Source of the DNA: Bryum argenteum
Taxonomy: Eukaryota > Streptophyta > Bryopsida > Bryales > Bryaceae
Length of the DNA: 64,000 nt
Reading direction: 5' to 3'
Assembly: GCA_037043015.1 (NCBI GenBank)
Contig: CM073328.1
Span: 13,055,495 to 13,119,494 of the forward strand
Below, piece after piece: positions 1 through 64,000 of the stretch. How positions within the stretch are numbered: the first letter of the stretch is position 1; each line of letters begins with the position of its first letter. Position numbers and translations under genes: made by a program. Below the pieces are notes generated by a model. It was not told the DNA's origin, ran no database searches, and saw only the letters and a list, made by a program, of their open reading frames with translations.

Positions 1-482
1 TGCCATCTGATTTTGATTCTATTTTTGTGTTTTGAAAAAGAATACAAGAAATAGTATCCTACTTTTCTGTGGGTGGAAACTTATTATGCCACAAACATAC
101 TGTTGGTGCAGATCCATCACTTATTTGAGTCATCATCACCTTCGTAACATCATAGTTTGTAATAAGCAACACAGTTGATTTTCAATCTATTAACTTCCAT
201 CAATTAAATATCTGTTGTTTTTCCGAGACATATTTGAAGAAGTATACTAATTTCCGTAAGCCAAAATTATCATACCACAAACCTCCATACTGTAGGTGCA
301 GATCCATCAATCATTTTTCTCTTTTATTACCATCTCACTATCTATAAGCAACACATGCAAGGCTCAAAAACTGCCACTTGTTTTTGATTCTATCAACTTC
401 CGGGAACTAAGAAAACAAGTCCTACTTTCTGTTTGTTAAAGTCTCATGCCACAAACATACAATGGGTGCAGATTCATCACTC
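1..482 (+). repeat. three degenerate tandem copies (~175-190 bp) in APC7 intron
   Basis: The motif (A)TRCCACAAACMTAC...GGTGCAGATYCATCA recurs at about 87, 274 and 447. It is preceded each time by a related stretch with TTTTTGATTCTAT and ACTTTCTGT. The spacing of roughly 175-190 bases indicates an old tandem triplication. It probably lies inside an intron of the APC7-like gene that continues at 908. No exon could be recognised between 1 and 907. Confidence 0.6.
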
Positions 483-907
483 TTGACATAAATAGGTGTA
501 GTAGTGATTGATAGCAGGAGTATCCTCAGTATCTATTTACATTACAATAGGTGGTATATCTCAGTTTATAGTAGAGTGGTCTAAAATGGAGCTTTCCTAA
601 TCTTCACTCACATGTACAGAATAGCTTCTGCATGCAATGGGATCATGTACTCATTGCAGATTATAGGGTATCCCTTTAGGGCACCATTTTAGGAAACACC
701 TATATTTCCAACTTCAAAAATTCATAATTCATTGTAGAAGAGTTCAAAAATGATGATTCCACTTGCTCTATCTTTCTACTAATGTTTGCACTGGTAACAT
801 CTTGGAGATTTCCCCTGTGCCATTATTGAACACCTTACAATGGCGTTTTTTGAAGTATGTGTGTCTGTGTTTATTGATTGGTATGGTTGGGGTATGACTG
901 TTTGCAG

Positions 908-2012
908 GCAAGGAGATTCTATGAATCAGCGCTGAGGCTGGAGCCAACATACATGGGCGCCGTGCTGGCCTTAGCAGACCTGTACGCCATGGAGGGTCGA
1001 AATGAGGAAGCCATCATGCTCCTGCAGCGATACCTCAAGACGTGGACTGATGACTCCATGCACACCAAGCTTGCGCAGATTTTGGCTAATTCTGATAAAC
1101 TTGGTGAATCGTTGTCTCATTACCAGACTGCTCTTAGGTATGCACCCCACCCCACCCTTTTCCTGTTACACCTCAATATTTCTCCAATTCCAGTTTTTTT
1201 TCCTGGAACAACTGTTTAACTGCTCCATGATGAAACGAAGTGACACTTATTTGTGGAAGTATACTGATAGATAAGACTTTTTCTTCCATAGACATAGAAA
1301 TCATTGTTTTCAAGTTTGTTTCTGTGAAGTCGAGAGGCTAATATGGACATTAATCTGGCTTTATCCCTCTAAGAGAACAATAGTCAACTTTAAAACCCAA
1401 TGGCAAGTTTGCTCCTTTCGATCGATGTGAACATTTCAGTGAGTAGATTCTTCGGACCATATGCATGAGTGGATAGTGGCAGTCATCACAAAGACCTTTG
1501 TCTAGATAATGAAATCAACAAATTGGTTAATCAACACCAATTACTAATGAAAGTTGAATTTTAAAAGACTGAGTTCTTGTCTTTATAATAGTAGGAACTT
1601 GGAGTGAATATATATCTCAAGATCTGTGTGGTGAAATTCAATACAACTTGGTAGGTAGGTAGGCTAATTGGACTATTTTAAGCAAAACCACAAAGGTTGA
1701 CATTCTCAAGATCAAGTTCATTTTCCAATTTGCACATTGGTTTTCTGAAAGGAATCATTCGGAGCTCATTTGGAGCCCACTCGCTCAACTGTAGATAGTT
1801 GACTTGCATGGCTGTAGTTAAATAATTAAAACATGGAATCTGATTTGTGTTGATTATTGTGCAGCATCAATCCAGGTAACGAGGTAGCCAAGAAAGGCTT
1901 AGACCGACTAGAAAAGCAAATGAAAGGAGTAGACCCAGATGCACTCGAGGAGGAAGAAGAGAATGAAGGAGACGATGCAGACGCTGATGCCGAGGAAGGT
2001 GAATTCTTATAG
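908..2012 (+). CDS. APC7: Anaphase-promoting complex subunit 7-like TPR protein (C-terminal exons)
   Basis: Two exons are visible, 908-1137 and 1865-2012, joined by a GT-AG intron. The acceptor before 908 is TTTGCAG, and the phase across the junction (AG|C, Ser) is consistent. The first exon encodes two tetratricopeptide helical pairs (ARRFYESALRLEPTYMGAVL..., then EEAIMLLQRYL...). The second encodes a last helix and a very acidic tail ending in EEGEFL and a TAG stop. Tandem TPRs followed by a short acidic tail match the C-terminus of APC7/Cdc27-type subunits. These act as scaffold and substrate-receptor-docking subunits of the APC/C ubiquitin ligase, which targets cyclins and securin. APC7 is preferred to other TPR proteins because of the helix GNEVAKKGLDRLEKQMKG followed by the acidic tail. 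The 5' exons lie before the window. Confidence 0.75.
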
Positions 2013-2044
2013 TTAAACAGTACCTCCCAAACACCAGAACCTCC

Positions 2045-2335
2045 ACTTTTCACTTCTCTCGGAATGTACAACACCCTTTTGCCTTTTCTTTCCAAAACTA
2101 AACAACAACCCCATTCTTTCTTTCATAGCCAAACAAACAAACTTGTACAGACTACTGAGGTATCAATCAAAGGTTTGAATTCGTATCATTTTGGGTGCAC
2201 TTTTCATTCTTCTTTTCGGGGGATGTAAGTTACAATATCTTCCTTCCTTTCAAAAACTATACATCGAAAACCCCACTTTTCTTTCCTTTGAAAACCACTT
2301 GTACAGGCTGAGGTGTATTTGAATTTTCTTCTAGA
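2045..2335 (+). repeat. tandem duplication in APC7 3' flank
   Basis: Two imperfect copies of about 150 bases (about 2045-2195 and 2200-2335). Both run from CTTCTYTTCGG through a C/T-rich CCCCAYTYTTCTTTC segment to ACTTGTACAG, a CTGAGGT core and TTTGAATT. This is probably a local duplication of the 3' untranslated region. Nothing else is recognised up to about 2980, where a CACTAGTGGGACCCGTGC motif begins that resembles borders seen in plant mobile elements. Confidence 0.5.
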
Positions 2336-3102
2336 TAGGGGGGACCATGCTTTGACTTGATCTAACATGGAACAGGACTGGAAGTTGATCCATTCTAAAA
2401 GGACGAAAAAAAAAAAATGTGCTTTTTTTATCAAGTCTACAGTTGTGATTTTTTGCATGGTGTCTACTTTGAATAGTATTAGGCTTACTATTTGTGAGCC
2501 GTAATTTGTGGGTGTTCCCGGTTGATATTTTGAATTCAAATTCTTCCTGTAAGCTACTGGATATCAATAATCAAGCACATTAATTTCATATTCTTTTCTT
2601 GATTAGTAAATACTTTGTTCTAAGCTCTGTGAGTACCATTCTTGTGTATGCTCCCAATGATATGTAAATTTTTTAACACTAATTTACTATTTATCATGTC
2701 TACATCGTGAAAATCATTTCTGTCAGTATTGTGATTTAACAAAGGTACTGAGAAATAATGTTAATTACAGAACAGTTGCTGATTAGATATGAATAATCAT
2801 CATAAGAATTCTTGAGTTAATGACCTGGAGGCTACTTTATTGATTACTGAAGTACAAAATCTACCCATACATGAGCCAGGCCATGCATGATATGACTGAA
2901 GTACTCCTATTTCTTTAATATCACACCCGTAAGTACCCAATGTTCTGTAATGTCGCCGTCCTGGTACATAATCTGCATCATTGTAAAGCACTAGTGGGAC
3001 CCGTGCCGTTGAGCACGTTCAACTTGGATTGCCTAAAGCTATAAAACATTCATAAACTTCAAATAAGTTTATACAGAAAATATTAAAAAATACATATCGA
3101 AT

Positions 3103-4037
3103 TTATATATTTAGAATAATAAAATATACATCAATGGTCTCAAACATGGTCTCTATTGGATCATTCCTCAAAATGGGTATTGACCGTTGGAATCCCTTTA
3201 CTCTTTGTAAAAGGGTATTATAACGTTCGTTTGCAAGTTCACTACTGAGCAACCATAGGCCATGAGTGTATATCTCATAATCTGTGGACGAAATCTCACT
3301 GTCTTCATCAAAAGGCCCTATAATCCAAGATGCTATCCTTGATGTAACATACACATCAGTAGCTAAACTAAATTTAGCTACTTTTGATCCATAAACACTC
3401 ATTAATGATGGATCCACCCAAGGCCGTCTTATTCTATCTGCCTCCAATTCTTTTTGTGATGGATATGCATAGTTGGATAGCAGAGGAAACTCTATCTTAC
3501 ATGCAAATCCCCAATCACAAACACCTATGTACATATTATCTTCTTCTCTGTAATAAGATGTTGTCGGAGACAAATCACAATGTATGCTACCATTTTTATA
3601 CGTAAATAGCATACCAAATAAAAAGTGCCAAGACAATCGGATTCGTAGTCGTTGAAACAACTTCACATTGTCGCATCCACTCCTGGCTCCATACGTGATT
3701 TTCCATTGCGCTTCAAGACCATACTTCTCCAAGTTCCAAAGATTCCACCATCGCATATATCCATGCGGTTTAGAAGGATGTATGGCAAATAATTTCATAA
3801 ATAGAGGATGGACCAAAGAACAACTTGTGGCTTCTATGTTCATTGATTGAAAACTATTTCTATGAACAAGACTAATAATGAAGGCTTTACAAGCGTACTC
3901 CTCTTCTCTTGGAATGAAATCGACTCTATTATGTGACACTTAAAAATCACACCGTAGCTACGTCTAGCAACCTCCCTATTACCGTTCAAATCAATAACCT
4001 CTCGCATCGAGTGGGAGGAAATGCAACAAAGATCCAT
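3103..4037 (-). pseudogene. Protein-kinase-like gene, broken (transposon-associated family)
   Basis: On the minus strand a 278-codon open frame (3103-3939) is preceded by a second frame (to about 4037), offset by a frameshift near 3940. Kinase landmarks occur in order: a glycine-loop-like VARRSYGVIFKC in the upstream frame; EYACKAF, with a candidate ATP-binding Lys; HPLFMKLFAIH (beta4 region); IHCDLSPTT in place of the HRDLKPEN catalytic loop; MYIGVCDWG in place of DFG; then PWVDPSLMSVYG and ATDVYVTSRIASWI in the APE/helix-F region. The HxD aspartate is kept, but the expected Asn of the catalytic loop is replaced by Thr, so activity is doubtful. The motif order and the rare YIGVCDWG signature match the kinase-like gene inside the 16.9-kb element at 41.4-42.9 kb. 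No terminal repeats were found around this copy. It is probably a relic of the same family. Confidence 0.7.
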
Positions 4038-4053
4038 CTAACGGATCTTTGTT
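4025..4053. repeat. 11-bp-arm hairpin
   Basis: AACAAAGATCC, seven bases (ATCTAAC), then GGATCTTTGTT forms a perfect 11-bp stem. It lies just upstream of the kinase-like pseudogene (minus strand). Function unknown. Confidence 0.6.
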
Positions 4054-4299
4054 TATCCCATGTACTAACCTACGAGGTTCAATTACTAATTCATCAACTC
4101 GGCATCAAGCCATGAAATTTTTGTCATTAAAGAGTCAAAATTGGGATCAAAAGGATCTAAAACTTGAAGCATCCAATTTTTTAATTAGTGGTACCACTAT
4201 TGACCTCCTCGCAAATAAGACTATCAAACCTCTCAAAAGACATCCGCTACCTATTTCTTTCTAACACATTTATATCTTTTTACTATCTAAATACCTAAA

Positions 4300-4540
4300 A
4301 AAACTAAAGACTACTTCTAGTCTTTTTATTTTATATTCCAATTTTAGAGCTAACGCATAGATCTTCCTATCTTTTAACCGTAGGTCTAAAACAATCTTAT
4401 CTCTTTGAGAGAAGTTCCTTTCTCAAAAGACCAACAGTCTACTCCTACTCTTTTTACTTTCAGTTCCTACTTTAATTCTAAGTCATAGATTTAGCTACAA
4501 TCTACTTCTAGTTTTTTTACTTTCTATTCCAATATTGGTT
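4300..4540 (+). repeat. short motif repeated three times
   Basis: Related segments of about 55 bases begin near 4307, 4436 and 4500. Each has TCTACTYCTA followed by CTTTTTACTTT and ATTCC, and the first two continue into GCATAGATCTT/TCATAGATTT-like ends. Likely a decayed local duplication in non-coding DNA. Confidence 0.45.
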
Positions 4541-4546
4541 GTGTGG

Positions 4547-4614
4547 ATACAGGAGGCAAGTCTCCACGACGGATTCCAGCGCGGAACCGTCGTGTGAGAC
4601 AAAGCCTCCTGTAT
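4547..4614. repeat. Long near-perfect hairpin (possible small-RNA precursor or foldback element)
   Basis: ATACAGGAGGC at 4547-4557 pairs perfectly with GCCTCCTGTAT at 4604-4614. Inside it, ACGACGG pairs with CCGTCGT and GGATTCC pairs with GGAACC. Between these blocks GTCTC pairs with GAGAC, so nearly the whole 68 bases fold into one stem with a short loop. GTGTGG flanks both sides. The size suits a plant miRNA-like precursor or a tiny foldback transposon. The sequence alone does not decide between them. Confidence 0.6.
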
Positions 4615-5414
4615 TGTAATATAGATGTGTGGAAATGACTTGAAGATGGAGTAGCCATTTATGGTATATAGTGTCACTATAATGTGCAGAAATGATGATA
4701 TATTTTAATTTGATTTAATTTTTACTACCAATATGGAAGATGAAGTTTTTTTTTGTTTCTTTTACTATGATTGTTATGATTAGTGTAGTAAGGAAGTTTT
4801 TAATTTGTCAGTTTGAACTCTTCAATTTCATTTTAGTGAAGGATTTCGTATTTCATGTGAGAACAAGGCAGGTTTGAATGTATTTTGAGGTTTGATAAAA
4901 ATTGAAAAGATTGCATTTCGTGTAGAATATAAGTTGTTGCAATTTTGGTGCTATGACAAATAATACTTCAACGTTTAAATGTGAGTAAATAGCAGACCTT
5001 GTAGATTCTAGCAATCTACACTTGGGCCCCATTGAGTCACGTTAGAAAAAGAGATAACCTTAAGCAATATTGCAAAACAAGACGTGGATTGATTACACAT
5101 GATCATGCGAAAGAATAAATTACTTTATTGAATGCTTGTCAATATCACAGAAGACCACGCGCACGTCTTCCCTCCCATATCTCAACAACCTATGTGTTGA
5201 TTTCGTTGAATCGTGTTAAAAAGTGGAATACATTGTTGACTCCTTGTCGGAATCCCAGAAGACATGCACGAAGTAACGCCTACTGATGCTAGTGGATAAC
5301 GTCAAGAAGCAACTTTCCTTATTGATCTTATCAGAAACCATAAGGGATTCGTATATAACCATATCATAACTCTACCGAATTTGATAAATCTTAAGAATAA
5401 ACTAGTTGATTGTT
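4615..5414. other. gene-free AT-rich spacer
   Basis: No open frame with recognisable protein features and no RNA gene seen. The base composition is AT-rich like the other spacers. Confidence 0.5.
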
Positions 5415-5790
5415 ATAAAATCTGGCAACACAAGGGGTAATAAATCCTAAGAATCAAGGTGCTGATTGTCATAATATCTAACAATACGAGGGGGGACGTG
5501 TGCATAGGAACATTAATGTACCGTGACTGGAATCTGGCAACATGAGGGGTGATAAATCCTAAGAATCAACGTGTTGAATATCATGGAATCTCGCAACACG
5601 AGGGGCGACTTGCGCATAACAACATTAATGTACCTTTGGCTGGAATCTCGCGACACGAGGGGCGACGTGCGCATAACACTAATGTACCTTGGGTGGAATC
5701 TGGCAACACGAGGGGTGATAAATCCTAAGAATCAATGTGCTGATTGTCATGGAATCTGGCAACACAGAGGGGAGGCGTGGCAAATCAAAC
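5415..5790 (+). repeat. Tandem array with AATCTGGCAACACGAGGGG monomers
   Basis: The core AATCTSGCAACACGAGGGG recurs at about 5420, 5531, 5587, 5643, 5696 and 5751. It is followed alternately by TGATAAATCCTAAGAATCAA...GTGCTGATTGTCATGG or by CGACKTGCGCATAACA..TTAATGTACC. The array is therefore a higher-order repeat of two alternating subunits of about 55 bases. A 104-codon open frame across it is a by-product of the repeat and is not annotated as a gene. Confidence 0.8.
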
Positions 5791-6726
5791 CTCACACATT
5801 TTACCAGTTTCGTACATCTGATCCTCTTCTAATCAATCAAGAATATTATCTATATGATACAAAAGAAAAACAACCAACCACATAGTAGTACTAACTCAAA
5901 TTCACCTTACACATGGGCATTACCTATTCACACGTAGATTCCATCAAATTATTTTATCTCACACATACAATCCCAAGCATAATTTTTAGCATGAAATGAG
6001 ATACACTCAAAACTAAAAAAAACTTGGAACAAGTAATAATATTACTTTTCCATATTCATATTCATCATATTAATGAACAAAGTACGCAAATGGACATCCA
6101 CAATAACAAATATTTCAATTTCATTCATCCTCTCTACTCAAAATACGAGATTCTACGAAAAGGAAAAACACGAACAATAGATGACAAAGAGGAGCCGCAG
6201 AATTCATTCATCCAACTCAACACTTCCGGAATCCTCGTTCGTCCGAAACCTAGGAGCCGTCCGATGCTCCTCAGATCCGAGTCAGAGGCACAATCCGCCG
6301 TTTATCTCTCGGGCAGGGGCAGAAACATTCAAAATTCGGGCAGCGGGCAGCCAGTCGTCTCTCTCGTCGACTGTGCTTGAGCGCACCAAGGTTTTTTCGT
6401 TCCCTTCTAGTCGCGATGGCTATGGCCGGACTCCTCAAGCTTGTTCCGCCATAGCCACAAGGTCTTGTCCTAGCACTTCAATACCCCGCCATCCCTCTTA
6501 AGCTCCCGTAGACCTCCATTCCACTTTTTTTCGCGCCTTAAACCGTCCAGGATCGGAAAAGTTGCAAAACCATAGGGCAATGTAGAAGCTTGCGGCGAGG
6601 ATTGTTTCGAGATTATTGCAATGGTGTAGATCCGGGAGATTTTGGTTTGAAGGCAATGCGGAGGTTGTTGTAGAGGAGGAGAGAGATAACAAGGACTTGT
6701 GAGCAAGCGAATTAGGTTGAGCAGTG
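5791..6726 (+). other. PP2A B55 upstream region and presumed 5' leader
   Basis: AT-rich to about 6180, then a GC-richer stretch with C/T-rich blocks typical of a plant promoter or 5' untranslated region. The B55 start codon follows at 6727. No TATA box could be assigned with confidence. The open frames here carry no protein features. Confidence 0.4.
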
Positions 6727-9700
6727 ATGATCGCAGGAGGGGGCGCAATTGTGGCGCCCACTCCCGGGTTGCCTGCGACGGGCCAGCCTTTGCCCCCGCT
6801 GGACTGGAAATTCTCGCAAGTGTTCGGGGAGCGTGCTGCTGGAGAAGAAGTTCAAGAAGGTGTGCATTTGCTTTTCTTGCTGATCGGATAAGAGATTCAT
6901 GAGTCTGTGCCTACATTATTGAAACCCTCGCCCGTATAATCTGTAGAGCTAGAAAGTTGCAATGTATCGATCTGTTAATCCCTCTCCCACTGCCTTCAAG
7001 ATATTCTGGATCTGTAGAACTTGTTTCTGATGGCTACTTTCTTACAATGTTACCTATATTTAAGGTAGAGAGGAAGTTACGGGTTGTGAAGATACTACAG
7101 AGCTTCAAAACAAGCTGCTTGTGTAGTACTGTCCCTCTCAAATCTGTAAGGTGCGGGCGAAGTGTTTAGGTTCATGTAGAAAGTGTAAGAAATTCAACGC
7201 ACGGACTTACATTCATTAGTTCCCCTTGAATATGACTAGCTTGTTTCTTGTCGTGGGCAGTACTCAGATATTTTCTACGGCTTCTAGTCTCTTCCCCTTA
7301 GTATCTAGGTTTTGTTTGTTAGGTTCTAGCCAGTCTTCTCGTCGCAATTTTTCATCATTGCAAAGAATACTTGTAACATCCAACTCTGACAGAGCATGGC
7401 GGCAAGTATATTAATTTCTTGCTACCCTGCGAGGGAATTTTCTTTTTTACACGCGCCCCATGTATTTTCTCTTGTCCGAAGTGATTGAGAGTTGCATGCA
7501 GGCTCGAGTTCATTATTACAAATTTTTCTGGGCATTCTCCTAACGAATGCGGATTTTTTGAATGTGGCAGTTGACATCATCTCAGCTATTGAATTCGACA
7601 AAAGTGGGGAGCATTTAGCAACAGGCGATCGAGGCGGTCGTGTTGTGTTATTTGAAAGAACCGATGGTCGAGACGTAAGATTACTTCTTTGACTTAACTT
7701 GTTGCTTGTAACTGTTGGTTCGATCTGTTCAGCATTGTGTGCCAACATCTCATTGTCGTAGCACTGGCTGTAACTATTCTTCAGTTCCGGATTTCATATT
7801 TTTAGTTTTCTTGATTGCGCAGCAACGGACTCGAAGAGAGTTGGAGAGAGCCGATTATCCTGTACCTAGACACCCGGAGTATCGTTATGCAACTGAGTTT
7901 CAAAGTCATGAACCCGAGGTATATTATTGAACGCTATGAATGTATCGATGTTTTGCTTCGATTATTGTGGCGTTTGGAGGCCGATCTTGTTTCTGAAACT
8001 GATGTTTCTTGCGCAGTTTGATTATTTAAAAAGTTTGGAGATTGAGGAGAAAATCAATAAAATCAGGTGGTGCCAGACTACAAATGGGGCCCGATTGCTT
8101 CTGTCCACAAATGACAAGACGATTAAGCTCTGGAAGGTACACACTGTTAGTACTCATCACAATTTTCTCTCACTTGAATGTTTGCGAGACTGATGTCTCT
8201 CTTGTGGGATTGGAATTTGTCCGAGTGTTACTGGACGATTTCGATATTTTGTATTTTCGTTGACCACTGTGACCATTGCACATGATGAAAGTGGGCAGGA
8301 CTGTCATTTGGCTCCTCTGTTCCATAATCGCAGGACTGAGAGTACCATATATTTTCGCCATAGACACCCTTGGTCTGATTGTCCAGGTGGAGACTTAATC
8401 TTAGACATGCACTGTTTGCTGCTAAGATGGCATTTTCAACAAATTGTTAAAGCTCTAGCCCTTCATGTGGTATATTCAGGTCTCAGAGAAGAAAATGAAG
8501 AATGTTTCAAACTTGAATATAGACCCATCTCATCACCTGGGTAATGGTAATGCTATGGGTGCTGGTCCCGTGCTCACCCCTAGACCATTTTCCCCTAGAT
8601 CGATGAATGGAGGCGCTGTGCGGAGGCCTGTCACCAATGTTAGCCCTGATTTCGTATTTCCTCCAGGCGGCATTCCCTCCCTACGATTGCCCACGGTAAT
8701 TGTACTTTCATGCTATCGATTTATTTCATGTTAATATCAAACGTTTCTGTAGGGTATGTTCGAAGTCGTTCATATGTTGGCCAAATTCCGTGTATTATAC
8801 TAGTGCGTTGCTGTGTTGATGTAGTTAACGTTTAATTAGACAGTTCATAGTGGAAGCACAGTATTTTAACCACGGGTACAGGATCATATCCAATAGTACT
8901 TGCGGACTACACAGACATCCTCTGTGTGCAAGAGGATATTAGTGAATGAAGAATGTAGAATTTTAATCGTCTGTACGCGGTGTTATCTTTTGGTTCTAGG
9001 TGTGGAGTTCGGAGACAGCACTTATGGCTCGATGTAGAAGGGTGTATGCTAATGCTCATGCTTACCACATCAATTCCATCTCTAATAACAGGTGAAATCC
9101 GCCGCTATTCTCTTGGAATGGGTTATTCTCTTTTATTGAAACGTTTTCCTTTTGTATCGTTGGATCTACATTCAGCTCCAGCATGTTCAAGTTTTTTGGC
9201 ATGGATTTACCATGTACTAACATGATGATTATTTTGCATTCAGTGACTGCGAAACGTACATATCAGCTGATGATCTGAGAATCAACTTATGGAATCTGGA
9301 GATCAGTGATCAAAGCTTCAATATTGTTGATATAAAGCCTGTCAATATGGAAGACCTAACAGGTAAATACAAAACTAATAGGGCAAACTTTTCAGTCAGT
9401 TGTCGTCTGAAGTTCGTTTGGAAGTGAATGCACAACGTTTTACTATGTTAAGTCTGGTTTCGGTTTGTGCAAGCAGAGGTTATCACATCTGCCGAGTTTC
9501 ATCCGATGCACTGCAACATGTTAGCGTACAGCAGCAGCAAAGGCTCCATTCGCCTTATTGATATGCGACAGTCGGCACTTTGTGACAGACATTCCAAGTT
9601 GTAAGTTTTCCTTTTTGCCATTCAATGATGAAGTGAATCAGACTTGGTCAAGTTCACAGAATGTCCCTTGAACAATCTCTGCGTCTATCCTTGCGATGTG

Positions 9701-11354
9701 GACATTATGTATCAATTCAGAGCCATAGTCTTGTTGAATTTCTTTATCATTTTTAATCCGGAAGTTGTGGTACTGTCGTATTCCAGGTTCGAGGAGCACG
9801 AGCCTGCTGGGACGAGGTCGTTCTTCACAGAGATCATAGCATCAATCTCTGATATCAAGTTTGCTAGAGGAGGTCGATACATACTCAGCAGGGACTACAT
9901 GACTCTGAAGGTCAGCATTATGATGTCCTTACAGTGAATGCTTGGATATTAGTGACAAGATTGTTTCGGATTGGTGGCCTTGCCTTCTGTTAACGAGAAT
10001 CCTCGTATTGTTGGCTCTCTAAATCCTGTTACGTTGTGTGTTTGTCTTGGCAGTTGTGGGATGTGAACATGGAAGCCTCTCCTGTCGCTACCCTGAAAGT
10101 ACATGAATATTTGCGGCCGAAGGTACTTATTCACCGTACTATGGATTTTTTGTTGTGTATGATTTAACATCGTACGGTATCCTGTAGTGAAAAGTTTACT
10201 TCAGTGTCCTTATTTGTTCTCCTAGTCTCTATTTCCTCCCATGTTTTGTGGTTATCCTCAGGCTTGAGTTGTTTAGGCCTTCTCCTATGTCGAGGCCATT
10301 TTGCTTCATAACATTGAGTTTGAGAATCTGTGATTTGATCTTGTTGCTTCTGGGCTTGTATAACCAAGAGTTTTCTGGTTTGGCAGCTTTGTGATCTATA
10401 TGAGAATGACTCAATATTTGACAAGTTTGAGTGCTGCCTTAGTGGAGATGGTCAGCGTGTTGCCACCGGTTCTTACAGGTATATACTGATACTCTTGTGC
10501 CAACTGTTATTTTGGTTTACTACCCGTAATATTTTTCGTGGAGATCGAAGTTGCTATATCTCATAAGGTGGAGTTGAAAAGAACTGACCTAGTTGGATGT
10601 GCTCTTGTTCAATGAATTGCAAGTGCTGACTGCATTCAGGCAAAATGACATGCTTTCTTGCACAGAGTTTTCTAATTTGTACAAACTAATCGATTATAGT
10701 TGCTGTGTGACTCGAAATAGTACCCGACGAATCTTTTGTATTACCTTGTTGGTGTCTATCAGCTCTTTATTTTCATTAAGATGTGTGGGACATGTGGTTT
10801 GCAGCAATTTGTTCCGCGTCTTTGGAGCTTCTCCCGGCAGTGATGAGGCGACCACCTTGGAGGCAAGCAAAAGTCCAAATAGGTATGGTGCCATTATATT
10901 CTTTACATGGCCTTTGCATGCAATATACGGTTTTTACCATTCTCGATACCTATTTTGTGGTGAATTACTAAAGTAAATCGAGTTTTTTTGTTATTTCAGT
11001 AGGCGGTTGGTGACACCATCCACGAAACCTCCAAGCAGACTTGCTAACCTTGCCCGTGGGGGTCGTAATAGACGAGGTAACACTCTTCCCGAGCTTATTC
11101 TTTCTTTATTCCTCAACCGATGTTTCTAACCAATTATTCTAGTCTTGAAGCTGTTGCTTAATTTGTCAAGTCTATAGTACTGAAGGTGGCAACATGGTGG
11201 TGCAGTGACAGGGGGCGATGGAAGTCCAGGATCATCGGATTTGAATGGAGGGGCGCATGATTTTTCATCAAAGCTGCTACATTTGGCGTGGCATCCGCAA
11301 GCAAATGTGATCGCCTGCGCTGCTTCTAACAGCTTGTATATGTACTACGCCTAG
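6727..11354 (+). CDS. Serine/threonine protein phosphatase 2A 55-kDa regulatory subunit B
   Basis: Complete gene with 14 exons: 6727-6859, 7571-7674, 7823-7918, 8017-8136, 8480-8695, 9000-9091, 9244-9362, 9477-9600, 9787-9910, 10054-10122, 10387-10478, 10805-10882, 11000-11076 and 11206-11354. All introns are GT-AG and every junction keeps frame, giving a protein of about 500 residues, as expected for plant B55. Diagnostic B55 blocks include [19 protein letters not shown] at the N-terminus, [112 protein letters not shown] and a C-terminal [23 protein letters not shown]. These form the seven-bladed WD40 propeller. The protein confers substrate choice on the PP2A A/C core dimer. The fifth exon carries a plant-type insert after the second WD repeat ([12 protein letters not shown]...). 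No anomaly seen. Confidence 0.96.
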
Positions 11355-12667
11355 GACTGGGTGATCGATTTTCCACTACAAGCCTTTATTTTTCAGTACC
11401 CCATATTCTTACAGCTCCAATTTTTGTGGAGTTTCCCATTCTTCGAGCCTTCTTGTCTCTATGCAGCAGGTAGAGAGAACCTTGAAGAAGGTTGTTGTCT
11501 AGAAGGCAAATGTGCAGAATGCATTTGCTAGCTATATTTATAGGTTGACCGTCTGTTTAGGGGTGTGAGGCCTTACTTAGTGGGATGAACGGAGTCAGCG
11601 AGATAGATAGTCTGGGGAGAATTGACGACGACTGCATTGTGTGCCCTTTTGAAAGCTGAAGTTTTCCATTAGGTCTACTCTATCTATCTCCTACTACCTT
11701 ACCCTAAGTTCTGTCCAGGCCTGCATTATACGGCTACAGATTGCCAACATTTTGATGTTTGCACTTACCGTCAAGAACCGCTTGATTCTTGTAGTGCCCA
11801 CCTTGGATGAGACTTTGTTTCATCTTGAAGGAAAGAGGTTGTAGCTTCATTGTTCTGTTCCCTTCGACTCTTCCTTCGGAACAGTTGAGCCATCTTGCTT
11901 AGTTGAGCAGATGACATTCTAATCTGATTCTTTTACATTTTTTTGTCTTCAAATCCGTATGACGGGCTTCGGGTCGAAATATCTGCTCTGACGAATCTTC
12001 GAACTACTCTTGCTTGCAAATCCCACTTCACGATCAATGTCCGTCAGTATTTAGGACGCACTTGATACCTCAATACATGAAACGTCGTTTTGCTGTGACT
12101 TCATTCTGGATGTACTGCAGATCCGTCTTGTTGATTGTAGGGTATGAAAATGTGGGCGCTGCAGTGTGTGGAACAGATGACAAATAGATCAGAGCTACAT
12201 GATTAGCGTGCTTGGAGAATTTGGCTTGAGCTATTTCAAATGCGTCCCTGAAGGATGGCGCTTCTACCAGAAATCGTTGGACTAAATTGTGGCTTCTGGA
12301 AGGAACTTGGAACGCGTGAAATTAGGTGATCCGATGCGCTACAACTTTTGAACGAGCACGGATCAACTTGTATCTTTCCAACCTCCGCTGATGACTCTAC
12401 TTTCATCATCCAATGTCCTTTCAAATACCTCAATGTTACTCTCAGACTCAGAATTAGCTCAATTACTCGTTGACTCTATCTCTCCAAGCTCTACTCCGAT
12501 CTTCAGAGATTCAATGTTCAAATCATGAGTTTTGTATTCAATAATATCAAGCCTAAGTCATCTAATGCTCGTGCTGATAACAGCAATTAATATGTTATTT
12601 TGACAAAAGCTTGTGAGCTTTGGTTTATACGTGTGAGATTAGACTGTAACTAATATTCAGACGAACG
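11355..12667. other. tail-to-tail spacer between PP2A B55 and the small phosphatase
   Basis: This must contain the 3' untranslated regions of the two converging genes. No additional coding frame or structured repeat was recognised. Confidence 0.5.
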
Positions 12668-13231
12668 TCAATGATGCTGGGAGTTTCCGAGTGCAGTAGT
12701 GACATTTTCGTAGGTATCCACATTATCGAGGTAGTCAATAAGGTCAAGCAATTCGCGGTCACGGGCGTTGTCAATGAAAGTGCCGATGGGAATGGCATTG
12801 TTGGGCTGAAGCAGGTAGGAGTGGGGGTTGTTATCAACAATGAGGGTCTTGCTCAAGGGACGACCCAAGCGGGAGAGATCTTTGACAAAGCCTCCTTGCA
12901 TGGGGCGGCACGAGTTGCGGTAGAGGCGATACTGGATGAGGTTGTCACGGTCCAGGACATCCAGGAGAGGGTCGGCATACTTGCGTAAACTGGCGGTGAA
13001 GACGACGACTTCGAACTTGCGGGAGACGGCTTGCAGGAATCGGTCCACGTAGGGGCGCTTCAGCACGTACACGGTAGTCATGCGTCCCTCAATCTCGACA
13101 TTGATGATGAAGTCGTAGTTCCGCGTCGGCTTGAAGGAGGAATGTACCAGTGTCTCGTCCAAGTCCAGGACCAGCGTTTTCTTGCCATGGTCCTCCCGCC
13201 TCATGGGCGGCAGGTTCATGACTTCGCTCAT
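12668..13231 (-). CDS. FCP1/SCP-type (HAD) protein phosphatase, small
   Basis: Intronless 187-codon frame starting with MSEVMNLPPMRRED. An upstream in-frame extension lacks ATG and hits a stop, so this Met is chosen. The catalytic HAD motif I LVLDLDETLVHS (DxDxT) is present near residue 20. It is followed by YVLKRPYVDRFL, FEVVVFTASLRKYADPLLDVLD (motif II, Thr-Ala-Ser), YRNSC and LIVDNNPHSY with downstream FIDNARDREL (motif III region). This is the complete catalytic core of small CTD phosphatases, which remove phosphate from the RNA polymerase II C-terminal domain or other serine phosphoproteins. The N-terminal part is much shorter than in many plant homologues, so this may be a core-only paralogue, or an unrecognised 5' exon may exist. 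It lies tail-to-tail with the PP2A B55 gene. The lack of introns may indicate a retrocopy. Confidence 0.88.
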   Translation of the reverse strand: MSEVMNLPPMRREDHGKKTLVLDLDETLVHSSFKPTRNYDFIINVEIEGRMTTVYVLKRPYVDRFLQAVSRKFEVVVFTASLRKYADPLLDVLDRDNLIQYRLYRNSCRPMQGGFVKDLSRLGRPLSKTLIVDNNPHSYLLQPNNAIPIGTFIDNARDRELLDLIDYLDNVDTYENVTTALGNSQHH

Positions 13232-13417
13232 ACATATACATCTCTCTTCATATCCTCCGAACTCTGTTTTCACTCCTCCTTGTCATCGTGACTTCCTTCA
13301 GCTGTCTTGTCATCTTTTTGGCCACTTCATTTAGTTTTTCTTTATATCTGCAGGAACAAAATTAGTGAAACTATCAGAGCAAGTCGAATCTGATCATCTG
13401 CTGTTTTGATCTGTTAG

Positions 13418-14601
13418 TGATGGCCTGAAGCAAGTTTACCTCAAGCTCATGGAAAAGATCGCTTACTTGAGAAAGATGATCGCAGGTGAGCAAACCTTTC
13501 CTTTTTCCCCCTCCTTGTAAGAGATTTTGCAATCTGTGTTGCGCAATATTAGTTACTCCACGAGAAGGGTAGCCTGTTCTAAATTACGTAGTGGGACTTC
13601 AACACGGTGATGACCTGAGTATCACAGAAGCTTGAGTGGCATGCCTGATTAGATTATGCTTCAGATGGCTAAATATCTTACTTAGGTCAAAATTCTAATC
13701 ACACTCGTTCGATGAAAGGGTCGAAAGTACATCTACGGAAATCAGCCAGGTATCACTTAGCGAAAATGGTTCACAGTAGTAAAAGCTTGAAGATAGCGAT
13801 TTAGTTGACCTGTAAGTGTTTCTGTCTTACGTAACAAAAGTTCCTGGACCATTTTTCGATGAACCAAGAACTTTATCCAAATCTTCTGATAGCAGAAGAG
13901 AAGGCTGGGAGGAAATCAAAGTCATCTGGTGAGAGAAACTTACGTGGTTACGTTGGAAGGGGATGTCTATTTCTTTCAACCATTCTGCTGCTTCTTAGCA
14001 CGAGCAAATGGTGTATCGGCACCGATCGGGACGTCCACGGAGAGTAGGTATGTATCCGAATTGTTCAAATTGTGCCTTTTGGTTCCTAATTGTGTCTTTT
14101 GATATACCTTTTCAGTAATTTGTACGCCTTTTTGTCTACCCTTAGCATCTTTTCGGTCCATGCATGCAGTTGTCTTCCAATCAGCTTGATCTAGATTTAG
14201 TATCAAATATTGGGTGTCTCATGATGTACCTCCTAGACCCATCCCAAGTTAGTTCAGGCCTTTTATGCAATTAGCTCTAGTATCTCAATGAACCATTTTT
14301 TATTTAGCTCAGGTTTTGAGGTGTTAACCAATCTTCCCTTTGTTTAAAACTTGTCGCCTTGAACTGGCCTTGAACTCTATCGGTTTTTCTTATTGTAATA
14401 TTACCCGGAAAGGAATCTTCACAGATATACTATCAGATAGTCGTCAAGATAAGAATCCTGATACACTCCGCTTGTCTATACCTTGAAAAGTGTCTCGTAG
14501 GTTAATCAACAATTTCCTCTCTCGCTCTCTCTTAATGCAGAAGCGAGACTGTTGGAAGAGAAATTGCTAGCAATGTGCACATATCTTTGCAGAGAATTAA
14601 G
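13418..14601 (+). CDS. Two possible exons of an unrecognised gene
   Basis: 13418-13485 reads DGLKQVYLKLMEKIAYLRKMIA between an acceptor-like TTAG and a GTGAGC donor. 14541-14601 reads EARLLEEKLLAMCTYLCREL after a pyrimidine-rich TTAATGCAG acceptor and before a GTGAGC donor. The phases agree (G|AA). Both peptides are amphipathic helices, possibly coiled coil. Neither family nor start nor end could be identified. The segment may be the 5' part of a gene reading away from the phosphatase through a shared promoter, or a decayed fragment. There is no support beyond splice signals and helix-like composition. Confidence 0.25.
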
Positions 14602-17600
14602 GTGAGCTGATTTTGGAATCTGCTGAATAGTTACGGCAAGAGACTCTGCTCAATAATGGCACAAATTTCATCCTGACAAATCTTTACTGTAGGTGGAAAG
14701 GTGAAAATTTTAGTATAGGGAACTTGTAATGGAGTGAACACTAATGGTTCAATGAGCTTTGGTTGTGCATGTGGAAAGGAAGAGGAAGACTAGAACAAGT
14801 GGAATCATCAATTTTGGACTCTCCTACGATTTGTTACATAATTATGTTTGAAGCTAGATTTTCAAGTGTTTTTTCAAAAATGATGCCTCAAACTAACACC
14901 CTTAAATCTTCGTTGTTGGTACATGGAGAATCAGGCTTCAATATTATAATATACCCATTGGTTTAATGGTCTAGTGAGTCATTGTTGATAATGCATTAGT
15001 CTCCATATTACCTTTCTCCCTTGTCTAAGCTACTTGTGTACTTGGGCAAAGAGATTGGATGATTGGACCAATTGAAACCATCATTTTTGGACTCTTCATA
15101 ATTTTGATGTAAATTCCCGAAGTTGGACTCTAGGTATTCCATAACAACACATTCCTAAATGCTCACTATGTGTAGATTGAAAATTAGACCTCGAAGCTAT
15201 TATATACGTCTCGGGTAGTTGACTCTAATAAGCCATTATTGATTCTAGGCCAATTTTTGATAACCCATCTTAAACATAAGTTTACTAGAACTCCATTGTC
15301 ACTGCCATGCTTGTTTCTAGGTTAAAGTTGTGCATCCACCGTGCGTAGTGTGTTGATAAGAAAGATTGTAGAAGGAATTTTTGTAGCATGTTAGAGTGTA
15401 GTTACGATGATCTATATATATGAATCTAGTGTAACCCAATTTGGAAGTAATCATTGAATTCCATGTGTAACGAAGTACATTATTTTTACTAAACTTTAGA
15501 AGTCGGAGTTGAGTATAATTCAGGATGCGTTCAAGGTTACTTGAAAGCTTAGCACCTTAACCCCTAAAGGACAATTTAGGTCTTAAACTTGTATTTCATA
15601 ATCTTTCATGCATGGGCATGAGGAATGGTGTTTAAACAATGAGTTAGTGAAGGCCTTCTATTTATCCTTCCTTACAATAATCGGCAATCTCACAACTACC
15701 TACCAAAAATTTTGACCCCGTCAAAGATGTATTGAAGATAAGGCATGGATTATAAGTGCAAGGAGTTTAGTATTGTTTGGCACTTTTCACTATTACAAGG
15801 CTATTATTATAAGTTTGTACGGTTGAGATATGAATAGCTAATATTTATTTTAATCAATATCACTTTTTTCAAAAATGAGTTTTTGGCTACAAATACCCTA
15901 AGGACGTTTAGGGGTTAAGTGCTTTTATTGGTTTTTGGAGCTCATGCCCTCTAATGAGGAGGTTGTGGATTTAACCTTAATACTTGCGTTAAAGTCATCA
16001 CCAAAATTTACCCAACTTTTGGACCTTATTGTATGAGTACCTTAAAACCCTTTGGAAGTATTATGTTAGTTATGTCAAGGCACTAAAGGCTAGGTAGAAA
16101 TTGCAATAGTAACTAGCTAGGAATTAGCATAATGCTCAGCTCGAGAGAGGTGAGTCTCTTACCAATGGTTTTATGACCTCTAGACATAAATACTCAAGTA
16201 TTGCTTAAACGAACATGTTATTTGAACACTCCATTCAATATATTATGAACACTCTAACCACTCTATTACGAAAACTTTATTCATGCCAACCTCAAGATAT
16301 ATTTGGTAGTTCTTTTTGTAAAGAAAAGTGAATTTGAGATTAATTTATAAGTTAGTCAAAGAATTGTTGCGCAAACTGATAGTAATTAAAAGAAGTTAAA
16401 CACTAATATAAAGTCTATGCTATTTGATGGCTTTCATTTCTTATTGTTTGGAATACCATGTAGTACACGTTCCTTCTAACAAGTATCTTTACTACCTCTT
16501 TGGATTGTATTAATACATAAATATGAGTTGTATTGTTCTATATCATTTCTTGTATTCAATCACAAAGGTTTATGGTAAGGTAACTACTTGTTCATAGAGG
16601 TTTTTGTATACTAGCTTGTTGTGGAAGCTTTGAAACACTTACTTATTTTTTTGTCCTTTCTCGTTGCATATGTGGTAGATTTGAATATCTTGAACACAAT
16701 TTGGAGGTAAATTGAATAAAATCTAGACTATTTATGTTGTGGATGTGGCTTAAGATGTTGGATGTAATTGTTGTGAGATCACTGGTAAAAAATGTTTTAT
16801 CAGTTTCAAAATATTTAGGTTAGATTTAGAATGAAAAGATTAGAGAAGAAAGAAATCTCCCTAGTGAATGATGAATGAATGATAAGAAAGGAGGAAAAAA
16901 TTCCCATAGTGAATCCAAAGTAAAAATAGAAATTGTAGTTGCTCGGATTGAAATAGAATAGATTTGCGTTCCATTCCCAAGCAATTATCATTTGGTGTTC
17001 ATATTTGTATATAAAATTTGAATTTTCTTAGTTTTGTTCTTTCAATCTTATTATAGTATCTAAAGTTATATTCTTCCATAAAGGCGGTTGAATTACATTC
17101 ATCCGTAGAGTGTGTTCACGTATGGAGCTTCAAGTAGTTAGGGCTTCTTAGCCTTAAGGTTGGGGCAAGTTGCCTAGAGTTAGTTTGAGCCGCCTCTAGC
17201 CACGTTTTGTATTGTTTAAAAGAGCTTGGTTTTAAACTTCTTTCAAGCTCCCAAGCCGTCGATCAATCTATCTCTCTATTTGTATCTCTATCTCTCCTCT
17301 TGTAATGTACTCTTGTTCCTTTAATCTCATTGTGATCAAATACCACCTCCATGGTGGTTTTTGCTCTCACACTTGTGAAATTCAACAAACATTGAATCTT
17401 GTATTCTAGTTTCGCAAGTACAATGCAGGTTACTTCAAAATAAAAATGTATCCAAGCTGAATCCTCAAAAAATTTGGACGATTGTAAATAATAGGTCGAA
17501 TGCACATCCATTATAATCTTTGTATTCTAGGCTCCCCTTGATAGGTCCTTCAATGTCATATGGGTAACATTTACATCGTATCCCAATAACTTATATAATA

Positions 17601-17744
17601 TTTATTTTTATTTTTTAAATACTTGTAATTATTTATACATGATACATGCATACCTCATGTATTTCCATAATAATATTTGATAATGTCAAAATTGTATATA
17701 TATATATATACTTCTATAATAAAATATTGTTCGGCAATCCTTCC
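14602..17744. other. gene-free AT-rich spacer
   Basis: No convincing coding frame. The motif CCTAAACCCCTAA/TTAGGGGTTAA appears at about 15,555 and 15,910 and belongs to the dispersed family found further right. Around 17,240-17,400 there is a CTCTTGTAATGTACTCTTG...CACACTTGTG stretch that reminds me of a retrotransposon LTR end. I could not find matching termini or a target duplication. Confidence 0.35.
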
Positions 17745-18045
17745 TACCCACCAATGTACCAACCTACGAACTTACCAACTTACCTACCTTCTTTTATGTA
17801 CTAAAAAAACTTGAATAAAGAGAGAGAAAAAGGGGAAAAAAAACCATTTGAGGAAATGGTAGACAGAGGATACTTTTTTAAAAGTACCATGTAAAGACCT
17901 TTCCTTTCGGGACGAGGGAAATCATACTAGGAAAAAAAAAAAAAAAAAAAAAAAACACCGTTTGAAGAAATGGTAAACACGGGATACTTTTTATAAGTAC
18001 CATGTAAAGATCTTTCCCCTCGTAATGACGGGGACCGTACTAGTG
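17745..18045 (-). repeat. GGTAGGT-tailed repeat, tandem pair (left, minus orientation)
   Basis: Read on the minus strand, two units follow each other. Each contains ATGGTACTTWTAAAAAAGTAT, then TACCATTTCYTCAAA and a T-run. The outer unit ends in GTAGGTAAGTTGGTAAG... and GGGTAGGAAGGATTGCCGAA. The same elements in the same order, in opposite orientation, are at 24,805-25,385. Confidence 0.7.
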
Positions 18046-21000
18046 TGGCATATAAAAGAGTTGGTGGAGCCCAGGAGTTGAAAAGATTCTTAAGGGAGAT
18101 TTCAAAATTATATTGCACGTGTTCATAAGCCTCTTATGAGAAAAAGTAATTATGTTTATGAAGGCATCCCGACGATGACATTTTCGAGAGCAATTATATT
18201 CTCAAAACTCTTTAAATAGAAATAAAGAGATGAAATTTACCAAAATAGAATATTCATATGGAAACTTAGGGGTCCGGCCAATAGGTTCATACATCCGGCA
18301 TAATTTACGTCATTGGTTTACATCACATCATATATAATCTTCAGTAATATGTATGTAATAAACTTACAAATAAAATATATATTTTGTCTAATTTTTACTT
18401 TAATCGATTTTTTAACCAAATGTTAAGTTTTTCTTAAAAAGAGAACCACAGACTCTCTATCAAATGTTGTGATTACAAAGTCTAATACTCAATAAAAGAT
18501 TTTAGTATATTTGCATGGCCTTGAGTATAATACTTCTGTAAATCACTTCAATATACAACCTAAAATATATCTTGACATAAGATTATAAGTGCATGAGGAT
18601 CTAATTATAAATTTTCTCTTTATTTTGAATTCTATAGACAATTTAAATAATGATTAGATCCTAGAGTGCATCTAAAAAAAACGTGTCGGAATATGAAAAA
18701 TCTACCTTGCGTTAAAAGAAGGTAGTTTTAAGATCTTTCGACAGTTCAAATACTAGTCGACTATAGAGGTTGATTGTAATTGTTATATCTTTCACCTTGA
18801 TGCAACGGAATGGGGGCGGTAAGAGATCATACCAGTCAACATTCATGGTCAATCCCAATGTTTCTGTAGTCTTTATGGGTTTTTTTTTGTCCATGCAAAA
18901 TTATATTTTATCCAAATTGTATACAAATATCTAAATAAAAAATAAAACAATTCAAATTTCAATCCAATTGAACTTCAGTGCAGACTTACTAAATAATATT
19001 TTCTATATAATCATGTAAAAGTATTAAATTATTAAGATATATGGATTATTTCAACTAGATGATATTGTAACTTTAGAAATTGTATCTTACTTTTATCACA
19101 AAGCATTTGAAGGTGTTTGGTTACCATGTGGTAGCAAGCGCAAGAGGAAAAACTTCAACAAATGTGGATTTTGATAGATCCCAACCCCTTTCTTGTGATA
19201 TTTTGATATAGAAAAGAAGTGTCGCATCACAACCTGATGTTTAAAAGTATTGAGAGAAAATTGGAGCCTTGAACGTTGTTTTATTCAAGATAAATATGAT
19301 TGTGATCCTATTTTTCAAAATTTGGGAGTTTAAGTACTTTCGACGATCATAAATTGGGTCATGATGAGAAATCATTATATGAAATGTAGAAAATAGATGG
19401 TTTTATTGTTATCGAGTAGATAATCACAAAATACCATATATATTGTGAGAAAGATGCAAATTTTTACCAACGTTACAGAAAATGCAAAGTTCCTAGTTTA
19501 GATCCATTAAAGTTGTTTCAATCTGAACACAAAATATTCAATATTTCAAGATAAATATTTTGTAACAATATTGAGAGAGACAATAATCATTGATATAAAG
19601 GCGTGCTTCATCCCCAAAAATTTAAAGATGAAGAATTAGATTTTAATAATTTAAGTGTTTGTATAAAATTTAAATCAATTATAAAACAATTTATGCATGA
19701 ACTTTACTAATTTTTTATCAATTATTGTGTAATTTTGAATAAGTAAAACTTTAATATTTGTTGATTCTATATTTCCCTAGATTTTTTCATTTTAATGCTA
19801 ATAAAGTTATATTGTTTTATAGTGTTGTGGAAGTTTCTCGCAAATCTAAGTATTTTCAAAAAAAAATCTACTATACCCTCAAATTTGTAACATGTGTTTA
19901 AAGACTTAACCAAGTTTGTTGAAAACAATTATTGTGAAATATCATTTTTTCTTATCAACTATGAGGTTATTGATTATGTGGGAATAACCATTAATAATAT
20001 ATCTTTTCGTTGCTTAAGATGGTAATGAACATGCACACCAAACCGCTTAACATCGTCATTGTAATGGTAAGAATTTTTGGTACACTTCCTCCTTTGATTA
20101 CACTTGTGAATGATGATGTTGGCTTCATGCTAGAGTGAAAATAGAAACTAGAACCGATTTCACACTGGATTTTCAAATTTTTAGCATATATTTCTAATAT
20201 GAATGAGAATAATACATGGGAATAGAAGATGTAAATATATCTTAGATTATTCTATTAATATCAATAGAATAATTGAAGCATTTACTTTAAAATGTAAAAC
20301 ACTAGAAAAGAACCTTGTACTTTGCTTGTAATGTGAATGATGCGATATGAAAATAGATAAGTATCATTTTATTGATGATTTAAAGTACTCATATACAAGA
20401 TAATGAAGGTTGAATCGATAGAGTTATTTTAACAACCTAAATTTTTGTATGCTTAAAAAGTAAAAGTATTTTAACTCTTCAAGTCTAGTTTTATCTTAGA
20501 TGTAATAGAAACCCCAAAAAAATATTTATTATATTTGTGGCAATCTATAACTTATAAACTCTAAAATGATAAAGGTAGCAGCTATGATTGAACTAAGCAG
20601 TGTTTAAATGCAAGTTTGAATCATTTAAATTTGCAACGACATCAATGAGAAAGTTCAACAAAACTTGAAGCATCTTTTATGTTCAAAATTGACTTAGAGT
20701 TGCTTACATTAAATCAAGAAAATTATTCTACATAAATCACAAGAAAGTTAAACCTCTAGTGAAAATAGAAAATTTATACTTATAGGAGATTATTACAAGG
20801 CTTGTCCTTTGAAAGTTGCTCCTCTACATCTTATTAAAATTTAGACTTGGCTCACTTAAATATTTGATTAAGAATTTAATTATGAAAAAAAAGAAATTGA
20901 AATGAAATTTCAAAAAAGTAAATATACATATTTTTTTGTTGTGTCACTTTGGCTTGAAAACCAAAATTTATATCAAAGAATATTAAAATTCAAATTCGAC

Positions 21001-23751
21001 CTTTCAAAATTTTGCACATAACACCTTGTAGTATAGAAATTACTCAATAAAATTCTTGGAAAACATTTTAATTTCAACCATTTCTAATAGAGAAAAATCC
21101 ATCTTGGCATTCCTCGAACTTTTGGAGTTAAGGGTCGAAGCCTCGAAGGGTTGTGGATTTGTAATCATTTGAAATACCATTATGTATTTGATTGACATAA
21201 TTGGAGTTCCTTCAACAACCATTGAAAACCTCGAATTTAATTAAGTTCATTGTGTAGGGCTCAAATTTATTGAAAAAAATATTCTTGTAGAAAAAAACTC
21301 ATCACTGAACAAAAGAACTATTAAATTATTGCGTGATAAGTATTGAAATTTCCTAATGTGTAAATTTATATTTATTCATATATTTACTCATTTTGGTTTG
21401 ATTTTTCCTAGAGGTACATCAAATAATAAGAAATCTAAAAAAATTAGAAAATGATTTAATTCCTAAAAGCTTCTTCTGAATCTCTAAACTCAAAAACTAC
21501 AATTTTTGACCACTTTGTAAAGATTGATGTAAGGCTGAAATATTTACTTAATTTAAGGATTTTCAACAGTAAGATCACAAATGGAACTACTATTAGAAAT
21601 ACCATGTTAAATTTCAACCATTGGATCTGCACTAATTATGAGATCGTAACATTCAAAGTTAACCCCTACCTATCCTTGCAGACTAATATGGACTTTTGCC
21701 ATTTTGGCCAGCCAAGGTTTTTGGATTAAAATTGATATTTTTGGTTAAGATTTTTATTGAGTGTGCCCTATATTACAAGGTGTGTGTGCAACAATTTGGA
21801 AAGTCAAATTCTAGTTTCAAAGTTTTCTAACGCAACTTTTAGTTTTTACACTCTAGGCAAGCAAAAAAAAACTTTTTACTTTTGAGATATTTTTTAAAAA
21901 ATTTATCCATATATGTTTCTAACCAAATCACTATTTGAGTTCTAATAGGCCCTAAGTCAAAATCTACCAATTTTTCAAGGGCAGCCTCCACACTTTATAA
22001 GAACAAGCTTCAAAGTTTATAGAAATTTCAGTAAAAGCTTTTACACAAACTTTGGATGCTATGATCTTGCAATTGATAAACATCCAACGGTGAATTTTTT
22101 AGCCTAATGACTAAAAATAGGCTTAGTTATAAGATCTTATAGTTGTAAGTCTAAAAATAGTTAAATAATTTGCTTCACACTCTTGGGAGTGCATAGTGGT
22201 AAAAAATTGCAGTTTTGAGGTTTCAAGCTCCAAAAACACACAAGGAAATTTAGGGGTTAACCCCTAAACTACCATGGTGTTTTGTGAGCTCCAAACTCCA
22301 AAATTGCAATTTCATACCACCTTAAACTTTGGAGTATGAGAATATTTCATACACTTTTTTGAAACTTTCAACCGTACGATCTTGAAGAGAACTACCATTA
22401 GAGGTAGTGGTTAAAATTTCAACCCGTTGGATCTTTACCATTTGTAAGATCATAACATTCAGAGTTGATGCAATCTTTTTTTCATCAAACATATTCCTCT
22501 TTGTGCAAAGGAAAACGTGATGCTTATTATCTTAAACATCTAGCTTATAATTTTTTTCCATGTATATAACTAAGTTGAGCATGCCCATGCAAAATTTTAG
22601 ACACTCATTTTGCTTTTTGAACCTTCATGCAATTTCTTTACTAGAAAAAGGTAGAAATCAAGGATTTGGTAAAACATGCACCACGTTTATTGTATATGGT
22701 TTAGGGGGGAAATGAATGGCGAGTATATACTTTCTTGAGTTTTTGAATTTCAAGACAAAAGAAAAATCAAAAAATTCCAAAATCCCAAATTTTGGCAAAT
22801 TTTGAAAGAAAAAATTGTTATATCAAAGAAAACTTTGAATCTAGCTCGTGTAATTTTTGAAGGGTGCTATTGTAGGATTGGTAAAAGTTTCAACTTGGGT
22901 CACTTGGAAACCTAAGTACAAAATCAATCAAGAAACGATTTTTATTTTGTTATTATTATTTATTTATTTTTAAATCTTAAAAAAAAGGTAAAAATAAAAA
23001 GTTTTTTTCTGCCCGCCTCAAGGCTAAAAACTAAAATTTGCGTTTACAAACTCCAAAGGTGGAGTTTGACTTTGCAAATTCTCCTACATACACCTTGTAG
23101 TATAGGGAACATTGAGTAAAAATCTTAGGCAAAAATATTACTTTTAAGATCTTCATTTAGCCTACCCGAAATCGTAAATCTCCTAATCGAAGGCCTTGGT
23201 AGTTTAGGGGTTAATCCAAGAACTTATTCATGCATTGTCCTAGACGCATACTCTACTTTGTGCCAAGCAAGACTTGATGATTGTTGCTCCAATTTTTTTG
23301 CTCTATGTTTATACCTAAGTTCGAAGTGCCCATGCAAAATTTTCGAAAATCGTTCCAATTTTAATATTTTCATACAATTTTTTTTCTCCAGGAGGGTATG
23401 AGAACGGCAATTTGGAAAAGCATGCATCACGTTTATTCTATTTTATTCTAGAAAAAAGTGATAGGTGAGTAGGTACCTTTATCATTTTTTTAATATTTGA
23501 GCACAATTTTTGAAAAATTCCAAATTCCAAATTTAGGCTAAATGTGAAAGAAATGATTTGGGAATTACCAAGATCTTTCTAAATTGGTTCTGTAAATTTT
23601 TAGAGGTTGCTCCCTTGTATTTGGTAAACTTTTTGACTTGAATCACTTTGGGACTTCAACACCTAAACAATGTATTTAGTGTATGGTGATAAATAGTATC
23701 CTTACCCCTACTACCTTTCTAACACTATTTGTCAATTTGTGGATAATTGGT

Positions 23752-23783
23752 GTTGGGGTGGCCACATGTGTAGCCACCCCAAC
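23752..23783. repeat. 11-bp-arm palindrome
   Basis: GTTGGGGTGGC, ten bases containing ACATGT, then GCCACCCCAAC. It is a near-perfect palindrome in an otherwise AT-rich region. Confidence 0.6.
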
Positions 23784-24042
23784 CCCTAACTCTAACTCTT
23801 AACCCTAAACTCTTTCATTGCACGTTTCATTTCCTAACTCACACTAAATATCCATATCTCAAAAGCTCGAAATGTCAAAATGTTACTATATTCATAATTG
23901 CATAAATAGTGTGAGAATTCACAATAAGTGTTCTTACAAAAGTAGGTTTACTGATATTTAGAGTGATGTTGGCAAATACTGTGAGTCACACTTAATACAC
24001 TATTTAGTGTAATGATTTAGTGTAATGGTTATAGAAATTCTT

Positions 24043-24043
<1 letters not shown>

Positions 24044-24076
<33 letters not shown>

Positions 24077-24130
24077 AAGAAAGAAAAAAAAAAAAAAAAA
24101 AAAAAAAAAAGAAAGAAAGAAAAAAAAGAA
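24044..24130 (+). repeat. A-rich / (GAAA) simple repeat
   Basis: Long A runs interrupted by GAAAGAAAG. Possibly the tail of a retroposed sequence, but no recognisable element precedes it. Confidence 0.8.
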
Positions 24131-24804
24131 GAGAATATATTAACATTGCCCTTTTGGACTAGAAACATAAATTTTTCTGATTAAAAATGGATTAAAAATG
24201 GAATATGGCTTTGCAAATATTACCACATACACTTTGCAGGATAAGAGCACTCTGTAAAAATATTAGGCAAAAACATTACTTTCAACCCTTTCATCTAGAC
24301 TACCCGAATCACAAAAATCCATTTCAGGTTTTTACGGATCTTCATGGCTTTAAACATCATCAGTACTTTGACTTCAATTTTGAGACTTTATATGATTGTG
24401 AATCCAGTTCAATTACACAATATGAAACAACTAAAGGGACTGTGGATTGGTTATTTACAAATAAGTAAATAAAAAGGATTCTATGAATTTTTTGACGAAC
24501 ATATTTAAAAAATAGTAATATTTAGTCCTTGGAATATGTCTACTTATTTATCATTCTCTCATTTTGAAACAATCGATACATCACTTCTCAAGCATAATAC
24601 TTTATTTGAAATGGTACGAATCACATTACTCTCACTTTTGGTCAGATCTTTCAAACTCCTCTATCTATCATAAGTTCTCTTCTATACCAATGGACACTTG
24701 TAAAAGAGCATGAATATGACATTTTGAAAATCCTCGTTTCATTAAATCTAAAGAAAAAAACTGGTATACACAATACAATTATATTATTCATGTAATTAAT
24801 AGTA

Positions 24805-25385
24805 AGGTTCCCGTCGACTGACGGGAAAGTTCTTTATATGGTACTTTTAAAAAAGTATCATGTGTTTACCATTTCCTCAAACATTATCATGTTCATTGTT
24901 TTATTATTATTTGTATTTAATATTATTTTCTTCTATACATAATCCAAGAAACATAAAAGAAGGTAGGTAGGTAGGTTGGTAAGTTTGTAGGTTGGTAGGC
25001 TTGTATGTTGGTAGGTCGGTACTTTGGTGGGTAGGAAGGATGGCCGAACGGACCCAATTCTGTTATCAGTAACGTCCCCGTTGTTTCGACGACGAAGCTA
25101 ATAAAGTATCCCGTGTCTACCGTTTTCTTGAACAATATTATGTTTATTAGTTTTATGTGTGTCCGTTTTTTTTTTTTTTTTTTTTTTTTTTTTGTTTTTT
25201 CCTTTTAATACATATTCCAAAAAGCATAAAAAGTAGGTAGGTTTGTATGTTGATAGGTTGGTATGTAGGTAGGTACGTAGGTGGGTAGGTACATAGGTGA
25301 GTAGGTACATAGGTGGGTAGGAATATTAGGTGGGTAAGTACGTAGATGGGTAGGAAGGATCACCAAATCGATACCCAATTGTGTT
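24805..25385 (+). repeat. GGTAGGT-tailed repeat, tandem pair (right, plus orientation)
   Basis: The first unit (24,805-25,065) starts with the stem CCCGTCGACTGACGGG and contains the TACCATTTCCTCAAAC block. It ends in a GTAGGTAGGTAGGTTGGTAAG array and GGGTAGGAAGGATGGCCGAAC. The second unit (about 25,066-25,385) repeats this with a long T-run and a longer array of GTAGGTRGGTAC steps. It is the inverted counterpart of the pair at 17,745-18,045. Open frames across it (Pro-Thr-Tyr rich) are repeat artefacts. Confidence 0.75.
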
Positions 25386-26223
25386 ATATATATAGATAAG
25401 GACAATGTTTGCCATATGAAATTTAGCTCTCTTTTTGAAATAAGCAAAGGTATACAATGAGCATGATACAACAAAAACTTAGACTAAGCTTGCAGCTTTC
25501 ATTAGAAAAGGATTTATAAGTAAAAATATACATTCCAAAAACCTATTTGGACATAACTCCAAGTTGTCGAATTGTCTCTACAATTACAAATGGCATTTGT
25601 GTGAAAATCACTATCCATTATGATTTACCACAACTACATGAGAGATTTGTACGTTTTGATATAAACTACATTTTCATAACAAACTCAATAAACTTCATGA
25701 AATATGGAAAAAGACCTCTATGAACAAACTTCATCACGCCTCTATGTATACAAGAATCTTCCTTTGAAGAAGCTTCCATTACATTTTACAAACATTGTAA
25801 TAGCACACACAATACCGAGAAAAAGTACTCTCCTTACTTTCAACAATATGAAAAACCAATAGTGAGAGATAGGCCCTTAACCATTTTCCTCCTACTTTTT
25901 ACAATATGACAAAATTAGTAGCAACAATTAATAGCACAATGACATTCTAAACTCGAACATCGAGCAAGGTCATCTCTCATCTCCTTAACTAAAATGACAT
26001 AAGAGTCAAAGGTTCACAAGTCATCTCTCATCTCCTTAAGTAAAATGACATAAGGTTTGAAGGTTCACAAGATAGCATGTATACAAGAAATGTTTGATAT
26101 AATAAATACTATCCTAAATATTGCATTAATTTGAATTTTCCACAACCCATTGATACCTCTAATTTGAATGGTTTTGGAAAAAAGACATAAACTTTAAGTC
26201 ACACTTTTCAGAGCAGTGAAAAA
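25386..26223. other. gene-free spacer
   Basis: AT-rich DNA. A short direct repeat (GTCATCTCTCATCTCCTTAA...ATGACATAAG) is present at about 25,970-26,055. No gene seen. Confidence 0.45.
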
Positions 26224-26500
26224 TTGTGTTGTTTACACACCCTGCTGAGGCAGCAGGCAGCGCCAAATTTAGTTTGAGTCAAGGTTCCGGATTTCACGCC
26301 CAGATCGCTTAGTAGGCCGGAACAGCCATCTTCAACCAGCACGCACGGCAGGCAAGACCATTTTTCCACCTCCTACACAATATGGACCGGCAAGGATTGA
26401 ATCTCATTGGATAGCAGGTCAGCAGGATGTGGGAACGGAAACGGAATTGCAGCTGGTGCCTGCCTGCCCAAACTGCTGGCCGGAAGTGTAAACAACACAA
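26224..26500. mobile_element. Foldback/MITE-like element with 15-bp perfect inverted ends
   Basis: TTGTGTTGTTTACAC at 26224-26238 is the exact reverse complement of GTGTAAACAACACAA at 26486-26500, enclosing 247 bases. The interior is clearly GC-richer than the flanks. No convincing target-site duplication was found, so the class is undetermined. Confidence 0.55.
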
Positions 26501-26655
26501 ATGTGCTGCATGTCAACGTTCGAGGGAATTTCTATGCAAGAGGGCACTAACCGAGCGAGTAATTCGGTCGATCAATTCCAAGTTGCAACTCGCACGGCTG
26601 GGTTGGTCAAACGCTGGGCCGTTCCTGCAGTCAAATCCACGACTTTCGGAAGCCT

Positions 26656-26706
26656 TCTCACCGGACTGGAGCCTTTTCACCAGACTGAACCCTTTTACCG
26701 GACGGC
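26656..26706 (+). repeat. about 20-bp unit repeated 2.5 times
   Basis: TCTCACCGGACTGGAGCCT, TTTCACCAGACTGAACCCT and TTTACCGGACGG follow directly on one another. It lies in the single-copy-looking DNA just left of the large element. Confidence 0.5.
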
Positions 26707-26837
26707 AATCACCATGCTGCCGACTTTGAAGGGTCACAAAGGTCGGTGAATCTGTAGGGCAATTCACGAATATTATTGGAACACATCGCACATTCCATTT
26801 GCCAGCTGCAGTGATCAAATCATCAAATATCAAACTG

Positions 26838-26845
26838 CTCTAATT
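26838..26845 (+). repeat. Target-site duplication, left copy
   Basis: CTCTAATT directly precedes the left terminal inverted repeat. The identical CTCTAATT directly follows the right terminal repeat at 43748-43755. Eight bases is the length produced by hAT transposases. Confidence 0.9.
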
Positions 26846-26856
26846 CAGGGATGTCA
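26846..26856 (+). repeat. Left terminal inverted repeat of hAT element
   Basis: CAGGGATGTCA, exact inverse of the right end. Followed after four bases by GTCCGGACGTCCGG, a self-complementary subterminal motif. Confidence 0.92.
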
Positions 26857-26962
26857 CAGCGTCCGGACGTCCGGCAGGGGTCCGGGGACCGTCCGTGACT
26901 TAGAAAATCTGGTCGTTTTACCAAGGGTAAATGACCAACGGGGTGCGTTCATTGGTCGAACC

Positions 26963-27125
26963 ACCCCGTCGACCGGTCCCCGACCTCTCCGTCGGCCCGA
27001 CCGACCGGTCGGCTGGCCAGAGCGACCGGCCGTCGGCCCGGGCGACCGGCCGTCAGTCCGGCCGTCGGTCCGGGCGACCGGCCGTCGGCCTCGGCGACCG
27101 GCCCTCGCATCCTGCGACCGCCAAC
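26963..27125 (+). repeat. GC-rich CCGGTCGG-type array 1 (upstream of transposase)
   Basis: Irregular array of CGACCGG, CGTCGG and CCGACCGG words with extreme G+C and CpG content, abruptly bounded. It lies directly upstream of the TATA-like box at 27208. The open frames in it are repeat artefacts. Confidence 0.85.
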
Positions 27126-27207
27126 GGCCAGATGGCCCTTTTGAGCATCCAACGGTTTAGGAGCATTTCAATTTCAAATTGCAACGGTCATATTCGGAGT
27201 TGGATGG

Positions 27208-27244
27208 TATATAAGAGAAGACACATTGAGTCTCATTTCACTTC
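27208..27244 (+). promoter_or_regulatory. Putative core promoter of the transposase gene
   Basis: TATATAAG at 27208-27215, then CTCATTTCACTTC at 27232-27244, where transcription would be expected to start. The same layout precedes the other three genes of the element. Confidence 0.6.
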
Positions 27245-27415
27245 CGAATTTTGAACACTTTCCAAGAGCTATGAGCCACATAATTCATTTTATGTGTACA
27301 TTGCTTGGTAGGTATTGAGTTCGGAAGTGAGGATTTCCGTAAGGAACTCTTGCCAATTTTTTCCCCGTCACGGTCCCACCATTACTTAAGACTTTGACGC
27401 GTCCTATTTATCAAA

Positions 27416-30313
27416 ATGGGCCCTGCTCCACATGAGCCTTGGTTTAGAGACATCGAGAAGGAAGGCAAAGCGTGCGGGTCCTTCCTACGATGCTCACTAT
27501 GTCGTGTAATTGTTTCAAGAAGAAGAGTCGGAATTTGAGTCATTATGGGTACGAGAAGATTCCTGGACATAGGGATTCGAGTTCTGCCCTTTGCCCGAAG
27601 CTGCCTAGGGAAATTAGGCAGTTATTTTTAAGATGTGGTGGGGAGTTCCCTCCATATAACGGAGAATTGGAACTATTTCTCGGTGAATGTTCTCTCACTC
27701 CATCCACGGACGTTCCAGGTGCTTCAAAACATGACATTCCTGAAACCCCTAGGAGTGACTCTTGTGTAGGGTCCTCGCTAGGCACCCCCATGAATTCAAC
27801 AAAAATTTTGGTAGGGTCAACCTCTGCTTCTTCCATGCATATGAGGGAATAAGGGATACTCGCCCGATGCTTGGATCTATGAAGCAAACGAAGCAATCTT
27901 CAATTGAAGCTACTTTTGCAGAAGCGGATAGGCGGGAGTTGGATAAACTCTGGGCGAAATTTTTTTACGAAGCAAATATACCATTCTCAGTAGCCCGCAA
28001 TGATGCGTTCAAAGCTGCCGTGATGAAGACTGCGGGATTTCGAAAATCCTATGCTCCACCATCCTACCATGACATTCGGACAAGGTTGTTAGGAGAAGTA
28101 AAGACGGAGTTACAAAAGAAACTAGATAGTAGACTCTCTGAGAGCCTTCGGAAGTTTGGAGGAACTTTGACTATAGATGGATGGTCATCTGTGACTAGTC
28201 GCCCTTTGGTAAATGCGATGCTCGTGACTCAAGCCGGAGAGCTTTTTCTTGGTGCTGTCGATACTACCGGCCAAGAAAAAAAAATGTGTACATGTCAACT
28301 CTCATGTTGAAGTACATAGAAGAAGTTGGACCGAGAGAACATTGTTCAAGTATGCACGCATAATGCTTCAGAATGCTCAATGCCTCAAGAATAGTCCTTG
28401 AGAAATATCCGCACATTTTCATGCAAGGGTGTGCGACACATGCAATGGACTTGTTGTTGGAGGATTGGGGAAAGGCTGGATGGATGGCGAATACTTTGGT
28501 CATGGCGAAGAAAATGGTCAAGTTTATCAAGAGGCGACAAATGCCCCTAGTCAGTGTTTAAAAACACGAGGCGAAATTCACCTCCCGATGCCCTGGAAAA
28601 CAAGATTTGCTAGTCAATTCATAATGATAGATCGCTTGTTGGAGGTCAAGGAATCATTGGAGCAAGTTGTTGTCGACCCTATGTTCACACACCCTATGCC
28701 TCGAAGAAGACGGTATCTCTAGAGATATAAGCTTATATTCTCACGTAAGGTCAAGAAGGTGGTGTTGAGCGATGAGTTTTGGAAGCAATGCAAAAGACTA
28801 CGGGATATGGTTGCCCCGTGGTGTGTACGCTCGAGAGAATTCGACGGCAAGGCTCCTAGTACGGGCAAGGCATGGCATATTATGCGTGATCTTGAGAGAC
28901 ATGTCCATACTTTGCACGCACCGCCCATCTCATTGGAACCACTTGAGGTGGCCACCGCAAAAGAGTTTTTACCATCGGAAACGGCTCATGACAACGGATT
29001 TACATGGCGCGCCGGCGCACTTTTAAATCCTTATTTACTACACGACCAAGAGTTAGGCGACGATCCCGATCTTACAATCGCTTGCAAGCGTGTTTTACAA
29101 AACTTATGTCCCGCGGAGGATTACGCAGACGTGGTGAGTGAATTTCTTGCGTTTGAGTAAGGGGTCCACCATTCCATGACATGTTGGAGCCTAATACTCA
29201 AAAACTAGCTCCACATGCATGGTGGGAGTTTGAAGGTGCTTGTGCTAAGCTCCTCTCTCCAATTGCAAAGCGAATACTAGCACGAGACCGTGTCCTCGTC
29301 GACTGCGAACGCAATCGGGAGTAGCTACTCTTATGTTCACGACAAGAAACGGAATCGGTTACTACCGGGCGGAGGATGACTTGGTCTACATATATTCCAA
29401 CTCGAAATTGCTCGCGAATGATAAGTTGAGTGATGATGGGCGGTGGTATAGAGAACTTGGATTTAGAGGAAGACCAAGTACATGAGAATGATGAGGAAGG
29501 CATCGAGGACGAATCGTAGTCGATGACAATGATGTTTTTGAATTTGGCGATGAAGATGATGATATGACTTTCTTCCCCGCTTCAAATGATGAAGATGCTC
29601 CAAATGTTCATGATGGTAATGGTGATTTTATCGCTCATGGTCTTTCAGCGGATGATCTAGATGATGAGCAGCCGTTAGCCCGGTTAATGACACAAGGCGG
29701 CATGGACAAATCAAATAACGTCCTACCTGTTATCGCTACTGGTTTACGGTTGGAAAAGGAGGCGATAGATGCGAAGACCATTGCGTGCAACACAATTGCG
29801 GGCACTATGAGCTCTGATCCGGTCGCGGAGAATATTGCATCCGGTAGTAAGGATCAAGTATCTGATCAATGTGCTACTCCCCGCGCTTTATTTCAACCCT
29901 CTACTACAAGGGTTACGACAACCTTGGAGAAATCGTCTAAGGGTTTAGTATCCCTTTCAAGAGCCAAATATGGGAGCATCTCTAGTGACTCTGATGTACC
30001 GTTGGGCAGGTATTTAAAGAATGCCAATGTTCTTCGTACTGCCACGGGATTACAGCACATGCTTGGCTCTTCCAAGTCGCATAAACGGAAATCTGCAACA
30101 ATTCCAATTGTTCCGCCTAAAAAAACGAAGATCCCTGTTAATCTCCCCGAATTTGATACTTGGCATAAGTATGGGAATATACAATGTCCGAGAATAAACC
30201 CAAGATCAAAGAGGAGGTTCCAAGCGATTATGAATATGATCCTACGGGATCCAAAGTGGAGTGAAGTGAAGGGAGATAGCGATTATGAGCAATCCTCCGG
30301 TCCCGATGAGTAG
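27416..30313 (+). pseudogene. hAT transposase with C-terminal extension, multiply frameshifted
   Basis: The start ATG at 27416 opens FRDIEKEGKACGSFLRCSLC, a BED-type zinc finger. It continues in the next frame as HYGYEKIPGHR...PREIRQLF. The main frame 27,850-28,310 has the DUF659-like catalytic region (LDKLWAKFFYEANIPFSVAR, then LTIDGWSS with the DxW aspartate). Later frames give CATHAMDLLLEDWGK (28,430), MPWKTRFASQFIMIDRLL (28,590) and the 28,759-29,160 frame. The dimerisation domain (AWWEFEGACAKLLSPIAKRIL, CERN, SSYSYVHDKKRNRLLP, EDDLVYIYSNSKLL) is split over three frames at 29,215-29,430. At least six frameshifts or stops make it non-functional as read. An acidic, then Lys/Ser-rich extension of about 250 residues (29,564-30,313) follows, longer than I would expect after the hAT domain. 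The GC array and TATA box are upstream. It converges on the RING gene. Confidence 0.88.
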
Positions 30314-30647
30314 TTGAATTTGGCATCTTTATGTAGTATAGGTTTATAGGACTTATACTTATTATAGAAATTGTAGTTATAGTTTCTTGTAGTACTTTAT
30401 TGTTATACTCCAAATGCATTTGGAGATTCTATTGTCTACATGATCGCATTTAATGTTTTGAAAAATATTACATACATTTTTACATACTTGTCGTATTTAT
30501 AGTCTTCACTCTCAATTGTCTCAAGCATACAAAAGAAATGCACATTAAATCAAAAAGATTGTAACCCTTTACTTCAAAAATAAGGCCCCATGGATCAATG
30601 GTGGCATTTGCATCATTTTTAAAACAACAACCAAACAATCTAAAAAA

Positions 30648-30650
<3 letters not shown>

Positions 30651-30730
<80 letters not shown>
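30651..30730. repeat. (TA)40 microsatellite
   Basis: Uninterrupted TA dinucleotide run of about 80 bases. It sits between the converging 3' ends of the transposase and RING genes. Confidence 0.95.
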
Positions 30731-30734
<4 letters not shown>

Positions 30735-30815
30735 TATATGTGGAACTTAAGGTCCAACATCCGTTCTAACTTCAAACTGAAGATCCATCCGATTGGCCAA
30801 TCTGAGCTACACAGC

Positions 30816-33800
30816 CTACACTGCGAGTACGCGGTCTTTGACTTGGACGGGCAATTCGAATTGCCCGCCCTCTTCATACTCTCGATCCACCGCTGCGATT
30901 TCGCCTCTCATACCTGCTTGCCAACTATCCTCCCCATCGTCGCCTGATTGCCTCTTCCGCTTTTTGCTCGGATCCACTTGTTTGTTACGTAAGATTTCCA
31001 TGGCCTTCTCAATCTTTGCAATGACATCCTGTACAACACCTTCAAACTCATCCAATAATAGAAGTTGTGTGTCTTTTGGGTTTAAAAGACATTCTCTCCA
31101 AAATGTAATGGCGTCATCGATACGCGTATCAAACTTCTTCACCGCATCCCAATAAGAGACCTCCACATCTTCAAAAGAATTTTCCGGTATCGAAATCCGA
31201 ATATTGCGGCCTCCTCCAATTTCGCGAGTACCGAGCTCTTCCAATTGGAGTATGATCGTACTTCTTGTACTCTTCACCAAAGCCTGTTGAATCGGTTATT
31301 TCGTGCCACGAACCATCTTCTCCCTTTTCCACTTTCTTTGGAGGAAATCGAAAGAAACGGTTGTGTTCGATGCTCCAATGCCCCCCGAAATTACGACAAA
31401 ACAACTCTCGTTGCTCATCACCTTCAATATTCCTCGCCCTGATCTCTATTTCATAATCTCGTGTCATCCAAAATAACTGATCATGATCCCCACCAAATTG
31501 AATGGCTAGTTGGTGTTTTGATTCGGATGTACTCCAGGTAAGAGCATTTCCCCAATCAGAGTAGTTTAGAAATTTCTTCGGGTATTGATCCAATGGAAGA
31601 TTCCATCGGTTGAACTCGTGCCCTGGTGGCATAAGATCTCGAATGCCCATCATCTCGTAGAATCTCGTGCTAAATGGGGAGCGACATACTGGACATAACG
31701 ATTTAGTCATCGCATATCGGCATATGCAAGTAACATGAAAGTTATGGCCACATTGGCCTAACGTGTATGCGCCCTCCGGACCAAAATTATGTAGGCACAC
31801 CGCACATTTGTCTTTAAGTATTGCGGGAGGAGGGTCGCATGTGTTGATTACAATGCGAGCTGACTCTTGTAGGTGCGATGAGAATCTACTATACGGCGCC
31901 CATCCTTCCTCTATCTCCATAGTCCAATCAACATCATTGTTTCGTCCCATCTTAGAGTAGTTTGTACGCTCCATCATCTCTTCAATATCCCCCCAAAAAG
32001 TGACCTATATGGGGTCATATCGTTTTTTCGATCCGTTCTTAACGAACTTCTCCAATGAAGCATCTACAACTTCACGTGATTCCTTTGATGTAGATGCAAT
32101 CGATTTCAGATCTTCTTTTGCTCTCGAAACCAAGCTCCTCTTATCTTGAAGTCGATGAACCCATCCCAACCATGGTAGTATGCGTAGGTGAAGGTGGATT
32201 GCTTTGCCTCGTAGAATCTACCGTTTTGAAGGTTTTCCGTAATGCCTCCAATTCGATGATCGCCTCATCTCTCTCTTTACTTGTAGCCTCCAACTTCATT
32301 GAGCATGCTTTTGCTTCCTCCTCCAATTTCGCAACTGTAACATCTCTCTCCTTCTTCAGTGCTGCGAACTCCATCGCCCATGCTCGTTGTCGCTCAATCA
32401 TGCATCATCTATCTCCTTTTGTGATATTAACTTCAATTCCCCCCGAATTTCATCATCGTCATCATCGTCTATTTCGATAATGGTTTTTCCCTTATCTTCT
32501 TTACCATCCTCTTCACTAACCTCTTTGAGAGGAGATAAATCCCTGATATACGTCTTTCTCGTCTCTTCTTCACCATCCTCTTTACCACCCCCATCAATTT
32601 GTGAAAGAAAAAGACTATCAGAAGTCCCGATAATGGTCTTCCCCTTATCTTTATTACCATCCTTTTCACCATCCTCTTTACCATCGTCTTTACCACCCGC
32701 ATCACATTCTGGAACAACAACATGACTACATGAAGCCCCCGTGTCATTCTCTGATGGAACATAGGCGAATTGGTCATCCGCCCATGCTTCTACCGCATCC
32801 TTTTGGCGGATTGCTTCTTGGTACTTCGCCTCATACTTGCTAGCAGGACCTTGGCCAAACAACCGCAATTCCCTGTAGAACTCGTCTAGGAGACGTTGCG
32901 TAATTTCTTTGTTGTTTCTCCCTGTTTCACAATGATTAGCTCGATCTTCACTCGGTCCTTCAAGAGAGGTTGAAACCGATCTACGAGTACCTCAAAATTG
33001 TTCGGCTAGTAGTAGAATGTTGGGCATGACACCTGCAAAAGTATGAGCCAGCCCCACAAATCTTCGAGCCATATCCGCAAGTATTTTTGACCCCATCTTC
33101 AAGTTGTACCCTAGATTAGTTATCTGCTCACCCGTAGTCTCAGGCCAATGATTCCCTTCCAAACCTTCCTCTTTATCTACCTCATTGCACCAATCTGCCA
33201 AACTTTTTGCTTTTTTCATCCACTCATCCAATGTGTTATCCGGTACTTCATAAGTCATATACCTCTCGAACATTGGCGCCGCACCCGAATCGAGATCCAT
33301 GTCATCCATGGGAGAAGTTGGTGCTCTGGTTTCCCGTGGTTCACTTGGCCCTGCCTCCTCTGGTGTTGGTACCGGGGTTTCACGAGGTTCTTCAACTACG
33401 TTTGCACCTTCGAGCCTATCAGTTATAGTTGGTTCTACGATTGGGGCATCCGTAGCAACCATATTCCTTCCATCCTCCTGATGTGTCGTGGTTGTTGGAG
33501 GAGATTCCTTCTCCGCCGTATCATGAGTTTTCCTCCTCAAGTACTGCAATAAGGCCTTTGTAGAATTTGATTCTGGATCAAACCTATCAGGGATATCCTT
33601 TTGATTTCTCCCGATTCGAAGAGGATATGCACTACTCGCCGTGAATGTGCTCCAGTTCACCTTGCGCTTCAATATGAGCTCAGCATACACCATGCTCAAG
33701 AGCGTATATGAAAAATAACCCTTGCTCTTGGGACGAGTTCCAAACAATGCCACCCAAACTTCTTGAGCACGATGAAGGAAGTGATCATCCTTGCATGTTT

Positions 33801-34138
33801 GAGGGTTGCAAGTAAAATTATTGGTATTAACTTTGTGACATTCTCGAGGCCAAAGTTTCCCAATGTGATACATCTTCACATATTTCTTGCACGTCGCCAT
33901 TCTCCAGTATTCCTCCGGTTCATTGGCCCAACCGCTCTCAGCTTTGATGGCCTCATTATCCAAGATATTGTAGTGCAACTCATGTCTCGCTCCTTTTGGT
34001 TTCACTCTCTTTGACGATGTCTCATGTAAAACCAACTCAGTCCCCACCAATCTGCGTTTGTGGTTTTACGCCGCAGTGACCTCAAGGTTTGTTCGATGCA
34101 CCGGCCTCCATGTTCGTGTTATTAATATCCGTCGCCAT
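30816..34138 (-). pseudogene. CKKYVKMYHI-domain / coiled-coil / RING-H2 protein, interrupted
   Basis: Starts at an ATG (34138) with MATDINNTNMEAG and shifts into the long frame 34,050-32,992. That frame has a Trp/Cys-rich block WRMATCKKYVKMYHIGKLWPR, then CNPQTCKDDHFLHRAQEVWV and KVNWSTFTASSAYPLRIG. Further frames continue without a gap: FEVLVDRFQPLLKDRVKIEL, an acidic repeat-rich linker with KGKTII twice (32,868-32,398), and a coiled coil (32,401-32,141). The frame then reads KNGSKKRYDPI, a TAG stop, VTFWGDIEEMMER, straight into a RING-H2 finger (CAVCLHNF..., CGHNFHVTC, LCPVC) at 31,977-31,171, and a helical tail with KKRKRQSGDDGE (to 30,816). About three frameshifts and one in-frame stop are present. 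A RING-H2 implies E3 ubiquitin-ligase activity if intact. The CKKYVKMYHI block is shared with the gene at 39.5-40.7 kb and is not a family I recognise. Alternatively the RING part may be a separate gene. Confidence 0.75.
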
Positions 34139-34303
34139 GAAGAGTAGGGAGTATTTAAAATACCCCAAAATATCCCAAGTATGCAAAAATTCGATCTGCA
34201 AAGACCCATAGTATCACGCCGACTTCCCCCCACCACACAAAATGCAAAGACACGAGAAGCTAATGCCCACGGTTGCGGCTCGGTTGAGATGGATGAATAC
34301 AAG

Positions 34304-34342
34304 GAGAAGTGAGGGGAAATGAGGCCCCAAAGGCCTCTTATC
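34304..34342 (-). promoter_or_regulatory. Putative core promoter of the RING gene
   Basis: On the minus strand GATAAGAG (34342-34335) stands at the TATA position, followed by CCTCATTTCCCCTCACTTC. The GC array lies immediately upstream. It is the weakest TATA of the four. Confidence 0.45.
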
Positions 34343-34361
34343 CCCCTCCTCCCAACCCTAA

Positions 34362-34592
34362 AGACCGCCGCCCCGGACGGTCGCTCGGCCAATCACGGCC
34401 GCGACCGATGCTGGCCGGCCGGTCCGGCCGACTGATCGTGGCCGGTCGTTCGGGCCTCCCGGTCGCTGCCGACCGGGGGCTGCCGACCGGTCGCTGCCGA
34501 CCGATGTGGCCGGCCGATCGTGGCCGCTCGATGCCGGCCGACCAATGCCGGTCGACCAACGCGGCCGACCGATGTGGGCGGCCGCTGCGGTT
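34362..34592 (-). repeat. GC-rich CCGGTCGG-type array 2 (upstream of RING gene)
   Basis: Words such as GGCCGACCGATG, CCGGTCGCTGCC and GGCCGGCC alternate irregularly. It ends abruptly at a T-rich tract at about 34,594. Confidence 0.85.
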
Positions 34593-36545
34593 TTTTTTTA
34601 AAATTTTTTTTCAATTTTTTTTAAAAATAAAAATTAGGAAATTATATATATATATATATTTAAAATTCAGAGATCTTACATAGCATAGGATCCTTTTTTA
34701 TTTCGCAAAGTTTTTTGTTATTTGATTCTCAGTGATTATTACACACTGAAATAAGGAATCCTATGTTGATTTCTGAAATGCAATATATTATTTCTCTCGG
34801 ATACATCTTAACCCTTAAAAATCCACAATGTTTCGGGAGCTTGAAATCCCAACACTGACCACTATGTACTATTTGGGGTACGTCCAATATTTTTGGAAAT
34901 TATTGATAATTTCATCCGTAGGATCTTGAAGTAGACTACCATTGATAGTACCGTGATTATTTTTAACCGTTGGATCATCACTAGATGTGAGATCATAACG
35001 TTTAAAGTTGACTGTAAATTTTTTTCCTTCACTTTATGTAAACGCCGAATCGGTGGCCGTGGTCGTTTAGGGGTTAACTCTAAATTTTAAGTTCATAACC
35101 ATTTTCAAAGTGGACTCTTTAAAGTGTAAATCTTCACAAATTAATAGATGTTTCAAACATAAGGCATTCATTTGGTTTTGAATCAATATCTTTCTTCTTT
35201 ATTTTCCTTTTGTAATTTAATTGACCATTGGCTTCATGAATCAAACTTTTAACCACATGACCTACAACAAGAACTCTATTCCAATATTGCATGGTTGAGA
35301 ATGTCAATTGGAGTATCCTAATCTTAATGTAGGACACTTATTTTGGAACTCATCCTAAAGAGTTATTCATACATCCTAAACCATAAACCACAAATCCTAT
35401 CCACGAGTGATTTTATCCACTAGATACTCTAAATGAAGAAGAGATGCCTATTTAAAATTTTATATTTTCAAAACAATCAATCGAAGAAAGAGTTATATGA
35501 CTTATATCGGGAATTACTAGAAATTGTGAAGATTATTTTTGTAATCTTTCAACAAGACCCCTTGTGAAATAGACAAACATTTTGACTTGGGTCACTTTGG
35601 AACTCAAGTAGTAAATTGTTCATGAACATATTTCCAAAAAAGAATTTCAAACAAAGACTAAATTTAACTCGCCTTAATGGACTTCAAACGTAAAAATTAT
35701 AGATGTACGTTGTAAATTTGGAATTTGGATATGCAAATTTTACCACATGCACTTTGCGGTGTAAGGACCACCTAGTCAAAATTTAATAAAAATTATTACT
35801 TTTGACCTCTTCATATAAGTTTGCCGATATAGGAAACCTCCACTTTGGTGTCCATGGATCTTTAGGGGTTAAGAAGGAATATTTTAACAAAAATAAATTA
35901 AGGTGTACAATCAAAAGCATGGTCTTTAACTAATAATAAGAATTGACCCCTTTGCCTTTGCTTTCCTTAAAAACAAGGGCATGAACTCTCAATGCCTTCA
36001 CAAATGAGAAAATTGACCACACTATATTGATTGTTAAATGTTTACTTCGATTCGAGCCAATTGGGCACAACAACTCAAAAAGTGAGTGTATTGGCGTGAA
36101 GATTTGCTCACCTTAACTCCCCTTCAAGAAAGTCCATTACTATGGATATATTTAAAGCCAAGAGTATCTTTGTCATAAAACATTCTCGCATGGGACAAAA
36201 AGATATTCCCGACATTCTCTTGTCAGAAAATTCCCTGTCCATATTTAGACGCCACGGGGAGCATAAAGACTAAATATAGTAGTTTTAAAAATGCAGGTAT
36301 GCAAGGCGAGGAAGTGATCGAAGTTGTGCAAACGGGGAGTTTGGGGAGAGGCAAGAGGAGGAGGGGAAAGGGGGACGCGAAGGACCCACCGACCGTCGCC
36401 GGGGACGTGGTCGGTCCCCACGCCGTCGGCGGTCGTCGGGCCGGTCGCCGGACGCTGGCCGGTCGCCGGTCGCCGGGCCGGTCGCGGGACGCCGGGCCGG
36501 TCGGCCGACGCCGGGCGGGCGCGCACGCCGCCGATGGCGGCCAAA
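34593..36545. repeat. Central segment, copy 1 (ends in GC array 3)
   Basis: Starts with a T-rich tract and CATAGGATCCTTTTTTATTT, whose partner GAAATAAGGAATCCTATG forms a foldback of about 90 bases. It continues through TTTTAAGTTCATAACCATTT (35,086), ACTCTATTCCAAT (about 35,275), a block with GAAAATTGACCACACTA (36,000) and GACGCCACG (36,249), and AATGCAGGTATGCAAGGCGAGGAAG. It closes in a GC array at 36,395-36,545. The same landmarks in the same order form copy 2. No gene starts after this array. Confidence 0.75.
36395..36545 (+). repeat. GC-rich CCGGTCGG-type array 3 (no gene attached)
   Basis: GGTCGCCGGACGCTGGCCGG-like words. Directly followed by a T-run instead of a TATA box, so it looks like a promoter array that lost its gene by the central duplication. 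Confidence 0.8.
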
Positions 36546-37258
36546 TCGAAATGGGGCCAAAGTACAGTTTTTTTTTTTTTTTTTTTAAAAATTCCTTAAA
36601 TACATAACTAAAAAAGATAAAATTGCATAGGATCCTTTTTTATTTCTCAAAGATTTCATTACTCGATTTTCATAATTACTACACAATGAAAAAGGAATCC
36701 TATGTTGATTTCCGAAATGCTAAGTATTCTTTTTCACGGATACATTTGAACTTTAAATTTTAAGTTCATAACCATTTCAGTGAGCTCCATAAAAGTATAG
36801 ATCTTCACGAATTCAAAAATGTTTCGTACAAACACTACTTGATCTCTCATACGTTATGATCTATGAGGTCATATGAATTAAACTCTAAGCCACATGACCT
36901 ACAATAGTAACTCTATTCCAATTTTGGTTTAAAATAGGCTATGAGATTGAAGACTCTGGAATCATAATTCGTATGTTGATGTTTAATATAGTACCTATAT
37001 ATTCTTTGCAATAAATTTGTGATTTATTCCATGTCAATAACATCTTCAATCAAAAATGATAAATACAAAATAGATTATTTTGCACACATTAACTATGCGA
37101 TGTAGAGAAGTGCAACTTGTATCCATGTAAAATATAATTGAGAACTACACCATACATACAATAATCCATTATTTTACATCCACACACAATTGTGTTTGCA
37201 AAGCTTTGCAACACAAAAACTAGGATTAAAATGAAATGTACCCCAAATCCTCAAGACC

Positions 37259-37309
37259 AAACCCTAAAACCCTAAACCCTAAACCCTATACCTAAACCCT
37301 ATACCCTAG
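37259..37309 (+). repeat. Interstitial telomere-type repeat
   Basis: ACCCTAAA and ACCCTATA units in a run (CCCTAAA is the complement of the plant telomere TTTAGGG). Only about six degenerate copies, so a short interstitial tract and not a chromosome end. Confidence 0.75.
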
Positions 37310-39002
37310 AGGCCTACATAGTAATTCATACATCTTTAACCAAGAACTTAAAGTTTATCCTCAAGAGAATGTATCCATTACATACAAGAAATGAAGAAGT
37401 GATGGCTCTTCAAAATATTCTATTCCTAAATCAATCAATCATAGTATACGAATAATCAATTTGATATAACATCTAATCCTAGTACTAATGTACTATACTT
37501 ATACAATATCAAATATGCTGCTTAAAAATTTAGGAGTTGATGCCATTATTGCCATATGTTAAACACTTAGAGGGTGGGATATTTTTTAAAATTTATTGGT
37601 CTCCTATTTATTTCTCTTATTTTATGATTGCAAAAATAGTAACAATGAAAACTTATTTCAATTACCTTGGTAAGAGGGAAATAAGTAACTATTCAAATCC
37701 ATACAATAAGAATAATGCTACAATTAATCATATGTACTAGATTATATATATTCTCCTAGGTTAGTTGAAGGTTGTCAAACAAAAAATAGCGAATAATAGA
37801 ATTAATTGTTTATGCACCATATTTTTTATAATAAGTATTACTAATTAGAATACACAACGACGGAATAATTTCCAAATACCCATCAATTAATATAGACCAT
37901 ACATTGTGGAAATGTTAAGGCCCAAATAGAAAGTCTAAATATTGACAAACTCAGTAAGACCAAAGTTATGAAAAGTAAATGCTCACACATGATCACCTAC
38001 ATTTCATATATACTTGGATCTCTCCAATGTGAGACATCAATATATTCTCACCAAGGACTAGGTAAATTTTTTGGAATGTAATTAGAGGGGATTTAGGGCC
38101 ACCTCAGGGTACACAGTACGGGGCAAGTCATGAATGGGGGCCAAGAAATGACAAAATCTCCTAGTGAGAATGGATAAATTTTTCTATTTCCTATCCGTGA
38201 AAAATAGTAACCCACTCCTTTCTCACACCAAGTATATAGATTCCCTCAATTTTCCTTAAGTGTACGAGAATAGGTGGTTTCACTACAAAGGGGCTATGTC
38301 CAATATTTTTGGATATACTTTATAATTTCAACCATAGGATCTTGAGTAAACTACAATATGTAGTACTGTGAAATCTTCAACCGTTGGATCATCACTACAT
38401 GCGAGATCATTACATTTGAAATTGAATATGAAACATTTTTTGGCCGTGACGATAAAAGACGAAATGGTGGCCATGATTGTGAAGGTGTTAGGGAAGAATA
38501 ATTCCAGAAAACAAAAAATAAAAAATAAATGTGTACCAAAAAAAAACATGGACTTTAGTTAATAATAAGAATTGGCCCCATGGCCTTGGCTACCCTTCTA
38601 GACATGGGCTTCAACTCCAAAGGACTTCATGACTCGGAAAATTGGCCACACTAAATTGGTTGTTCAATTAAAGCTAATTGGACAACATAACTCAAAAAGT
38701 GCGTGAATTGGCTTGGAGATTTGTTGGCCTTCCCTCCTCTTGCAAAGAGTCCCTTATTATAGGTTTATTTAAAGCCGATAGTATCTTTGTCATAAAACAT
38801 TCCCGTTTATGACTAAAAGACATTCCCGACATTCCCTTGTCAGAACATTCCCTGTCCTTATTTAGACGCCACGTGGACCAAAGAGGCTAAATATGGAACT
38901 TTTGAAAATGCAGGCATGCAAGGCGAGGAAGTGTTCGAAGTTGTGCAAACAAGGAGTTTTTGGGTGAGGGAAGAGGAGGAGGGGGAAGGGGAGACGCGGA
39001 AG

Positions 39003-39335
39003 GATCGACCGACCGGTCGCCCGGGGGTCGGGGTCGGTCGCCGGCCCGGTCTTCGGTCGCCGGTCTCCGGCCCGGTCGCCGGTCGCCGGCCCGGTCGGGT
39101 GGCCGGATGCCGGTCGCCAGACCGGTCGCCGGTCGGCCGGATCGGTCGGCCGGGATCGGCGGCCCCGATCGACCAATCGGCCGCGCCATCGGACGGCCCC
39201 GATCGACCGATCGGAAGTGCGACCCCAATCGGTTGTACCGGCCGGTCGCCGGCCGCCGGATCGCCGATTTGACGGCTGCCGACCGGGATCGGACGGCCAA
39301 GGCCAGCTGGCCAATGGCGTCCGATCCTTGGTCGG
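39003..39335 (+). repeat. GC-rich CCGGTCGG-type array 4 (upstream of second CKKYVKMYHI gene)
   Basis: Contains GGTCGCCGGTCTCCGGCCCG-type words, then GATCGACCGATCGG words towards its 3' side. It leads straight into the TATA-like box at 39337. Confidence 0.85.
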
Positions 39336-39336
39336 C

Positions 39337-39372
39337 ATAAATAGAAGGAGGGGCTCATTGTCCTCACTCACA
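39337..39372 (+). promoter_or_regulatory. Putative core promoter of the second CKKYVKMYHI gene
   Basis: ATAAATAG at 39337-39344, then GGGCTCATTGTCCTCACTCAC. Same order as in the other genes of the element: array, TATA-like box, CTCACT motif. Confidence 0.55.
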
Positions 39373-39484
39373 GTGAACAGTGCCGCGTTGCGGCTTTTTT
39401 TAAAGTCGCATCGATCGATCGCGTTACTCGTAGTCCGCGTGGGTCACCCACGCCCTCACCGCGCATACTTGTCGTTCTTTGGAA

Positions 39485-40703
39485 ATGGCGCCCAAGTTTT
39501 CACGTTCGAGGGCGAGGCCAAGTCTCCACGACCAAAGGGCGACCCTCCAAAATGGATTGGGAAGCATGGAGTGACCCAAATCGTGTTTGCGAGCCGGGTT
39601 GGCGTGAGGAGAGGGCGGACATTTGGAATTGCACCATGTGCAAGAAGTACGTGAAGATGTACCACATCATGAAGTTATGGCCGCGGCACGACGAGAAAAT
39701 ATGGTCCTCGTCGTGAAGGCCCAGGTGAAGAGTTGCAAGAGCGACCATTTTGCGCCTGAGATATCACGAAGTCACAATTGCGGTTGGAATCAAGAACACA
39801 AGGCCGAATTGATGTTGTATTCTACCATGGCCATGGTGTGGTGGGTGAAATAGTCCCGCACAAGGACATTGACTGGACCACCGTGATAGGTTTGAACGTG
39901 CATTTATTGGATCGCAAAGAAACCGATTCATTCCCACAAATTGGATGGGACCAAGCGATTGTTATACTACGTATTGAACGTTCACCGATATGGATGCCCA
40001 ACTTCAACAACATGGAACTCCAAGGGCATATGGGGGCACTCAAAGAAGACTCAAACCATGACGATCGTCAAGCACCGGTATCCTTTGGCACAGAAGTGAG
40101 GGGTATTACCATGGAAACCACCAATTCGGTACTCCGGTGAGTTATATGCCACTCCATCAGCAAAACACGTACAGAGCCGAACGCGAGTACGGTAGAGGTG
40201 GATCTAGTTCAAACTACCCATCTCCAATGTATACAGGAGGTACACATGGTTTAGGAGGTGAGCAGGGTAGCGGATCCAATGCTCAATGCAACTCAAGCCC
40301 AACTCATCCTATAAACCCATACAATCGTGGGAACCAATACGGTACAACATTCGGAAGTCCCGAGTACCGTAGGCCATCACACCCGAAGGAAACATACGAG
40401 TATGGAGGTCAATATGATAGAAGATCAGACATTGTTGGCTACACAAATTATGGATATGGTCAGAATGCATACGGAAGTAACGACATGCCTTCAAAGACCT
40501 TATCTATCTCCTGGAGGACGAAGAGGCGAGGTACCAACAAGATCTCGCAACAAGCCACACTTCTAAGTCGGCGGGAATACATTGAATGTACTCGAGGCCG
40601 AAAGAAACTTTAGGCAAACGTACTTGTTTGGAGAATCTTCTCGAGGACCACCTTCTTACTACCACGGGCAAGTCGTAAAGACGATGATGAAGAATCGGAT
40701 TAA
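39485..40703 (+). pseudogene. CKKYVKMYHI-domain protein 2, frameshifted
   Basis: An ATG at 39485 or 39552 (MDWEAWSDPNRVCEPGW) leads into WNCTMCKKYVKMYHIMKLWPR, clearly paralogous to the RING-linked protein on the other strand. After a shift comes KSCKSDHFAPEISRS, matching TCKDDHFLHRAQE. Then HKDIDWTTVIGLNVHLLDRK matches the KVNWSTFTASSAYPLRIGR region. The distal part (40,137 on) is Gly/Tyr/Asn-rich (YGRGGSSSNYPSP..., YGYGQNAYGSND) and unlike the paralogue. A helical LIYLLEDEEARYQQDL and an acidic DDDEESD terminus follow. At least three frameshifts. No RING finger is seen. Two CxxC-like pairs suggest metal binding, but the family is unknown to me. It converges on the kinase-like gene. Confidence 0.65.
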
Positions 40704-41415
40704 GAATGACAAATCATTATACATAGTGTCATTGTAGTGAAGGTTATGTAGTTTTTGGCGTGGATAATGTCTACACCATTCTCGCCTTGCTAGGGGCCAA
40801 TTTTGAGGATACAAAATCCATATTTTGTTTATGAATGGATTATCCAATATCGAGACTATATCGTTCTATATTAATATACTATGTAATTTGTTATTTCAAG
40901 GATTTTATGGCAATTTCTTTGTATTTTATACTATAAGTTCACTTGGTGGTAATAATTTCTTCCGTTTGGCTTTAAGCCTTTTTTTGACATCTCACACTCT
41001 CACCTAACATATAATATGTTCATCAATTCATTCAAAAAAAAAAAAGCATATGTAAAAGAAAAGTCATATTATGCTTGAGCTGACTTCGGACAAACCATTA
41101 ATATCGCAACTACGCAAGGTTGATGTAATGAAGAAGTTCCACAATTCATTATACATTCTCAAATATTGTTCATGAAGATTTGGAGATATTTCTATTGAAG
41201 GTAAGAAGTAATAAATTAAAATAACAAACAATGGAGAAGAAGTCATTGGTGCAAGGTATATATAAACAAGAATGTACTTGAAGCCGATACATATAGAAGG
41301 CATGTAATACACTTTACTACAAAAAATTTGCCTACATCTACATCAGAACTTCAATGAAGAATCTAAAAATCTAATAAAGCCGGAAGAACTAAAAGAAATG
41401 CGCATAACTAATTTG
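40704..41415. other. spacer between converging cargo genes
   Basis: AT-rich, with a short A-run at 41,034. It presumably holds the 3' ends of both genes. No coding signal. Confidence 0.45.
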
Positions 41416-42898
41416 CTAATCATACTTGGTGCGATAATGATCATTTGGCACCGGCCAATGGAATGATTCCATGAAGCGGTTGACAACGTGGGTCAACGTA
41501 TACTTTGCATCGACCACCATCTCCAAGTATTGGTCAAAAGCATTTGCCAAGTCTTGATTGCACCACCGGTCAGGCCCCGTTGTACTTTGGCAATTCTCGT
41601 AGGCCTTCGACATGCTCTTCTTGAGGATGCGTTGTGCTATTCGTGCCGTAGCAAACTCCTCCGAAGCGCAATCAAGAACGGGAATAATGTGAATGTCATC
41701 ACTCCGTTTGTACAAGTACGCCACCCGAGGATCTACCCAATATCGTGCTTGTAGAGTATCAATTCGCTCTTGGGGTTTTGTGAACGTATACAAGGACCTC
41801 ATTTTATCATCCATGCTCGTCTTTAGCCCCCCAATCACATACTCCAATATACACCCGTGATTCATCTTGAGGAAAGTGAAGAAGTATGTTCTCTGGAGAC
41901 ACATCGTTGTGGAGGTAGTTCAACCGGTGGACTTCACACATGATATGCACTAAAGCCTAAGCAAGCTCTGTTCGTTTTTTGCGGAACCGGACCAACTGCC
42001 AAGCTCGAATAAGCTCATCATCAGAATGAGGTGAGAGTCCAATCTCTCCATGAACAAAGATCTCCATATCTTGCATCAAGAGCCAACATCGATCGAATCG
42101 TGCCGCCATTCCACCAAAGACGTATAGCCTTGGAATTTATTTGCATGAATGGCTATAAAACGAATAACACCGGGATGTTGTATCCTCACAAAGAAGCGCC
42201 TCATTCGATGCTCCATCTTGGCCAAGTCTCGTCGTGTCACAAAGATGGATGGGAGTCTTTGCGAAGAAATTCCCAAAACTCTTCAATACCCGCAACCCCT
42301 CTTATGTGAACTTTGGAAATTGCGCCGTATCCTCCCCTAGAGTCCTCTTCTCAAGCTCGATGATACGGGCCGTCATAGGAATTACCACCAAATTATTCGT
42401 ACGAACCAGCTCCATTAACCTTCCTTGTTCCGTGCGCCACCATCCTATGGAACCAACCCGGTTTGCATTATTGGAATACGGCCTCATCGCTTCTTGAAAA
42501 GCCTCCGCCCTCAATACCACATCCCTGAACTCCTCATCACCCGCTCGAGTGGTTCTCTCATACCTCTTCAATATGGCGACAGCATCAATTAATCTATCCT
42601 CCATCCAGTCCGTAAAACCACGCTTATCAGTCTCCATTCTCCACACCGGATCTTGGAGCGCTTCCATCATGAGGTCCATCATGTCGTCCTTGAATTTGGC
42701 CACAGCTTCCTCTTTGTATCTCACGTATTTGCTAAACAAACGTGGAAGACTGTTAGCCTCATAAAATCGCACGATTACATTCTCCCGAAGAAAGTTCTTG
42801 CACTTATTGGATGGGTGCTCCCACTTCTCCAAATGTCTAACAACCCTTGGTCTCCGGCCTCGATTCCCCCCACTACCCCCCGCCCCATGTTTGGGCAT
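41416..42898 (-). pseudogene. Transposon-borne protein-kinase-like gene, interrupted
   Basis: Starts at ATG 42898 with MPKHGAGGSGGNRGRRPRVV. About 200 helical residues of unknown type follow (LEKWEHPSNKCKNFLREN..., WVR/WRTEQGRL...). The kinase part appears after a frameshift near 42,300: FVTRRDLAKMEHRMRRFF, HPGVIRFIAIHANKFQGYTSLVEW, then (other frame) ALVHIMCEVHRLNYLHND, VSPENILLHFPQDESR and VYIGVCDWG. The last frame (41,880-41,416) gives RYWVDPRVAYLYKRSDD and FATARIAQRILKK. HNDVSPEN keeps the catalytic Asp and Asn; DWG replaces DFG; the beta3 Lys may be Arg. Breaks include a TAG near 41,958 and a shift in a run of six G at about 41,845. Order and motifs match the relic at 3.1-4.0 kb. GC array 5 and a TATA box lie upstream. 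Confidence 0.75.
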
Positions 42899-43025
42899 CT
42901 TTGTGAAAAAAAAAGCAAAATCTCCCCCCTTACAAATGAAAAGACTTCTTTCCTCCGCAGGATAATGAGCCAGTGGATGAAAATTAAAAATTTCCAACCT
43001 CTGACTACTCGCACTCGATAACGAA

Positions 43026-43067
43026 GGAAAGAAGTGAGGAGAGTGGAGGCCGGTCGGGCCTTATATA
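43026..43067 (-). promoter_or_regulatory. Putative core promoter of the kinase-like gene
   Basis: On the minus strand TATATAAG (43067-43060), then CTCCACTCTCCTCACTTC. A leader of about 130 bases precedes the ATG at 42898. Confidence 0.6.
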
Positions 43068-43069
43068 GG

Positions 43070-43560
43070 CCGCGGTCGCATGGCCGACCGGCGACCTAAA
43101 TCGGACGGCCGATGGCCGACCGGCCCGACCGATCTGACGGCCGGCGCCGACCCGGCGCGACCGATCGGCCAGCGGCCGACCGACCGTCGGACGGCCCAGC
43201 GCCGACCAGGGCGCGACCGCCTGGCCAGCGGCCGACCGACCGTCGGACGGCCGGCGCGCCGACCCGCCCCGACCGATGGCCCGCCGACCCGACCCGATCA
43301 CGCCGGCCAACCCGACCGATCGCGGCCGACCCGACCGATCGCGGCGCCGACCGACGACCGACGGACCGGCCCTCGCCGACCGGCGGTCGCGGCGATCGAC
43401 CGGCCGACGGAGAGCGCGACCGATCGGACGGCCGACGCCGACCGGGCCCATCCGACGGCCGACCAACGCGACGATCGGACGGCGGCGGCGATCAGCGACG
43501 ATCCGGCGGCGTCGACCGGTCGGTCGGCAAACCAATCGGACGGTCGAGGCGCCCGATTCA
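43070..43560 (-). repeat. GC-rich CCGGTCGG-type array 5 (upstream of kinase-like gene)
   Basis: Longest of the five arrays, made of CCGACCGATCGG, GGCCGACC and CGGACGGCC words. It is open in several frames on both strands only because stop codons are rare in such sequence. No protein is claimed. Confidence 0.85.
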
Positions 43561-43736
43561 ATCCAACGGTAATCACCTACCCTCACAACACTATTTGAAC
43601 GGCTACGATACGATTTTCAATACGATCTGACGGTTAAAAAATTTACTACATGCATAGTAATTCCGATTTACCCCCGGACGGACGTCCGGACGGACGGACG
43701 TCCATCCGTCCAAAAAAACCCAAAAGACGTCCGGAT

Positions 43737-43747
43737 TGACATCCCTG
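43737..43747 (-). repeat. Right terminal inverted repeat of hAT element
   Basis: TGACATCCCTG, inverse of the left end. Preceded by CGGACGGACGTCCGGACGG-like subterminal motifs. Confidence 0.92.
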
Positions 43748-43755
43748 CTCTAATT
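43748..43755 (+). repeat. Target-site duplication, right copy
   Basis: CTCTAATT, identical to 26838-26845. Confidence 0.9.
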
Positions 43756-43949
43756 GCGCACTTTAACCCCACCCGGAAGCCGAAAGTAACGATGGGCTGT
43801 AGTTCGCCGTAGCCGACTGAATGAAAATAGATGAGTGAAGCCATAGCAACCTCTCCCTTACCTCTTCGGGAGGATAATGGGATGAGCGATCCGACGCAGT
43901 GAGTTGCAAGACGCTCTCCCCAATTGGCTGATGGCTGTTTGAATATAAA

Positions 43950-44870
43950 ATCTGCCGAAATTGTATGAATTGTTAGAGACAGTGCTTCTGAAATAAATGA
44001 GGTAAAGATTTCACCGTATTAGCAGTAATTAATATGCCGTGAACCTCATGGGTGAAACCATAGCAGAATCTCCACTACAGTAGTCAACGAGAATGGTGAA
44101 GATATATAGATACTGTATCCTTTCCGCAGCAAAAACTGAATCAGATGAAGGATTAAAGGTTGCAGAATTTAACCACAGATTGTATAAATACTTAGTTACA
44201 GTAAGCAAAAAAATTAATCAGATAAGGGTAAAAGATTTCACCTTTTTAGCTACAATTGATTTGTAGTGCCCCTCAAGACAATGAGATAGGTGAAATTATA
44301 GCTAAATCTCCACGCGTCAACGTGGATGGTGAAGGTATATTGATACAGTGGTGAAGGTATATTGATACAGTATCCTTCCTGCAGCTAAACCATGAATTAA
44401 AGTTCCATCTCGTCGTGTGTTCACCGTACGTAGTAGCAAATTTAAGCGAAATGAAAGATCAATGAAGTGAATTTAATGAAGTGAAGACAATGAAGTGGGT
44501 TAAACCATAGCCGAATTTCATGAAGCTACTAGGGTACAGAACCCTTCTGTGCTGCAGAAAATGAGGAAATCAAGGTTTGGAGTTCCCCAAATTCGTTTGT
44601 TCACCGAATTAACAAAATAATCTGTACTGAAGCTCAAGGCATAACCATAGCGGAATCTCCACGCGTCAACGAATGGTGAATCCACATCTATAAGGTATCC
44701 TTTCTGCAGTAAAACTGCATCAGATAAGGGTTAAAGTTCCACCTCTTCGTCTGTTCACAGTAATAGCATAACTTGATTCGCAGTGAAGCTTAAGACAATG
44801 AAGTGGGTGAAACCATAGCAGAATCTCAACGCGTCAACGAGGAAGGTGAAGCTAAACGGGGAAGGTGAAA
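43950..44870 (+). repeat. Degenerate tandem repeat (~150-230 bp units)
   Basis: The block CCATAGCNGAATCTCCACGCG-TCAACGA...GGTGAAG...GTATCCTTTCTGCAG...TTCCACCTCTTCGTCTGTTCAC recurs at about 44,061, 44,295, 44,505, 44,645 and 44,810. A small internal duplication (GGTGAAGGTATATTGATACAGT twice) lies near 44,330. It lies downstream of the unknown gene at 45.4-46.4 kb and may form part of its 3' flank. No coding potential. Confidence 0.65.
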
Positions 44871-45392
44871 CTGTAGCGAAATATTTATAGTTACCTCTTT
44901 CGGAAAGCTCGCAAGGTCAACCCTTTAGAGAGGTGAACCGCATTGGCTGGAAACTGTCTGAGAAACACATCGTCCGCGACGATGTAATGAGTTGCAGGAA
45001 CTCGAAAGATCATGTCAGTGATATACGTTATATATCCTTACGAGATTTTTGATACCATCTACGCAAAGACAATGAATCTTGGAAGCTTGAATTTGGATAA
45101 TTTAGAATTGATATTTCATTTACCTCTTCGACGTTACGTCGCGCTGAAGTCCTTTCCTACCGAGTTCCTGTTCAAGCAAAAGATTATTCCTCATCATTTA
45201 TCATAAATTTTATGTCTCCTTTTAATGAGAATAACGAATGATTGAAAATAATCCAGTTTCTGATATCAAATGGCAGAGGATCATAATATTATACAGGCAC
45301 AGTGTACAGTACTGCTGAAGCTTACTCCTTCAACGAGCGATTTCAAATTCTAATCTTCTAACAAAGAATATCTATCTATCTATCTAAGAAAA
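44871..45392. other. spacer / 3' flank of the 45.4-46.4 kb gene
   Basis: No gene recognised. Includes a (CTAT)n-like stretch at about 45,370-45,386 next to the stop codon of the minus-strand gene. Confidence 0.4.
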
Positions 45393-46367
45393 TCATCGAA
45401 GTTTGGATACTTCGATTCTAGAGAGATCCAATTTTCCGAACCGGCGAGAAGGTCCTGGACTCGTCAAACGCCCACCATCAATGATAGATGCTCCTGCTTT
45501 CAGAATGAAGCGTCCTGAAGTCGGCTTCGACGCTGAACCCTGTCTTGCCTTTGGAGAATCCACATAAGCTTCATGCCAAGCAGACTCATGTGGGCCATCG
45601 AGCTTCGAAGTCCGTCGCCCTCGAAGTATTGGCGAATCAGCACAAACTTGGTGGGTTTGATGCCAAGTAGACTCATGAGGACCATTGAGACTCGCAGGAT
45701 GTTCATCTTCTGAGCTCCCGAGTTCCTCACTGGCAGAAGTAGTATTGCCCTCCTCATCCAAAATGGACATAAGAATATTGGCCATGATCTGTGTGTTCGA
45801 AAGCTGGCCATTGGGGAGTAAGGAACTTCGCGGGGTACCTGATGATCTGTTGCTGTCAAACGACTGACCGGACGAGTTCGAGTTCCGTGAGGAGCTCGAG
45901 ATGGAGGCAGAAGTGTTCGTGTCGCTGACGTCACTGTGCTCTTCCGAGTCGTAGTTGTACCGCTTCCTGACATCTTCAACCAACGGAGTGGGGAATTGGG
46001 TGCTGTGAGTAATTAGGTCTTGAAAATGGAACGTTTGCATTGAAGGTTTGAGTTCAGGCTCCATGGCAAGGAAATGCGTTGTTGTAGCCGAACTCGGTTG
46101 CTTCCTCAGCTTGAAAAACTTCAAGATTTTGCCACCGAAGGTCTGTGGTGATGACTTCAGCAGCTCCGGTGACGGCTCAAAGTTGTGAAACGGCAAGTTG
46201 GCTGCATTAGACATCTTCGTACCCGGAGGTGGACGTAGAGGAGCGACAGCGTATCCCTGTCTGGCTAACGCAGTTGCACTAATTTCTGATCGTGGCCGAC
46301 GGGGCTGTGTTTCTTCCTTGTTAACAACAGGGACAGCCTTTGAATAGTCATACCTCGACAAACCCAT
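45393..46367 (-). CDS. Unknown disordered Ser-rich protein, intronless
   Basis: Uninterrupted 324-codon frame starting MGLSRYDYSKAVPVVNKEE. No enzymatic domain is recognised. Visible features are a basic segment FGGKILKFFKLRKQPSS around residues 80-95; a Ser/Asn/Thr-rich low-complexity stretch SISSSSRNSNSSGQSFDSN around 155-175; a helical QIMANILMSILDEEG around 195-210; and two related blocks, GPHESTWHQTHQVCADSPILRGR and GPHESAWHEAYVDSPKARQG, an internal duplication. The C-terminus is RFGKLDLSRIEVSKLR. The continuous frame with clean ends and non-random composition argues for a real gene. It may be a plant-specific regulatory or scaffold protein, but I do not assign a function. Confidence 0.7.
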   Translation of the reverse strand: MGLSRYDYSKAVPVVNKEETQPRRPRSEISATALARQGYAVAPLRPPPGTKMSNAANLPFHNFEPSPELLKSSPQTFGGKILKFFKLRKQPSSATTTHFLAMEPELKPSMQTFHFQDLITHSTQFPTPLVEDVRKRYNYDSEEHSDVSDTNTSASISSSSRNSNSSGQSFDSNRSSGTPRSSLLPNGQLSNTQIMANILMSILDEEGNTTSASEELGSSEDEHPASLNGPHESTWHQTHQVCADSPILRGRRTSKLDGPHESAWHEAYVDSPKARQGSASKPTSGRFILKAGASIIDGGRLTSPGPSRRFGKLDLSRIEVSKLR

Positions 46368-48289
46368 CGTATCTACCTCTCTCGTAAGTCTAAGTGTACG
46401 CTATTAAACTACTCCTGCTTCTCAATTCCGCGAAAGATACAGCCTTCTCGATACCAGAGTGTCTCCAATCCACATTGCTTCCCAGAACCGCCACTTGAAA
46501 ACAGAGAGAAACGGCCACTAAGCAAGAAAAATTGCAACGCCGGGAATTCGAGCCAATAGAATGCTGATACTAACACTTTCAGAACACAAAGCTTGCCACA
46601 TGAACGACTAGTGAAGACACGCTTGAGGGCTGAGCATAACGTTAGAGTCTTTGTGGGAATGGAAGATGGAAGTGAGGAGAGGGACATATAACGAGCATGA
46701 GATGAAATGAAGGACAGGGGGAACACAGTCTAATTGTAGAATGTCAGAAAGTCAGAGGAGGAATTAATGGTGGGAAGAAGAAGTGAACAGTGGTAACATA
46801 GAAGACGTCAAAATTTAAAGGGCGCACGTCCGCTTGGTGCAGGCCTACTTGGTGGACCCCCCCCCCGAGCTCCCCGCCCCGCTTTTCTCCTTGAGAATGT
46901 CCGTTCTTCAGTATCTGTCACTGCCGCCCAATGACCCGGCTTGTGGACAAGGCGTCGAAGCGGTGGGCCCTCTTCGCATCCCCTCCTCGCACAAACTGAC
47001 GGACTGACGGACGGCTAAATTAAACCCTGATCATCATAAGCCTTGCACGAAGTTGGACACGAACTCTTTGTCGATTGCAGCATCTATCACTTCTCTCGAG
47101 ACGAAATGCTGTTATGAAATCCATGGTCCTCATTCCATGCATCTCCGAGGATTCCTCACACATGTCAGTTGCATTCCAATTTTTTTTGAAAAGCAAACGG
47201 ACATGTAACTGTACGTGCAATGGTGACGAACTGCCTCCAACGCTGCACGAGAAAGACCAAGTCTAGTTTATTTAAAACTGACATGTCCTACGAATCACGA
47301 CATCATGTGTCTCCCGCGTCAGAGCATTTCATTGTCGCAGAGTCGAATGAGACAAGATGAGGTAGTTTGTGTCTCTTCGGTAAATTCTTTCTTCACCTCC
47401 ACCTCGAGAAACACATTTCTGCGATGCAATATCCTGAACAGATCTTGCAATACGGAAGCAACGGTTCATGGCCGACCTTGTCAGCACTCACTTCTTTTAC
47501 ACATCTTCCCGGTTACCTGCATATCATCCCTCGTGAGAAATTAAGATTTTACAAACGATCATGCGTCAACTTGAAAGTGGTTAAGAGTGGCATCACCCAA
47601 ATCGAAAGTAAAACATTGCATTTTAATCCGTCCACAGTAGATCAGTGCAATGAATCAAACCATTTGAGAGCCTTCTAAGTGTAATTTGCAGCTAAAATAC
47701 TTGGACGGAAATGGTAATCACAAGATTCATCTACTTATTTTTGCAGTCCATTTTGCAGTCCATCTGGATTCTGGAAAGAATTATAACTCGGTTAGAAAAT
47801 CGATTAATTCTTATCGAATTTCCAATTTATCGGTGCAGTCATACGCATTTCTTTTATGATCAAAGATTTCTGATTTCTTGTACCTTAGGATGACATAGAC
47901 TGTTTCTGTTGACGCCATTGCAGCCTTATCAAATGTTCTAGCATGACATTAAAATCGATCCTCACCCTCCGTTGATCTGCGCATGTTCATTCCGCGGTCA
48001 GTATATGGTGCAGCAAAAGAGAATGTGCATACATCTAAATTGAGCACTCCGCAACTTTCTACAACAGTGTTTGTTGACTTGAATGCCGACTGCCAAGTCC
48101 TCGTGAACATAACCATTAAAGACGAGCTTCTCCGTATAAAAAGAACATCTGAGAATACAATGTTCAAAGCGGAGATACGTACTTTGAATTTCTACGAGGG
48201 CATAGCTGCCCGTTGAATTCCGCCTACCTTGCAACCTTCCGAGTCATCGCCTTACATCATTGCATGCATCCTGGTGCTCACTCCAACTA
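46368..48289. other. promoter side of the unknown gene and spacer
   Basis: 5' flank of the minus-strand gene. A run of about 13 C begins at 46,858 in a locally GC-rich stretch. Open frames of 60-105 codons here have no protein-like features and I judge them accidental. Confidence 0.4.
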
Positions 48290-49050
48290 CCAAGTAGCCA
48301 TCGAACAGATATCTTGCAAACCTAGAGCAGTAAAAAGATAATCTAGATTGAAAATTTTAGTGACAAATAGCTGCCTCATCTCTTTGCCACTGATAATATC
48401 TTAGTCATTGCGCATCGATCTGCCTGAATTCCTGAGATTCAATTCATTCTTTCAAGTAGTCATCGAACACCTCTCAGACTTGTAAATCATTAATTCCAAA
48501 AGCAAGGACATATAAAGATGTCGACTCATTAGAACATATAAAAATGTCGATTCATCAGAGTACACCGTATTAAATTCGTCGGAATATATCGTAATATCGA
48601 CTCATCAGAATACTTGATCGGTGACATCTGCCGTCACCAGATCTCATTCGTTTGTTCCTTCTACAGTAAATGCACCCTACGATTCACTCTAAGAAGCGAG
48701 GACCTCCAACACTGCGATCTTACAGGACCGAGATCTGAGGACACGAACAACGAAAAGGAAACCAAAGCCTTAGATCATGAAGACTATTGCACATTGATTC
48801 CTTCCGTTTTCTTTACTTGAACTCCTGCAATACGATCCATTCATCCGAAATCGTCATCGAACACTTACCCTTGTGAGCTAGCAAACCTGTGAATCATAGA
48901 TTTTACAGCAATGTCGATTCATCAGAATACTTAACCGGCCGTCTCGTTCTGGTCCTTGCATGTGCGATTCACTCTAAGATGCTACGACATGCAACACAGG
49001 ACTTATAATAGATCTGAGAACACGAAATTTTCATAACAGAAAGGAAATTG
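48290..49050 (+). repeat. Three degenerate direct repeats (~300-400 bp spacing)
   Basis: CATCGAACA...CTTGYAAA/TGTGAATCAT followed by ATGTCGATTCATCAGAATACTT and CGATTCACTCTAAG occurs at about 48,460-48,700 and again at 48,850-49,000. A fainter start is at 48,300. AGATCTGAGRACACGAA closes both main copies (48,731 and 49,012). Non-coding. Confidence 0.55.
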
Positions 49051-49705
49051 CAAGATTCGGCAAGCATGCATGCATTGGCATGCCGTTGAATCGGGGAAAC
49101 TTGCGACTAACTTACAGAGTGAATTCGGCACGATCACATCTGAGCGGATCGTAATGAAACAGAGTAAGATTCTCGAGCGTGTAACCCTAGAGCCTGTTTT
49201 CATAATTTGAATTCCGGTAATGGCGCCTAGAGGATCCGTTTGGCGCCAAGAATCTCTTACTTAAATATGGTTTTATTCATATTTAAATTTCTTGATTGTG
49301 GATTTTTGTAACACACAAAAAATAAAAGTTAAGTACACATATCTTTGTGCTCAATTACAAAATAGAAAGTTGAAAGTATAGGAATATTCTTGTACACCGG
49401 TAAAATTGATGTCAGGGTCACACTAGTTAGAGTAAAAATCATTGTAGATCAACATATGGTTGTAGTTTGAATTGCCTGCTTAAGTGACGGTTATTAATTT
49501 TGGGCCACACGGAAAGGGATGGAAATCCAACTAGTTATTCTACTTCTGTGTGATTTTCGCATGAGACAACAAATCAAATGCTATGTAGGGAAGCTTTGAG
49601 TTGTGCTAAAAACTTTTGAAATCATTATTAATCTTATGTGTGCAGATATGATATAGAAAATGTCATTGATTGTAAAAAATTTGAACAAATTTAGGCATCC
49701 CAAAG

Positions 49706-49771
49706 ATAACCCTATGCCATTTTGTCAACTAAGTGTGCATAACCCTATGCCATTTTGTCAACTAAGTGTGC
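49706..49771 (+). repeat. Perfect 33-bp tandem duplication
   Basis: ATAACCCTATGCC...AAGTGTGC occurs twice in direct succession without a mismatch. Its perfection suggests a recent slippage or duplication event. Confidence 0.9.
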
Positions 49772-50204
49772 ATATGTAAATGTGCTTTCAAAAATTTCTT
49801 GTCGAACATAAATCACTTCACTTCAAGAGGATAAAAATTTGGCAATTGCAAGTTTTTTAATCAAATTTGAGAGGGTTAGCAATTGGTTACAATTCCTAAA
49901 ATTCTCTAAATTTATTTCAAGTTTGGCGCAAAGAGAGTGTTCGTTTGACGTATCCTTGGGCGTATGCTGAAAGGTCTTAACATCAATGGTGACACTACTA
50001 ACCTTGTAATAAATGGACATGTTACTCTTGTTCCTACTTGGTCACCAATTATCTAAGAGATACCAAAATGTTACATAAAGCGAAGGCCATAACATGTCGT
50101 TAAGCTTGAGTTTTGAGCAATTCCCAAGCTATTATATTGATTGCGATCAATTCTAACCATTCCCGAGAAGTGTAATGGTGCAATGCAATGTACTATCAGT
50201 CAAT

Positions 50205-50345
50205 TAGTTCATGATATATTATTATAGCTCCACATAGGGGCTATAACATGTTGATGGTGAACGCCTTTGTTAACCCATAATGCCAAGAAGAGCCATATCA
50301 TGATTGATTTGACTTTGGTCAAGCTCTCACATACTAAATAATAGA
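50205..50345 (+). pseudogene. Possible Copia-type RNase H fragment
   Basis: The stretch reads AFVNP, then NAKKSHIMIDLTLVKL in a shifted frame. It resembles the NP..HxRxKHIxIxxxFVRE motif near the end of Copia polyproteins. Stops and shifts are frequent, and flanking domains or LTRs were not found. This is a weak resemblance only. Confidence 0.25.
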
Positions 50346-51419
50346 TCACATGAAGTTGAAACTTTTTCAGATCGTAGGGTTTTTCCTTATCTTTCCAAAA
50401 GTCATATCAAGCTTCAAAATTCCTCATACTTTGAAGGTATTCACAGTCAAAGGTTTTACCAAAAGATTGAAATTTTGTTGTTTTTTGTCCATGTAGACGA
50501 GATACCAAGGCATGATCTCACCACCCACATTCCCTATCCAAAACAATTTCACATGCCTTTTTTGATTGTCCTTATGATCAAATTATGAGCAATACCACAC
50601 TCCCTGATCCATTTGTTGATCAAATTAGAGGTTTGTCTGACTAATGTTCAGAAAATCCACTAATTAATTGACTTTAATATTTTTTGTGACTGATAGTACG
50701 CCACTCAGTCAGATATTTCCGTCTTGCTACTGGAGAATATCAACACTAGTAATTATGCCCTTGTAGACATACCAACAGCTCAAAAGATACAAAAGAACTG
50801 ATTCTTACGATGAAAACAAAGGAGTAAATTATGTTCAATTACAGAATCTTCCACATCTGCATGTATACTGACCATTGGTGACCATTTCCAGCATCTTTAC
50901 AAAGAATCTTCCACATGTGTATGTGTATTGAACATGAGTGACCACATCTATATGTGGGTTTCCATTTCTACCATACTTGATACATGAGCACAAGGATGGA
51001 AATTTGATATACACGCAACGTGTTGTACTCTAGAATGTGCTTGTCTCAAGAGTAAATCCTGTCCAGACCACGGTAAAGGTGGTTGCCATTCATGGAGAAA
51101 TGGAATGCAAAATCACTGAACTCTACCGCTGTCAGAACGTAGGGTCATGCATATTAGATCACAGAAATTGCTGTTTTCGCATTGATTACAACAGGATGGC
51201 AATGTTTGAACAGTCATTGCGATCCTGCTGTAAATATAATGTGCAAATTCAAACTCACGATCAAGTCACAGATATTAAGACTACCGAATCATGAGAGGAT
51301 GCACATAAGGGAATGGCTCAAAAGGAGTTGCGAGAGGGGAGTGAGTGGATTGAAAATACATGGGGGTGGAAGAAGAATGTAGACAACAATGGTGGTGGTG
51401 TCCCTTACCATACCAACAG

Positions 51420-54400
51420 TTAAAAGGGCGCAGCAGCAGCAGCAGCACTGGTGGAAGGAGGCTGTCTCACAGCAGCAGCCTCGGGAGCCATAAGGAGGTT
51501 CACTGCTGGTGGTGGAAGGGACGAGGATTGCTGGTGGTCTAAAACAACACGCCGACTGAAGGCGGCCGGCTGACGGGCTCCGATGAATCTATGTACAGGA
51601 GCTCCAATCGAGGACGACGACAATAAGGTGGGATGATGATGATGAGCGTCGAACGGTGACGAGCCCCCCGCACTTTGTGCTGGGTGCCACCGATCATATA
51701 CAAGACGCCCCCCTCGCCCTATTCTACCCGTGAACCGGTACGGCGACAGCTTCGTTGCCTCTGAGTCTAAAAAACCTATCCCTGCTGCTGCTAGTTTCCC
51801 TGCGTCTAATGGTTTATTGAACAAAAACACTGGCTCCAGCGGATCCAAGCTCTTCATCTGTGCACACGACCACCCCAACTTCTTCATCAGTGATCCTCAG
51901 TAATGCCATAGTTGATGTTTAAGACCACCGACAATCACATTAGTATCTCTTACAACATCAACATCACCTCCACTTTGATAAAAGACTTTCCACTCCCATC
52001 TATTATGTTGAATTGAACAAGAGATTAAACGTCTACATCAGGAGATGAGTATAGTGATACTACAAAACTGACTGAGATGGAGTTTAGGAAAAGATGTCTG
52101 TTTGAAACAGTGTTTTGGACCCATTAGACTGTACCAGAATTGTAAACGAAAAACACGCAACCTTAACAACGCAAACCATACTTTAGGTTCTGAGACCACA
52201 GACAGTTTTAGACTGAGTAGTATCTGTAACAACATCAAAATCACCTCTACTGTGATCAAAACGTTGGCACTCTGTTGCGTAGCAGTGTTGAATTGAGCAT
52301 GAAGTTAAAAAAAAACAACATAGTGACTACTAAATAGACTTCGACTAGGATGGAGTTTATAAGTTCTGCAATAAGGTAACTGTTGGATATGGGGTTATGA
52401 GGAATTGATGGGATGAATGATACCTTGTCCTTCGAAGGATTCCTAGCTTGAGGGAACCGTGGCCTTCGTCTTGGCCTACGAATATCCTGGTGATCATTTA
52501 CAGGCGCACTACCATCGAAAGCAGAATGAGAGAGGTCCATCGACATCGACCTCCCAAAACTGTAGCTCCCGTTCATGTGGTCCCCTCTCGGTACGTACCG
52601 ATGTCCATCCTCTGCCCGGCCAAACTTGCTTGGCATCAATCCCCCTCCATCATCTTCCATTCGTAACGTATCATACTGTGCATACTGCTGCAGTCATATG
52701 AAATCAAGCTTAAGAGTAGAATACTAGCACGCGAAAAACAGCAGAAGCTGCAACATTAGAACGGCAAAAGAACCAAAGGAGGTCCCGAATAGAAGGTGGA
52801 ATGACAAAAGCTCACCTGGCTGGCCTTCAGTCTTAACTGCACTCGTTGGGCGTTAGATTCTACCTCCACAATCTCCCGCTTCTTCTCCTCCCTCTGAAAC
52901 ATTTTCACAAACGCCGTTGGAGGTGAGTCAAATACGTTTCCATAACGAACACTGTCACGTCAGCTAAAGCATCATTGACATTGTCCCAGTAATGACAGAA
53001 GTGTACCTTCTGAAGAGTCCGCACAAGTACCAAAGACCTCTCAATAACATAGCGAACCTGCGCCAGTTCAAGCCACAATGTCAGACTAAAACGGTGATCA
53101 AGTGGTTGGTTAACTTGAAAGAGTGAAATCAAGCGCAGAACATGAAAAGTTCCGTAGAATGTATCATCCACAGTAAGCTACCTGACGAAGCTTCTCGAAT
53201 GATTGCACGTCATTCTCGCGTCTTTGCATCTGCAGACAACCGAACCTCTTTATCAGAACGAAAAATCCTTGCAATGAATTGTAAGACTAAAGACCTGTTT
53301 CAACATTATGAGATACAGAATGAAAAGTGTCAGAATACTTACACGACGAGTGTGTGGTCGGTGAATTTTCTCCCTTGGTCTAAACACGTTGAACGGATTC
53401 GTATCATTCACAGGCGGTGGCGGCTGCAAAAATCCAAGCTTATCTTATTATGCCTGGAAAAGGATACACTAAAACGGTACAAATGATCACAGAAACAAGG
53501 GGAAGTGAAATGAAAGTTAGACTATGTACCTGTAATCGGCGAAGGATAGGCTTTTGCCATGACTCTCTCTGAATAACGTGACAGCAAACCACACCCACGA
53601 TTCAGAAACAAAGCAGGGATACTGACACAACCACGGAGATTCTTTTCAGTATAATACCAAGAACGATGCTAACTACAATTGGAAATAGAGGTGAGATCGA
53701 CAAACCTTAGATCTCCAGTAATCATATACAGCATTAAGTACAGCAGGTCTATTCATGACTTGTTTCAACATCTGCAGTTCCAAAGCAGCAGAAGATATAT
53801 ATTTAGTACTCCTGCTAGACCATCACATAACAATAACACTAATCAAGCATCTAGAAAGGTACCTCAATAGCAATTTCCTTGCCAAGAACAACTGGAATAG
53901 GCGAACCCAGCATAGACACTAAAGTCCCTTGCTTCTCTGCTGCCTTGTGATCCATTATTTCCAACTTGTACAACATCATCTCAAACCTGCGCAAGTAGGA
54001 TCAGTTAACCACTGGTACTATGCTCAAAATTGGGAATCAATCAAGCATAGTATTCACATTTCCACCTTACCAAGACACATTCTAGAGTAAGTTTGGATTA
54101 TGAGTGTTTACTTCTCTGCAGGCAGAACTTTTCGCTCACTGTTGAACTGTCCATGCCACTGCTCGTCATCGCTATCCAAGTCATATTCACAAAACTCAGC
54201 ACTCTCGCTTCTTGCTGCAAAATCAATACAAATGCACAATCACTTGTGAGCTGAAATGCTTCCAACAATCAGGAGGTATAAATCATAGCAGTACGAGGAA
54301 CTTCTAATTGAAGAACTTAAGAATTCGGTTCTACTTCGAATCTAGCGAATCAGCAAACAATAGGCATTCAAAAATCAGCTCTAGATATGAACTACAACTC

Positions 54401-55362
54401 ATGCAGTAGCATAATCTCTACCAACTAAACAATCTCCAGCATGATCAATTATAGCTGAAATGCTTCCAAAAATCAGCTGCATTGCTTCCAAAAATCAGCT
54501 GCATTGAAAGTGAAGTATGATCCATAGTAGTACGAGGAACTTCTAATTGAAGAGCTACAGAATTCGGCTCCACTTCAAAATCTAGCGAATAAGCTTACAA
54601 TAGTCAATCAAAAATCAGCTGTACATATAACCAAAACTCATGCAGTAGCATAATCTCTACCAACTAAACAACAGGCTCAAAAGTTCAAATTCTAGCGAAC
54701 AAGCTTACGATACTCATCACTGATTACAATCAGCTGCATTGAGTGGAAGCAAAAGTCATGCAGTAGCATAATCTCTACCGACTAAACAACAGGCTCAAAA
54801 GGTCAAATTCTATGAACAAATCTAGCGAACAAGCTTACGATACTCATCAGTAATGAATATAATGAGCTGCATTGAGTGGATGCAAAGTCACTAGAAATCA
54901 TGTAGTAGAATAATCTCTACAATGATCTGATTCAAAAATGGAGTTCAAATTCAATGGATAGATACTGAAACCCTAATTGAGGAGAGAAGGGGAGGAAATG
55001 TGAGACTTGCCTGGTCGTCCACGGATGTACGAAGGAGGTTGAACAAAAGAGCGAGTGTAGTCTCTTTCATAGCTGTCGACAACGAGATACTGCGGAGTGG
55101 GAATCTCCGAGCCAGCAGCTCCGGCTTTCTTCGTCGCAGGTGTGGTAATGGCCTGCAAAAACAAAAAGCGCATGATTGAGCATAAATCGAACAAAAGGCG
55201 AAACTAGATTGTTTTGCTTGCTTGCTTGCGTACCAAATTGTCGCATTCCGCAGCATCAGTGGAGCGAATGGAATCCTCGATGTCGAGGTCCTTGATGGAG
55301 CGCACAATCGGCAGCTTCTTGTGAATGTCCAGAGGCCGGGGCCTGAAGGACGGGCGACTCAT
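51420..55362 (-). CDS. EPL1: Enhancer of Polycomb-like protein (NuA4 subunit)
   Basis: Complete minus-strand gene with 12 exons: 55362-55234, 55152-55011, 54214-54112, 53986-53863, 53771-53706, 53568-53530, 53423-53343, 53229-53182, 53057-53007, 52893-52816, 52687-52424 and 51857-51420. Total 1563 nt, 520 residues, all junctions in frame. The start MSRPSFRPRPLDIHKKLP is the conserved plant EPL N-terminus; an in-frame upstream Met is ignored for that reason. EPcA-domain blocks follow: IPTPQYLVVDSYERDY, CEYDLDSDDEQWH, FEMMLYKLEIMDHK, VLNAVYDYWRSK, WQKPILRRLQ, PPPPVNDTNPFNVFRPRE, HRPHTRRMQRRENDVQSFE and LVRTLQKREEKKREI. The C-terminal third is low-complexity (His, Ser, poly-Ala). EPL1 nucleates the Piccolo/NuA4 histone H4/H2A acetyltransferase core with Esa1/HAM and Yaf9/ING-type partners. 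The intron after exon 2 uses a GC donor (CAG|GCAAGT). Confidence 0.95.
51945..52320. repeat. direct duplication in last EPL1 intron
   Basis: GTATCT-TACAACATCAACATCACCTCYACT..TGAT, a spacer, GTTGAATTGARCA and GATGGAGTTTA occur at about 51,950-52,090 and again at 52,220-52,360. Lies within the intron between exons 11 and 12. Confidence 0.5.
54395..54930. repeat. Tandem repeats in EPL1 intron 2
   Basis: The anchor CATGCAGTAGCATAATCTCTACC(R)ACTAAACAA recurs at about 54,400, 54,640 and 54,756, with a diverged copy at 54,900. Between anchors are shared blocks CGAGGAACTTCTAATTGAAGA, AATCTAGCGAA.AAGCTTAC and AATCAGCTGCATTGA. It expands the intron that carries the non-canonical GC donor. Confidence 0.7.
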
Positions 55363-56045
55363 GGTTGCTGCTGTAGCGAGAGGGTAATCCACAGCATGGC
55401 AGAAGGAAGGGGCCAAACCCTAAACCAGTCGATGGCGAGGGAGTAGGGGCTTGCCGCCCATCGACGGAATCGGAAACGAGAGAGCTCGATGGCTACGGTG
55501 ATCGTGGAAGGCAATTGTTGGAGAATTGGGTGATCGAGGCGGGGCAAACATCGAGTTCCAGGCGGAGTTCGTCGTCGTCCTGACACAGCTCGTGCTTCCG
55601 CTGTCCCCTGTTCCACTGTCGAGGACTCCACTCACTTGCTTCCCCCCTCACTTAGCTCATTGTTTAACTTTCACTTAATCATGGTTAGCTTATGCTTTGA
55701 TCCTTCTTTTTCTCACTAGATTAGTGTCCAACTATGTGTTTTTGGATGGATTTAACTACAAGATGTGTTTCTAGAAGAGTATACTCTTTTGGATTTTGAT
55801 TTGGGGTTTGGATAACATTCAAGTGAATCAAATTGGCTTGGCTTGGGTTCTCATAAACACCCCACATCAACTTCAAAATGATACTGCACTTGTTATTCTA
55901 ATTAATGAGAAAATATGTGTTTATATAGTTTTGGATGCATCTCAACGAGGAGAATGTGAGAAACAGTTTTTGATTCCTAAATAATTTGAGCACTGATGAT
56001 TCACCAGATTCTTATGGGAACCCGGGGTCTTGCCAATAGGTATAA
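55363..56045. other. EPL1 upstream region
   Basis: Likely promoter and 5' leader of the EPL1-like gene up to about 55,640, then AT-rich spacer. No other gene recognised. Confidence 0.4.
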
Positions 56046-56357
56046 GGGCCACTTTATACTTGGAGCCGGATTGAGGGCCAGCCCCAATTCTTCATATTTC
56101 AACCAATAGGATGGCTCGATTCTTTCAAATCGGGCCCAAGGGCTTTATACTAGGACCCCACTAGGGCCCAACCGAAACTTCACTTTATCCTATGTGGCAT
56201 CCCATGTGGCACTGTTTTGGCGCCAAAATGTTCGGGCCCAAGTGATGCAATTGGGACAAGGTTTACCAAGGCCCCAACTCCCCGACTTGGGCCCAAGCCC
56301 TAGCCGTCGAATCCGGCCCAGCCTCCAGCCAGCCCTGGCCTCAGTATAAAGTGGCCT
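56046..56357. mobile_element. Tourist-like MITE (PIF/Harbinger type)
   Basis: Left end GGGCCACTTTATACT (56046-56060) and right end AGTATAAAGTGGCCT (56343-56357) are inverted copies with one mismatch at the outermost base. Both are flanked by TAA (56043-56045 and 56358-56360), the 3-bp target duplication of PIF/Harbinger elements. The 312-bp interior is GC-rich (GGGCCCAAG words) and non-coding; open frames in it are not genes. Confidence 0.7.
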
Positions 56358-57506
56358 TAAGTGGAGAAGACATGCCTTGCATTTCTCTGGGCATTGTGGG
56401 GTGCTTCTCTGGCATCCCATGTTGAGCTGCGGACTCCGATCAAAATTTACCGTATTTACCAATGAGGGTGTCGAATTCGACCAACTTTGGTTGCCCACAT
56501 TGGCACATTCACAATCGTGTGTTTTTGTAAGTCTTGTTTCAAGGGGGGTGTTTGGCAACTCTCATAGAAACACATAGCATGCCCCCTCTGCTTGAATTTT
56601 GTTAGGCTTGTACATTGGTGAAAGTTTAGGAAAGGGACATGGTGATTTTCATGTCAAATTTCGATAAAAAGATGTAATAGGATATAATAGGATGTTATAA
56701 GCACTTATGGTAATTATTCATAGTTGGTTGCAAGTGATTTTATTTTGGATTTTGACTCAGGAGTCCCCTATATTATATGTTTATGTAAAATCGTCTTTGA
56801 TGGCCTTGTAATTCAATGAGAAACCTTTATCGCATAATGATTGCCCTCCATCAATGACAGAGGTTGAATGTAAGTTCTATCTAATTTCTTTGTTGTAATT
56901 ATAGCTTTTACTTAGATATCAATGATTACAAACACTGTAGATAAACTTTTGGATTTTGAAATGTAGTCTCTGTCGGTTGTGTCTCTTCTTGACTTTCACT
57001 TGTCTTTAATTTCAATCTTAGGAACAACTGCTAGATTCCCTTGCATGGTTACAACAATTTCATAGATCCTCACCTTGAATCGGTGTACAATCATTGAGAG
57101 CTTTTAGGATTTTAGAATTTTTAACGTATTGTTGTCGTGTTTCTACAAAGCGACCCTCATCAAAGAACTGTGCAACGAGACTTAGTTGGAGGATTGGATT
57201 AAGCGTTGTAAGAGATGCACGGTGGATCAATTGTTGGGGGCGGTGATCAATCATTGAGAGCAGTGGATAAAACTTAAAATTGTGAATTTTAAAGGAGTTC
57301 CTAAAAATTAGGTTTTGTATGTTCTGATTGTTGCGAGTGGTTTGGAGGTATCAATGGATCGTTGTGAGCACTTGTAAGGGGTGGATCAAAGTCATCAATT
57401 GGTACAATCGGTGAAATCCTCAAAATGGGAAAGAACTTCACATCAATTCATCTAGAAAGAACTTTTATGCGGAAGTTTGTTCATCTAGAAATAAATTGGT
57501 GTGACA
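56358..57506. other. spacer
   Basis: AT-rich with the phrase GATCAATCATTGAGAGC repeated in part (about 57,086 and 57,246). No gene found. Confidence 0.4.
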
Positions 57507-57680
57507 TTCGGTGTGTGAAACTTCAATGCGAGAAATTTTGGTGTTTGAAACTTCCTTTGGTGTGTGAAACTTCAATGCGAGAAATTTTGGTGTGTGGAAA
57601 TTCCTTTGGTGTGTGAAACTTCAGTGTGAGAAACTTTGGTGTGTGAAACTTCAGTGTAAGAAACTTTGGTGTGAAGTAGT
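57507..57680 (+). repeat. GGTGTGTGAAACTTCA minisatellite
   Basis: GGTGTGTGAAACTTC(A)...GAGAAA(T/C)TTTGGTGTGTG recurs about five times with a period alternating near 30-50 bases. Open frames on both strands are repeat artefacts. Confidence 0.8.
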
Positions 57681-58765
57681 GAAGTTCCGATTTGTGTGAA
57701 GTGATAAACTTCGCTGTGAACTTCACCGGAATTCAGTAGCAATTTGTGGTGTTGTTAAATACGTTAACCCACTCCTCAAACAAACAAAATACGGAATCAA
57801 CAAAAAGAAAAAAGAAAATAAAAAAGCATGCAATTAGGTCGCATTTATTGGCCCCCTCCTATATAGTGGGAACAAAGATATGACTTTTACTACCCAGCAG
57901 AGGCACGTTTACTCACCACCCACCGTTTACTCCTACCTCTACCGAAGGAACTACATGAAGTCCCATGACTCCAAATTTAATTCACATTCATTTATGAGTT
58001 CATATGCATTGTACAAGATGATTTCAGTGATACCCATTGTTTATAGTAAATCACCACAAAGAGTTCTCCATGAGTTGAACTATAGAGTAGGCACATATAA
58101 AAAGACAAAAGACATTGAATGCAAAAGAGACCTCATGTGCGAAAGCACCCATACCTAAAACAACGAATTCCATCTGAAATTACATAAACATATAACCAAT
58201 AGACTTAATCATCTGCAGTGATGACATGTACATATATCCAATGGACTCAATAATATTTAGTAATGTTCCAGACAACCTGCCTACGGCACTTCTCAATGGA
58301 CTCAATCGCGTAACATATTAATCCATGCACGTTATATTCCAACACAGCCAACCCAGATTGCTCAGGGAGGCCCACTACAACGTCTTAAGCATTTTGTCAG
58401 CTAAATAGCCCAGATACTTTACATGCTACACAACATCCCTTGCTACTAACAGCTGGATGGCAACTTAAAAAAATGTAAGTAATGCATCCTAGGTTAAAGA
58501 GTGCACTTTGATTGAACCCCAAACCTTCAAAGCAAGAGGCATCAAAGTAGGATTCTCAGCTCTTAACAGATGTGTCTGTACTTGTCTGTACACTTCTCAA
58601 ACTTTTCCCTCAAAAGCACTGCACAAATACAAAGTTACTGTGTTAGATAACAACTTCTACTCCTGTTGATTTGGCAAAATGTACGTAACCCACGAGAATA
58701 AATCATAGGAAGCTTGAAGGGTTTCGACATACCTTGTTGATTGTTCTCCGCTTGTACTACGCAAC
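57681..58765. other. spacer and 3' flank of FtsH gene
   Basis: No coding region recognised. The last few hundred bases probably hold the FtsH 3' untranslated region. Confidence 0.4.

Positions 58766-64000
<5,235 letters not shown>

Follow-up and report, generated by a model that had tools for sequence, protein, structure and literature searches.

A 17-kb hAT transposon family of Bryum argenteum with a transposase, a RING gene, a CKKY-domain gene and a kinase-like gene

The stretch of DNA analysed here (the window; 64,000 nucleotides of Bryum argenteum, positions 13,055,495 to 13,119,494 of contig CM073328.1, assembly GCA_037043015.1) contains an element that spans 16,902 bp between the two copies of a target site duplication (TSD). 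Direct reading and a script re-check place the perfect 8-bp TSD CTCTAATT at 26838-26845 and 43748-43755, and the terminal inverted repeat (TIR) CAGGGATGTCA at 26846-26856, with its reverse complement at 43737-43747. A sequence-only reading of this DNA had reported 11-bp inverted ends, an 8-bp duplication and a length of 16,902 bp, all correct to the base, and had rightly described four genes arranged as two convergent pairs. All four reading frames are interrupted in the window copy, and long open frames are found in other copies. Inside the element, the segments at 36.0-36.3 kb and 38.7-39.0 kb form an internal duplication. Its features are as follows, where "CKKY" is a domain name coined in this analysis.

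26838..26845, unstranded: left TSD, 8 bp, CTCTAATT, read and checked by script
26846..26856, + strand: 5' terminal inverted repeat CAGGGATGTCA; its 22-bp extension has 216 genome sites (≤2 mismatches), the control 0
26930..27140, + strand: subterminal GC-rich CGACCG/CGGTCG array that precedes the transposase gene, with TATATA at 27208
27416..30313, + strand: hAT transposase gene with DUF659 and a hAT C-terminal dimerisation region, interrupted here
30772..34138, - strand: RING gene with an N-terminal CKKY domain, a variable middle, a RING-H2 domain and a conserved C-terminus, interrupted here; stop read by eye
32878..33418, - strand: variable module of the RING protein, residues ~241-420; approximate, indels ignored
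34340..34600, unstranded: CGACCG/CGGTCG array upstream of the RING gene
36370..36560, unstranded: fifth array, adjoining the internal duplication of the ORF3 upstream region and followed by no long conserved frame
38990..39340, unstranded: CGACCG/CGGTCG array upstream of ORF3; CATAAATA at 39336
39485..40703, + strand: ORF3, with an N-terminal CKKY domain and then a G/Y/Q-rich tail, interrupted here; no Pfam family
41416..42898, - strand: kinase-like gene, interrupted here and open in several copies; catalytic residues retained
43060..43560, unstranded: subterminal GC-rich array of the 3' end, located upstream of the kinase-like gene, with TATATA at 43067 (- strand)
43737..43747, - strand: 3' terminal inverted repeat; its 23-bp extension has 188 genome sites (≤2 mismatches), the control 0
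43748..43755, unstranded: right TSD, 8 bp, CTCTAATT, read and checked by script

The 11-mer of the TIR occurs at 290 + 326 sites in the 258.8-Mb genome, compared to 51 + 51 for its reversed control. This excess, together with the lack of control matches to the 22- and 23-bp ends, implies that the ends did not arise by chance, although the 11-mer alone is unspecific, in that four of the first eight exact 11-mer loci showed no similarity to the element. The 19-mer formed by TSD plus TIR has a single genome location, which is the window copy. No paralogous empty site was seen with the left flank among the 40 of 77 candidates scored, where matches outside the window end by base 265 of the 600-base query.

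The transposase has a 973-aa open frame in some other copies. In copy I, Pfam matches to DUF659 (E 3e-35) and Dimer_Tnp_hAT (E 5e-11) are both above cut-off; of these two families, the three fragments scanned from the window copy matched DUF659 only. The copy I protein gave no Pfam BED match at E 0.5, and a C-x2-C pair is visible by eye, as are D, D and E motifs that may be of the DDE/RNase-H-like type. An 8-bp TSD, short TIRs and a C-terminal dimerisation region, which mark the hAT superfamily, are all present. Together with DUF659, they support the hAT type assigned from sequence alone.

Ten further copies, picked by matches to both 600-bp ends ~17 kb apart, were fetched and are 16.8-17.6 kb long. 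In all 11 whole copies (the window copy and these 10), the TIR is exact on both sides and is flanked by a perfect 8-bp TSD whose sequence is different in each. Pairwise identity over the element is 94.1-97.7%, and the same interior recurs with its parts in the same order, with no variable cargo. With the first 100 places in the list for each end, 45 exact end pairs lay in proper orientation less than 60 kb apart, compared to 3 in the wrong-strand control; 26 pairs were 16.0-17.9 kb apart, 19 were longer, and none was shorter than 16.0 kb. The transposase, RING gene, ORF3 and kinase-like gene keep a fixed order and orientation in the copies examined. Among the matches listed, for example, ORF3 had the expected relative place and orientation for 40 of 86 kinase matches, as did the RING gene for 23 of 65 transposase matches (0-1 in the wrong-orientation control), and 107 of 210 located clusters contained just one of the six features sought, which the limited length of the lists may account for. 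The genome also contains short relatives with a variant 3' end; two elements of 3.1-3.2 kb have the same TIR, their own TSDs and arrays at both ends, and otherwise little in common with the 17-kb element. The proposal of a large multi-copy family in which kinase-like and RING genes travel with the transposase is borne out by the exact ends, individual TSDs and recurring gene set. The opposite outcome, in which other copies are short and transposase-only and the kinase and RING parts belong to a nested element, did not occur among the fetched copies.

The RING protein is 1,113 aa long in copy L042. It contains a zf-RING_2 domain above the Pfam cut-off, and each of the eight RING-H2 zinc ligands is kept in 19-21 of 21 copies; the protein is a probable E3 ubiquitin ligase. 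Its middle module is swapped and variable between copies. The CKKY domain of ORF3 shares 34% identity with that of the RING protein (two-sequence BLASTP E 2e-24), and ORF3 is a part-paralogue of the RING protein. A ubiquitin-interacting motif in the ORF3 tail, suggested by its sequence pattern, was rejected when Pfam gave no match at E 10. The kinase-like protein is 496 aa long counted from the ATG in copy H, and its best matches are ordinary protein kinases. Its Pkinase match has an E value of 1.2e-4, yet scores 22.0 bits compared to the Pfam cut-off of 31.7 bits, and an NCBIfam scan gave sub-threshold matches only. The P-loop, Lys, Glu, catalytic-loop Asp/Asn and DFG-type Asp, in motifs assigned by eye, are each present in 18-21 of 21 copies, and the kinase is probably catalytically active.

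Purifying selection acts on all four genes. By a counting method with bootstrap ranges, applied in comparisons with the least similar copies listed (mostly decaying ones), dN/dS was 0.37 for the transposase (0.29-0.45; 6 copies), 0.40 for the kinase (0.32-0.50; 10 copies), 0.57 for ORF3 (0.45-0.74; 6 copies) and 0.69 for the RING gene overall (0.55-0.87; 3 of 10 RING loci fetched), where the RING C-terminus gave 0.29 (0.20-0.46; the same 3 of 10 loci). Among the ten low-identity copies themselves, kinase dN/dS was 0.66. Because all four genes are under purifying selection, the extra genes look integral to the element and not like passive cargo. Within the RING protein, the variable module showed a dN/dS of 1.15 (bootstrap 0.87-1.51; 9 representatives) and residues 421-720 were likewise relaxed (1.10; 0.80-1.68), whereas residues 721-1080 were clearly below the variable module (0.32; 0.22-0.47). 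Diversifying selection on the variable module was rejected, since 1.15 is not significantly greater than 1. The constraint on the kinase gene, about as strong as that on the transposase, and on the RING C-terminus suggests that a hAT element can turn into a parasite that has several genes and a regulatory layer of its own.

CGACCG/CGGTCG arrays precede each of the four genes and are found close to either end of the element; they contain 65 sites in 1.5 kb, compared to 2 in the 47 kb of flanking window. Arrays at both ends of the 3.1-3.2-kb relatives are expected if the arrays are cis-acting sites. Two further ideas about the arrays were tried and rejected. Coevolution with the variable module of the RING protein received no support in partial Mantel tests of the five arrays in 11 copies with relatedness removed (p 0.11-0.89). 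Protection of the arrays from methylation was likewise dropped: CpG decay per site was higher in arrays (0.036 vs 0.020 elsewhere), whereas decay relative to other C-to-T changes was lower (2.2 vs 3.2-3.6), and both values are confounded by poor array alignment.

We interpret the element as a member of a recently active, autonomous, Ac-like four-gene hAT family whose accessory genes serve its own propagation, and give this whole reading a probability of roughly 0.78. That this is a self-mobilised four-gene hAT family is close to certain, and it is very likely that the accessory genes are kept because of their service to the element; that this service is counter-silencing, as analogy with VANDAL/VANC suggests, falls just short of an even bet. 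The transposase would bind the TIRs as well as the subterminal CGACCG/CGGTCG arrays, and would move the element by cut and paste, as in Ac, and the shared arrays upstream of every gene would couple expression of all four. The RING protein, ORF3 and the kinase would be accessory proteins that aid persistence of the element, most probably because they counteract silencing by the host or control the transposase and the host factors it works with. An elaboration that is clearly less likely than not is an element-encoded counter-defence, in which a RING ligase with a fast-changing, recombining recognition module, a CKKY paralogue and an active kinase would be addressed to the element's copies by the arrays. 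If so, anti-silencing would proceed via ubiquitin and phosphorylation and not via DNA-methylation enzymes, and the arrays, found at every promoter and at both ends, would be address tags for the element's own copies.

Several alternatives bear on this interpretation. The arrays may be merely Ac-like subterminal transposase-binding sites, with the extra genes regulating transposase activity or dosage and not chromatin silencing. We consider this quite possible, if clearly below even odds, given that multiple hexamers bound by the transposase lie no more than 200 bp from each end of Ac (PMC3260210) and that the short relatives carry arrays at both ends; internal arrays upstream of the RING gene and ORF3, distant from the ends, argue against it. 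Kinase and RING proteins are of signalling type, and the genes could instead be cargo that acts on the host, either to the plant's advantage or by manipulating it, for instance through immune signalling, much as in fungal cargo elements. This is unlikely, because the 11 whole copies share one interior in one order, and because numerous copies, many of them decaying, are what selfish spread would give. The comparison with giant fungal elements in the sequence-only reading is not supported: the gene set, which keeps its order in the copies examined and is selected along with the transposase, looks like accessory genes and not variable cargo.

Quite improbable is the idea that the three extra genes are pieces of host genes captured once, amplified by hitch-hiking and functionless for the element. 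Plant Helitrons and Pack-MULEs are known to contain captured host sequences (PMC13317346), and frames are broken in many copies, but a dN/dS of 1 lies outside the bootstrap range of the kinase, ORF3 and the RING gene, just as it does for the transposase, and catalytic and zinc residues are retained. A composite, in which a transposase-only hAT hosts an unrelated nested element with the kinase and RING genes, is highly improbable; the internal duplication indicates that the middle was rearranged, but in each of the 11 whole copies the full 17 kb recurs as a single unit bounded by one TSD. Against both ideas, no short copy with both exact ends occurs among the 45 pairs (first 100 listed places per end).

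A literature search, with most subscription papers outside its coverage, turned up no hAT element of plants that carries kinase and RING genes. The first eight bases of the Ac TIR are the same as those of the B. argenteum element. Maize Ac/Ds is also alike in its hAT transposase, 11-bp TIR and 8-bp TSD, in the several short repeats found close to each end, and in having shorter relatives that share little except ends (PMC3260210). Ac differs in being 4.6 kb long with one transcript, compared to ~17 kb and four genes here, where the 45 pairs (first 100 listed places per end) include no short copy in which both ends are exact. Starships and other giant fungal cargo elements are likewise large and carry non-transposase genes. 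Starships have a tyrosine recombinase and variable cargo, whereas the element here has a hAT transposase and one gene set, and its interior is the same in all 11 whole copies; the frames scanned gave no Pfam match to a tyrosine-recombinase captain. The main text of one review (PMC13317346) gave no match to the term "hAT".

Fungal hAT7 and IS3EU elements are precedents for transposons with extra genes. As described in PMC12730594, hAT7 is a hAT element that carries an extra TET/JBP dioxygenase gene, which may act on DNA methylation and whose function its authors leave open; it differs in its 7-bp TSD, fungal host and type of extra gene. In the same source, IS3EU elements resemble the B. argenteum family as DNA transposons with a kinase gene beside the transposase and also carry TET/JBP genes, but have another transposase, a 6-bp TSD and an alpha-kinase, compared to the ordinary protein kinase matches here. 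The Arabidopsis Mutator-like VANDAL/VANC system may be similar in mode of working only, with extra conserved gene(s) and with short motifs arrayed in the non-coding parts of the element that show fast repeat turnover. Its transposase superfamily and ends are different (no Mutator-type Pfam match was found in the frames scanned, and the transposase here is hAT), and the family here has RING, CKKY-domain and kinase proteins as its accessory proteins. The B. argenteum family provides a testable system for transposon counter-silencing beyond the VANDAL case, with the variable RING domain as candidate recognition module and the arrays as candidate address tags.

The 11-bp terminal inverted repeats (TIRs) and 8-bp target site duplication (TSD) that the sequence-only reading had assigned to the large hAT element were present, as follows:

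26846-43747 of the window, which covers C8:13055495-13119494: window copy of the element, flanked on each side by the 8-bp duplication, read directly

When the genome (258.8 Mb in 25 contigs) was searched with each 600-bp end, 52 and 41 matches were obtained (best 40 of 353 and best 40 of 288 candidates scored), which merging or dropping of fragments reduced to 40 and 40. Ten further copies were picked from end matches paired ≈17 kb apart and fetched whole. All 11 copies have the exact TIR at both ends and a perfect 8-bp TSD, different in every one, so that the duplications proposed as a check in further copies were found in each of them. The copies are 16,836-17,561 bp long and 94.1-97.7% identical in pairs. 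Because identity is 94-98% and the TSDs are intact, the family appears to have been recently active, a reading based on these features rather than on an age estimate. Directly left of the window insertion lies a dispersed repeat (26246-26510), with 77-97% identical matches on many contigs (best 40 of 77). Also outside the element, a 204-aa frame on the minus strand (12668-13282) includes the complete NIF phosphatase domain (E 5e-58 in Pfam).

The exact 11-mer TIR occurs at 616 places in the genome versus 102 for the reversed control. However, four of the first eight exact loci showed no similarity to the element, and longer ends were therefore used for counting. Likewise, two loci at exact 11-bp TIR matches (L002 and L007) resemble by eye a retroelement polymerase coding frame rather than family ends, which implies that the 11-mer alone is not fit for counting. 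The exact 11-mer is ≈1.9 times denser in the first 22 Mb of contig C1 than in the genome (first 100 listed versus 616). With up to two mismatches, the 22-bp 5' end and the 23-bp 3' end were found at 216 and 188 places, respectively, and their controls at 0. Pairing of the first 100 listed places of each end, all exact, gave at least 45 correctly oriented pairs <60 kb apart among the places listed, compared to 3 pairs in the wrong-strand control. Among these 45, 26 span 16.0-17.9 kb, 19 span 18.5-51.7 kb, which would fit nested insertions, and none is shorter than 16.0 kb. Twelve of the 45 lack a gene match among the matches listed; three of these (copies D, G and J), read whole, align with the window copy across the gene regions. 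Thus, the gene-less pairs at least partly reflect the listing of only the best matches.

Pairing by the 11-mer alone, across the first 22 Mb of C1, gave 22 pairs <60 kb. Four of these are <16 kb (3.1, 3.2, 5.0, and 12.0 kb), and the 12.0-kb pair has one end in common with a 16.0-kb exact pair. The two shortest elements are:

C1:3466250-3469430 and C1:8091440-8094800: 3.1-3.2-kb elements (L049 and L050) that end in the 11-bp TIR of the large element, each flanked by an 8-bp TSD of its own

They are 94% alike across 2.3 kb. What they have in common with the large element is limited to pieces of the ends, an internal piece of 74 bp, and CGACCG/CGGTCG arrays; reading both showed nothing similar to its four genes. 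L049 and L050 are probable non-autonomous relatives. The exact 22-bp 5' end occurs in the 3.2- and 5.0-kb elements, both missing from the 3' places listed, so that the count of 216 takes in some short relatives.

Protein searches scored the best 86 of 1,127 kinase, 65 of 1,205 transposase, 55 of 1,869 RING, and 95 of 1,493 ORF3 candidates, after fragments were merged or dropped (from 92, 70, 58, and 100, respectively). The gene and end matches listed formed 210 clusters. The proposed recurrence of the four gene types was borne out among these matches: partner genes lie where expected and point the expected way, and the wrong orientation was seen in 0-1. At least eight clusters have the full set of four genes; of these, five lack both ends, two include the 5' end, and one includes the 3' end, among the ends listed. 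Among the matches listed, 107 of the 210 contain a single feature; missing partners may reflect the listing of only the best matches. In the first 22 Mb of C1, the exact TIR lies on the expected side of 16/29 kinase and 17/28 transposase matches, and on the wrong side of 0/29 and 0/28. Among the matches listed, 131 of the 210 clusters are on C1 (44.1 of 258.8 Mb), an excess that the listing of only the best matches may exaggerate.

Open frames vary from copy to copy, because the indels and stops are particular to each. Some copies keep the transposase frame open over 973 aa, and in copy I the protein shows DUF659 and the hAT dimerisation region. The RING gene at locus L042 is a single frame of 1,113 aa counted from ATG. 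The N-terminal domain of ORF3 (a protein of ≈400 aa) matches that of the RING protein (34% identity across 142 aligned positions; E 2e-24 in a two-sequence comparison), and this common domain implies that the two proteins are paralogues in part. Near 40500-40600 of the window, the ORF3 C-terminal tail has a stretch whose pattern is like that of a ubiquitin-interacting motif, a likeness that Pfam did not support. The kinase-like protein of copy H has 496 aa from ATG, inside a 530-aa open frame. Its Pkinase match is below the cut-off (E 1.2e-4, 22.0 bits), a PDB search returned phosphorylase kinase (E 4.4e-5), and the catalytic residues are retained in 18-21 of 21 copies.

Compared with one another, the 11 close copies gave dN/dS of 0.38-0.48 for transposase parts, 0.59 for the kinase, 0.53 for ORF3, and 0.75-0.80 for RING. 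A second comparison, against copies at the low-identity end of the match lists, gave 0.37 (0.29-0.45) for transposase and 0.57 (0.45-0.74) for ORF3 (six copies each; synonymous difference 0.06-0.25 and 0.09-0.21), and 0.40 (0.32-0.50) for the kinase (ten copies; 0.20-0.31). For RING, 3 of 10 fetched loci gave 0.69 (0.55-0.87) over the whole protein and 0.29 (0.20-0.46) at the C-terminus. Within the ten low-identity copies themselves, kinase dN/dS was 0.66. Since decay after insertion drives dN/dS towards 1, true constraint is probably stronger than measured.

A scan of 21 RING sequences in 60-residue windows gave dN/dS of 1.46, 1.10, and 0.82 across residues 241-420, 0.34-0.61 in residues 1-240, 0.61-1.21 in 421-720, 0.22-0.65 in 721-1080, and 1.04 in the last 33 residues. 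In the variable module (residues 241-420), copies E and H differ at 28% of their synonymous and 30% of their non-synonymous sites, compared to 3% and 1% in the flanks. Such divergence between near-identical flanks marks a module that has been swapped and has not diverged by point mutation alone; the dN/dS values above 1 are no proof of diversifying selection.

Five GC-rich stretches, with limits drawn by hand after inspection and a total of 1.5 kb, contain 65 CGACCG/CGGTCG sites (plus strand: 37 and 28), and the 47 kb of flanking window holds 2 (0 and 2). CpG observed/expected is 1.37 in these arrays versus 0.70 outside the element. Each of the four genes has one array upstream of it, and the fifth adjoins an internal duplication:

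36035-36334 and 38652-38951 of the window: direct duplication of the stretch preceding ORF3, 81% identical, 2.6 kb apart

No long conserved frame follows the first copy of this duplication, which has its own array. In a copy on contig C10 (15985000-15998300), the distance from ORF3 to RING is ≈2.8 kb less, measured by hand from match coordinates, and this copy may be without the duplication. TATA-like boxes follow three arrays, and none was seen ahead of the RING gene. Array length varies among copies (178-380 bp for the first array and 315-669 bp for the ORF3 array). Between the transposase and RING genes lies a long TA microsatellite (30650-30730), where alignment coverage among copies falls to 0.72.

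In the available excerpts on Ac (PMC3260210), 11-bp TIRs and 8-bp TSDs accompany subterminal hexamers bound by the Ac transposase, and the large element is similar in its TIRs, TSDs, and subterminal short repeats. Given this anatomy, the simplest reading is that the transposase would bind the terminal arrays. Terminal binding alone is no explanation for the internal arrays before RING and ORF3. VANDAL elements, as described in the excerpts available, are a close parallel in anatomy: VANC, an accessory protein of theirs, binds arrays of short motifs in the non-coding parts of its own family, leading to loss of DNA methylation, and binding here is putative. The one test made of coevolution between arrays and RING module was negative. 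In the literature searched, we found no plant hAT element with the transposase, RING, ORF3, and kinase set. Precedents exist separately for hAT elements with accessory genes, in the fungal hAT7 elements with their TET/JBP genes, and for DNA transposons with a kinase, in the fungal IS3EU elements with an alpha-kinase gene (excerpts of PMC12730594).
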